Assembly: GCA_004298675.1 (NCBI GenBank)
Contig: SCRI01000020.1
Span: forward strand, 1-46,967
Length of the DNA: 46,967 nucleotides
Reading direction: 5' to 3'
From: a bacterium
GTDB taxonomy: Bacteria; Vulcanimicrobiota; Vulcanimicrobiia; Vulcanimicrobiales; SCRA01
Part shown: positions 1 to 46,967 of the stretch, one piece after another
How the letters are laid out: each line of letters opens with the position of its first letter
Position numbering within the stretch: position 1 is the first letter of the stretch
Notes under the pieces: model-generated
Database searches by the model: none
What the model saw: only the letters and a program-made list of their open reading frames with translations
Told to the model about the DNA's origin: nothing
Made by a program: the position numbers and the translations under genes

Positions 1-1569
1 CAGCCCGCTCCGGATTTCACGCTGACCACACTCGACGGCAAGCGCGTTCAGCTGGCGGATTTTCGCGGCAAGACGCTGGTCCTCAACGTCTGGGCCACCT
101 GGTGCCCACCCTGCCGCCTCGAAACCCCGGACTTGATCGCCTCTTACCGCGCGCTGCGCGACGGGAATGTAGCGTTCCTTGGCGTCGACGACACGGAACA
201 GGCGCCGATCGTGCGCGCGTTCATCGCCGCCAAGGGTGTGCCGTATCCCATCGCGATCGATCGCGACCGGCACTTCTCAGAAGCGTACGATATTCGCTCC
301 TTCCCCACCACCTATGTCATCGATCCACAGGGCATCGTGCGTGCGCGCGACGTCGACTCGCTCGCACCGGCACAGTTGGCTGCGTTCGTCGCCGCCGCCA
401 AGCGCGGCGAGAACGGTGCGATCGTCTCAGCGTTGCAAAATCGCATCGACGCCATGCTGACTCCCGCTGACTTCCCGGCTCCGGACGGCGACGCCACCCC
501 CAGTACGCGCTACCGCTACGCCAAGCGCGTTCAAGCGGCCATTGCAAGAGCCGAGGACCTTGCCAACCAGAGCGACCCCGCAAAAAATGAGAACGTCGAC
601 TTCCTCGCTATGCGCGCGCGAGAGTCGGCGCTACGCGAGCGCGCCATCGACGCGCTCGCCCCGGCACCGGACGGTATCGTCGCCGCCGCGCTGCTGGACG
701 CGTTGCGCGGCGATCAGGCAGCCGGCGCCGAACGCTGGCACGACGCCGTCGCGGATTACCGTGCGGCACTGCGGCTGCGCCCCAGCGACCTGGACGCATT
801 GAACGGTATGCTGCTCGCGGCAGCGGCCGCCAAGGACGAGCGCGCGCAGATCGACGCCGCGGCGCGACTGGCCGGCCTGGCGCCAGGCGCTGCCGATGCC
901 GCCATCGATCTCGGCGCCGCCTACCAGAAGTACCATCGCTTCACCGACGCGATCGCCGCGCTGAAGCACGCGAATGCGCTGGCCATGGCCGCTTACCGTG
1001 GCGCGCCGTCGGACGGCGCGCGCATCCGCGAAGTCGCCGCCACGCATCTCATGCTCGGACGAGGCTACGCCGCGGCGGGCCAACCGGCTCTCGCACGCGC
1101 CGAGTTCGAGCAGCTCTTGAGTTGGGCACGGCGCATCCCCGCAAGCAACTCACGCCACGCCATGTACATCGAAGAAGGCGGCGAAGCGATCGCGGCCCTC
1201 GATCTCGCCACTCGCGCGTACCGTGCCGGTATCTCGATCTCCCTAGCGCCGTGGACGGGTGTCGAATTGCCGGGCAGCGTGCCCGGCGCGATCAAGTACC
1301 GCCTCATGCTGGTCGCGGCGCCAGACTCAACCTTGGCACTGCGCGTAGCCAGCACGCTGCCCGCGGGCTGGATCGCCAGCTTTTGCACGGGGCGCATCTG
1401 CTCGCCGTTCCGCGCCGAGGTGCCGATCCCAGCCGGCGGCATCGCCTCCATCGAGTTCCAAGTGCTGCGCAACGAGGAGCCAAAGCCCGATCGCTCCACC
1501 GTACAGCTGATCGCAACGGGCGGCGGCGCGCAGGCTCACGCCCTAACGGCCGTCGACTTCACTCGCTAA
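1..1569 (+). CDS. TlpA/ResA-like thioredoxin domain fused to TPR region (5' truncated)
   Basis: The reading frame is open from base 1, so the true start lies outside the window; 522 residues are visible. Visible residues 1-120 form a TlpA/ResA/AhpC-type redoxin: a PDFTL-like first strand, then a W-x-x-W-C-P-P-C motif with redox cysteines at visible residues 35 and 38, then a cis-Pro region (SFPTTYVID). An alanine-rich helical part from about 190 to 330 reads as TPR-like repeats. A beta-rich tail contains a second Cys pair (FCTGRICSPF). Family knowledge: such redoxins reduce disulfides or assist cytochrome maturation outside the membrane. An exported location is inferred, because the N-terminus is missing. 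The last 11 bases overlap the convergent minus-strand gene. Confidence 0.85.
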   Translation, partial: QPAPDFTLTTLDGKRVQLADFRGKTLVLNVWATWCPPCRLETPDLIASYRALRDGNVAFLGVDDTEQAPIVRAFIAAKGVPYPIAIDRDRHFSEAYDIRSFPTTYVIDPQGIVRARDVDSLAPAQLAAFVAAAKRGENGAIVSALQNRIDAMLTPADFPAPDGDATPSTRYRYAKRVQAAIARAEDLANQSDPAKNENVDFLAMRARESALRERAIDALAPAPDGIVAAALLDALRGDQAAGAERWHDAVADYRAALRLRPSDLDALNGMLLAAAAAKDERAQIDAAARLAGLAPGAADAAIDLGAAYQKYHRFTDAIAALKHANALAMAAYRGAPSDGARIREVAATHLMLGRGYAAAGQPALARAEFEQLLSWARRIPASNSRHAMYIEEGGEAIAALDLATRAYRAGISISLAPWTGVELPGSVPGAIKYRLMLVAAPDSTLALRVASTLPAGWIASFCTGRICSPFRAEVPIPAGGIASIEFQVLRNEEPKPDRSTVQLIATGGGAQAHALTAVDFTR

Positions 1570-2230
1570 GCGCCGCCGCGCTCGCGGCTGAGAGAGCGTG
1601 GCTGGTCTTGAACGTCGCCGTGGGAAGCGACTTGGGGAACCGATAGCCGGAGAATACGATCGACTCGCTGGCCTGGTGACCGGAGACGGTCGACGTCACC
1701 GAAACGCGCGTGGCCACCCAATAGGAACCGGACTTCGCGAAGAGCATCGTGCCGCTGCCCGCGGCCTTCGCCGCGTGCGTGGCAAAGGTGATTTTCGAGG
1801 GCAGATAGCTAACGCCGTCTATCACCACGCTGCGCACGACGAACGCCTGCGCCGGTCCAGCCGGGCGGGTCTGAAAGAGGTAGGCCAAACGCTCGCCACG
1901 GCGCACGACCCCCGCGAACATAAACGTGTAGCCGGCGGGCATTGGCGCGACCGCGGACACGGCATAGCGATCGCGCGCGGCGCGCCGGATGCGCACGACC
2001 GGCGGCTTCACCGCGTGCCCGCCGTCGGCGATCAGCTCGTCACGCTGGAAGCCGCGGCCGCGATAGATGCGATGCGTCTGCGCTATGTCGTTCCAGCCCA
2101 CCTGGTCGACCGTGAATTCGAAGACTTGATAAGGCGGCGGCAACAGCATCTCCAGCGCGTACTGATAGCGCTCGATCACTGCCGCCGGCGGCAGCGGATG
2201 GGGCGCGGGCGGCGCCGCGTTCACGCTCAC
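1559..2230 (-). CDS. Hypothetical protein translationally coupled to alaS
   Basis: This 223-residue protein is unrecognised. Its GTG start overlaps the alaS TGA by 3 bp (GTGA), so it is probably translated by ribosomes finishing alaS. The N-terminus is proline-rich with no signal peptide or membrane segment. The rest is predicted beta-rich, with alternating hydrophobic strands and a repeated pattern of a hydrophobic strand ending in YLP or FP. The strand-rich central part faintly resembles LolA-type lipoprotein-binding folds, but I would not assign that. Its 3' end overlaps the convergent thioredoxin/TPR gene by 11 bp, which leaves no room for a separate terminator. Confidence 0.7.
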   Translation of the reverse strand: MSVNAAPPAPHPLPPAAVIERYQYALEMLLPPPYQVFEFTVDQVGWNDIAQTHRIYRGRGFQRDELIADGGHAVKPPVVRIRRAARDRYAVSAVAPMPAGYTFMFAGVVRRGERLAYLFQTRPAGPAQAFVVRSVVIDGVSYLPSKITFATHAAKAAGSGTMLFAKSGSYWVATRVSVTSTVSGHQASESIVFSGYRFPKSLPTATFKTSHALSAASAAALSE

Positions 2231-4848
2231 CGGCGCGCCAGCAGCGCCTCGCGCACGGCCGCCAGCGCCTGCGGGACGCCCGCGGGATTCTTTCCACCGC
2301 CCTGCGCCAAATTCGGGCGGCCGCCGCCGCGCCCGTCGACGTGGGGCGCCATGGCCCCCAGCAATTCGCCCGCTTTGATACCGCGCGCCACCAGATCGTC
2401 GCTCACGCCCACCAGCAGCGAAACCTCGTCGTCGCTCACGCCCGCCAGTGCCACCACGCCGCTCTGCAGCCCGCCGCGCACGGCGTTCATCATCGCCGTC
2501 ACCGCCCTGCGATCGAAACCTGGGAGCGCGGCGGCCACGAGCTTGGAGTCGCCGATGGTCTCGGCGTGCTCCAAAAGCTCGGCGGCATCGGAGGCCGCCA
2601 GCTTGGCGCGCATGTCGCCCAACGCACGCTGCAGCGTGCGCACTTCCTCCTGCAGACGTGCAATGCGGTCGGCAATCTCGTCCGGGCGCGCAGCTAACGT
2701 GGTGCCAAGGGCACCGATCAGCCGCTGCTGCTGCTCGACGTAATGCTCGGCGGCTTTCGAGACGCAGGACTCGATGCGGCGCGCGCCGCTGCCCACCGAA
2801 CTCTCCGAGAGGATGACGAAGAGTCCCAGCTCACCCGTGGTATGCGCATGCGTGCCGCCGCAGAACTCCACGGAAGGGCCGGCGTGCACCACGCGCACGA
2901 CCTCGCCGTACTTCTCGCCGTGCATCATGATCGCGCCGCTCTTGCGTGCCTCTGCGATGGGCAGCTCGTCGGTCACCAAATGATGATCGGCGCGGATCAT
3001 CTCGTTGACGCGCTCGCTCACGCGCGTGCGCTGCTCCTCCGTGAGCGAACCGGCCGGCCAGCGGAAATCGAAACGCATCCGGTCGACGCCAACCCACGAG
3101 CCGGCCTGCACCACCTCGTCCCCCAAGACGTCTTTCAGCGCTCGCTGCAGCAGATGCGCCGAGGTATGGTGACGGCGGATCTCACGCCGCCAGGCCGGGT
3201 CGACGGCGGTGTGCACGCGATCGCCGCGGTGGATGGTGCCGCGCTCCACGCTGCCCGTGTGCGCGATGGCGTCGCCGACGAACTGCGCATCGTCCACGGC
3301 GAACCACGAGCCGTCGCGCCCGATCATGCCGTGGTCCCCGATCTGCCCACCTTTCTCCGCGTAGAACGAGGTGCGATCGAGGATCAACTGCCCGCGCTCA
3401 CCCGCGGCCAACTGCTCGACGGGGCTGCCGTCCTTCAAGATGCCGAGCACCGTACCGTCGGCCTCGAGGCCGCCGTACCCCACGAACTCCGAGGCGTACG
3501 CCGCCAGATCGCCCTCACCGACTTGAACCACGGCGCGCTTGGCGCTGGCATCGGCTCGTGCGCGTTCGCGCTGTTGTTCCATCAGCCGCTCGAAGCCGAC
3601 GCTGTCGATGGTGAGCCCCTCCTCGCCGGCGACTTCGCGTGTCAACTCCCACGGAAAACCGTAGGTGTCGTGCAGCAGAAAGACGGTTTCGCCGTCGAGC
3701 GAGCGCTGCCCGGAGGCGCGCGCCGAGGCGATATGCTCTGCGAGTATCTCGCTGCCGCGCGCAAGCGTGCGGTTGAACTGCTGCTCCTCCTCTGCGAGCG
3801 CCGCCATCACGCGCGACTGCGCCTCGCGCAGCTCCGGATAGCCGTCGCCAAGCGACGCCACCACCGCCGGCACCAGCTCCGTCAAGAAACCCTGCGGCAG
3901 ATCGAGCAAGCGCCCCATGCGAATGGCGCGACGCGTCAGGAAGCGCAGCACGTAGCCGCGGTCGGTATTAGACGGATAGACGCCATCGGCGATCAGGAAC
4001 GTGATCGCGCGGATATGATCGGCGATGATGCGCCGGCGCACCAACTGTTCGTGCAGCGAGAGCGACGTAGCGCCCGCATTGGGTTGCGCGTGCACGATGT
4101 CTTCGAAGAGGTCGGTCTCATACATCGAGCGCTTACCGTTGACCACGGTGAGCACGCGCTCGAGGCCCGCTCCCGTATCGATGGCTTTCTTGGGCAGATC
4201 GTGCAGCTTACCGTCCGGGGTGCGGTTGTACTGCTGGAAGACCAGATTCCAGATCTCCAGATACCGGTCGCCCTTGTTCGGCCCGGTGTCGTCGGGGCCG
4301 CTCGCCGCGTTCGGGCCCAGATCGTAGAAGATCTCGGAGCAGGGGCCGCACGGGCCCGTGGGACCCATCGTCCAGAAGTTGTCCTCGTCCCAACGGCTGA
4401 TGCGATTCGGCGCGAGGCCGATCTCGCGCTCCCAGATCTCCTGCGCCTCGTCATCCGACGTGTGAACGGTGACGTAGAGCCTTTCCTTGTCGACGCCCAG
4501 ACGCCCCGTCACGAACTCCCACGCCCACGCGATGGCCTCGCGCTTGTAGTAGTCGCCGAAACTGAAGTTGCCCAACATCTCCAGGAACGTGCCGTGGCGC
4601 CCGGTGCGTCCGACGTTCTCGATGTCGCTCTTGGCCCCGGCCACGCGTAGGCAGCGCTGGACCGTCACCACGCGCGGCGCCGGCGGCGGCGCCTCGCCCA
4701 GAAAGACGGGGACGAACGGCTCCATGCCGGCGATGGTGAAGAGCGTGCTGCTCATCGCCTCCGGCACGAGTGAGGCTCCGGGAAGATGCTTGTGGCCCTT
4801 GGATTCGAAGAACTCGATCCAGGCGCGGCGCAATGTCTGACTATTCAT
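2227..4848 (-). CDS. alaS: Alanine--tRNA ligase
   Basis: Class II alanyl-tRNA synthetase, 873 aa, the normal bacterial length. It charges tRNA-Ala and edits Ser/Gly mischarged tRNA. The start is set at the ATG opening MNSQTLRRAWIEFFESKGHK, the standard AlaRS N-terminus; the frame is open far upstream, but that part is not AlaRS-like and overlaps the phosphoribosyltransferase. Visible features: class II motifs in the first 240 residues (FLEMLGNFSFGDYYK, GPTGPCGPCSE), the editing-domain zinc ligands (HHTSAHLLQ and CGGTHAHTTGELG), and a C-terminal DHHA1 domain with the glycine-rich GGRGGGRPNLAQGGG block. It follows the phosphoribosyltransferase by 62 bp and is coupled to the next gene. Confidence 0.98.
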   Translation of the reverse strand: MNSQTLRRAWIEFFESKGHKHLPGASLVPEAMSSTLFTIAGMEPFVPVFLGEAPPPAPRVVTVQRCLRVAGAKSDIENVGRTGRHGTFLEMLGNFSFGDYYKREAIAWAWEFVTGRLGVDKERLYVTVHTSDDEAQEIWEREIGLAPNRISRWDEDNFWTMGPTGPCGPCSEIFYDLGPNAASGPDDTGPNKGDRYLEIWNLVFQQYNRTPDGKLHDLPKKAIDTGAGLERVLTVVNGKRSMYETDLFEDIVHAQPNAGATSLSLHEQLVRRRIIADHIRAITFLIADGVYPSNTDRGYVLRFLTRRAIRMGRLLDLPQGFLTELVPAVVASLGDGYPELREAQSRVMAALAEEEQQFNRTLARGSEILAEHIASARASGQRSLDGETVFLLHDTYGFPWELTREVAGEEGLTIDSVGFERLMEQQRERARADASAKRAVVQVGEGDLAAYASEFVGYGGLEADGTVLGILKDGSPVEQLAAGERGQLILDRTSFYAEKGGQIGDHGMIGRDGSWFAVDDAQFVGDAIAHTGSVERGTIHRGDRVHTAVDPAWRREIRRHHTSAHLLQRALKDVLGDEVVQAGSWVGVDRMRFDFRWPAGSLTEEQRTRVSERVNEMIRADHHLVTDELPIAEARKSGAIMMHGEKYGEVVRVVHAGPSVEFCGGTHAHTTGELGLFVILSESSVGSGARRIESCVSKAAEHYVEQQQRLIGALGTTLAARPDEIADRIARLQEEVRTLQRALGDMRAKLAASDAAELLEHAETIGDSKLVAAALPGFDRRAVTAMMNAVRGGLQSGVVALAGVSDDEVSLLVGVSDDLVARGIKAGELLGAMAPHVDGRGGGRPNLAQGGGKNPAGVPQALAAVREALLARR

Positions 4849-4910
4849 AGCTGGGGCGCACCCTTTCGCGCCGCCGCCATGCGCGGCCCTCCCGCGGGAC
4901 CGCGCCCCCG

Positions 4911-5591
4911 CTACATGCCGGTGGGACGCGTGCGCGGGGCCTCCGCTCCACGTGCCCGCGCGAGCAGATCGCAGACTTCCACGTCGCCGATTTCGGTGAA
5001 GTCCTCGTACCACTGTCCCACGGCACGGAAATCCAGCGGCTCCGAGAGGATGATGCAGTCGTCGGCCTCCGCACGCAGCGGTGCGTAGGCGTCCGGCGCC
5101 GCCACCGGAACCGCCACCACGATACGGCGTGCGCCGCGGCGGCGCTGCGCACGCACCGCCGCGAGCATCGAGGCTCCGGTGGCCAGCCCATCGTCCACCA
5201 GAATCACCGTCAGGCCGCTCACGCCGGGGACGGGGCGCCCGCCCCGATAGAGGCGCTCGCGCCGTTCCAACTCCTCGCGCTCGACGCCGGCCACGTCGTC
5301 GATGACGCGCCGTGAGATCCTCAGCTCGCGCACCACGTCGTCGTTGAGCAGCAGCACGCCACCAGCGGCGATCGCACCCATCGCCAGCTCGCGGTGCCCT
5401 GGCACGCCCAACTTGCGCACCACGCAGATGTCCAGGGGAACCCGCAACGCTTCCGCGATCTCGAAGGCCACCGGGACTCCGCCGCGGGGCAATGCCAGGA
5501 CCAGCACCCCGGGCTGGTCCGCGTAGTTCGAGAGCGGACCGGCGAGCAATTGCCCCGCTTGCCTGCGATCGTGGAAGCGCATCACGCGCAC
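4911..5591 (-). CDS. Phosphoribosyltransferase-family protein
   Basis: A 226-residue type I phosphoribosyltransferase fold. The PRPP-binding loop is clear (VILVDDGLATGASM, near residue 130). The N-terminal part has LALPRGGVPVAFEIAEAL and a VVRKLGVPGHRELAMG block, typical of the stand-alone PRTase proteins often found beside stress genes; their substrate is unknown. The GTG start at 5591 lies 2 bp after the sigma-factor stop and has a GAGGAG ribosome site 5 bp upstream, inside the end of the sigma gene; an ATG at 5582 is the alternative. It is probably co-transcribed with the sigma module. A base-salvage role would be inference. Confidence 0.85.
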   Translation of the reverse strand: MRVMRFHDRRQAGQLLAGPLSNYADQPGVLVLALPRGGVPVAFEIAEALRVPLDICVVRKLGVPGHRELAMGAIAAGGVLLLNDDVVRELRISRRVIDDVAGVEREELERRERLYRGGRPVPGVSGLTVILVDDGLATGASMLAAVRAQRRRGARRIVVAVPVAAPDAYAPLRAEADDCIILSEPLDFRAVGQWYEDFTEIGDVEVCDLLARARGAEAPRTRPTGM

Positions 5592-5593
5592 CT

Positions 5594-6415
5594 CTACTCC
5601 TCGCCGAGGATGCCCTTGAGTTTCTCGAGCGCCTTCTGCTGCAAACGTGAGATGTGCATCTGCGAGACATTCAACCGCCGCGCGATCTCGGTTTGGCTGA
5701 CGTTTTGGTAGAAGCGTAAGTACAGGATCAAGCGCTCGCGGCGGCTGAGCGCTTCGAAGGCGCGCTCCAAGTTGGCGCGGTCCTCAGTCTGCGCCAGGCC
5801 GATATCCTCGGCGCCCAGGTAGTCCAGCAGCGTCGCGGACTTCTTCTCGTTCTCGCCGCCCAGCTCGGTGTCGAGCGAGAGCACGTTGTAGGCCTGCCCC
5901 AGCTCCTGCGCCTCGAGGATCTGTTCGTCGGATACTTCCAAGTGTTCCGCCAAGTCTGAGACCGTCGGACTGCGGTTGAGTTTGCTGGTGAGCATCTCCA
6001 CGGCGCGGTTGACGGCGAGGTTGAGCTCCTGTAGCCGGCGCGGCACTTTGACCGCCCAGCCCTTGTCGCGAAAGTAGCGCTTGATCTCACCAACGATGGT
6101 CGGCGTCGCGTAGGTGGTGAATTCGACCTTGCGCTCGAGATCGAAGCGATCGATCGCCTTGATCAGGCCGACCGTGCCTACCTGGATGAGGTCGTCGAGC
6201 GTCTCACCGCGGTTAGCGAACTTCACGGCCAGGTAGCGCACCAGGTTGAGGTGCATCACCACCAACTCCGAGCGCAGGCGCTCGTACTCGTCGTGCTGCG
6301 CCCCCCTGCCGGATCGCGTTCCCAGCAGCTTGCGCAACTCCGAGAAGCGCGCGAAAGCGGCGCGCGCCCGCTCGCGGTCCCAGCGTTGCTCCTCCGACGC
6401 AGCAGTCCGGCTCAC
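5594..6415 (-). CDS. sigB: SigB/SigF-type RNA polymerase sigma factor
   Basis: Group 3 sigma-70 factor, about 273 aa from the GTG at 6415. That start has an AGGGG site 7 bp upstream and follows the anti-sigma stop by 10 bp; longer in-frame starts overlap rsbW. Region 2 is clear (LVRYLAVKFANRGETLDDLIQ, VGLIKAIDRFD, FTTYATPTIVGEIKRYFRDK), then region 3 (VPRRLQELNLAVNRA) and region 4 with its helix-turn-helix (LSRRERLILYLRF, SQTEIARRLNVSQMHISRLQ). This family directs stress or developmental transcription and is held inactive by an RsbW/SpoIIAB kinase, whose gene lies immediately upstream. The inducing stress cannot be read from sequence. Confidence 0.95.
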   Translation of the reverse strand: MSRTAASEEQRWDRERARAAFARFSELRKLLGTRSGRGAQHDEYERLRSELVVMHLNLVRYLAVKFANRGETLDDLIQVGTVGLIKAIDRFDLERKVEFTTYATPTIVGEIKRYFRDKGWAVKVPRRLQELNLAVNRAVEMLTSKLNRSPTVSDLAEHLEVSDEQILEAQELGQAYNVLSLDTELGGENEKKSATLLDYLGAEDIGLAQTEDRANLERAFEALSRRERLILYLRFYQNVSQTEIARRLNVSQMHISRLQQKALEKLKGILGEE

Positions 6416-6425
6416 GCCCGTGCCC

Positions 6426-6845
6426 CTATGTTGAGCCTGCAACGCGCTTGACCATGCGCAGAAAGAGACCCGCACCTTCGTCGCGGCGATACTCCACGTC
6501 ATCCATCAACGAGCGAATGAGAAAGATGCCGAGCCGTCCTCCGCCCAATTCCGCGGACTCCTCGCCGCCGGAACGGCCGCCGCCGTTGTCGCGCACCACG
6601 ATCCGCAGCTCCTCTGGAGCCATCTCGCTGGTGAGCACGATTTCGTTGGCATGAGGTGAGTGCTGGATACAGTTGGTGCAAGCCTCGGCAACGGCGAGCT
6701 TCACGTCCTCGATCTCTTCGACCGTGAAGTGCAGGCGATTGGCGATACCCGCAACGGCCAGGCGCGCCACGCTCACGAACTCCGGTTTACACGGAATCCG
6801 CAACTCGACGACGTTGACGCTCTCGCTCTCCTGCTGGACGGTCAT
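6426..6845 (-). CDS. rsbW: Anti-sigma factor serine kinase, RsbW/SpoIIAB family
   Basis: A 139-residue GHKL ATPase. The ATG at 6845 follows the rsbV stop by 2 bp. The ATP-binding N box is EACTNCIQH (E54, N58, H62), the G1 box is VRDNGGG (D86), and a G2 glycine cluster, GGGRLGIFLIRSLMDDVEY, starts near residue 101. Known role: it binds and inhibits the cognate sigma factor, and phosphorylates the RsbV-type antagonist on serine. The order rsbV-rsbW-sigB matches the Bacillus sigB and spoIIA operons. No RsbU-like PP2C phosphatase is visible nearby, so the upstream signal input must be encoded elsewhere. Confidence 0.95.
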   Translation of the reverse strand: MTVQQESESVNVVELRIPCKPEFVSVARLAVAGIANRLHFTVEEIEDVKLAVAEACTNCIQHSPHANEIVLTSEMAPEELRIVVRDNGGGRSGGEESAELGGGRLGIFLIRSLMDDVEYRRDEGAGLFLRMVKRVAGST

Positions 6846-6847
6846 CG

Positions 6848-7192
6848 CTAGGCCAAGGCCTTGATTGCCGACTGCTCCGTCTCGAAGATGCCGAAGATCT
6901 TGACCAGTCCCGTGATGTCGAAGATCTTTTTGATCTGCGGATTGGCGCAAACGAGGCTCACGCTGCCCGCGTGCTCGCGAACGCGCTTGAGCGCGCCGAT
7001 CAGCACGCCCAGACCGGTGGAGTCGATGTAGCGGACGCCTTCGAGGTTGATGAGGAGATGATAATGACCCTCATCGATGAGTTGCGTAATCGCATCCTTC
7101 ACCGCGGGCGAGGTGTACACGTCGATTTCACCGACGAGATCAATGACACGCGTCTCGCCGTCCGCTGGTCGAACGTTGACTTTGATATCCAA
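6848..7192 (-). CDS. rsbV: Anti-sigma factor antagonist, RsbV/SpoIIAA STAS protein
   Basis: A 114-residue single STAS domain, the usual length. The phosphorylatable serine sits in YIDSTGLGVLIG (Ser58), the hallmark of functional antagonists. The unphosphorylated form binds the RsbW kinase and frees the sigma factor; phosphorylation at Ser58 switches it off. It is followed by rsbW after 2 bp and preceded by the YtxH-like gene with 2 bp between, so one transcript probably carries DUF948-ytxH-rsbV-rsbW-sigB. Confidence 0.96.
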   Translation of the reverse strand: MDIKVNVRPADGETRVIDLVGEIDVYTSPAVKDAITQLIDEGHYHLLINLEGVRYIDSTGLGVLIGALKRVREHAGSVSLVCANPQIKKIFDITGLVKIFGIFETEQSAIKALA

Positions 7193-7194
7193 AC

Positions 7195-7494
7195 TTACTC
7201 CTTCCGTGCCGTATTGCCGGCCTCGTCGGACGTGGCCTCGTCGACGATCGAGCGCCCGCGTGCATAGAGCTCGTCGACGCCGGCCTTGACGTCGCCGGCG
7301 AAGACCGCCGCGCGCTCCGCGAGATCGACGGCCGCGTCGCGCGCGCGCCCGGAAGCCTCGCGTGCCTTACCGCGCAACGTCTCGCGCAGATCGTCGCCGC
7401 CTTCGGGCGCCAGCACGATCGCGAGCGTCGCGCCGATCAGCGCGCCCAACAGCAAGCCGCTGAAAAACGCGCCCCCTCTAGTCCCTCCGCTCAT
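7195..7494 (-). CDS. YtxH-domain membrane-anchored protein
   Basis: A 99-residue protein with one N-terminal membrane segment (GGAFFSGLLLGALIGATLAIVLAP, about residues 7-30), followed by the charged GDDLRETLRG block and a long alanine-rich amphipathic helix. This is the YtxH layout, known from general-stress genes of Bacillus; the molecular function is unknown. The ATG at 7494 is preferred because a GGGGAG site lies about 7 bp upstream; an in-frame start at 7530 is possible. It overlaps the end of the DUF948 gene by 17 bp and precedes rsbV by 2 bp. That supports membership of the stress operon. Confidence 0.85.
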   Translation of the reverse strand: MSGGTRGGAFFSGLLLGALIGATLAIVLAPEGGDDLRETLRGKAREASGRARDAAVDLAERAAVFAGDVKAGVDELYARGRSIVDEATSDEAGNTARKE

Positions 7495-7906
7495 CGCTAC
7501 GCTCCCCTCGCTGAGCTTCGCCGCGGCCATTGGTGCCGGTCACGATCCGGCGCAGTCCCTCGGTCAAGTTGGAGACGAGGTGCGCCGCGCTTACCAGCGT
7601 GGGTGTCACCGCGCCCTGCGCCGCCGTCGTAGTCTTGGCGAGACTCGAGGCGATCTTCTCCAGCGCCTCTACCACGCCGCCGGCCTTGGCCAGCGTGGCA
7701 TCAACCGTCTCCATCACCCCGCCCACGTGCGTCAGCGTCTCCCCGATCGGTCCGGAGAAGCGGTCGAGTTGCGCCATGCTTTGATCGAGCGCCGTGTCGA
7801 CGCGGTCGAGCGTGCGTCCAACGCGCATGAAGAGCAGCAGGGTCGCGATGCCGATGATGAGGACGCCGAGGCCGATGCCGCCGTCGAGCAGATATGCCGG
7901 GTCCAT
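7478..7906 (-). CDS. DUF948-like membrane protein
   Basis: A 142-residue protein with one N-terminal transmembrane helix (about residues 8-28, GIGLGVLIIGIATLLLFMRV). A long amphipathic or coiled helix of MCP-like heptads follows (DRVDTALDQSMAQLDRF, then repeated blocks), with a charged RE/RD-rich tail. DUF948 and YtxH genes are commonly adjacent, as here. The ATG has a good AGGAG site 5 bp upstream, and 72 bp of non-coding DNA separate it from the desulfurase stop, so a promoter for the stress operon may lie in 7907-7978; I see no clear consensus there. Function unknown. Confidence 0.82.
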   Translation of the reverse strand: MDPAYLLDGGIGLGVLIIGIATLLLFMRVGRTLDRVDTALDQSMAQLDRFSGPIGETLTHVGGVMETVDATLAKAGGVVEALEKIASSLAKTTTAAQGAVTPTLVSAAHLVSNLTEGLRRIVTGTNGRGEAQRGERSDERRD

Positions 7907-7978
7907 GATGCTCCTTCGATTGCGGAGTGTGGTGGAGTGAGTGGGACTGCTACGGTTACGCCCCGCTGCGGTGGCCCC

Positions 7979-9148
7979 CTACCGCCGCGAGCTCGCCGGC
8001 TCGTCCGCCCGCATCTCGCTTACGGCAAGCGTAACCGAGCGCACAGTCCGGTCGACCTCATCCTCACTCGTGGCACGCCCAAGACTGAAGCGCACGACGC
8101 CCGCGTCGTAGGGTGCCTCCAGACCCAGCGCACGCACCACGTGGCTGGGCTCGAGGGAGCCAGAGGCGCAGGCGCTCCCCGTCGAGACGGCGATCCCTTC
8201 GAGATCGAGACGGATCATCAGGGCCTCCCCGCCAACGCCGGCAAACGCGAGCGACAGGTTGTTCGGCAGGCGCGCGTCCAGACCGGCCGGGCCAAGCAGG
8301 CGGACGCCCTGCAAGGCTAGCAGCCCTCGCGCGAGCCGTTCCCGCAGCGCCGCCGTGCGCCGCGCGCGCTCGGGGAGATCGGCCACGGCCAACTCCAGCG
8401 CACGCGCCAAACCCACGATGCCCGCGACGTTCTCGGTGCCGGCCCGGGCGCCGTACTCCTGGCCGCCCCCGTAGATCAGCGGCAGCAGCGGCGTGCCGTG
8501 GCGGACGTAGAGCAGCCCCACGCCCTTGGGGCCGTAAAACTTGTGGGCGGAAAGCGAGAGCAGATCGACTCCCAGCGCCTGCACGTCGATGGGCAGCTGT
8601 CCCCCCGCCTGCACGGCATCGGTATGGAAAAGGGTGCCGTGCGCGCGGGCGATAGCCGCCAACTCCGCCACCGGCTGGATCGTCCCAATTTCGTTGTTCG
8701 CCAGCATGATCGAGGCCAGCGTCGTGGGGGTCTCAAGGGCGCGCGCAAACGCCTGCACCGGGACGCGCCCCTCGCCGTCGACGGGCAGGCGCACCACCTC
8801 CCAGCCCTCGCGCTCCAAAGCGTCCATGGCATGGAGGACGGCATGATGCTCGATGGCTGAGGTAACCAGGCGCCGTCCGCGTCCCACGGTGGCACGCGCG
8901 ACGCCGTGGACGGCCAGCGTATCGGCCTCCGAGCCGCCGCCGGTAAAGACCACCTCCTTGGGCTGCGCGCCCAGGAGGGCCGCCGTGCGTTCGCGGGCGC
9001 CGTCGAGGGCGGCTCGTGCCGCCTGCCCCTCGGCGTGGAGCGAGGACGGGTTGTAGCCCGTCTCCATGAAGTATGGCAGCATCGCCTCGAGGACTTCCGG
9101 GCGCACCGGAGTCGTCGCGGCATGATCGAGATAGATCCGCATCGGCAT
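7979..9148 (-). CDS. iscS: Cysteine desulfurase, NifS/IscS family
   Basis: A 389-residue class V PLP enzyme that removes sulfur from cysteine as an enzyme persulfide, for Fe-S clusters, thiolated tRNA and other uses. The N-terminus (MRIYLDHAATTPVRPEV) is standard. The PLP lysine lies in LLSLSAHKFYGPKGVGLLYVR near residue 205, and the persulfide cysteine in STGSACASGSLEPSHV near residue 330. SACASG with short surrounding insertions fits group I (NifS/IscS) rather than SufS. No IscU, IscA or ThiI neighbour is present, so the acceptor is unknown. Start ATG at 9148, or 9142. It follows rarA by 6 bp. Confidence 0.95.
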   Translation of the reverse strand: MPMRIYLDHAATTPVRPEVLEAMLPYFMETGYNPSSLHAEGQAARAALDGARERTAALLGAQPKEVVFTGGGSEADTLAVHGVARATVGRGRRLVTSAIEHHAVLHAMDALEREGWEVVRLPVDGEGRVPVQAFARALETPTTLASIMLANNEIGTIQPVAELAAIARAHGTLFHTDAVQAGGQLPIDVQALGVDLLSLSAHKFYGPKGVGLLYVRHGTPLLPLIYGGGQEYGARAGTENVAGIVGLARALELAVADLPERARRTAALRERLARGLLALQGVRLLGPAGLDARLPNNLSLAFAGVGGEALMIRLDLEGIAVSTGSACASGSLEPSHVVRALGLEAPYDAGVVRFSLGRATSEDEVDRTVRSVTLAVSEMRADEPASSRR

Positions 9149-9154
9149 CGTGGC

Positions 9155-10483
9155 CTAGTCTACCCGCCTTCGGGCCGCGATCCACTCGCTCAGGCGGGCC
9201 TCCTCCCCTCGGGTTCCCGGCTGGTAGTAGCGGTGACCTTCGAGGTTTTCAGGCAAGTAGGCCTGGGGTGCGTCCACGTTCGCGCCATGGGTGTAGACAT
9301 AGTCCTTACCGTAACCAAGCCCGCGCAGCAGCGGTGTCACGGCGTTGCGCAGATGCAGCGGCACGGGATCGTTGCGCGTCCCCTCGACGTCGGCCAACGC
9401 CCGCCCGTACGAGGCGATGACGCTGTTGCTCTTGGGCGCGGTCGCGAGGTAGATAGCGCACTCCGCCAGCGGCAGATAACCCTCGGGGAGGCCGACGAAA
9501 TGCACGGCCTGCTGACAAGCCACCGCGATCTGCAGCGCGCGCGGATCGGCTAACCCCACATCCTCGGCAGCCAAGATCACCATGCGCCGGACGATGAAGA
9601 GAGGGTCCTCGCCACTGTCGAGCATGCGCGCCAGCCAGTAGAGCGCGCCATCCGGATCGCTACCGCGCAGGCTTTTGATGAATGCACTGATGGTGTCGTA
9701 ATGCGCCTCACCGGCCTTGTCGTAACCGGCCGTGCGGCGTTGCAGCGCCTCACCGACGTCGGAGAGCTCGATGACCGTCCGGCGTGCCGCAGCCACGCCG
9801 CGCGCCGCCAACTCCAATCCGCCCAGCGCGACCCGCGCATCGCCGTTGGCGAGATCGATCAGCGCACGGCGCGCTCCCGCATCCAACGACATGCCGGCCG
9901 CTCCGAGGCCGCGCTCGGCGTCGGTCATCGCACGATCCACGATGACGCCGACCTCCGCGTCCGTCAGCGGCTTGAGCACGTAGACCCGCGCGCGCGAAAG
10001 TAGCGCGGAGTTGACTTCGAACGACGGATTCTCCGTGGTGGCGCCGATCAGCGTGACGGTGCCGTCCTCGACGTAGGGCAACACGGCATCCTGCTGCGCC
10101 TTGTTGAAGCGATGGATCTCGTCGATGAAGAGGACGGTGCGCCGGCCCGTAGAGCGTAGACGCTTGGCGTCGGCCACCACGCGGCGCAAATCCGCGACAC
10201 CGGCACTCACCGCGGAGATCGCGGCGAAGTACGCGCCGGTGGCACCTGCGACGATCTCGGCAAGCGTGGTCTTGCCCGTTCCCGGCGGCCCCCACAGCAC
10301 CATCGAGGGAACGTCGTCGCTCTCGATGGCACGGCGCAGCACGCGTCCCGCACCCACCAGGTGCTCCTGACCGACGAATTCGTCGAGCGTACGGGGGCGC
10401 ATGCGCGCGGCCAACGGCGCGTGCGGTTGAGTACCCGCTCCCGGTGCGCCGTCACGATCGCCGAAGAGGCTAGGCGCATCCAT
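9155..10483 (-). CDS. rarA: Replication-associated recombination protein A (AAA+ ATPase)
   Basis: A 442-residue RarA/MgsA/WHIP clamp-loader-like ATPase acting at stalled replication forks. Visible: the N-terminal MRPRTLDEFVGQEHLVG, Walker A GPPGTGKTT, Walker B VLFIDEIHRFNKAQQD, sensor 1 (IGATTENPSFEVNSALLSR), and the family's C-terminal tetramerisation region (KSLRGSDPDGALYWLARML, then VACQQAVHFVGLPEG). Length and order match the family closely. It sits between the LptA-like gene (11 bp) and the cysteine desulfurase (6 bp). Confidence 0.97.
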   Translation of the reverse strand: MDAPSLFGDRDGAPGAGTQPHAPLAARMRPRTLDEFVGQEHLVGAGRVLRRAIESDDVPSMVLWGPPGTGKTTLAEIVAGATGAYFAAISAVSAGVADLRRVVADAKRLRSTGRRTVLFIDEIHRFNKAQQDAVLPYVEDGTVTLIGATTENPSFEVNSALLSRARVYVLKPLTDAEVGVIVDRAMTDAERGLGAAGMSLDAGARRALIDLANGDARVALGGLELAARGVAAARRTVIELSDVGEALQRRTAGYDKAGEAHYDTISAFIKSLRGSDPDGALYWLARMLDSGEDPLFIVRRMVILAAEDVGLADPRALQIAVACQQAVHFVGLPEGYLPLAECAIYLATAPKSNSVIASYGRALADVEGTRNDPVPLHLRNAVTPLLRGLGYGKDYVYTHGANVDAPQAYLPENLEGHRYYQPGTRGEEARLSEWIAARRRVD

Positions 10484-10494
10484 CGCCGGAGTTC

Positions 10495-11142
10495 CTAGCG
10501 CCTCCCGTGGCGCGCGGGCTTGGGGGTGGCCGAGGGTCCCGGCGAGGGCGTTGGAACGGGGAAGAGCGTGATCACGCCGCCGCTCGCGCGGTAGCCCTTG
10601 TCCTGCGTGTTGTAGTTGACTTGCGGAGCGTCGGCGGTGCGCGACGGACCCTGGTGCATGCGTACGTTACCCTGCAGCGTCAGCTCGTGGGTGCGGTCGT
10701 CGAGCACTGCGCGATCGGCATCGACGGTATCGCCGTCCTGCACCACGTGTACCTGGCCCACGGCGGTATACGTCTTGGCGGCCCAATCGACGGTCAACTC
10801 GGTGCAGGTGATCGTCATCGGCTTCTGCGTGGCCTGTTTGATGCCCTCACCCTTGTCGTTGATGGGCTGCGTTTGATGCATGACGACGTTGCCGGTGAGC
10901 ACCGCGACTTTGCGCCGGAAGTTTCCCGTAGCACGGTCGGCGCGAGCATCGGAGCCGGGACGTTCGAGCGTGAAGTCCTGCGGAACGCGAAAGTCGCCGG
11001 TCTTGTTGTTGAGGATGAACGTCCCCGGCGTACGGAACGTGACGTCACCTTGGCCCACGGTGGTGCCGCCGCCGCTGGGCGCCGCGGCGGTGGCGGCGAT
11101 GAGGAGCAGGGAGGCCAGCGCCCCGAGCATCGTTCGCTGCAT
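10495..11142 (-). CDS. LptA/OstA-like periplasmic protein
   Basis: A 215-residue protein from the ATG at 11142. It begins with a signal peptide of about 20 residues (MLGALASLLLIAATAAAP). The body shows repeated OstA/LptA-type strands: DVTFRTPGTFILNN, VAVLTGNVVMHQ, LTVDWAAKTYTAVGQVHVVQDG and HELTLQGNVRMHQG. This is the beta-jellyroll repeat used by LptA/LptC to carry lipopolysaccharide across the periplasm. The C-terminus is proline- and basic-rich. The tsaC stop is 7 bp upstream. It supports an outer membrane, but I cannot tell a true LptA from another OstA-fold protein, and no lptB/C/D/F/G neighbours are seen. Confidence 0.75.
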   Translation of the reverse strand: MQRTMLGALASLLLIAATAAAPSGGGTTVGQGDVTFRTPGTFILNNKTGDFRVPQDFTLERPGSDARADRATGNFRRKVAVLTGNVVMHQTQPINDKGEGIKQATQKPMTITCTELTVDWAAKTYTAVGQVHVVQDGDTVDADRAVLDDRTHELTLQGNVRMHQGPSRTADAPQVNYNTQDKGYRASGGVITLFPVPTPSPGPSATPKPARHGRR

Positions 11143-11149
11143 GGTCACG

Positions 11150-11785
11150 TCAGGGGGTTCGCAACGAGCCGAGAACCGCCTCCACCTGGGCGCGGGGCAA
11201 CGAGCCCTCACGGATGAGCACGGGCTGCTCGCCGCTGAGATCGATGACGGTCGAGGCCACTCCACGCGGCGTGGGACCGGCCTCGACGATCAGGTCGGCA
11301 TCGGGCAGCTGTTCGTGCCCTTGCTCTCCGCCCGTATACGGCGCGGCGCCGCTGAGGTTGGCACTCGTCGCCGCCAGGGGTCCGCTGGCTTCGAGAATGG
11401 CACGGCACAACGTATCGTCGGGCACGCGCAGGCCCAGCGTCGGGCCGTCCGCCGTGACACGCGGCGAGACAAAGGGCGGACGGCGCACGATGATGGTGAG
11501 CGGCCCCGGCAGCAGCGCCTCGGCTGCCCGGCGCGCGCTCGGATTGTCGGCGGCGTACTCGAGCAGCTCCTGGACGGTGGCGAGATGCAACGAGAGCGGC
11601 TTGTGCGCGGGCCGCCCTTTGGCGGCGTAGATACGCGCGATGGAGCTTTCACGCGCGGGATCGCAGCCGATCCCGTAGACGGTGTCGGTGGGAAAGATGA
11701 TCACGCCGCCCGCGGAGGCGACTCGCCGCACCGCTTCGGTGACGCGCTCGAGTGACTCGCGCCGCGCATCGATCGTCACGGCCAT
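11150..11785 (-). CDS. tsaC: Threonylcarbamoyl-AMP synthase, Sua5/YrdC/YwlC family
   Basis: A 211-residue YrdC-fold enzyme that makes threonylcarbamoyl-AMP from threonine, bicarbonate and ATP for the t6A37 modification of ANN-decoding tRNAs. Diagnostic blocks: GGVIIFPTDTVYGIGCDP, the KGRPAHKPLSLH signature, PGPLTIIVRRP, LGLRVPDD and PLAATSANLSG. It is of TsaC length, without the longer C-terminal Sua5 domain. The ATG is 3 bp downstream of the GH57 glucanotransferase stop. In Bacillus the homologue ywlC sits near the ywlE-rpiB-glyA-atp block that is also present here. Confidence 0.95.
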   Translation of the reverse strand: MAVTIDARRESLERVTEAVRRVASAGGVIIFPTDTVYGIGCDPARESSIARIYAAKGRPAHKPLSLHLATVQELLEYAADNPSARRAAEALLPGPLTIIVRRPPFVSPRVTADGPTLGLRVPDDTLCRAILEASGPLAATSANLSGAAPYTGGEQGHEQLPDADLIVEAGPTPRGVASTVIDLSGEQPVLIREGSLPRAQVEAVLGSLRTP

Positions 11786-11788
11786 GTG

Positions 11789-13864
11789 CTACACCCCCTC
11801 CGTGCCGGGGAAGCCCCGTCCGGCCTGCGCTAAGGCGTCGAGCCGCATCTCCAGTCCGCCCTCCCAGGCCAGCCCCGGCGCGACATCGACCACCCAGGTG
11901 GGGAGGATGCAAGTCCCTTGATAGGTGCGCTCGATCCCCTCTTCGCTGTTCGACACGGTCTCGACGCCGTAACGCCAGAACTCCGTCTCGACGCCGCAGC
12001 GCAGCGTCCACTCGAAGCCGCGCCACTCGTCGACGGCGGAGATCTCGCGCTCGCGCGAGACGCCCTGCGCGCCGGCATGAGGCGGCTGCAACCGCCGCCC
12101 CCGGCTATGCACGTAGCGATCCGGAGCATCTCCCGCTTGGAGACCGAGATTGAACTCAACCGCGAAGCGCGCGCGCAGCGGCTGCGCGCCGCGGTTACGC
12201 AACGCGTAGTGAATGACGATACGATTCGATCCGGCGGTGAACTTCAGCGTCTTCTCGATCTCCAAGGGCAGCACGTCACCATCCGCGCCGCACAGCGTGC
12301 CCTCACGCCGCAGAGTCACCGTCGCCGTCTCGCGTCTGCGCTTGAGCGTCAGCTCGTAGGGGGCCTCCAGAAAGTCACCGCGCTCCACGTTGCGATTGGC
12401 CACGACGGCAGCGAGCGTCACGCCGGGGTCGAAGAGATGGTCGACGAGCATCCCGCGCCGGTGAGCGTCGTAGGCCAGCAGATCCTCCAGCCCCTCCTCC
12501 TTCACCACGTCGAGCTCGTGGATCGAGTGCGTGCCCGCGGCGGCGTCGCCGGCGCGCACGCGCGCCCGCTCCCGCAGCGTGCGATGGTAGACCTCAGGCC
12601 GGCGCGCCAGCACGTCGGTGAGGTTGGTGTTGGTGGCCTTGAGATCGAGCTCGGTGATCGCGCCGCCGCGCGGCGCCACGACCGCGTCATAGGACTCCGT
12701 CGCGACGACCGCCTCCGCCAGCCCGTCGCAGTCGAAGTCACGCGCGCGCGCGTCGATCCACGGCTGCTCGCCGTGTTCTTTACGATCGGCGATGCGCTCC
12801 GCGGCGATGAGATGCTCGAAGTTGGTCTCGCGAATCGCGTTCAGGTAGATGCCGCCGAAGACGCCGTGCCAATATGGACAGTTGCATTGGCCCTGCCAAA
12901 GCTCGTCGCGCGCGCGCTCGCCGGCTTTCCCCTCTAGCGTGTGCACGCGTTCAGAAACATCCAACATCTTCTTGTGAAGCTGATTTGCCTCCGGATAGCG
13001 CACCAAAAAATTGCGCCAGAGGCCGCCACTCCACTCGATCATCTCCTGATAGGAGCCGTTAGGCACGTAGATGCGCCCCAGCGGAGGGCGTTCGTCCAAC
13101 ACTTCCGCAGGGGTGCGCATACGCAGCCACGGCGCCTGCACCAGCGCGGTGAAGAAGCGGTCGAGCCAGCCCTGCGTGTACACACTATCGTAAGTACCCG
13201 GCCAGTTGCCGAACTTCTCGCCGTCGTCGCCCATCACCAGCACGGGCTCGTTGCTCGATTGCTGCGCCTCCCTCAGCAGCTCCAGCGCCTGCTCGACGGG
13301 GCGGAACGGAATGGCGTGGCGTAGCGCCATCTGCATTGGGAAGAGTGCCAGCGTGCGCCCCTCCTCTTCGGTGACGAAGTACCCATAGCTCCGCTCGGGC
13401 GTAATGCCGACGGCAGCGAATTGCGTATCGTCGAGCAGCGTATACTCGATCCCCGCGTCGCGCAGCGGACGCGCGAGGACCGGCTCCCAGACGCGTTCGG
13501 CGATCCAGGCCCCGCGCGCGCGCACGCCCATGCGGTGCTTGAGATAGGCGCCCAAGCGCTCGACCTGTCCGAGCTTGTCGCGGTCCGGGATGGCAGGAAG
13601 TATCGGCTCGTAGTAACCGCCGGAGAGCAACTCCACACGCCCCTGCGCCGCGAGCGCGCGCAGACGCTCCAGCAACTGCGGGTGCTGTGCCTCCAGCCAA
13701 TCGAGCAGCGGGCCGCTATAGTGCAGCGCGACACGCACGTGTGGATGGCGCTCGATGGCGTCGAGCATCGGCGCGTACGCGCGTTGGTACGCCTGTTCGA
13801 AGACGAAGGGAAAGTTTCCCACGGGCTGGTGGTTGTGCAGCACCAGCACGAACGTCGCCGCCAT
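11789..13864 (-). CDS. GH57 alpha-amylase / 4-alpha-glucanotransferase-like enzyme
   Basis: A 691-residue glycoside hydrolase family 57 protein. All classical regions are present: LVLHNHQPVGNF (region 1), GRVELLSGGYYEPIL (region 2), GAWIAERVWEPVL (region 3, with the catalytic Glu of AERVWEP) and VMGDDGEKFGNWPGTYD (region 4, with the catalytic Asp). The C-terminal half is beta-rich (from about residue 400), as in the 4-alpha-glucanotransferases/amylases that carry DUF1925 and DUF1926. There is no signal peptide, so it should act on intracellular glucan. The start is the ATG 8 bp after the branching-enzyme stop; the frame is open far upstream, but that part overlaps the neighbour. Transferase versus amylase activity cannot be decided from sequence. 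Confidence 0.92.
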   Translation of the reverse strand: MAATFVLVLHNHQPVGNFPFVFEQAYQRAYAPMLDAIERHPHVRVALHYSGPLLDWLEAQHPQLLERLRALAAQGRVELLSGGYYEPILPAIPDRDKLGQVERLGAYLKHRMGVRARGAWIAERVWEPVLARPLRDAGIEYTLLDDTQFAAVGITPERSYGYFVTEEEGRTLALFPMQMALRHAIPFRPVEQALELLREAQQSSNEPVLVMGDDGEKFGNWPGTYDSVYTQGWLDRFFTALVQAPWLRMRTPAEVLDERPPLGRIYVPNGSYQEMIEWSGGLWRNFLVRYPEANQLHKKMLDVSERVHTLEGKAGERARDELWQGQCNCPYWHGVFGGIYLNAIRETNFEHLIAAERIADRKEHGEQPWIDARARDFDCDGLAEAVVATESYDAVVAPRGGAITELDLKATNTNLTDVLARRPEVYHRTLRERARVRAGDAAAGTHSIHELDVVKEEGLEDLLAYDAHRRGMLVDHLFDPGVTLAAVVANRNVERGDFLEAPYELTLKRRRETATVTLRREGTLCGADGDVLPLEIEKTLKFTAGSNRIVIHYALRNRGAQPLRARFAVEFNLGLQAGDAPDRYVHSRGRRLQPPHAGAQGVSREREISAVDEWRGFEWTLRCGVETEFWRYGVETVSNSEEGIERTYQGTCILPTWVVDVAPGLAWEGGLEMRLDALAQAGRGFPGTEGV

Positions 13865-13872
13865 CGTCCGCC

Positions 13873-15588
13873 TCAGGCCAACGCCAAGCGCGCGATTAGC
13901 GGCTGCGTCAGCGGCAACTGCCGCGCCGGCAACGGGCGTAGCGCGCGCGCGCGGAACAGTGCCGGATCGATCTCGGGAAAGAGCGTGTCGTCGCGCAGAG
14001 AGGCCTCGATGACGGCGGGATCGGCGGCCCCGCCATCCAGCGCCGCGGCCAACGCGTCGAAGCGCGCCACGTGCGTGTTGAAGCGCTCCACGGCGTAGTC
14101 GCGCGCTTGTCCCGTGGTGACCAGAAATGGCCAGTCGCTCGAAGCCAACAGCAGCAGTTCGCGCGCTGCTTGCTCCATGAGCGCGCGCTCGCGCGGCGTC
14201 GACGCCGCATGCTCGGCTAGGCGTTCCATCGTGCGCTCGGCGCGATGAATGATCGGCCACATCCAGGCCACACTGGGGTTGTACCAGACGCGGCTGTCAC
14301 CGCCTTCGCCCCACGACGACTCGCGCAAGGCCGCGACCGGTGGCGCAGGCTGCGCCGCCAGATACGCGCTCGGCGTCGTAAGCGCGACGCTGCCGCCTTC
14401 GTGCAGCGCGCGCAAAGCGCCGCAGAGCCATTGCGGACCCTCGGCCCACCAATGGCCGAAGAGCTCGGCGTCGAACGGCGCCGCCAGCATCCCCGTCCTG
14501 CCATCGGAAGCCTGGAACGCGGAGAGCAGCTTGGTCACCAGCAGCGCGAAGTGCTTGGCGTGGGCGCTGGCGCGATCCGCGGCGAGATGCGGATCGTAGA
14601 TCTTCTTGTCGCCTAACTCCACGCGCGGCTCGGTCACGCGCCAGTACGTGTTCCCGGAGCACTCGTCACGCTTGTGAAACTCGCGGTAGGCGCCGTCACC
14701 CGGATAGCCGTGATCGCGCGACCATACCTGACGGCTGACGCGCGGATCGCGCGCGAACGCGGCGACGCCCGACGGCAGCAGATGCGGCAACAGGGTGGCG
14801 GCGTCTTCCTGCGCCTCGGCGGCGGCATCGGCATCCGCCACCGGAGCCGTGTCCCGCGCGTTCAGCACGCTACTCCACGCGCCGCTCCCACGGTAGACTC
14901 CCGCCACGGCATGGGCATCGACGAAAAAGTAACGGATACCGTGCGCAGCCAGCCACGTGTCGAGTGCGGGGCGGTAGCCGGGCTGCCCCGGCGGAGCGAA
15001 CGCGCCGCGGTAGGCGCACTCGGGAAGCCAGATGCCGTTGGGGGTGACGCCCAGCAGGCGTTGCGTCGTCGCGATGCCGACGGAGAGCTCCGCGTCGATT
15101 GCGCTGTCCGTGGCTAACAGCGGCAGGTAGGCGTGCGTGGCGGCGGAGGTGATGATCTCGATGGTCCCATCGCACGCGAAGGCACGTAACGCGCCGACCA
15201 CGTCGCGCTGCCAGTGGCCGCGCCAGCGCGAGCGGCGCGAGCGCAGCTGCGCGAGATACCGCTGCGCGAGACCACAGCGTGCGGCGTCGAGCGCGTCGCC
15301 GCGCGGCTGCAGATCGCCCGCCGTCAGCTTGATACGTTCGTCGAGATAGGCGTCGAAGGCATCGAGCAGATGCGCGTCGCGCAACTGCTCCAAAAGCACG
15401 GGCGTGACGCCCAGTGTGATGCCGCCGCGAATACCGTCGCGCTCGAGCGATTCAACGGTTTCGAGCAGCGGCAGGTAGACGTCGAGGAGCGCTTGATGGA
15501 TCCACTCTTCGCCAAACGGCCAACGCCCCGCGCGCCGCACCCACGGCAGGTGGCTGTGCAGAACGAACGTGAAGGAGCCGGCCGGCAC
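13873..15588 (-). CDS. GH57 1,4-alpha-glucan branching enzyme
   Basis: A 571-residue GH57 enzyme of the branching (AmyC/DUF1957-type) subgroup, which makes alpha-1,6 branches in glycogen-like polymer. The N-terminus FTFVLHSHLPWVRRAGRWPFGEEW is the branching-enzyme version of region 1. The nucleophile region is GIWLPECAYRGAF (Glu in LPECAY) and the acid region is APFDAELFGHWWAEGPQWL (Asp). A C-terminal helical domain from about residue 440 is also typical. The GTG start lies 18 bp after the mreB stop; no strong ribosome site is visible. Together with the next gene it forms a two-enzyme alpha-glucan remodelling unit. Confidence 0.92.
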   Translation of the reverse strand: MPAGSFTFVLHSHLPWVRRAGRWPFGEEWIHQALLDVYLPLLETVESLERDGIRGGITLGVTPVLLEQLRDAHLLDAFDAYLDERIKLTAGDLQPRGDALDAARCGLAQRYLAQLRSRRSRWRGHWQRDVVGALRAFACDGTIEIITSAATHAYLPLLATDSAIDAELSVGIATTQRLLGVTPNGIWLPECAYRGAFAPPGQPGYRPALDTWLAAHGIRYFFVDAHAVAGVYRGSGAWSSVLNARDTAPVADADAAAEAQEDAATLLPHLLPSGVAAFARDPRVSRQVWSRDHGYPGDGAYREFHKRDECSGNTYWRVTEPRVELGDKKIYDPHLAADRASAHAKHFALLVTKLLSAFQASDGRTGMLAAPFDAELFGHWWAEGPQWLCGALRALHEGGSVALTTPSAYLAAQPAPPVAALRESSWGEGGDSRVWYNPSVAWMWPIIHRAERTMERLAEHAASTPRERALMEQAARELLLLASSDWPFLVTTGQARDYAVERFNTHVARFDALAAALDGGAADPAVIEASLRDDTLFPEIDPALFRARALRPLPARQLPLTQPLIARLALA

Positions 15589-15606
15589 GCTTGTCGCCGC
15601 TCGCGT

Positions 15607-16596
<990 letters not shown>

Positions 16597-16620
16597 TCAC
16601 TGATGCGAACCGCCGTCGCG

Positions 16621-17964
16621 CTAGCCGACGGTCGGCATGGTACTGGTCTCGTAGGCGCTTGCGGATTCCGCCAGCGCCACGATGCCGCTGGAGCGCTGGA
16701 TCTGGGCGCCGAGTTCGGTGAGCATCTCTTCCAACCGTTCGTAGCCGCGATCGATGAACTCCAAACCCGCGATCTCGGTCTCGCCGCGCGCCGCCAGGCC
16801 CGCGACGACGAGCGCCGCGCCGCCGCGTATATCGGCCGCCTCGACCGGCGCCCCCTCCAACTCCGCCGGACCCTTTACGACGGCGGCGTTCGAATCCATT
16901 TGGACGCGAACGTCCGCCCCCATGCGCACCAATTCGTTCACGTACGCGAAGCGGGCATTGAAGATCGTCTCCTCAACCACGCTCGTGCCCGGGCAGGTAG
17001 CCAAGAAGGCGGTCATCGTAGGCTGCAGGTCGGTTGGGAAACCGGGGAAGGGAGCGGTCAGGATGTCGGTGCCGCTGCGCGTGCCGGCGGCATCGGCCGC
17101 GATCCAGTCGGGACCTTGCGAGTAAGCAACCCCGCACTCATCCAAGGCTACGAGCAAGGCATGGTGATGGCGCGGGTCGGTACCCTCCACGCGCACCGAA
17201 CCGCGCGTGATGGCCCCCGCCAGCAGCAGCGTGCCGGCGGCGATGCGGTCACCGATGACTTCGTACTCCACGCCGTGCAGACGCGCCACACCCTCGATGA
17301 CGATGGTATCGGTACCATGACCGGAGATGCGCGCACCCGCAGCGTTGAGGAAGTTCGCGAGATCGACGACCTCCGGCTCCATCGCCACGTTGCGCAGCGT
17401 CGTGGTGCCGCGTGCAAACACCGCCGCCAGCATCACGTTGCGCGTGGCGCCCACACTGGGGATGCGGAAGGCGATCTCCGCTCCGCGCAGTCCATTTGGC
17501 GCCTCGGCCACGAGATAGCCGCGCGCGGCACGCACGTCCGCGCCCAGCGCGCGAAAGCCGAGCTCGTGCAGATCCGTCGCGCGCGTACCGATCACACAAC
17601 CGCCCGGCAGCGGCACCTCGGCGCGCCCTAACCGCCCCAAGAGCGCGCCCGTCAAGTCGAACGAAGCGTTGAGCTTGCGCACGAGCGTGTAGGGCGCGCG
17701 CGTTCGACCGAGATTCGTGGCCGAGATATGCAGCTCGTTGGTGCCGCGTTCGCGCACGCGCGCGCCCAGCGCTTCAAGCAGCGCCTCCATCACGGAGACG
17801 TCGGTAACGCGCGGAGCACGCTTGATGATGACCTCGCCATCGCACAGCAGCGCCGCCGCCATGATCGGCAGGGTAGCATTCTTGGAGCCGTGGACGCGCA
17901 CGCCTCCGTGGAGGCGATGGCCACCACGCAGGCGCAGCGTCGTTTCAAGGCGGTCGAACGTCAT
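16621..17964 (-). CDS. murA: UDP-N-acetylglucosamine 1-carboxyvinyltransferase
   Basis: A 447-residue enolpyruvyl transferase for the first committed step of peptidoglycan synthesis (UDP-GlcNAc plus PEP). Visible: the active-site lysine in GGVRVHGSKNATLPIMAAALL, the catalytic loop LPGGCVIGTRATDLH with Cys (the fosfomycin-sensitive type, not the Asp variant), GDRIAAGTLLLAGAITRG, and the FPTDLQPTMTAFLATCPG block. The ATG at 17964 gives the usual N-terminus; the frame is open for about 530 bp further upstream, but that stretch overlaps the next gene and does not resemble MurA. Position between the atp operon and mreB repeats the Bacillus order atpC-murAA-mbl. Confidence 0.97.
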   Translation of the reverse strand: MTFDRLETTLRLRGGHRLHGGVRVHGSKNATLPIMAAALLCDGEVIIKRAPRVTDVSVMEALLEALGARVRERGTNELHISATNLGRTRAPYTLVRKLNASFDLTGALLGRLGRAEVPLPGGCVIGTRATDLHELGFRALGADVRAARGYLVAEAPNGLRGAEIAFRIPSVGATRNVMLAAVFARGTTTLRNVAMEPEVVDLANFLNAAGARISGHGTDTIVIEGVARLHGVEYEVIGDRIAAGTLLLAGAITRGSVRVEGTDPRHHHALLVALDECGVAYSQGPDWIAADAAGTRSGTDILTAPFPGFPTDLQPTMTAFLATCPGTSVVEETIFNARFAYVNELVRMGADVRVQMDSNAAVVKGPAELEGAPVEAADIRGGAALVVAGLAARGETEIAGLEFIDRGYERLEEMLTELGAQIQRSSGIVALAESASAYETSTMPTVG

Positions 17965-18101
17965 CGCGTGGCAGTTCGGCGCGCGGCGCGCAGGCACCGC
18001 TCGATTGCGAAGAGGGCGAAGATCGGGAGGAGCTGGGCCGCAAGGCGTGCCCAGCCAGGGTGCGGGGACGACATGGTCCTCGTGGGGTTCCCGCGCCGGC
18101 G

Positions 18102-18806
18102 TCAGCCAGCCTCCTGCCGGTGCCGGAGCGGGGGGCCGCTCACGCGCCGGAGCAGCCGCAAGGGGCGCGGACCCTCCAAGGTTAGCTCGGAGCCCTCCAG
18201 GCGAATCACGCCGGCGCTGCGCAGCTGTCCGTCCAGATCGAAAGACAACCTCACGCCGCCCTCCACGCGCTCCAGCACGTAGATGCCCGAGCGCACGGAG
18301 AGCTGCTGAAAGGTCGTGGTCATCTCCCCGGTCAAGTTGCGATGGAAGCCTTCGACCCGGATGAACGAGCCGTCGCCGGCGAACTCGTAGAATTCCCCGA
18401 TCATCTCGTCGTGGCGGGTATCGGAGCGCTCCCAGCGTCCCACCAGCTCCTGCGCGATCGGCCGGAGCGCGGGATCGCGCGTGTTGCCGCGGCAATAGGC
18501 GCGCACGACGTTGGCGCCACCGGAGCGTACGAGCATCTCCAAGCGGTCACGGTTGAGGCGGACGGGAATCGCCGAGGTGCGTTCATCGTAGGTCAGCTTG
18601 AGGACCGCGCGCCCCGCCAGAGTCTCTAACCGGAAGTCTCCGCGACGTTGCTGTCTGACACCCTCGCTCTCGCGGGCGAACGTGAACGTACCGTCTGCCA
18701 GAAAACGCCAACGTCCGGCAGCCGAAAGCTCCGGACCATCTTCGAGCCAAGCACCGTGCAGTGTAGCCTCAGCTACCTCTTCCACCAGATGTCCCCCACC
18801 CGGCAC
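18102..18806 (-). CDS. Hypothetical protein with two lipocalin-like half repeats
   Basis: A protein of up to 234 residues, not recognised. It appears to contain two similar halves: L-x-G-x-W, then W/Y-x-F-x-x-DG-T/S-F, then strands rich in L/V. Compare GRWRFLADGTFTFARE near residue 30 with GEFYEFAGDGSFIRVE near residue 135. This G-x-W plus DG-x-F pattern recalls small lipocalin-like or stress-related beta barrels. There is no signal peptide. Start is GTG 18806, or GTG 18785, which has a GGGGGA site 6 bp upstream. It lies between atpC and murA, where Bacillus carries small unrelated genes. 137 bp without an obvious gene follow before murA. Confidence 0.65.
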   Translation of the reverse strand: MPGGGHLVEEVAEATLHGAWLEDGPELSAAGRWRFLADGTFTFARESEGVRQQRRGDFRLETLAGRAVLKLTYDERTSAIPVRLNRDRLEMLVRSGGANVVRAYCRGNTRDPALRPIAQELVGRWERSDTRHDEMIGEFYEFAGDGSFIRVEGFHRNLTGEMTTTFQQLSVRSGIYVLERVEGGVRLSFDLDGQLRSAGVIRLEGSELTLEGPRPLRLLRRVSGPPLRHRQEAG

Positions 18807-18890
18807 GAGCCACCCGGTGCCCTACGTCGATACATGGAGACGGCGCGTTTTGGGGAGATCGCGCGTCTCGCTATAGAGAGTTGCGCCGGC

Positions 18891-19307
18891 TTATTCGTGC
18901 CCGCCGGCGACGCGGAGTTTTGCTGCGAGCACTTGCTCGCTGATACGTGCCGCCTCGACCTCGGCTTCGGAGTTAGAAGGACGCTCGCGAAGGGCGCGAA
19001 GCTCGGCCCGGGTAGATTCGACGTCCACCTCAGGTTTCTCCCACGCCGCGTCGACCAACACGGTCACGCTCTCGGGGAGGACCTGGGCGAAACCGGGGCC
19101 GATAGCGAACTCACGGCGCACGACGGTCTTCCCGTCTGGGCCGACCGTGTTGGCCCTCACGATGCCGGGCTTGAGCGTGGTGACCAGGGCGGCGTGGCGC
19201 GGCAAGGCGCCCAGCTCGCCCTCGCTGCCGGGAACGATCACCAACTCCGCCTGCCCCTCGAAGCGCAGCGCCTCCGGGGTCACGATCGAAAAGGTCGTCG
19301 TTGCCAT
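18891..19307 (-). CDS. atpC: ATP synthase epsilon subunit
   Basis: A 138-residue F1 epsilon subunit, part of the rotor stalk and an inhibitor of ATP hydrolysis. The N-terminal beta sandwich is clear (FSIVTPEALRFEGQAELVIVPGSEGELGALPRHAALVTTLKPGIV), followed by the C-terminal helical hairpin (VDVESTRAELRALRERPSNSEAEVEAARISEQVLAAKLRV). It is the last structural gene of the atp operon, but is separated from atpD by an extra gene of 170 codons; that gene's stop is 6 bp upstream. Confidence 0.95.
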   Translation of the reverse strand: MATTTFSIVTPEALRFEGQAELVIVPGSEGELGALPRHAALVTTLKPGIVRANTVGPDGKTVVRREFAIGPGFAQVLPESVTVLVDAAWEKPEVDVESTRAELRALRERPSNSEAEVEAARISEQVLAAKLRVAGGHE

Positions 19308-19313
19308 CGTTCC

Positions 19314-19826
19314 TTACTCTCCCTCGTCGCCGCCGATCGATCGACCCGCGTACGGCGGGAGAATCGCGAGCGACTCTTGCGTCAAAATGGTTCCGTGCGC
19401 ATTGACCAGCAGCAGATTGGTCTGTCCGCTGCGCTCAACTTGATACCAGGCAAAGCCGTTGGCTCCGTTGAGGTGATGAAGCGCCGAGCGGCTACCCCGC
19501 GCGGTTGCGCACGTTGCCACCAGCGCGCGGTAGGTGGTGACGTGCCAGGTCACCGGGCCCGTGCAGTGCACCTGTCGCGTCAGCACGCGCTCCTCGAAGA
19601 TGCGCGCGTTCGGCAGCCCAGGCGCCGCGCCGCCCGGAGGAGCTACCTCGCTCAAATGCGCCACCGATTGACGTACGATCACGTCCCAGATCTGCTTGGG
19701 GTGCGAGAGGTTCGTCCAGAGGTAGAGGCTGCCCAGCAGCAGCCCCGGGACCAACAGAACGCCCAGAACGATCGCCCAGTGAGCGAACTCGCGCGCCAGC
19801 CAGCCCCGTTGCCGCGTCACCGCCAT
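19314..19826 (-). CDS. Membrane-anchored hypothetical protein inserted between atpD and atpC
   Basis: A 170-residue protein, unrecognised. A short basic N-terminus (RQRGWLAREFAHW) precedes one hydrophobic helix of about 22 residues (14-36), then a soluble domain of about 130 residues with two cysteines (VHCTGP and ATCATA). Basic residues before the helix suggest N-in, C-out, which would allow a disulfide. The ATG lies 3 bp after the atpD stop and the TAA 6 bp before atpC, so it must be co-transcribed and probably coupled with the F1 genes. It resembles no ATP synthase subunit I know. Assembly or periplasmic sensing would be guesses. Confidence 0.82.
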   Translation of the reverse strand: MAVTRQRGWLAREFAHWAIVLGVLLVPGLLLGSLYLWTNLSHPKQIWDVIVRQSVAHLSEVAPPGGAAPGLPNARIFEERVLTRQVHCTGPVTWHVTTYRALVATCATARGSRSALHHLNGANGFAWYQVERSGQTNLLLVNAHGTILTQESLAILPPYAGRSIGGDEGE

Positions 19827-19829
19827 CGG

Positions 19830-21317
<1,488 letters not shown>

Positions 21318-21366
21318 TTACTCCACTTCGTTTCGTTCGTGGGGGCCCCACCCCACCATGTGTGTG

Positions 21367-22245
21367 TTAATGTCCTGCGGCGCGGAGCGCCTCCGCACCG
21401 CCCGCGATCTCCAGAATCTCCTTGGTGATCGCGGCTTGACGTGCGCTGTTCATCGCCACGGTCAGTTCGTCGATCAGCTTACCGGCGTTGTCCGTGGCAT
21501 TGGTCATGGCCAGCAATTGCGCCGCAAAGAAACCAGCCAGCGTCTCCTGCATGGCGGCGAAGATCGTGAACTCCAGGTATTTCGGCAGCAACGCGCTGAG
21601 CACCGTGACGCCGTCGGGCTCGAACTCCACCGCGGAAAGCGTGGCGGCGCGCTCGCCGCCGGCCTCACGCTCGACCGGGATGAGGCGCGCGCTTTCGGGG
21701 CGCTGCGTCAGCATCGAGACGAAGCGCGGACGCACGATCGCGATCTCGCCCACCTGCCCGCCCGCAAAATCGCCCGCCAGACGCTCGGCTATGAGCCGGG
21801 CCTGCTCCACCATCGGGCGCTCCTTGCTCACCAGCACCCAGTTCGCGCCCAACTCACCGTGCGCACGCCGCACGGCCTGCGCGGCCTTCTGCCCCACCGC
21901 GTACCAGACGATGCTCTCGCCCTGCCGCCCGCGCGCGAATCGCTCCGCCTCGCGCACGGTGTTCGCGTTGTAGGCCCCGGCCAAGCCTTTGTCGGCCGTC
22001 ATCAACACGATGCCCAGCGGCCTACCCGCTCGCGCCGGCTGCAGCCAGGGGTGGTCGATCTTGCCGCCCTTCTCCACCAAGTCGTCGAGCATGGCACGCA
22101 TGCGCTGGGCATACGGACGCGCCGCACGCATCGCCGCCTCGGCGCGGCGGATGCGCGCCGCCGCAACCTGCTTCATCGCCTTCGTGATCTGCTGGGTGTT
22201 CTTCAGCGACTTGATGCGATCGCGAAGGTCGCGTACTGAGGGCAT
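21367..22245 (-). CDS. atpG: ATP synthase gamma subunit
   Basis: A 292-residue central rotor shaft of F1. The N-terminal coiled-coil helix is standard (LRDRIKSLKNTQQITKAMKQVAAARIRRA), the middle has ITMTADKGL-like sequence (GIVLMTADKGLAGAYNANTV), and the C-terminal helix has AMTNATDNAGKLIDELT and NSARQAAITKEILEIAGGAEA. It begins 6 bp after the atpA stop and is followed by atpD after about 58 bp. Confidence 0.97.
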   Translation of the reverse strand: MPSVRDLRDRIKSLKNTQQITKAMKQVAAARIRRAEAAMRAARPYAQRMRAMLDDLVEKGGKIDHPWLQPARAGRPLGIVLMTADKGLAGAYNANTVREAERFARGRQGESIVWYAVGQKAAQAVRRAHGELGANWVLVSKERPMVEQARLIAERLAGDFAGGQVGEIAIVRPRFVSMLTQRPESARLIPVEREAGGERAATLSAVEFEPDGVTVLSALLPKYLEFTIFAAMQETLAGFFAAQLLAMTNATDNAGKLIDELTVAMNSARQAAITKEILEIAGGAEALRAAGH

Positions 22246-22251
22246 GCTCTC

Positions 22252-23772
22252 CTAGACCCCTGCCGCCGCCGGCTGGTACTGCTTCTTGAAGGCCTCGATG
22301 GCCGTCTTGAGCTGACCCGCCAGATCGTCGGAGAGTACCTTGCTCTGCACGATCGCCTGGCCCACCTCCGGGTGCTTCTCGCGCATGAACGTGAGATACT
22401 GACGGTTCCACTCCGCCAGTCGCTCGGTGGGAACGTCGAGCACGAAGCCCTTGGTGGCCGCGAAGAGCGTTAGCACCTGGTCCTCGACCGGTTGCGGCTG
22501 GTACTGCGGCTGCTTGAGCAGCTCGGTGAGCTTCTCGCCGCGAGCCAACTGCATCTGCGTGGCCTTGTCCAGATCCGAGCCCAGCTTGGCGAAGGCAGCC
22601 AGCGCGCGGTACTGCGCGAGGTCCAGCTTCAGCGGCCCGGCCACGCTGCGCATGGCCTTGATCTGTGCGGACCCGCCCACGCGCGAGACGGAGAGGCCGA
22701 CGTCGACCGCCGGGCGGATGCCCTGGTGGAAGAGCCCGGTCTGGAGGTAGATCTGACCGTCGGTAATGGAGATCAAGTTGGTGGGAATGTAGGCCGAGAC
22801 GTCGCCCGCCTGCGTCTCGATGACCGGCAGCGCGGTCAGCGAGCCGCCGCCTTTCTCATCCGAGAGCTTCGAGGCCCGTTCCAGCAGACGCGAGTGCAGG
22901 AAGAAAATGTCGCCCGGGTAGGCCTCACGTCCCGGCGGCCGGCGCAGCAGCAGCGAGATCTCGCGATAGGCCACGGCGTGCTTGGAGAGATCATCGTAGA
23001 TGATGAGGACGTCTTTGCCCTCGTACATGAGGTGCTCGCCCATTGCGCAGCCGGCGTAGGGCGCGATGTATTTCAGCGAGGCGGGCTCGTTGGAGCTGGC
23101 GGCGACGATCGTGGTGTACTCCATCGCGCCGAACTCGGAGAGCGTCTGCGCAACCGAGGCGATCGTCGACGTCTTCTGGCCGATCGCCACGTAGATGCAG
23201 TAGACGTTCTGGCCCTTCTGGTTGATGATCGAGTCGAGCGCGATGGCGGTCTTGCCCGTGCCGCGGTCGCCGATGATCAGCTCGCGCTGCCCCTTGCCGA
23301 TGGGAATCAGCGCGTCGATCGCCTTGATGCCGGTCTGCAGCGGCTGCTTGACGGGCTGGCGCTCTACGACGGTGGGCGCGATGTTCTCGATCGTGCGGTA
23401 CTGCTTAGTGTCGATCGGGCCCTTGTCGTCAATCGGCTGCCCCAGCGCGTTCACCACGCGGCCGACGGTGGCGATACCCACCGGAACCGAGATGATGCGC
23501 CCGGTGCGCTTGACGCGGTCACCCTCCTTGATGCCGGTGTCGGATCCCATGATCACGACGCCGACATTGTCCTCTTCGAGGTTCATGGCGATGCCGTAGA
23601 GCCCGCCCGGGAACTCCACCAGTTCCGACATCTGCACCGACCCCAGGCCATAGATGCGGGCGATGTTGTCGCCCACCTGGATCACGGTGCCAACCTGGTC
23701 CTCGTGGACCTCCTGCTTAAAGCTGGCGATCTGTTGTTTGAGGATCCCAGCAATTTCGTCGGCGTTGATCAT
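22252..23772 (-). CDS. atpA: ATP synthase alpha subunit
   Basis: A 506-residue non-catalytic F1 subunit. It has the expected N-terminal membrane-proximal helix ([17 protein letters not shown]), the P-loop [46 protein letters not shown], the [23 protein letters not shown] block, the arginine-finger region [15 protein letters not shown], and the helical C-terminus (FAAT-KGF and LPEVGQAI-like). Its length is normal. It lies 18 bp downstream of atpH. Confidence 0.98.
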
Positions 23773-23790
23773 CTGTTGTCTTTACCTGTC

Positions 23791-24327
23791 CTAGAGAAGT
23801 TGCGATGCCAGTGCCGTCAGACGCCCGTCGATACTGCCGTCGTAGCGGCGGTCACCGAACTGCAGTTGCAGGCCGCCGATCAGTGCCGCGTCGACGCGCT
23901 GGCTGACTTGGAAGTTCTTACCGAAGATACCGTCAAGACGCGCCTTGAGCGCGTCGATCGCCTGCTGGGTGAGGGCGTGCGCGCTGACGACGGTGAGCGG
24001 GGTCTCGCCGCGCTCCTCGCGCAGCGCCGCCGCATAACGCGCGGCGATCGCCGCGATCAGGCTCTCGCGGCGCTTGCGCACCAGCAGCAACAGCAGATGC
24101 AGCGTGACTTCATGCACGCGTCCGTCGAACGCCGCGGCGACGGCTTTGGATTTGTCCTCGCGCTGAATCACGGGCGAGGCGAAGAACTCGCGCGCGTACT
24201 CGTCGGCTTCCAGGACGCCGGCCACGGCGGCTAGATCGTCGCCGACGCGCTGGCTGACGCCACGCTCGCGCGCTAACGCAAAGACGGCGTCGGCGTAGCG
24301 CTTGGCGATGCTGTCGATCGTTGCCAT
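23791..24327 (-). CDS. atpH: ATP synthase delta subunit
   Basis: A 178-residue peripheral-stalk subunit that links F1 to the b/b' dimer. The N-terminal helical bundle starts IAKRYADAVFALARERG, and the C-terminal domain contains VVSAHALTQQAIDALKARLDGIFGKNFQVSQRVDAALIGGLQLQFGDRRYDGS. The latter block is the most conserved part of the family. Its ATG follows the atpF stop by 2 bp. Confidence 0.95.
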   Translation of the reverse strand: MATIDSIAKRYADAVFALARERGVSQRVGDDLAAVAGVLEADEYAREFFASPVIQREDKSKAVAAAFDGRVHEVTLHLLLLLVRKRRESLIAAIAARYAAALREERGETPLTVVSAHALTQQAIDALKARLDGIFGKNFQVSQRVDAALIGGLQLQFGDRRYDGSIDGRLTALASQLL

Positions 24328-24329
24328 CG

Positions 24330-24830
24330 CTATGCTCCCGCCTTACGGTTGCGCGTAAGCTCGTCCAGTAACTGGTCGACCAGCGTGGACTGCAGCGCCT
24401 CGTCACTGCGCGCGGCCGCGTCGCGCCGGGCCTTGGCCAGCGCATCCTCGATCATATCGATGCGCAGGCGCACGCCGGCCGCGTAACGCTGACGCTCGAC
24501 TTCGCCTTCGGCGTTGCCGCGGACGCGTTCCGCTTGTGCCTTGGCGTCGGCGAGGGCGCTCTCCAGATCGCGCGCGCCGGAGGCATCGGCGTGCTGCAAG
24601 ATACTCTCCCGCTCGCCCTCTGCCGCCTCACGTTCGGCGCGCGCCGCCGCCAAGTCGGCCTTGGCCTTGGCCAGCGCCTCCTCGATGCCGGCGATACGGG
24701 CGTTTTCCGCGTTGGCCGCCGCTTCGAGTTGGGGCTTGGCGAACTTCTGCCAGATCCAGATCAAGGCGCCGGCGAAGAGCAGAAAGTCGACGAGCTTCGC
24801 CCAGTACTGCAACGTGCCGAAGCCTTCCAT
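24330..24830 (-). CDS. atpF: ATP synthase b subunit
   Basis: A 166-residue b-type stator subunit: an N-terminal membrane helix (LQYWAKLVDFLLFAGALIWIWQKFAKP, about 6-32), then a long charged alanine-rich coiled coil, ending in a short LVDQLLDELTRN block. It starts at 24830, directly abutting the stop of the preceding b-like gene at 24831. This is the second of two tandem b-type genes, so the stator is probably a b/b' heterodimer, as known in cyanobacteria and many alphaproteobacteria. Confidence 0.9.
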   Translation of the reverse strand: MEGFGTLQYWAKLVDFLLFAGALIWIWQKFAKPQLEAAANAENARIAGIEEALAKAKADLAAARAEREAAEGERESILQHADASGARDLESALADAKAQAERVRGNAEGEVERQRYAAGVRLRIDMIEDALAKARRDAAARSDEALQSTLVDQLLDELTRNRKAGA

Positions 24831-25259
24831 CTACCGGCCCTCCCCGAGCGCTTTGCCCAGCATCGCCGCAGCCAGCTCCTCGACGCCGCGCCCGCGCGCG
24901 GTCCGCAGCGCCGCGATCTCACCCTCGACGATCCTGCGCGCCTCCTCCGCCTTGGCCTTTGCCTGCGCATGGGCGGCGGCGACGATCTCCCCAGCCTGGC
25001 GCCCCGCCTCGGCGTCGGCGCGCGAGATGCGCGCGTCGGCCTCGCGGTAGGCGGCGGCGAGATACGCCGCCGTCTGGGCACGCAGCTCGCGCGCCTGCTT
25101 GACAAGGGTCTCGGTCTCCCCCTCGATCTTACGGATGCGCTCGTAACGCTCCATGCGCGATTTGCGCGTTGGGGCGACGAAGAGCGCATTGAGGATCAGG
25201 TAGAAGATCCCGAAGTTGATGACTTGGACGACGAGCGTCCCGTCGAGGCTGAGCAGCAT
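24831..25259 (-). CDS. atpF': ATP synthase b' subunit
   Basis: A 142-residue b-like subunit, first of two tandem b genes, directly downstream of atpE. A hydrophobic N-terminal segment of LDGTLVVQVINFGIFYLILNALF type (about 5-28) precedes the VAPTRKSRMERYERI linker. Next comes a coiled coil with repeating A-x-x-x-A-x-x-x heptads (RADAEAGRQAGEIVAAAHAQ). The VQVINFxIFYxILNxLFVxP pattern is the most conserved part of b subunits, so this may be the more canonical partner. Which copy should be called b and which b' is a naming choice. Confidence 0.88.
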   Translation of the reverse strand: MLLSLDGTLVVQVINFGIFYLILNALFVAPTRKSRMERYERIRKIEGETETLVKQARELRAQTAAYLAAAYREADARISRADAEAGRQAGEIVAAAHAQAKAKAEEARRIVEGEIAALRTARGRGVEELAAAMLGKALGEGR

Positions 25260-25288
25260 ATCGGACGAGTTCCCGCGCTAGGCGTGCG

Positions 25289-25567
25289 TTAGTGAAGGCT
25301 CTGGACGACGGTCGCGACGGAGATGCCCTGACCGAAGAGCAGGAAGAAGGCCAGCGCGATACCGATGATCGGGAACGCTTCCAGAATGCCGACGCCCAAG
25401 AAGTAGAACAGGAAGATGTTCGGACGGGCCTCAGGCTGGCGTGCGATCGCCGAGACGGCCTGCGAGCCGATAATACCGTCGCCGATGGCCGAACCGAAGG
25501 CCGCGGCCGCGATGATGAGCGCGAAGCTCAAGAGCAGCATACCGGTGACGAATGCGAGCGAGGTCAA
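25289..25567 (-). CDS. atpE: ATP synthase c subunit
   Basis: A 92-residue hairpin forming the Fo rotor ring. Helix 1 carries the glycine-rich AAAAFGSAIGDG stretch, the polar loop is ARQPEARP (RQP at 43-45), and helix 2 carries the ion-binding carboxylate Glu63 in GVGILEAFPIIGIALAFFLLFG. The residues after Glu63 are Ala-Phe, not the Ser/Thr and Tyr set of sodium-binding c rings, so proton coupling is the simplest reading. Asp30 occupies the place where sodium types carry Gln32. It is the shortest gene of the operon, lying between atpB and the b genes. Confidence 0.96.
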   Translation of the reverse strand: MTSLAFVTGMLLLSFALIIAAAAFGSAIGDGIIGSQAVSAIARQPEARPNIFLFYFLGVGILEAFPIIGIALAFFLLFGQGISVATVVQSLH

Positions 25568-25603
25568 CGCGTTTCTCCTTACTGCGCGATGCGAGGATTG
25601 GTG

Positions 25604-26350
25604 TTAGTGCGAGCCTTCCTCCGACGTTGGCGCCATCAGATACGCCACCATCAGAAGTGTGAACACGAGGGCCTGAATCAGACCGACGAACAAGTTGAAG
25701 CCGTAGATCAAGAACGGAGCCACCGTTGCGCCGGCCGAGATGTTCAGCGGCCCGATGACCAGGTGCGATGCGATGATCGTGGCAACGACGAAGAGCAGGA
25801 TCTCACCGGCGAGGATGTTGCCGAAGAGTCGCATCGCCAGCGTCACCGGCTTGGTGAAGTCTTCGATGAGGTTGATCGGGATCAGCGCCACCATGCCGAC
25901 CGGACCCAGCTCCTTGGGGCCCAACCAGTGCTTGAAATACTTTAGGCCGTGATTCTTGATGCCCACGACGTAGAGCATGATGAACACCAGAATCGCCATG
26001 CCGGCGGTGGTGTTCAAATCGCTGGTGGGCGAGCGGCCCGGCCACGGCACTAGGCCGATCTCGTTGAGCACGAGGATGAACGTGAAGACGGCGATCGTCA
26101 GCGAAACGAACGGACGCCCCGCGGGGCCGAGCGTGTCGACGGCGAGATTCTCGAGGAAGCCGATGAGCAGCTCCATCATCGTCTGACGCTTGGTGACGCG
26201 CTTGATCGAGTAGACGCGCGTGGCTAGGAACAATAACAGTAACGCGACGGCCATTGCCAGCCACGTAATCCAGATCGTATCGGAATGGACGCTCCCTAGG
26301 ACCGGAAGGTTCCAGGTTGGATGTCCACCGATCGCCTCGTGTTCAGCCAC
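25604..26350 (-). CDS. atpB: ATP synthase a subunit
   Basis: A 248-residue Fo stator membrane protein with about five or six hydrophobic segments. The essential arginine is in KPVTLAMRLFGNILAGEIL. Other typical parts are NEIGLVPWPGRSPTSDLNTT after the second helix and the C-terminal IQALVFTLLMVAYL. It forms the half-channels feeding protons to Glu63 of the c ring. The GTG start at 26350 has a GAGG element 4 bp upstream, within the end of the AtpI-like gene 6 bp away. Confidence 0.96.
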   Translation of the reverse strand: MAEHEAIGGHPTWNLPVLGSVHSDTIWITWLAMAVALLLLFLATRVYSIKRVTKRQTMMELLIGFLENLAVDTLGPAGRPFVSLTIAVFTFILVLNEIGLVPWPGRSPTSDLNTTAGMAILVFIMLYVVGIKNHGLKYFKHWLGPKELGPVGMVALIPINLIEDFTKPVTLAMRLFGNILAGEILLFVVATIIASHLVIGPLNISAGATVAPFLIYGFNLFVGLIQALVFTLLMVAYLMAPTSEEGSH

Positions 26351-26356
26351 GCTCCC

Positions 26357-26713
26357 TCACCTTTGTGCCAAGCGGATCATCACCAGCGCCTGCGCGCCGA
26401 AGAAGCCCGCAAAATACCACACGACGTTCCATACCGGTCCGTGGCCTGCGACGATCGGGAACGGCAACGCCGCTACCACGATCACCCGCAGTCCGCTCAG
26501 CGCGCCGTGTGTCCACACCGAGCCTTTGCCGTCGAGGAGGCCTCCGTTCTTGTATGCGATCGCGGCTGCGTTGAGCAACCCCACGACGATACCGGTGGCG
26601 AAGAGCGTCCCCGCAGCCCATCCTAGCGCGCGCCACAAGACGGATCCCCCGAAGACGGCAATCGAGAGCGCCCGAATCGCGGTCCGACTCTCGATAGCAG
26701 GAAAATCCTTCAA
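26357..26713 (-). CDS. atpI: AtpI-like small membrane protein
   Basis: A 118-residue protein with about four hydrophobic segments (ALSIAVFGGSVLWRALGWAAG, LFATGIVVGLLNAAAIAY, GLRVIVVAALPFPIVAG and VVWYFAGFFGAQALVMI). The position directly before atpB and the four-helix layout match AtpI (ATP synthase protein I), a poorly conserved factor thought to help c-ring assembly or Mg2+ handling. The assignment rests mostly on place and topology. 95 bp separate it from the upstream AtpZ-like gene. Confidence 0.75.
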   Translation of the reverse strand: MKDFPAIESRTAIRALSIAVFGGSVLWRALGWAAGTLFATGIVVGLLNAAAIAYKNGGLLDGKGSVWTHGALSGLRVIVVAALPFPIVAGHGPVWNVVWYFAGFFGAQALVMIRLAQR

Positions 26714-26808
26714 AGCGTACCTGTCGGTTGAGCCGCCCCGTACATACGCCTACCGCGGGACGATACCTGCAAGTTTGTGCCAAAATTCACAAGCGCGTGC
26801 TTCCGCGA

Positions 26809-27000
26809 CTAGAACCGCATGCGGGCGATCATGCTCCCGACCAGGACCCCTCCCGCCACCATGCCCAGGAAGAGGCCGGCCACGACCAGCGCGGGGTGGC
26901 CCGAGCGGCTCCCAGCCAGCCAGCCGAGGTAGAGACCAACCACCACGGCGGCGACGAAGCTGCCTCCGGCACCAGCGATCTGCAGCCAGCCGCCCCTCAC
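26809..27000 (-). CDS. AtpZ-like small two-helix membrane protein
   Basis: About 63 residues from the GTG at 27000, 10 bp after the wecB stop. Two hydrophobic helices are visible: IAGAGGSFVAAVVVGLYLGW and ALVVAGLFLGMVAGGVLVGSMI. They are joined by a short loop with G-S-R-S-G-H-P, and an M-I-A-R-M-R-F tail follows. The G-x-x-L-G-x-W plus LG-x-x-x-G-x-x-x-G pattern is that of AtpZ/AtpQ, which commonly precede atpI and may form a Mg2+/Ca2+ path with it. The start is uncertain; a longer in-frame version from 27045 would overlap wecB. Confidence 0.65.
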   Translation of the reverse strand: MRGGWLQIAGAGGSFVAAVVVGLYLGWLAGSRSGHPALVVAGLFLGMVAGGVLVGSMIARMRF

Positions 27001-27010
27001 GTGTGCTCGC

Positions 27011-28171
27011 TCAGGCGGCCACGAAGGCGCTGGGATAGGCCCCATCGCGCAGGCGCGCCAACAGCCAGCACACGATGCGCTCGGCGGCCTTACCGTCGCC
27101 GTAGGGATTGCTGGCCCGCGCCATCGCGAGGTAGGCATCCACGTCCGACAGCAACCGCGCCGCCGCGGTGACGATGGTCGAGCGGGCGGTGCCCACCAGC
27201 TCCAGCGTGCCCGCCGCCAACCCTTCGGGGCGCTCGGTGGTGCGGCGCATCACCAGCACGGGCTTGCCCAGGCAGGGCGCCTCCTCTTGCAGTCCCCCGG
27301 AGTCGGTGAGCAGGAAACGCGCGGCGCGCACCGTCCGCACCAGCTCGCCGTAGTTCAACGGAGCGGTGAGGTGCACGCCCTCCACGCCGGCCAGCACGGA
27401 CCGCACGACGGGTGCGACGTGCGGCGAAGGATGGAGCGGCCAGACGATCTGCGGCCGCTGCGGCAACTGCGCGATGTCGCGCATCGCCGCCGCGATCTCG
27501 GTCATGGCCTCATGGTTCTCGCGGCGGTGCGCTTCGACGAAGAGCAACGGCCGCTCGGGATCGAGCTGCGCCAGCTGCGGCGCGTCGACGTCGTCGCGCG
27601 CGGCGACTCTCAGGAAGGCGTCGATCACGGTGTTGCCGGTGACGATCACGTCGTGCGGATCGATGCCCTCGCCCAGCAGGTTCGCCGCCGAGCGCGCGGT
27701 GGGCGCGAAGTGATAGTTGGCGAGAACACCGTTGATGCGGCGGTTGATCTCCTCGGGAAAGGGCTCGTAGCGGTTGTTCGTGCGCAGCCCCGCTTCGACG
27801 TGACCGACGGGAACTTGCTGGTAGAAGGCTGCCAGCGCCGCCGCGCTCGACGTACTGGTGTCGCCGTGCACCAGCACGACGTCCGGGCGCGCTTGACGCA
27901 GCACCCGCTCCATGCCCGTGAGGACTTTGGTGGTGACCTTGGTCAGCGTCTGCCCCTCTTCCATGATGTCGAGATCGTAGTCGGGGATGATACCGAAGAG
28001 ATCGAGCAGTTCGTCCAGCATCTGGCGATGCTGCGCCGAGACGCAGACGATGGGCTGCACCGCGGGGGCCGCGGCTCGCAGGGCCTCGACCACGGGCGCC
28101 ATCTTGATGGTGTCGGGGCGCGTGCCAAAGACCGTCATAACTCGTAATTGCTGGAATGCGCGCTCGTTCAT
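27011..28171 (-). CDS. wecB: UDP-N-acetylglucosamine 2-epimerase (non-hydrolysing)
   Basis: A 386-residue GT-B-fold enzyme interconverting UDP-GlcNAc and UDP-ManNAc for surface polysaccharides. Diagnostic parts: VFGTRPDTIKMAPVV near the start, LVHGDTSTSSAAALAAFY, GHVEAGLRTNNRYEPFPEEINRRI, VIVTGNTVIDA, and the C-terminal TDSGGLQEEAPCLGKPVLVMRRTTERPEG. Its ATG overlaps the wecA TGA by 4 bp (ATGA), so the two are translationally coupled. In Bacillus the homologue mnaA also directly precedes the atp genes. Confidence 0.97.
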   Translation of the reverse strand: MNERAFQQLRVMTVFGTRPDTIKMAPVVEALRAAAPAVQPIVCVSAQHRQMLDELLDLFGIIPDYDLDIMEEGQTLTKVTTKVLTGMERVLRQARPDVVLVHGDTSTSSAAALAAFYQQVPVGHVEAGLRTNNRYEPFPEEINRRINGVLANYHFAPTARSAANLLGEGIDPHDVIVTGNTVIDAFLRVAARDDVDAPQLAQLDPERPLLFVEAHRRENHEAMTEIAAAMRDIAQLPQRPQIVWPLHPSPHVAPVVRSVLAGVEGVHLTAPLNYGELVRTVRAARFLLTDSGGLQEEAPCLGKPVLVMRRTTERPEGLAAGTLELVGTARSTIVTAAARLLSDVDAYLAMARASNPYGDGKAAERIVCWLLARLRDGAYPSAFVAA

Positions 28172-29187
28172 AGCCTCACGTGATGGGTGTGCGCCAGCGA
28201 CTGGGGGCCGCCGCTGATGAGAAAGGCCGTCAGTCCCAAGACCAGGCAGACGGCGTAGAGCAGAATCACAGCTTGGCGCACGCTCATCCCGTAGCGGAAG
28301 ACCAGGACGTGATGAATGTGCCCGCGGTCCGCGGCAAAGAGATGCTGCCCCTTGCGCACGCGGCGCAGAATCGCCGCGGCGGTATCGAAGACGGGGAGCG
28401 CGAGCACGATCAGCGGCACGATCAAGCTAATCGAGATCGCCAACTTGCTCACCCCGATGATGGAGACCGTCGCGAAGACGTAGCCGATGAAGAGCGACCC
28501 CGAATCGCCCAAAAAGATCTTGGCCGGATTGAAGTTATAGGGCAGAAAGCCCAGCGAGCCGCCCACCATCGCGGCCATCAGGAGCGCCACCAGCGCGTGC
28601 CCCTTGACCAGCGCGATCGCGAAGAGGCAGATGCCGGCAATCGAGGTGATGCCCGGCAGCAGTCCGTCGAGACCGTCGATGAAGTTCATCGCGTTCATCA
28701 TGCCGAGATACCAGAACAACGTCAGCGGAGCGCCTATCCAGAGTGGAAACGCAACCCAGTGGTTGTGCGCGAACGGATTGCTCACGCCCGGGATGATGAA
28801 GCCGTAGAGCATCGAGACGATGGCGACGGCGCTCTGTCCGAGCAGCTTCTTCTTCGCCGGCAGGTCCATCGCGTCGTCCCAGATACCGATGAGAAAGATG
28901 ACCGTGCCGCCGAAGAGCAGGCCCACCAGCTCCCGGATCACCACGCGATCCCAGACTCTGGCACCGCTGGAGAGCGCCATGCCCATCACGACGAACAGCG
29001 CGAAGGCGAAGCCGAGATAGACGGCGATGCCGCCGCAGCGCGCGGTGGTGACGGTGTGCGCGTTGCGGCCGCCGGGCTGCGCCACGATCCCCAACTTCAG
29101 CGCCGCACGCCGCACCAGCGGCGTCGAGGCCAGCGTGGTGGCCAGCGCGACGCCAAACGTGGAGACGTCGTAGCCCAGCGGGCTCAC
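28168..29187 (-). CDS. wecA: Undecaprenyl-phosphate GlcNAc-1-phosphate transferase
   Basis: A 339-residue multi-helix membrane protein of the WecA/TagO/MraY family, starting lipid-linked glycan synthesis at the cytoplasmic face. Visible motifs: ARCGGIAVYLGF after the first helix, DDAMDLPAKKKLLGQ (the Asp-Asp pair), MNAMNFIDGLDGLLPG (the nucleophile region), FLGDSGSLFIGYVFA, and the HIHH basic cluster near residue 300. About ten transmembrane segments are expected. It is coupled at both ends by 4-bp overlaps: to the dCMP deaminase upstream and wecB downstream. Confidence 0.95.
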   Translation of the reverse strand: MSPLGYDVSTFGVALATTLASTPLVRRAALKLGIVAQPGGRNAHTVTTARCGGIAVYLGFAFALFVVMGMALSSGARVWDRVVIRELVGLLFGGTVIFLIGIWDDAMDLPAKKKLLGQSAVAIVSMLYGFIIPGVSNPFAHNHWVAFPLWIGAPLTLFWYLGMMNAMNFIDGLDGLLPGITSIAGICLFAIALVKGHALVALLMAAMVGGSLGFLPYNFNPAKIFLGDSGSLFIGYVFATVSIIGVSKLAISISLIVPLIVLALPVFDTAAAILRRVRKGQHLFAADRGHIHHVLVFRYGMSVRQAVILLYAVCLVLGLTAFLISGGPQSLAHTHHVRL

Positions 29188-29624
29188 CGGTGCAACTCTT
29201 GCAGCGCCACGCCCGCCTCGCGCAGCAACTCAACGGCCACCGCGTCGGGATAGGCCAACTCGAAGACGATGCGGACGACGCCCGCGCTGATCAGAAGTTT
29301 GGAACAGGCCTCGCACGGCTGATGCGTGCAGTAGGCCGTGGCACCGCGCACGTTCACGCCGTGCAGCGCCGCCTGGACGATGGTGTTGGCCTCGGCGTGG
29401 ACGGCGCGCTTGCAGTGGCCGTCGACCATGATGCAGCCGACGTCGATGCAATGCGAGCAGCCGCTGGGCGCTCCATTGTAGCCGGTGGTGAGCACACGGT
29501 GATCGCGCGCCAGTAGGGCACCGACCTGCGCGCGCGGGCACGTCGAGCGCGTCGCGGCCACGCGGGCGAGTTCCATGAAATACTCGTCCCACGCCGGACG
29601 CGGTCGCGCGGCGGTCTGCGTCAT
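29184..29624 (-). CDS. dCMP/cytidine deaminase family protein (ComEB-like)
   Basis: A 146-residue zinc deaminase. The zinc and proton-shuttle residues are in RAVHAEANTIVQA (His-Ala-Glu) and HQPCEACSKLLI (Cys-x-x-Cys). The extra cysteine/histidine segment GCSHCIDVGCIMVDGHC between them is typical of dCMP deaminases with a second zinc site. The start ATG (MTQTAARPRPAWDEYFMELA) is the family's; the frame is open further upstream, but that part overlaps glyA. Its product dUMP feeds thymidylate synthesis, which fits with the glyA one-carbon gene next door, 22 bp away. Confidence 0.93.
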   Translation of the reverse strand: MTQTAARPRPAWDEYFMELARVAATRSTCPRAQVGALLARDHRVLTTGYNGAPSGCSHCIDVGCIMVDGHCKRAVHAEANTIVQAALHGVNVRGATAYCTHQPCEACSKLLISAGVVRIVFELAYPDAVAVELLREAGVALQELHR

Positions 29625-29646
29625 CGCTGCTGCAAGCCTTCGTCCA

Positions 29647-30894
29647 CTAGGGCACCCCGTAGTGGCTCGTGAGTTCGTCGACGCGGGCGCGCAGCGAGGC
29701 CTTCTTCGCACCAGTCTCGATGTCTGAGAGCCCCTCCACGATGATCGCGGCGATCTCGCGCATGGCGTCTTCCTGCATGCCACGCGTGGTGACTGCCGGC
29801 GTGCCGATGCGGATGCCGCTGGCCACCGTGGGCTTCTCTTTGTCGAACGGAATCGCGTTCTTGTTGACGGTGATGCCGATCTCGTCCAGGTAGGCCTCCA
29901 CGGCCTTGCCGGTCAGCCCCTTCACGCTCACGTCCACGAGCATCAGGTGCGTGTCGGTGCCGCCGCCCACCAGCCGCAAGCCGGCGCGCCGCAGCTCCTC
30001 CGCCAGTACCGCGGCGTTGGTCTTTACCTGCTTCATGTACTCCGCATACGCGGGCGAGAGCGCCTCGCCAAAGGCCACGGCCTTGGCGGCGATGGTGTGC
30101 ATGAACGGCCCGCCTTGCAGGCCCGGAAAGACCGCCTTGTCCAGCGCCGCGGCCCACTTCTCGCTGCAGACGACCACACCGCCGCGCGGCCCGCGCAACG
30201 TCTTGTGCGTGGTGGAAGTGACGAAATCCGCGTAGGGCACGGGCGAGGGATGGAGGTCCGTGACGATCAGCCCGGCGATATGCGCGACATCGACCATGAA
30301 CGCGGCGCCGACCTCGTCGCAGATCTCGCGGAACGGCGCGTACTCCATGATGCGCGGATAGGCCGACGCCCCCGCGACGATCAGCTTCGGCTTGTGCTCG
30401 CGCGCCAACTGACGCACCTGATCGAAGTCGATCAGCTCGGTGTCCTGGCGCACGCCATAGGCATACGCCTGAAAATACTTGCCGGAGAAGGTGATCTTCG
30501 TGCCGTGCGTGAGGTGGCCGCCGTGCGAGAGCGACATGCCCAACACCGTGTCGCCCGGCTGCATGGCAGCCATGAAGACGGCGGCGTTAGCCTGCGCCCC
30601 GGCATGCGGCTGCACGTTGGCATGGTCGGCCTTGAACAGGCGCTTGATGCGGTCGATGGCGATCTGCTCGGCGACGTCGACGTATTCGCAGCCGCCGTAG
30701 TAGCGGCGGCCGGGATAGCCCTCGGCGTACTTGTTCGTCATGACGCAGGCCTGCGCCTCACGAACCGCGGGTGAAACGTAGTTCTCGGAGGCGATCAATT
30801 CGAGATTACGGCGCTGGCGCGTCTCCTCACCGAGGATGGCGGCACGAACCTCCGGATCCTGCGTGGCCAGCAGCGATTCTTCCATCGTACGCAC
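29647..30894 (-). CDS. glyA: Serine hydroxymethyltransferase
   Basis: A 415-residue PLP enzyme that converts serine and tetrahydrofolate to glycine and 5,10-methylene-THF. Visible: [45 protein letters not shown]-like [15 protein letters not shown], and the PLP lysine in [17 protein letters not shown]. The normal length is about 415. The GTG at 30894 has a GAGG site 10 bp upstream, overlapping the rpiB stop region; an ATG at 30885 is the alternative. It lies directly downstream of rpiB, as in Bacillus. Confidence 0.98.
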
Positions 30895-30901
30895 GGTCTG
30901 G

Positions 30902-31417
30902 TTACCTCAAAAGCTCAGTGGGAGTTTGCGCGCCTTCGACGAGCCCGCGCTCGACGTCGGCTAGCGCCTTGCGGCGCTCCAAATCACCGTAACGGTCCAG
31001 CTTGGCGGTGCGCAGGGCATGGCGGCCGCCGTCGAACGGCGTCTCCAAGAAGACGTGCACCAGCCGCTCCAGCATCTCCCAGCCGCACAGGCGCTCGGCT
31101 AAAGCGAGCACGTTGGCGTCGTTGTGGCGGCGCGAGAGCTCGGCGGAGAGCGGCTCGGCCACGGGGGCGCAGCGCACGCCGCGCACTTTGTTGGCCGCGA
31201 TGGCGATGCCGATGCTCGAGCCGCAGACGAGGATACCGCGCTCGCAGCGGCCCCCGGCCACCGCCTCGCCCACGGCGAAGCCGTAGTCGGGGTAGTCGAC
31301 GGCAACGGTGTCGCAGGTGCCCAAATCCATGACCTCGTGCCCCAACGAGCGCACGAGATCGATGATGCGGCCTTTGACGGGAAAGCCCGCGTGATCCGCG
31401 GCGACGGCGATCCTCAT
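30902..31417 (-). CDS. rpiB: Ribose-5-phosphate isomerase B
   Basis: A 171-residue RpiB/LacAB-fold isomerase interconverting ribose-5-P and ribulose-5-P. Visible: [31 protein letters not shown], the catalytic cysteine loop [24 protein letters not shown], and [15 protein letters not shown]. It is about 20 residues longer than the E. coli enzyme; the extra part is a charged C-terminal tail of unknown role. The active loop reads CGSSIG rather than the common CGTGIG. It starts inside the end of the phosphatase gene (4-bp overlap). Confidence 0.95.
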
Positions 31418-31917
31418 GTGTCGGACTTCCCTTCACCTTCGCCGCGAATCCTCTTGCGGCGCGTACCGGCGGTATGGTGATCCAGTTCCGCCAGCAGCAT
31501 TGGAAAGAGCCGCTCCAACTGCTTGCGCGTCCGGTCGTATGCGAACTGCCTGAGCAGATAGGGATCGGTAATGTCCGAACCGCCGGGCAGATCGGAGAAC
31601 GAGACGACGCGCGCCGCCGCCGGCGGATACATCGCGCGCAGTCGCAGCGCATGATCGCGCGTCAGGCCAACCACCAGATCGGCGCGTTCCACCAGCTCCT
31701 CCGCGACGCGGCGCGCGCGATGCGCCTCGAGCGAGGCCACGCCCTCCAGCGCCCGGCGCGCCTCCAGCGTCGCCGGTAAGCCTTCGGGTGCAGATATTCC
31801 GGCACTCTCGGCGCGCACGTCTTCACGCCCAATGCGCCGCGCGTACACTTCGAAGAGCGCGGCCGCCATCGGACTGCGGCAAATGTTGCCGGTGCAGACG
31901 AAGAGCACGGTGGGCAA
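31414..31917 (-). CDS. Low-molecular-weight protein-tyrosine-phosphatase-like protein
   Basis: A 167-residue LMW phosphatase. The catalytic P-loop is VLFVCTGNICRSPMAAALF near the N-terminus, and the general acid is in ITDPYLL. The Bacillus homologue in the same gene position, YwlE, is a protein-arginine phosphatase with Thr in that loop (CTGNTCR). Here the residue is Ile (CTGNICR), as in tyrosine phosphatases, so tyrosine or other O-phosphate specificity is more likely. The start at 31917 is TTG, or GTG at 31908; no ribosome site is visible, so a leaderless or short-leader message is possible. It is divergent from the next plus-strand gene with 28 bp between. Confidence 0.92.
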   Translation of the reverse strand: MPTVLFVCTGNICRSPMAAALFEVYARRIGREDVRAESAGISAPEGLPATLEARRALEGVASLEAHRARRVAEELVERADLVVGLTRDHALRLRAMYPPAAARVVSFSDLPGGSDITDPYLLRQFAYDRTRKQLERLFPMLLAELDHHTAGTRRKRIRGEGEGKSDT

Positions 31918-31945
31918 GGGGGTTGGTATCCTGTAGCGCGAACGC

Positions 31946-32719
31946 GTGGGAGTGAGAGTTGCCTGCTCGAGCGCCGCCTATCACCGCGCGCTCTCCTCCG
32001 GCTCGCTGACCCAGCTCGAGTGGTTGGATCTCTGCGGAAGCGAACTCCCCGTGGACGGCGTCGCCTTTGACGAGCGCCATTTTCCGCGCTGCGACGGCGA
32101 GTACCTCGCGCAGTTGAAGAAGATGGCCGTCGACATGGGGCTGGCGGTGGAAGCTCTAGTCACGCGCTTCGAGCCGGCCGCCGAGGGGTCGCTCGAACGC
32201 CTCACGGCCTCGCTGCAGCAGGCGGCACTGCTGGGCGCGCCGCTTGCCATCGTCTGCTTGGGTGCCTCGCAGGCGTTGGGCGCCACGCTCGGTCAAGTGG
32301 TTCACGCCCTCAAAGAAGCCACCGGAGTCGCCAAGCGCCTCAACGTGACGCTGGCGTTGAAGAACACCCCTGGAACCGCAGCCTCCGGCGCCGCCGACCT
32401 CAAGACCCTCTCCAAGCAGACCGACTCGGCCTGGCTGCGTTACGCCGTCGACGTGGCGGAACTGCCCCAGGAGGCGGCCGAGCCTGCGGAGCTGCGCCGC
32501 GATACCGTCGCCGGCTACCACGCCGCCGGCAGCGTCGACACCTTCGGCGCCGACGAGCGCAACGATCTGCGCGCGGCGTTACGTTTCTTCGAGAACTTTG
32601 CCGGTCCGCTGATCCTCGCCTACGAAGGCGAGGAAGAGGAGCGCACCGCGGTGCCGCGCCTGGTGAACTGGGTGCGCGCGATGCTAGCTAAAGACATCGT
32701 CACCAAAGCAACGATGTAG
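31946..32719 (+). CDS. Sugar phosphate isomerase/epimerase-like TIM-barrel protein
   Basis: A 257-residue xylose-isomerase-like TIM barrel. Strands alternate with helices: QLEWLDLCGSELPVDGVAFDERHFP, AVEALVTRF, GAPLAIVCLGAS, LNVTLALKN, LRYAVDVAELP, DTVAGYHAAGS, GPLILAYEGEEEE. The order resembles AP_endonuc_2 family proteins, with acidic and His residues (DVAE, GYHA, YEGEEEE) at strand ends where metal ligands usually sit. The exact substrate is unknown. The start is GTG 31946, or GTG 31952. It faces the same direction as the D-glutamate-type cluster, but the RNA candidate lies between. Confidence 0.75.
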   Translation: MGVRVACSSAAYHRALSSGSLTQLEWLDLCGSELPVDGVAFDERHFPRCDGEYLAQLKKMAVDMGLAVEALVTRFEPAAEGSLERLTASLQQAALLGAPLAIVCLGASQALGATLGQVVHALKEATGVAKRLNVTLALKNTPGTAASGAADLKTLSKQTDSAWLRYAVDVAELPQEAAEPAELRRDTVAGYHAAGSVDTFGADERNDLRAALRFFENFAGPLILAYEGEEEERTAVPRLVNWVRAMLAKDIVTKATM

Positions 32720-32727
32720 ATCTCAAA

Positions 32728-32912
32728 CGCGCGCTCCACCGTGTCGTATCGAGCCTAAGGTTAGAACCTGCTCTCGCAGGTGGGTGCGTCCCGGCCGCCT
32801 GGGCAACGATGGCAAGCATCGCTGCGCGTATCGTCACCGGAGATGGTGCTCCCTTGGGTCGTTACGTTGGCTCTACACCGACGGCTCGTCCACGTGCACC
32901 GCAGGGCGCGCT
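32728..32912 (-). ncRNA. Candidate structured RNA, about 185 nt, 6S-RNA-like
   Basis: This gene-free stretch folds on the minus strand as one long imperfect hairpin with side hairpins. The ends pair: GCGCGC (32906-32911) with GCGCGC (32729-32734), CGTG (32891-32894) with CACG (32740-32743), and CGAGCC (32883-32888) with GGCTCG (32750-32755). Inside are a 7-bp hairpin AGCGATG/CATCGTT (32805-32823) and a perfect 6-bp hairpin ACCTGC-GAGA-GCAGGT closed by a GNRA tetraloop (32766-32781). An extended -10 element lies 6 bp upstream. Length and rod shape recall 6S RNA, which mimics an open promoter. The identity is inference. Confidence 0.5.
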
Positions 32913-32917
32913 CCAGC

Positions 32918-32926
32918 ACTATAGCA
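32918..32926 (-). promoter_or_regulatory. Extended -10 promoter for the RNA candidate
   Basis: On the minus strand the sequence reads TGCTATAGT, a good extended -10 (TGn plus TATAGT), inside the only AT-rich patch of this intergenic region. No convincing -35 sits 16-18 bp upstream, which is tolerated with an extended -10. Transcription would start near 32911-32912, exactly at the base of the proposed closing stem. Confidence 0.45.
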
Positions 32927-32990
32927 TAAAAGTCAATTTCCGTCGCCTTGACAGAGGTTCGGCGGCGCCGCGGCGGCAAACAGCGGCCTC

Positions 32991-34007
32991 ATGGCCGACT
33001 TGAAGCTCGAGTTGACGCGGCTGGAAATGCCGCTCAAGCACACCTTCACCATCGCGCGCGGCAGCACGGAAGTGGCGCGCACCCTGCTCTTCTCTCTGAG
33101 CGACGGTGAGCGTACCGGCTTGGGTGAATCCTCGCCCGTCAGCCGCTACGGCGAGAGCATCGAGTCCCTGGAGGCCTACTGGAGCGCCTTCGGCTCGCTG
33201 GGCGACGACCCGTTCGATCTACAGAACCCGCTGACTGGGCACACGCCCCCCGCGGCACGCACCGGTCTGGACATCGCCCTGCACGATTTGATCGGCCAGC
33301 GCCTGGGTATCCCGCTCTGGCGCTACTTCGGCCTCGACCCCGCGCGCACGCCATACACCTCGTTCACGGTCGGCATCGACGATCCGGCGAAGATGCTCGA
33401 CAAGGTGCGCGAAGTCGGCGAGCACCCCGTGCTGAAGGTCAAGCTTGGTACCGGCAACGAGATCGAGGTGCTGCGTGCCATTCGTGGCATCTACCACGGC
33501 ACGATCCGCATCGACGCCAACGAGGGCTGGACCCCGGAGCGCGCCGTGGCGGTACTGCGCGAGATCGAACCCTTGGAGATCGAATTCTGCGAGCAGCCCA
33601 TTCCCGCGGGCAGCCCCGAGCAGCTGCGCTGGATCAAGGAGCGCACGAAGATTCCGATCGTCACCGACGAGGATAGCTGCAACGCGAGCGATCTGCCCAA
33701 ACTCTACGGGTGCGTCGACGGCATCAACGTCAAGCTCGTGAAGTGCGGCGGCATCCGTGGCGCACTGGAGATGATCCACACCGCGCGCGCGTGCAACTTC
33801 AAGATCATGCTGGGCTGCATGGTGGAGAGCGGCATCCTGCAGACGGCGGCGGCCCATCTTTCGCCGCTGGTCGACTGGGCCGACCTCGACGGAGCCTTCC
33901 TGCTGCGCGAGAACCCGTACGTCGGCATGACCTACCGCAACGGCAAGATCATGCTCCCCGATGCGCCGGGCCTGGGCGTGCACCCAGCGAGCGCGCTCGC
34001 GCGCTGA
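32991..34007 (+). CDS. dgcA: Enolase-superfamily epimerase (dipeptide epimerase / DgcA-like)
   Basis: A 338-residue enolase-superfamily enzyme of the muconate-cycloisomerase/L-Ala-D/L-Glu epimerase subgroup. Catalytic and metal features: the KxK motif VLKVKLG (Lys149, Lys151), metal ligands in RIDANEGW (Asp175), CEQP (Glu201) and TDED (Asp226), and the second base in INVKLVKCGG (about 247-254). Such proteins epimerise the D/L-Glu part of Ala-Glu. When paired with DUF1611 they have been described as DgcA, racemising N-acetyl-D-Glu to N-acetyl-L-Glu. A DUF1611 gene lies 2 kb downstream (36020), which favours the DgcA reading. Cytoplasmic. Substrate not provable here. Confidence 0.88.
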   Translation: MADLKLELTRLEMPLKHTFTIARGSTEVARTLLFSLSDGERTGLGESSPVSRYGESIESLEAYWSAFGSLGDDPFDLQNPLTGHTPPAARTGLDIALHDLIGQRLGIPLWRYFGLDPARTPYTSFTVGIDDPAKMLDKVREVGEHPVLKVKLGTGNEIEVLRAIRGIYHGTIRIDANEGWTPERAVAVLREIEPLEIEFCEQPIPAGSPEQLRWIKERTKIPIVTDEDSCNASDLPKLYGCVDGINVKLVKCGGIRGALEMIHTARACNFKIMLGCMVESGILQTAAAHLSPLVDWADLDGAFLLRENPYVGMTYRNGKIMLPDAPGLGVHPASALAR

Positions 34008-34008
34008 C

Positions 34009-34038
34009 TTGACAACACCTACGCAACCGTCGTAGAAT
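34009..34038 (+). promoter_or_regulatory. Sigma-70-type promoter for the MFS gene
   Basis: TTGACA at 34009-34014 and TAGAAT at 34033-34038 are separated by 18 bp, a near-consensus pair and the best in the window. It begins just after the epimerase stop codon. The start site would be near 34045, leaving a leader of about 65 nt before the transporter ATG at 34112, which has an AGGAG site at 34098-34102. Confidence 0.65.
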
Positions 34039-34111
34039 CCCGCTACTATGCGCTAGCGACATACGTCGAGTTCCCCTTCAGCCGTTCGCGTCTGCACAGG
34101 AGCCTTCACGT

Positions 34112-35335
34112 ATGTCCGCGATCTCGCGCGGCGGCGTCTTCGCGTCGCCATCGTTCCGTCAATATTTCGCCGGCCAAGCCTTCTCATACGTGGGCGATGG
34201 ATTACGCACGCTGGCGGTGCCGTTGCTGGTCTACCACCTGACCCATTCCGCGCTCTCCACCAGCGTTTCGTACGCCTGCGAGCTGGGGCCGTTTGCGCTC
34301 TTCGGCCTGGTGGGCGGGTCGCTGGCCGACCGCGTCGACCGCCGCCGCCTGATGATCGGCTGCGATCTCATCCGCTTCGCCGTGATGACGGCGTTCGCGC
34401 TGGCGTTTGCGCTGGGGGCGCTGACCGTCCCCATGCTCTATGCGGGCCTGGTCGTGATCTCGATCTGCGCTGCGTTCTTTCTGGGCGGGCAGTCGTCGAG
34501 CATCCCCTACCTGCTCGGCAAATCGCAGACGACGCAAGCTACCGCGGCGTTGATGGCCGCCGAGAGCACCTCCAACATGATCGCGCCGATGGCCGGCGGC
34601 GCGCTCTTCGGCATCTTCGGGCCGCTGCCGGCGCTGGCGATCAACGCCATCACCTACCTCGGCTCGCAAGCGTCGCTGGTGCTGGTGCCGACGCTCGGCC
34701 CGGACGATCCGCACGGTCTGCCGGACCTGCATACCATCGGCCGCGACGTGGCCGCGGGATTCCGCTTCTTGTGGCGCGACGCCACCATGCGCGCCGTCTC
34801 GCTCACAAGCTTCTTCCTGAACGTCTTCGGCATGGGCGCCTACGCGATTTTGATCCCGTTCCTCAAGCGCGGCTTCGGCGCCAGCGACACGAGTGTGGGC
34901 CTCTTCCTGGGCCTGAGCGCGTGCGGCGCCGTAGCGGGCGCCCTACTGGCCGGCAAGCTCGACCGGCACTGGCCCTTCGGCCGCGCGCTGACCATCGCGT
35001 ACGTCGTCGACGCACTCTTCTTTATCCCCGTGGTGCTGACACACCAGCTCTGGCTCGCCGCCACGCTCTGGGCCATCGGCAACGCCGGCGCGCAGTTCGA
35101 GGCCACGCAGATCGTCGGCTGGCGCCTGCGCGTCGTCCCCGACGAGTTGGTGGGGCGTGTCTTCGGAGCCGTGCGCCTCTTCGTGCTCTGCGGCATCGTG
35201 CCGGGGGTGGTGTTCTTCGGATACGTTGCCGATCGCTACGGCCCGCGCCTCGCGCTGGCACTCTGCACGCTGGGCTACGTGGTGGTGGCGCTGGCAGCGG
35301 CTCTTACCCCGGCCATCCGCGATGATGACCGCTGA
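34112..35335 (+). CDS. MFS transporter, EntS/MFS_3-like exporter
   Basis: A 407-residue major facilitator with about twelve hydrophobic segments. The loop 2-3 motif is GGSLADRVDRRRLMIGCDL, the usual MFS signature A, and a related GYVADRYGPRLALALC repeats it in the second half. The N-terminus SPSFRQYFAGQAFSYVGDGLRTLAVPLLVYHLT is typical of the MFS_3/EntS exporter group, which mostly exports small molecules. Because it sits between the epimerase and the DUF1611 gene, amino-acid or peptide transport is possible, but the subgroup argues for export. It has its own promoter. Confidence 0.9.
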   Translation: MSAISRGGVFASPSFRQYFAGQAFSYVGDGLRTLAVPLLVYHLTHSALSTSVSYACELGPFALFGLVGGSLADRVDRRRLMIGCDLIRFAVMTAFALAFALGALTVPMLYAGLVVISICAAFFLGGQSSSIPYLLGKSQTTQATAALMAAESTSNMIAPMAGGALFGIFGPLPALAINAITYLGSQASLVLVPTLGPDDPHGLPDLHTIGRDVAAGFRFLWRDATMRAVSLTSFFLNVFGMGAYAILIPFLKRGFGASDTSVGLFLGLSACGAVAGALLAGKLDRHWPFGRALTIAYVVDALFFIPVVLTHQLWLAATLWAIGNAGAQFEATQIVGWRLRVVPDELVGRVFGAVRLFVLCGIVPGVVFFGYVADRYGPRLALALCTLGYVVVALAAALTPAIRDDDR

Positions 35336-35347
35336 TACGTTGCCTCG

Positions 35348-35376
35348 TTGACGAACGCGCGCAAGCGTGGTACGTT
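35348..35376 (+). promoter_or_regulatory. Promoter upstream of the GNAT leader
   Basis: TTGACG (35348-35353) and TACGTT (35371-35376) are 17 bp apart, and a TGG precedes the -10 hexamer, making it an extended -10. The start would fall near 35383, only about 3 bp before the leader-peptide ATG. It lies 12 bp after the transporter stop codon. Confidence 0.5.
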
Positions 35377-35385
35377 CTCTCTCAC

Positions 35386-35463
35386 ATGAATCTAGGAAAC
35401 CGCGTTCGTCGACCGTCCCAGAAGCTCGCGCGCCCCGCGCCGGGCTTTGTCGGCATGCTCTGA
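35386..35463 (+). CDS. Putative 25-residue leader peptide
   Basis: A short reading frame, ATG at 35386 to TGA at 35461-35463. It begins MNLGNRVRRPSQKL and ends GFVGML, with Arg at 6, 8, 9 and 16. It lies between a promoter and an intrinsic terminator, the normal position of an attenuation leader peptide. With so short a 5' leader it would be translated almost leaderless. The bases of codons 16-18 (35431-35438) can pair, with one bulge, with the first arm of the terminator (35489-35495), so a ribosome there could decide between two folds. It is too short for codon statistics. Confidence 0.4.
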   Translation: MNLGNRVRRPSQKLARPAPGFVGML

Positions 35464-35488
35464 CGGCGAAGCGGACAGCGGAGATTGC

Positions 35489-35526
35489 GCGGGCGTACCG
35501 AGGACGGTACGCCCGCTATTTTTTTT
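35489..35526 (+). terminator. Intrinsic terminator directly before the GNAT ribosome site
   Basis: A perfect 11-bp stem, GCGGGCGTACC (35489-35499) with GGTACGCCCGC (35506-35516), a 6-base loop GAGGAC, then TA and eight T (35519-35526). This is the strongest intrinsic terminator visible in the window. The T run passes directly into GGAGGAAGGGAG, the ribosome site of the GNAT gene, so transcription of that gene depends on read-through. That suggests attenuation. Confidence 0.9.
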
Positions 35527-35540
35527 GGAGGAAGGGAGCC

Positions 35541-36008
35541 ATGGAGATCGCGGAGTCCGCGGAGGTCTACATCGCACGCGCCTCGATCGCCGACGCGTAC
35601 GATCTGACGTGTCTGCGCGCTGCCAGCCTGGTGGAGATGGGGCTGATGCAGCCGTCGGAGCGTGATGCCTTCCTCCCGCGGGCCCATCGCGAGTTCGTCC
35701 AACTGCTGCGCGAGGAGCGCTTCGCCGCATGGCTGCTGGTGAGCGCGGGGCGCCCCGCCGGCTGCGCCGGCGTGCTGCTATGGCAGCGCGTCCCCTATCC
35801 CACCACCTCACTCCACGCGGAAGTCGCCGGCGTCTACGTCGAGCCCGCGCTACGCGGGCAAGGCTACGCGCGCGAGATGGTCAGCGAGGCGATCTCCTGG
35901 GCGCGCGCCTCCCAACCGCGCCGGGTGGTGCTGCACGTGAATCCCGCCGCGCGCTCGCTCTACGAGCGGCTGGGATTCGTCGACGGGAGCGAGATGCGCC
36001 TAGCGTAG
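35541..36008 (+). CDS. GNAT-family N-acetyltransferase
   Basis: A 155-residue single GNAT domain. The acetyl-CoA pyrophosphate loop is VEPALRGQGYAREMVSEAI (R-G-Q-G-Y-A), and the C-terminal strand pair VVLHVNPAARSLYERLGFVDG is standard. The ATG at 35541 follows a long purine-rich site (GGAGGAAGGGAG, 35527-35538) placed just behind the terminator. The substrate is unknown. It is followed after 11 bp by the DUF1611 gene, so the two are one unit. In this context amino-acid acetylation is conceivable, but that is inference. Confidence 0.9.
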   Translation: MEIAESAEVYIARASIADAYDLTCLRAASLVEMGLMQPSERDAFLPRAHREFVQLLREERFAAWLLVSAGRPAGCAGVLLWQRVPYPTTSLHAEVAGVYVEPALRGQGYAREMVSEAISWARASQPRRVVLHVNPAARSLYERLGFVDGSEMRLA

Positions 36009-36019
36009 AAGAGCCCTCC

Positions 36020-37111
36020 ATGTCCGAGCATGCTAGACGCTACATCGCTTACGCCCCCGGCTCGTTCGCCACGCGCAAGGCCAAGACGGCCCACGGCGTC
36101 ATCGCTTACGGCGTCGACACCGTCGTCGCGGTCGTCGATCCCAGCAACGCCGGCAGTTCCGTGCGCCAGGTACTGCCCCATCTCGATAGCGACGCGCCGA
36201 TCGTAGCGACGCTGCAGGAGGCATTGGCACAGCGCCCCACGGCGCTGCTGCTGGGCACCGCGCCTCAAGGCGGCGCACTGCCGGCGGATTGGCGCGCCGA
36301 CGTCCTGCGCGCCATCACGGAGCGCTTGGAGATCGTGAGCGGCCTGCACGACTTCCTGGGCGACGACGCGGAGTTTGCCGCCGCGGCGCGCCTGGCCGGC
36401 ACGCGCCTCTGGGACGTACGCAAGCCGCCGCACGTGCCGCTTTTCTCGGGCGCCGCCTGGGACGCGCCGCAGCACGTCTGCCTCTTTGTCGGCAGCGACT
36501 GCGCCGTCGGCAAGATGACCGCCGCGCTGGAGCTGACGCGCGCCGCCAACGCCGCCGGCCGGACGGCGGAGTTTCTCGCTACCGGCCAGACCGGCATCAT
36601 GATCGCCGGGAAGGGCATTGCGGTGGACTGCGTGGTCTCCGACTTCGTCTCCGGCGCCACCGAGCAACTCGTCACCGGCGCCGATCCCAACGCCCAACTG
36701 CTGTTCGTGGAGGGTCAGGGCAGCATCAATCATCCCGCCTACGCGCAGGTGACGCTAGGGCTGCTCTACGGTAGCGGCGCCGACTCGCTGATCCTCACGC
36801 ACGCCGCCGGACGCAACGAGATCGACACCTACGGCACGCCGATCCTGCCGTTGACGGAACTGATCGCTCTCTACGAGCGTCTCTGCGCCACGGTCAAGCC
36901 CGCGCAGGTAGCCGGCATCTGTCTCAATACCCGCGAGCTCGACGACGCCGCGGCGCGCAGCGCCATCGCCCGAGCCGAATCCGAGACGGGTCTCCCGGCC
37001 GACGATGTCGTGCGCTTCGGTCCGCGACGCCTGTACTCCGCGCTTGCATCGCGCTTGCAGCGCAAGACGCTCCCGCTGGGATCACGCGCCGCGGCCACGC
37101 ATCTGCTCTGA
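36020..37111 (+). CDS. dgcN: DUF1611 P-loop protein, DgcN-like N-acetyltransferase candidate
   Basis: A 363-residue DUF1611 protein. The N-terminal Rossmann-like half (about 1-140) begins RYIAYAPGSFATRKAKTAHGVIAYG. The C-terminal P-loop half has FVGSDCAVGKMTAALEL (loop at 158-167), then ATGQTGIMIAGKGIAVD, SDFVSGATEQLV, and LLFVEGQGSINHPAY. In characterised dgcN-dgcA pairs the DUF1611 protein N-acetylates D-glutamate and the epimerase then makes N-acetyl-L-Glu. The paired epimerase is 2 kb upstream here, with an exporter and a GNAT gene between. The ATG at 36020 is chosen because the frame upstream overlaps the GNAT gene. The family is firm, the reaction inferred. Confidence 0.88.
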   Translation: MSEHARRYIAYAPGSFATRKAKTAHGVIAYGVDTVVAVVDPSNAGSSVRQVLPHLDSDAPIVATLQEALAQRPTALLLGTAPQGGALPADWRADVLRAITERLEIVSGLHDFLGDDAEFAAAARLAGTRLWDVRKPPHVPLFSGAAWDAPQHVCLFVGSDCAVGKMTAALELTRAANAAGRTAEFLATGQTGIMIAGKGIAVDCVVSDFVSGATEQLVTGADPNAQLLFVEGQGSINHPAYAQVTLGLLYGSGADSLILTHAAGRNEIDTYGTPILPLTELIALYERLCATVKPAQVAGICLNTRELDDAAARSAIARAESETGLPADDVVRFGPRRLYSALASRLQRKTLPLGSRAAATHLL

Positions 37112-37126
37112 GCCGTGGAATCGCGC

Positions 37127-37315
37127 TCAGGCGCGGGTATTGACCGTGGCTCCGATCGGCTCGTCGCCGTCGCGGACGCCCTTCTGAGCCTCGAGCAACT
37201 GCTCGCTCTTGAATGCGGCGATGGTCTGGGGCTGAAGAGCCGGGGTCTGGCTTTGAACGTGCTGAGCCTGCTGTGCCCCGGCGGCACCAAGGCTGACACT
37301 CGCAATGTTCGACAT
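37127..37315 (-). CDS. Small YjfB-like putative motility protein
   Basis: A 62-residue ORF on the strand opposite to its neighbours. Composition is Ala/Gln/Ser-rich with an amphipathic middle (TIAAFKSEQLLEAQK) and an ending IGATVNTRA. The small 60-70-residue YjfB/putative-motility family has the same shape: an N-terminal MxxIAS-like start, Gln-rich helix, and final (L/I)G-x-x-(V/I)(N/D)-x-x-A. That match is from memory and needs a search. A plausible promoter lies upstream. The plus-strand frame here is just the unused upstream extension of the protease gene. Confidence 0.55.
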   Translation of the reverse strand: MSNIASVSLGAAGAQQAQHVQSQTPALQPQTIAAFKSEQLLEAQKGVRDGDEPIGATVNTRA

Positions 37316-37325
37316 AACGCGGCGT

Positions 37326-37353
37326 TTTCTACGGCTGGAGGACTCACCTTCAA
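37326..37353 (-). promoter_or_regulatory. Possible promoter for the YjfB-like gene
   Basis: On the minus strand TTGAAG (37348-37353) and TAGAAA (37326-37331) are 16 bp apart. The start would fall within a few bases of the ATG at 37315, giving a near-leaderless message, which agrees with the lack of a ribosome site. It resembles a weak sigma-70 promoter, not a flagellar sigma-28 one. Confidence 0.35.
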
Positions 37354-37408
37354 CTCGCTGCCGATCTTTACAGAGGGCGTGCCGGGGTGGACGAGAAGGG
37401 GCGCTGCA

Positions 37409-38347
37409 ATGGCCCCGTTTGTCTACCTCTCCCCCGTCGCGTGGTCGGAAGAGGGCATCTCACCAGCGTTACCGCTAGGAGGCGCGCGCAGCACCGTGCC
37501 GACATGGAACGCCGCCGCCGGCGCGTCCTTCACGCTCGAGGTGCGCACGCGTGCCGCCGGCACGTGGACGCCGTGGGCGGAGCTGGCACGCTGGAGTCCG
37601 CGGGAGCGCAGCTCGCTCAACGGCAGCGCGCCGGGTATCGCCGTCGACACCGACACCGTCTCGCTAGACGCACCGGGTGAGGCGCTGCAGTTGCGCGTGC
37701 GCGACGGCGAGCCCGCGGCGGTGCACGCCATCGCGCTGGCACCCGCGCGCGAGCGCGCGTACGAACCCAGCCGGCAGACCGGCGAAGATTCCATCGACCT
37801 GATCGTTCCGGAGCTCACGCAATACGCGCGCGAAGGCGAGCGCGGCTGGTGCAGTCCCACCGCCCTCGCGATGGTCCTGGCATACTACGCGCGCCGCTAC
37901 GACCGCGCCGATTGGCAGCTGGACGTTCCCACCGTCGCCGCCGGCGTCTACGACGCACGCTACGGTGGCACGGGCAATTGGGCGTTCAACGTGGCCTTCG
38001 CCGGGAGCCTCGGTCTGACGGCCTTCGCCGCCTATCTCGACGATCTCGAGCAGGCGCGCCGGTTCCTGCGTCAAGCGATGCCGCTGGTGATCTCCTACTC
38101 GTGGAGCGAGGGCGAACTCGAGGGTGCGCCGCTGCCGCGTTCCGACGGCCACCTGGCGGTACTGCGCGGTGTCGCTGCGCACGGCGATCCCGTGCTCAAC
38201 GATCCCGCGCACCCCGCGATCCGCGCGAGCTATCCGCGCGCGCAGTTGGAACGCCGCTGGATCGAAGGCTCGGGCGGCCTCTGCTACGTGGTGGTGCCGC
38301 ACGAACTGGCCGCCGGCGCGGTGACGTTGGCGGGCGGCGTGGCGTGA
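37409..38347 (+). CDS. C39-like papain-fold peptidase
   Basis: A 312-residue protein. The first about 125 residues form a beta-sandwich-like domain. The rest is a C39-like cysteine peptidase: GWCSPTALAMVLAYY (Cys148), SDGHLAVLRGV (His248) and VLNDPAHP (Asn264/Asp265). There is no signal peptide or ABC-transporter domain, so it is neither a bacteriocin exporter nor clearly secreted. The ATG at 37409 has AAGGGG 7 bp upstream; the frame is open further upstream, but that part overlaps the small minus-strand gene. It is last in the presumed D-Glu cluster, where cleavage of murein-derived or other peptides would make sense, but this is inference. Confidence 0.82.
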   Translation: MAPFVYLSPVAWSEEGISPALPLGGARSTVPTWNAAAGASFTLEVRTRAAGTWTPWAELARWSPRERSSLNGSAPGIAVDTDTVSLDAPGEALQLRVRDGEPAAVHAIALAPARERAYEPSRQTGEDSIDLIVPELTQYAREGERGWCSPTALAMVLAYYARRYDRADWQLDVPTVAAGVYDARYGGTGNWAFNVAFAGSLGLTAFAAYLDDLEQARRFLRQAMPLVISYSWSEGELEGAPLPRSDGHLAVLRGVAAHGDPVLNDPAHPAIRASYPRAQLERRWIEGSGGLCYVVVPHELAAGAVTLAGGVA

Positions 38348-38862
38348 CCGCACAGCCACGCGAGCGCACAACCACGTGGGAGAGCGTGGCCGACGCACCG
38401 CTGCACATCGCGCTGGTGGAGCCGGCAATTCCCCCCAACACCGGCAACGTCTCGCGCCTGTGCGCGGCGACGGGCTGCGCGCTGCATTTAGTGGAGCCGC
38501 TAGGTTTCTCCATCGACGACCGCGCGCTCAAGCGTGCCGGTCTGGACTACTGGGAGCACGTGCGCCTGGTGCTGCATCCCAGCCTCGACGCGTTCTTGGC
38601 CGCCGCGCCGCGCGATCGTCTCTGGCTCTTCGCACCGCGCGCCGCGCAGCGTTACGACCGCGCGACCTATCGCCGCGGCGACGTGCTGGTCTTCGGCACG
38701 GAGGTCGCGGGCCTGCCGGCCTCGCTGCTACAGGCGCTGCCGGAGCGCACGCTGCGCATTCCCATGCGCGAGCACAGCGTGCGCAGCATCAACCTCTCCA
38801 CGAGCGTCGGCATCGCAACCTTCGAAGCCCTGCGCGCGCTCGACTTTCCAGGACTCACATGA
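38344..38862 (+). CDS. trmL: tRNA (cytidine/uridine-2'-O-)-methyltransferase TrmL
   Basis: A 172-residue SPOUT methyltransferase modifying the 2'-O of the wobble base 34 in some tRNA-Leu. Signatures: LHIALVEPAIPPNTGNVSRLCAATGCALHLVEPLGF, DVLVFGTEVAGLP, and the knot-forming C-terminal IPMREHSVRSINLSTSVGIATFEALR. The GTG at 38344 overlaps the protease TGA (GTGA) and gives about 15 more residues than usual; a GTG at 38386 is an alternative. It is coupled by ATGA overlap to the next gene. Confidence 0.93.
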   Translation: MTAQPRERTTTWESVADAPLHIALVEPAIPPNTGNVSRLCAATGCALHLVEPLGFSIDDRALKRAGLDYWEHVRLVLHPSLDAFLAAAPRDRLWLFAPRAAQRYDRATYRRGDVLVFGTEVAGLPASLLQALPERTLRIPMREHSVRSINLSTSVGIATFEALRALDFPGLT

Positions 38863-39599
38863 AGACCATCGACTACTCTACGGATGAGGCCGCAAAGGCC
38901 CAAGCCATCTTCGACCGCAACGCACGCGACGTCATCGCCTGCAACCGCTGCCCCGAGCTGCGCGAATACATCGCGCTGGTGGCCCGTGAGAAACGGCGCG
39001 CCTACCGCAATGAAACGTATTGGGGCAAGCCCGTTCCGGCCTTCGGCGATCCCACGGCGCGGCTACTGATCGTGGGCCTTGCTCCCGGCGCGCACGGCTC
39101 CAACCGCACCGGGCGCATGTTCACCGGCGACGCCTCCGGACACTGGCTCTACCGCGCCCTCAACCGCGCCGGTTTCGCAAACCAACCCACCTGGGAACGC
39201 CCCGACGACGGTCTACAACTCAGCGACTGCATGATCACGGCGGCGCTGCGCTGCGCGCCGCCCGGCAACAAGCCCAAGCCGCAGCAGCTGGTCAACTGCA
39301 GCGTGCACCTCGCGGCCGACTTCGCGCTCGTGGAGCCGCGCCTGCGCGTGGTGGTCTCGCTCGGCGCCATCGCCCATCGCGCCGCCGTGAAGATGCTGGA
39401 GAGCCGCGGCTGGCGCTTCGCCACGCGGCCGGTCTTCGGCCACGCTGCGGAGCACACAGCCACGCGCGAGCGGCGCACGCTGCACGTGCTGTGCACCTAC
39501 CATCCCTCGCAGCAGAACACCAGCACGAAGGTCCTCACCGAGCCGATGTTCGACGCCGTCTGGGAGCGTGCGCGCACCCTGCTCGACGCGGCACTATGA
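38859..39599 (+). CDS. Family 5 uracil-DNA glycosylase (UDGb) with Fe-S cluster
   Basis: A 246-residue uracil-DNA glycosylase of the thermophile-type family 5. The cysteine ligands are C28-N-R-C31 near the start and RCAPPGNKPKPQQLVNC further on, the expected CxxC...C-x14-C layout. Motif A is GLAPGAHGSNRTGRMFTGDASG, which lacks the Asp/Asn catalytic residue of family 1, as family 5 does. Motif B is YHPSQQNTSTK. It excises uracil and some other deaminated bases. The ATG overlaps the trmL TGA. Its end overlaps the convergent small membrane gene by 6 bp. Confidence 0.93.
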   Translation: MKTIDYSTDEAAKAQAIFDRNARDVIACNRCPELREYIALVAREKRRAYRNETYWGKPVPAFGDPTARLLIVGLAPGAHGSNRTGRMFTGDASGHWLYRALNRAGFANQPTWERPDDGLQLSDCMITAALRCAPPGNKPKPQQLVNCSVHLAADFALVEPRLRVVVSLGAIAHRAAVKMLESRGWRFATRPVFGHAAEHTATRERRTLHVLCTYHPSQQNTSTKVLTEPMFDAVWERARTLLDAAL

Positions 39600-39856
39600 C
39601 TTGGGCAAGACGCCCTTCTGAAAGATTCCGATCAAGAAGAGCACGATCATCACGCCGATGAGCGCCACCGAGAGCTTGCCATAGCCCATAGCGCGCGCAA
39701 CGATCGAGATCGCCCCCACCCCGAAGGCGGCCGCCGAGTAGTAGCCGCGGCGCGCCAACCCCGGCGCACGCGAACGCAGCGCCGAGGCCACGTAGACGTT
39801 GAGCCCTCCCGCGAGCACGAAGATCACGACCAGGGCGATGACGACGGTCTTGCCGC

Positions 39857-39860
<4 letters not shown>
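39594..39860 (-). CDS. Small membrane protein downstream of aspS
   Basis: An 88-residue protein with an N-terminal membrane helix (TVVIALVVIFVLAGGLNVYVAS) and a second hydrophobic pair near the C-terminus (YYSAAAFGVGAISIVARAMGY and LSVALIGVMIVLFLIGIFQ). It is not recognised. Its ATG overlaps the aspS stop by 4 bp, so it is coupled to aspS. It ends inside the last codons of the convergent uracil-DNA glycosylase gene. Function unknown. Confidence 0.75.
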
Positions 39861-41622
<1,762 letters not shown>

Positions 41623-41626
<4 letters not shown>

Positions 41627-42552
41627 TCTGCTCCTTGCCGCTTGGTTGACGTGAGCGCGCGCTTGATGCCGCTCACGTAGTGGTACTGATAGACGATCTG
41701 GCGCGCGAGATGCGGCCAGGTGTTCTTCGGGCCGCCGCGCCGCCCGGCGCGTTCCAGCCGCTCGTAGAGGCCCGGCGCATGCTGCAGTAGACCGTGCAGC
41801 GCCAACGATACCGGCGTCATCCCCAAGTTCACCTGCACGCGTAGGTCGTGATGCTTGTGGTAAAAGCGCACCGTCGAGCGTCCCGCCAGCTCCATGCGCC
41901 CCTTCTGCTCGTCGTAGCCCACCGGATGCCAGTGGTAATCGACGGCGGCCGGCTCGTAGACGATCGTGACGCCGGCCTGCTGCAGACGATACCCCAGCTC
42001 GAGATCTTCGTGGCCGTAGCCGGTGAAGCTCTCGTCGAAGCCGCCCAACGCATCGAGCTCACGCTTGCGAACCGATGCATTACCGGTTAGGAAGTAGAGC
42101 CACGAGAGCTGCTTGCGGCTAGCGGGATGCAGCGGCTTGCGCTCGTCGCCGTTGCGGGACTGGCGCAGGTAGTCTTGGAACGAGCGCACCTGTAGCTCCA
42201 TGCCTACCACGGCGATACGCTCGCGCTCGCGGTGGTGCGCCCAGTGGCGTGAGAGCAAGTCGGGCGACGCGATGATGTCCGCGTCGGTGAAGAGCACCAC
42301 CGCACCGCGCGCGGCGCGGATACCCGCATTGCGCGCCATGGCGCGCCCGCTGTACGGCCCCGGAACGTGGCGCAAGCGCTCGTCGTCCGCGGCGACCTCG
42401 GCGAGGAACTCCGCCGTGCCGTCGTTGGAGTTGGAGTCGGCGACGATGATCTCGTAGCGGTCGGCGGGCATATCTTGCCGCTGCAGTGAGGGAATCACGT
42501 GCCGCAGCGTGTCGATCCGGTTGTAGGTCGGTATGACGACCGAGACGTCCAT
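41623..42552 (-). CDS. Family 2 glycosyltransferase
   Basis: A 309-residue GT-A-fold enzyme. The N-terminus is MDVSVVIPTYNRIDTLRHVIPSL. The nucleotide-sugar metal motif is LFTDADIIAS (D-A-D), and a GGFDESFTGYGHEDLELGYRL block supplies the E-D catalytic pair; this block is typical of the galactosyltransferase-like Glyco_transf_7C group. The nearby GT2 gene at 43547 has the same layout and looks like a paralogue. The acceptor is unknown, probably a surface polysaccharide or LPS core. Confidence 0.92.
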
Positions 42553-42554
42553 AG

Positions 42555-43550
42555 TTACAACACTCGCTCCACGCCCTCGAGGACCTCCTCGCGCAACCGA
42601 GCGAGGGACTCGGCACGCTCATCGGCCGGCTTACGCACCACGGCGCCCGGTACGCCCCAGGGCGACCATTCCTGCGAGCTCAGCCGAAAGTAGCGATGCT
42701 CGAAGACCACGACCGTCGGACGCCGCATCGCCGCGGCCACGTGCGTGGCGCCGGTGTCCACCGTCACCACCGCCGCGCAACGTTCGAAGACGGCGGCCCA
42801 CTGCCGAAGCGAGAGGCCGCCGACGAACCGCACCTCGGGCGGGAGCTGGGCTCGCACGTGCTCGACTTCGGAGCCCGCCTCCTTTCCGTGGGTCACGACG
42901 ACCTCCTTCCCAAAGCGGTGGCGGATGGCGCTGATCAATTCCACGAAGCTTCGGCGCGTGCTCCCACCCGAGAGCCAGCGCGGCGCGAAGTGTACACCGA
43001 TGGATCCGGGCCCCGGGAGCAGACGCGCCGCATGCTCACGATCCGCGGGCGTCACCGGAAGCACGAGATCGGGAGAGATGACGGCGCCGCCCGCCAGCAG
43101 CACCAACTCCAGCACCTGCAGCACTTCATGCCGGATCGGATGCTCGGGGTGACGCTCGGCGTCGCTGGGGTCGGCCTCGCTGACCGCGAAGCGCGTGAAG
43201 AAGTAGGCGGCGGCTAGACGCGCCAAGAGCCGCCTCCGGTAGACGTAACCGATGCGAGTATTCGCGCGCGTGGCCGCGACGATGCGGTGATCGCGCGAGA
43301 TAGGCGCTAGTGCGACGGCCATGTCGTACGCGCCCGCCAATGCATGCGTGAAACGGCTTCGCTGGCTTTCTTCTGGCGGCAGGGTGAGCACGCGGTCGAC
43401 GTCGGCGTTGCCTTCGAGAACGGTGGCGTTGTAGACGCTGCAGAGCGCGTCGATATGCGCGGCGGGGAAGGAACGGCGGAACGAGGCGATCGCCGGCGTG
43501 GAGAGGATGAGATCACCGATGCGGTCCGTACGGACCAGAAGCATCCTCAC
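42555..43550 (-). CDS. Family 9 glycosyltransferase, heptosyltransferase-like
   Basis: A 331-residue GT-B enzyme of the ADP-heptose:LPS heptosyltransferase type. Visible: MLLVRTDRIGDLILSTPAIASFRRSFP at the N-terminus, GSIGVHFAPRWLSGG in the second Rossmann domain, and the nucleotide-binding VTVDTGATHVAAAMRRPTVVVFE block. The GTG at 43550 overlaps the preceding GT2 stop (GTGA); an ATG at 43544 is also possible. It sits between two GT2 genes, which suggests a short glycan built on an outer-membrane lipid. Which sugar it transfers is not visible. Confidence 0.92.
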   Translation of the reverse strand: MRMLLVRTDRIGDLILSTPAIASFRRSFPAAHIDALCSVYNATVLEGNADVDRVLTLPPEESQRSRFTHALAGAYDMAVALAPISRDHRIVAATRANTRIGYVYRRRLLARLAAAYFFTRFAVSEADPSDAERHPEHPIRHEVLQVLELVLLAGGAVISPDLVLPVTPADREHAARLLPGPGSIGVHFAPRWLSGGSTRRSFVELISAIRHRFGKEVVVTHGKEAGSEVEHVRAQLPPEVRFVGGLSLRQWAAVFERCAAVVTVDTGATHVAAAMRRPTVVVFEHRYFRLSSQEWSPWGVPGAVVRKPADERAESLARLREEVLEGVERVL

Positions 43551-44446
43551 CGCGGCGTGACGCGTTCGAGCTCTTCGAAGTAGGCCTCCCGCGCCAACGC
43601 ACGCGCCGCGGCCAGCTGCAGCGGCGAGAGCGGCTCGCTTTCATCCTGCACCGTACCCAAGACCGCCAACAGCGTGTGCGTGTACTTGGTGCCGCGCAGG
43701 GCCCGGTGCAGCAGCGCATGCGGCGCCGTCTGTCCCGTGGCCAGCGCGACCCGCCAATGCCGGTGGAGCTCACCGAACTGACGCGCAGTGCGAGCCTGCG
43801 CGCGTGCCTGCCGCACCATACCGGCAACGCTGCGCGCCGTGAGGCGCGGCTTGTGGTGGTAGACGACCGCGCGCGGGTTGAAGAACGAGGGGACGCCGGC
43901 CTGGCGCAAGCGCAGCCCGATCTCCAAATCCTCCCAACCGTACTCGCTGAAACTTTCGTTGAAGACGCCGATCTCGTCGAAGAGCGCACGCGGCAACGAG
44001 ACGTTGCTGGTCCAGAAGTAGTTGCCGGAGTAGTTCTTGATGCTCCAGATCGGCGGCGGCAGCTCGTCGAAGCTCGCCACGTTGAGTACTGCTCCGCGCA
44101 CGATCGCACGCGCGTGCTCCGCATGCGCGGCGAGGTGCTCGCGTACCAGCACGGGTGTGGCGAGGATGTCGTCGTCGATGAAGAGGACGAACTCGCCGGT
44201 AGCGCGCGCGATGCCGGCGTTGCGTCCTTTGGCCAACCCCGCGTTGGCCTGGTGTACCACCACGAAACGGCAGGGAGCCTGCGGACGCAGGCGCTCGATG
44301 AGATCATGCGTGCCGTCGCGCGAGCCGTCGTTGATCAGCACGATCTCGTAGCGCTGGGGGTCGTAGTCCTGCGCGAAGAGCGCCTCGAGTACGCGCTCCA
44401 GCAGATGCGCGCGATTGTACGTAGAGAGTTGGATGGTGAGATCCAT
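43547..44446 (-). CDS. Family 2 glycosyltransferase
   Basis: A 299-residue GT-A enzyme: MDLTIQLSTYNRAHLLERVLEALFAQ at the N-terminus, LINDGSRDGTHDLI, FVLFIDDDILATP (D-D-D metal site), and the IGVFNESFSEYGWEDLEIGLRL block with the E-D pair. It is similar in layout to the GT2 at 41623. The ATG overlaps the CsaA-like stop by 1 bp (TGATG), and its stop overlaps the GT9 start, so csaA-GT2-GT9-GT2-aspS form one coupled run. Confidence 0.92.
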   Translation of the reverse strand: MDLTIQLSTYNRAHLLERVLEALFAQDYDPQRYEIVLINDGSRDGTHDLIERLRPQAPCRFVVVHQANAGLAKGRNAGIARATGEFVLFIDDDILATPVLVREHLAAHAEHARAIVRGAVLNVASFDELPPPIWSIKNYSGNYFWTSNVSLPRALFDEIGVFNESFSEYGWEDLEIGLRLRQAGVPSFFNPRAVVYHHKPRLTARSVAGMVRQARAQARTARQFGELHRHWRVALATGQTAPHALLHRALRGTKYTHTLLAVLGTVQDESEPLSPLQLAAARALAREAYFEELERVTPR

Positions 44447-44808
44447 CAGAAGAGGCGTCCCCCCTCGGGAACGCGCTGCTCGGGAGCGATAAGTACCACG
44501 CCGCCCTCGCCGTCGGGCAGACCCAGCGTCAGAACCTCGCTCTTGAAGCCGGCGATGCGGCGTGGCGGAAGGTTGACGACGCCCAGTACCTGGCGGCCAA
44601 GCAGGCTCTCCGGCGTGTAGTGCGCTGTGAGTTGGGCGCTGGACTGCTTGCGCCCGACCTCGCCGCCGAAGTCGATCTCCAACTGATAGGCGGGCTTGCG
44701 CGCCTGCGGAAAGGGGCGCACCGCCATCACAGTGCCCACCCGGATGTCGACGGCCTCGAAGGCCGCCAGCGGCTCGATGGCCGGCTGATCCTGTTGTACG
44801 TGCTCCAC
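44446..44808 (-). CDS. csaA: CsaA-like tRNA-binding-domain protein
   Basis: A 120-residue single OB-fold tRNA-binding domain, as in CsaA/YgjH and the C-terminus of MetRS. Visible: FEAVDIRVGTVMAVRPFPQARKPAYQLEIDFG, the QSSAQLTAHYTPESLLGRQVLGVVNLPPRRIAGFKSEVLTLG core, and the VVLIAPEQRVPEGGRLF ending. CsaA acts as a chaperone-like or tRNA-binding protein. The GTG at 44808 gives the family length; the frame is open upstream, but it then overlaps the propeller lipoprotein gene. Confidence 0.9.
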   Translation of the reverse strand: MEHVQQDQPAIEPLAAFEAVDIRVGTVMAVRPFPQARKPAYQLEIDFGGEVGRKQSSAQLTAHYTPESLLGRQVLGVVNLPPRRIAGFKSEVLTLGLPDGEGGVVLIAPEQRVPEGGRLF

Positions 44809-44854
44809 GCGCCTGGCTACGCGCCCGGCGGGGGACTGCCCTTTCTGGCTCGCC

Positions 44855-45859
44855 TTAGTACGACAACGCGTAGATCGTTTGAAATCCGCCGATCCAGAGC
44901 CGGCCGTCGGGGCCGGCTGCGATGGCCGAATTCGCGGTCGGCCCAAGGCCAGGCGACGATTCGGAGACCGTCCCCGTTGCGATCGTCACCTTGCCGAGCT
45001 TCGCCGAACTGTACTCGGTGAAGTAGGCATTTCCGTCTTTTCCAATCCTGATCTCATTCGGATACGATTGCGGCGCAAGCGTTCCGATCTCGGTGATGAC
45101 GCCGGCGGGGGTAATGCGGCCGACCTTGTCCTGGATCGACGTGCTGGACGCATCTTCGGTGAAATAGAGGTTTCCATCTGAAGCCTCGACGATGAAATTC
45201 GGCGCCTCGCCCGCCGAGATTCCGCTGCCATATGCATGGAGAACCGTTCCCAATGGCGAGATCTGCAAAATCGTGTGGTTGCCGCCGTCCGGCACCCAAA
45301 CATTGCCGTCGGAGCCAACCGCGATTCCACCGTAGGGGTTCGCGCCCGGCGGCAGAGCGTATTCGGTTACGGCGCCGCCGGTCGTGATCGCGCCGACCTT
45401 TGCATTGCCATAATCCGCGAACCACAACACGCCGCCTGGCCCCGAAATGATTCCGCAAACATGCGCACCTGCCACGGGGTAGCCCGTGACCGTGCCGCTA
45501 GTGGTGATCTTGGCGATCGTTCCGCCGTACCCGCCGGTCCAAAGATTGCCGTCCGGGCCAACCGCGATGCCGCAGGGTTGACCGCTCACGGGATACTCGG
45601 TCACCGCGCCGCCGGTCGTGACCGCGGCGACCTTGCTTGCATTGAACTCGGTGAACCAGATGCGCCCGTCGGGACCGGCGACCGCGTCATCGAGAGCGGC
45701 GCTCGCGGTGATGCCGCTCGTAAAGACGGCGGCGACCGACGGCGGCGGCGCGGACGGCACAGGTGCCAATGCCGTGGATGATCCGCCGCTTGAGCAGGCG
45801 GCAAGCCCGCCTGTCAGAGTGAGCGCAACGAGAGATAACCAGAGTCGCGTTGATGACAT
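44855..45859 (-). CDS. Streptogramin-lyase-like seven-bladed beta-propeller lipoprotein
   Basis: A 334-residue lipoprotein. The signal peptide ends in GGLAAC with the lipid-attached Cys22, and a low-complexity Ser/Pro linker follows. Seven repeats of the form (G/A)-x-DG-x-(I/L/V)-W/Y-F-T-E follow (GPDGRIWFTEF, GPDGNLWTGG, GPGGVLWFADY, GSDGNVWVPDG, ASDGNLYFTED, GKDGNAYFTEY, GPDGRLWIGG), one per blade. This is the Vgb/NHL-like propeller, also called virginiamycin B lyase-like. Most such proteins are not antibiotic lyases; I cannot see the lyase's catalytic His/Glu set. The GGAGG site 5-6 bp before the ATG is strong. Envelope-anchored. Confidence 0.88.
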   Translation of the reverse strand: MSSTRLWLSLVALTLTGGLAACSSGGSSTALAPVPSAPPPSVAAVFTSGITASAALDDAVAGPDGRIWFTEFNASKVAAVTTGGAVTEYPVSGQPCGIAVGPDGNLWTGGYGGTIAKITTSGTVTGYPVAGAHVCGIISGPGGVLWFADYGNAKVGAITTGGAVTEYALPPGANPYGGIAVGSDGNVWVPDGGNHTILQISPLGTVLHAYGSGISAGEAPNFIVEASDGNLYFTEDASSTSIQDKVGRITPAGVITEIGTLAPQSYPNEIRIGKDGNAYFTEYSSAKLGKVTIATGTVSESSPGLGPTANSAIAAGPDGRLWIGGFQTIYALSY

Positions 45860-46091
45860 GCGAACCTCCGATGACAGGAGCTTGCGCTGTCGTGGCCCGT
45901 CTGCGTCCCTCAGCCGTCAACCGGTATCAACGAAGACGTGGGCCGGCGACGAATGGTGGAAATTTCTGAGCAGAATGCCGGCCGCCCTGTCTGCTAGGCA
46001 CGGCAAGCGGCGATACCGGTAGCGTTCATGCCGATTGTGATCTCGCTCATCCAGCAGGCTCGCCGGCCACCGCTCCACAATCGCACGGCGG

Positions 46092-46967
46092 ATGATGTTC
46101 GTCGCAACATGGCTCCTGACCGCAACGTTGATCGCGTCAAGCGTGAGCGAGCGCCCGCTCGCGCTCACCGTGCACGGCACGCGCATTCCCGCGGCGCTCG
46201 ATCTGCCGGCACACGCCACCGCTAAGGGTGCGGTGCTCGTCGTGCCCGGCGCCTTCAACAGCGACGTCGACGGCAACTACCCCACGCAAGGTTTCTCGCC
46301 CCACACCTATGCCGACATCGCGCGAGGCTTGGCTGCGCGCGGCTATGCCGCGCTGCGCTACGCCAAGGATGGCGAGGGCACCGGAATTACGCTCTTCGAT
46401 GCAAATCTTGCCGCCCAGCACCAAGACTTCTCCGAGCGCATAGCCATCGCGCAAGCGGCACTCCAGGCGCTGCGCGAGGCCGCGGGCAACAGCGTGCCGG
46501 TCACCATCGCCGGGCACAGCGAGGGTGGGATTGTCGCAACGTTGCTGGCAGCACACGATCCAAACATTCGCGGCCTAATCGAACTGGAGGCGCCAGGCCA
46601 GCCGATCCTCGACCTCGCGCAGCAGCAGACGTTTGCCGCAATCGCGGACGGCGAGCGAAGCGGCACGATACCGCCGCAGACCGCTACAACCGAGCGCGCG
46701 CTCATCGTACAGGCGATCGCGGGGATCCGCGCGGGCATCGATCCGCCGCCCATGATAGAGCCGCTGATCACGCAGTACTTCGGCAAGCCCGCCAACGTTG
46801 AGCTTGCCGAGCTACGCCAGGAGGATCGCATCGACCCCGCGCACGCTATCGCGAACGTGCATGCGCCGGTGTTGATCGTCGAGGGCACCGCCGACAACGT
46901 CGTGCCGCGCGGCGAGGCAGAGCGGCTCGATGCCGCGCGTCTAGCTGCGCACCTGCCGACGACACTG
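46092..46967 (+). CDS. Exported alpha/beta hydrolase (3' truncated)
   Basis: The frame is open to the last base; 292 residues are visible, so the end lies outside the window. Two adjacent ATGs (46092, 46095) open a short hydrophobic signal sequence (MFVATWLLTATLIASSVS). The hydrolase core follows: GAVLVVPGAFNSDVDGNYP, a long strand and helix, the nucleophile elbow AGHSEGGIVATLL (Ser), and the acid strand VLIVEGTADNVVPRGEAERL (Asp of TADNVV). The catalytic His is expected beyond the end. Substrate unknown; periplasmic or surface location is inferred. A separate upstream promoter was not found in the 232 bp between this gene and the divergent lipoprotein gene. Confidence 0.85.
   Translation, partial: MMFVATWLLTATLIASSVSERPLALTVHGTRIPAALDLPAHATAKGAVLVVPGAFNSDVDGNYPTQGFSPHTYADIARGLAARGYAALRYAKDGEGTGITLFDANLAAQHQDFSERIAIAQAALQALREAAGNSVPVTIAGHSEGGIVATLLAAHDPNIRGLIELEAPGQPILDLAQQQTFAAIADGERSGTIPPQTATTERALIVQAIAGIRAGIDPPPMIEPLITQYFGKPANVELAELRQEDRIDPAHAIANVHAPVLIVEGTADNVVPRGEAERLDAARLAAHLPTTL

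Follow-up and report, generated by a model that had tools for sequence, protein, structure and literature searches.

A predicted ribosome-mediated transcription attenuator sensing arginine precedes GNAT acetyltransferase or argH genes in Eremiobacterota

Introduction

Attenuators have been reported for trp, his, thr, phe, leu and cys genes, and the same comparative survey places arginine under T-boxes (PMC1262725), with arginine T-box leaders found in Firmicutes (PMC1262725). In mycobacteria, leaderless short ORFs with polycysteine tracts are amino-acid-responsive attenuators according to the account that cites them (Canestrari et al. 2020, cited in PMC9094748), and in Salmonella the speF leader frame ORF34 senses arginine through two consecutive arginine codons and alters downstream RNA folding (PMC6386406). 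Thermus and Deinococcus have been reported to carry a short N-acetylglutamate synthase (NAGS) gene beside argH (PMC1382215), and short NAGS or arg(A) adjoins argH or is fused with it (PMC1382215; PMC4490483). In the open-access papers searched, we found no earlier report of a terminator-type ribosome-mediated attenuator of arginine biosynthesis.

Here we describe a leader upstream of a GNAT acetyltransferase gene in a stretch of 46,967 nucleotides (hereafter the window) and its counterparts in bacteria from soil and groundwater that belong to the phylum Eremiobacterota. In our view, this leader probably (roughly 0.8) acts as a ribosome-mediated transcription attenuator whose signal is charged arginyl-tRNA. 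Independent lines of evidence support attenuation by ribosome position well; the reading is weakest on the role of the GNAT and on the physiological range of the control in the window's own genus.

Results

Layout of the leader in the window

The elements of the leader and the two genes that follow it are listed in Table 1. The extended -10 promoter that the original prediction had placed upstream of the leader frame is present, and the sequence bears out a 25-codon frame with arginine at codons 6, 8, 9 and 16. Given the distance from the -10 element to the start codon, the transcript is predicted to begin at the leader ATG or not more than about 3 nt away from it, which would make the frame essentially leaderless. 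The terminator had been described as an 11-bp stem with a T8 tract running straight into the ribosome site; the T8 tract and the abutting GGAGG are as described, and the stem has 12 pairs rather than 11. Three terminator-like sites occur in the window against 3.2 expected, so a terminator alone is at chance level in this GC-rich stretch and the case rests on comparison across relatives. An EntS/Mef-type MFS transporter gene lies upstream of the leader (34112-35335, + strand), and another gene is found at this place in G002 and G001.

Table 1 Features of the predicted attenuator and of the genes behind it in the window
Feature	Position	Strand	Detail or basis
Promoter	35348-35376	+	TTGACG 35348-35353, 17-nt spacer, TG-extended TACGTT 35371-35376
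Leader ORF, 25 codons and TGA, MNLGNRVRRPSQKLARPAPGFVGML	35386-35463	+	Start codon 9 nt after -10
Control codon CGA (Arg 9)	35410-35412	+	Arg 8 before, Pro after
Segment a, 5' base of antiterminator; pairs with d, alternatively with b	35424-35431	+	Covariation
Segment b, antiterminator upper stem, inside leader ORF	35444-35452	+	Fold in all leaders
Segment c, pairs with b; leader stop codon just before, in apical loop	35464-35472	+	Fold
Segment d, antiterminator 3' base, overlaps terminator first arm	35487-35494	+	Covariation, fold
Intrinsic terminator, 12-bp stem 35489-35516 and T8 35519-35526	35489-35526	+	Sequence
Shine-Dalgarno GGAGG of GNAT gene, abutting T tract	35527-35531	+	Sequence
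GNAT acetyltransferase, candidate short N-acetylglutamate synthase	35541-36008	+	Pfam Acetyltransf_1 1.3e-16
dgcN-like (DUF1611) gene, second of unit in the window's genus	36020-37111	+	PF07755/PF17396

Conservation of the leader among relatives

A DNA search of relatives recovered the leader in three congeners, and the G001 copy carries a 3-nt indel that preserves the frame; weak matches from this search (L005-L007) were rejected as coding sequence of unrelated genes. By running a covariance model built from 14 leaders on 103 genomes of the order, we found 18 leaders scoring 73-119 bits, with the next match at 33 bits, and no leader was found by this model in other classes of the phylum. The matches at or below 33 bits (L122-L134) were dismissed as generic terminators with no arg or GNAT gene at them.

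The complete layout thus recurs in 18 genomes of six genera. Each of the 18 combines a frame of 23-27 codons, predicted to be leaderless or nearly so, with a single long antiterminator hairpin and a terminator; the frame is kept throughout, with indels in multiples of 3. The original prediction had called for homologous leaders to be compared for a conserved small frame and terminator, and both are retained in 18/18, while a terminator lacking the frame or the alternative fold occurred in 0/18. The distance from the -10 element to the start codon is 6-10 nt in 16 of the 18 leaders (9 or 10 in 12 of them), and TTGAC(G/A) together with a -10 element starting in TA at 17-18 nt spacing is found in 14 of the 18; the promoters of G026 and G004 match poorly. 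Nearly all stem pairs of the terminator are preserved across 14 leaders.

The leader peptide beyond the R-P core is unconserved except where RNA pairing demands it. Pairwise codon changes among the leaders showed no synonymous excess, and since synonymous and non-synonymous counts give no coding signal by themselves, translation of the leader is deduced from the frame and the arginine codons rather than from dN/dS. No Rfam family matches the leader, and no T-box consensus or specifier loop was found in it.

Antiterminator fold and ribosome position

Each leader forms a single long hairpin, at -33 to -52 kcal/mol, from the RNA that begins 13 nt past the first base of CGA and extends to the first arm of the terminator. 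The z-scores of this antiterminator hairpin range from -3.1 to -6.6 in 10 of the 11 leaders folded, and that of the window genome (G000) is -1.07, which is ordinary for its composition. The base stem joins a segment inside the leader ORF to the 5' arm of the terminator: in the window, segment a (GCTCGCGC) pairs with segment d (GCGCGGGC), and the other variants are GCCCATGC:GCATGGGC, GCGCCCGT:ACGGGCGC and GCCTA:TAGGC. An alternative pairing with the first arm of the terminator had been proposed from 35431-35438; such a pairing exists and covaries, and the conserved one uses 35424-35431 instead. In the a:d covariation analysis, 98.1% of cells were paired versus 91.7% when shuffled, double-change cells numbered 9 versus 2.1 in shuffles, and the covariation score was reached by 0 of 500 shuffles; the analysis was also computed on a 14-row alignment. 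The smaller a:b hairpin also covaries and may serve as a pause or competing hairpin. RNAalifold alone chose this short hairpin over the long antiterminator, a choice we rejected as probably caused by MAFFT misalignment of the variable upper stem.

We then considered the position of the ribosome by computing folds in which only the RNA ahead of it was allowed to pair. When CGA occupies the A site, the probability that arm d is captured by upstream RNA is 1.00 in 18/18 leaders, and the mean drops to 0.71, 0.39 and 0.25 at the next three codons. Beyond CGA, a stalled ribosome no longer leaves the antiterminator reliably free; this boundary holds as long as the ribosome edge is assumed to lie 12-14 nt downstream of the A site, and moves by one codon for other edges. 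At full-length equilibrium, a ribosome on CGA gives the antiterminator at 0.92-0.99 in every one of the 14 leaders from other genera than the window's, and one on the stop codon gives the terminator at 0.81-1.00 in all 18 leaders. The terminator stem is longer in the window's genus, and in G000 and its congeners the antiterminator reaches only 0.00-0.11 at full-length equilibrium. As the terminator wins there, read-through in this genus would need kinetic trapping or be modest; a stalled ribosome favours the antiterminator in these leaders only before the terminator is complete. The antiterminator was also computed to form before completion of the terminator when no ribosome is present, so that failed leader translation would read through as well. 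These computed folds suggest that the structure adopted depends on where the ribosome stands, which lends support to the original prediction that ribosome position controls read-through, with the small frame, terminator and alternative fold all kept by the relatives.

The control codon

The control position is occupied by CGA in 18/18 leaders, which are not independent of each other and span six genera. CGA makes up 3 of 158 arginine codons in window genes (1.9%) and 49 of 1169 in relatives (4.2%). Upstream of the hairpin, arginine accounts for 44 of 138 residues (32%, CGA included), compared with 7.5% in window genes, and no other residue is as enriched. A proline codon directly follows CGA in 17 of the 18 leaders, and the spacing from CGA to the hairpin is fixed, at 14 nt in 10 leaders and 17 nt in 8. 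The hexamer CGACCG is nearly invariant and may have a nucleotide-level role. On comparison across the relatives, the frame, the CGA codon, its spacing, the covarying antiterminator, the terminator and the linkage to arginine genes described below are all conserved.

Genes behind the leader and linkage to arginine genes

Searches with the GNAT returned orthologues at 38-54% identity, and all but one of them (14/15; the exception is G014) have the leader layout upstream. Viewed from the side of the 18 leaders, 14 lie before a GNAT gene, three (G010, G060 and G050) lie directly before argH with no intact GNAT at the leader, and one (G005) lies before a decayed GNAT tail. A truncated GNAT start is retained in G010. 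The G005 copy (L121 / L139) is a decaying one: its leader and terminator are complete, and of the GNAT only the C-terminal tail is left. No argJ was detected in this genome. The GNAT orthologue without an attenuator in G014 (L103, about 5999-6499, - strand) overlaps a Crp-like regulator gene and also adjoins a gene resembling chorismate synthase.

The neighbours in genus g2 encode ornithine carbamoyltransferase, ArgR, argininosuccinate synthase and argininosuccinate lyase, all above curated cut-offs. The gene order is argF-argR-argG-leader-GNAT-argH in G100, G037 and G101, leader-GNAT is upstream of argF-R-G-H in G030 and G055, and the leaders without an intact GNAT are arranged as argF-R-G-leader-argH in G010 and, within the stretches examined, as argR-G-leader-argH in G060 and G050. 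In the window genome, argB-argF-argR-argG-argH and argJ are on another contig and the GNAT-dgcN unit is separate. That cluster (L138, G000:C74:74000-86500) has argJ downstream, and the covariance model found no copy of the attenuator at it. Judged by these gene neighbourhoods, the controlled genes would belong to the arginine pathway, directly where the leader precedes argH (3 genomes) or sits at an arg cluster (5 more) and indirectly in the window.

The original prediction had assigned the leader to a GNAT-dgcN unit, which does not hold, because across relatives the leader goes together with GNAT and not with dgcN. By gene order, the conserved unit is leader-GNAT or leader-argH, and GNAT-dgcN appears specific to the window's genus. 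We discarded the idea that dgcN is the gene to which the leader belongs, since in the sister family f2 the dgcN gene mostly lies right beside dgcA and has no leader. In the window's genus, other genes and leader-GNAT lie between them, and the gene between dgcA and leader-GNAT is the MFS gene in the window and an unrelated one in G001.

The occurrence of the same leader before argH without GNAT breaks the link to an acetyltransferase or an antibiotic and points to arginine. Arginine is most likely the signal, as suggested by codon identity and gene linkage, and it is the best supported one for two reasons: the leader is found before argH and at argFRG(H), and the position at the boundary of the ribosome footprint always holds the same rare arginine codon. 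Arginine starvation had been proposed from the outset as an appealing signal, with antibiotic stalling or a small-molecule sensor considered to fit equally well; the leader before argH and the invariant CGA now disfavour these two.

The GNAT and its surroundings

The AlphaFold model of the GNAT (pLDDT 92) has a generic GNAT fold, and a fold search matched only generic GNATs. The protein falls far below the cut-off of every NAGS (ArgA, S-NAGS, CG3035), AAC and RimI family, and its candidate role as an N-acetylglutamate synthase comes from gene context. No classical ArgA passes the cut-off among 21 relatives and ArgJ is present in every leader-bearing genome except G005; the GNAT would therefore act as an anaplerotic synthase, much like the short NAGS beside argH in Thermus and Deinococcus. 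Among viral contigs, no relatives of the GNAT could be confirmed.

The product of the dgcN-like gene scores 244 bits with NCBIfam DgcN, under the equivalog cut-off of 480 for D-glutamate N-acetyltransferase. An enolase-superfamily gene at 32991-34007 (+ strand) is nearest DgcA (N-acetyl-D-Glu racemase) at 228.7 bits, with a cut-off of 400. Between it and a sugar-isomerase-like gene sits a 6S / SsrS RNA (32729-32910, - strand; 48.7 against an Rfam gathering score of 46.4). Downstream of dgcN, on the opposite strand (37127-37315, -), is a 62-aa ORF to which no family was assigned.

Discussion

Based on the analyses above, we infer that the leader is transcribed and translated, stalls ribosomes and responds to arginine in the following way. 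RNA polymerase would start the RNA at the leader start codon or no more than about 3 nt from it, with a ribosome trailing it. When arginine is plentiful, the ribosome would pass the arginine codons and disrupt the 5' half of the antiterminator hairpin (35424-35494), upon which the terminator would form and transcription would stop. When charged tRNA-Arg for CGA is scarce, the ribosome would wait with this codon in the A site and its leading edge just before segment a; the antiterminator would then form and sequester the first arm of the terminator, and the polymerase would go on into GNAT (here also into dgcN, and in relatives into argH).

Other explanations of this layout have to be weighed against the sensing of arginine. 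One is that the leader peptide (R-V-R/R-R, codons 6-9) stalls drug-bound ribosomes and thereby induces a drug-modifying acetyltransferase. R-V-R/R-R resembles the +x+ motif of macrolide leaders, RVR is found at codons 6-8 in the window's genus, the standalone GNAT is weakly similar to aminoglycoside 6'-N-acetyltransferases, the leader of G000 lies downstream of an MFS transporter gene with similarity to the Mef/EntS families, and for hflX an Arg-Leu-Arg leader has been proposed as a drug sensor (PMC8632094). Yet R-x-R is unconserved, with R-R in most leaders and the rest of the peptide unconserved, a control codon that is always the rare CGA is needless for a peptide-level sensor, and the three genomes with argH and no intact GNAT behind the leader, together with the five in which GNAT is in or beside arg clusters, do not fit a drug response, all of which leaves this explanation unlikely. 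A stall on the proline codons after arginine (R-P-P), as in proline/EF-P sensing or an arrest peptide, would draw on the proline that nearly always follows CGA and on the frequency of R-P-P, and proline-rich motifs are translated slowly. With the ribosome one codon further on, however, the antiterminator is already down to 0.38-0.61 where the spacing is 14 nt (10 leaders), though it is not weakened where it is 17 nt (8 leaders), the second proline is missing in G000-G003, G026, G047 and G088, and the linked genes are arginine genes; we therefore give this explanation little credence.

The leader could also be an RNA bound by a protein or small molecule (ArgR, another arginine-binding factor or a riboswitch ligand) that carries an open frame by chance. 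Conservation of the a:b hairpin with covariation and the presence of ArgR in the arg cluster of the window genome would suit such an RNA, but it lacks a match to any Rfam family and a conserved unpaired core resembling a ligand pocket, and the frame, the identity of CGA and its fixed 14- or 17-nt spacing suit a ribosome instead, making a binding RNA quite improbable. Dominance of the terminator at equilibrium in the window's genus is what a constitutive partial terminator or sRNA source, acting at a fixed level without regulation, would show; against this, the covarying alternative fold, the Arg-rich frame and the positioned rare codon are evidently selected in six genera, and we consider it highly improbable. 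Attenuation by a ribosome waiting for charged arginyl-tRNA is thus the reading that we prefer.

A wider proposal is possible, though we hold it as doubtful. It describes an arginine-dedicated terminator-type attenuator with a leaderless ORF, a lone CGA sensor and no default termination when untranslated, in which the GNAT family is the N-acetylglutamate synthase of Eremiobacterota and a DgcN-type enzyme has been captured in the window's genus, where D-glutamate may feed arginine synthesis on starvation. The logic of the attenuator is simple and readable, with one rare codon at the ribosome edge across six genera, and the leader gives a functional clue to the GNAT family and, in the window's genus, to the DUF1611/DgcN gene.

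The present leader resembles the trp, his, leu, thr and phe attenuators in that its leader ORF contains control codons, its antiterminator and intrinsic terminator exclude each other, and the genes behind it are linked to synthesis of the amino acid concerned. The leu leader uses a rare control codon, as does the present one. It differs from these classical attenuators in its putative arginine signal, in essentially one invariant CGA instead of a codon run, in one long antiterminator hairpin that starts from the ribosome edge and holds the stop codon in its loop, and in a leader ORF predicted to be leaderless; read-through is also predicted here on an untranslated leader, unlike in trp. The mycobacterial polycysteine ORFs, as far as the citing account describes them, use a leaderless leader ORF as an amino-acid-responsive attenuator, as is predicted for the present leader, and they differ in their runs of cysteine codons and in that no conserved terminator hairpin was found there (PMC1262725). 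The Rhodobacterales cysS uORFC-8-2 motif, with tandem control codons, is likewise a proposed ribosome-mediated attenuator (PMC8632094), for cysteine, other genes and another lineage. Arginine T-boxes control arginine genes at the RNA level by tRNA-Arg charging, as the present leader would, whereas they bind the tRNA directly and have no translated leader. Short NAGS are small GNATs beside argH as well, and the present GNAT differs in scoring under all NAGS family cut-offs. The nearest Arg-codon leader is speF ORF34, which uses Rho and RNase G to control a catabolic gene, that of an ornithine decarboxylase, whereas the present leader places an intrinsic terminator before arginine biosynthesis.
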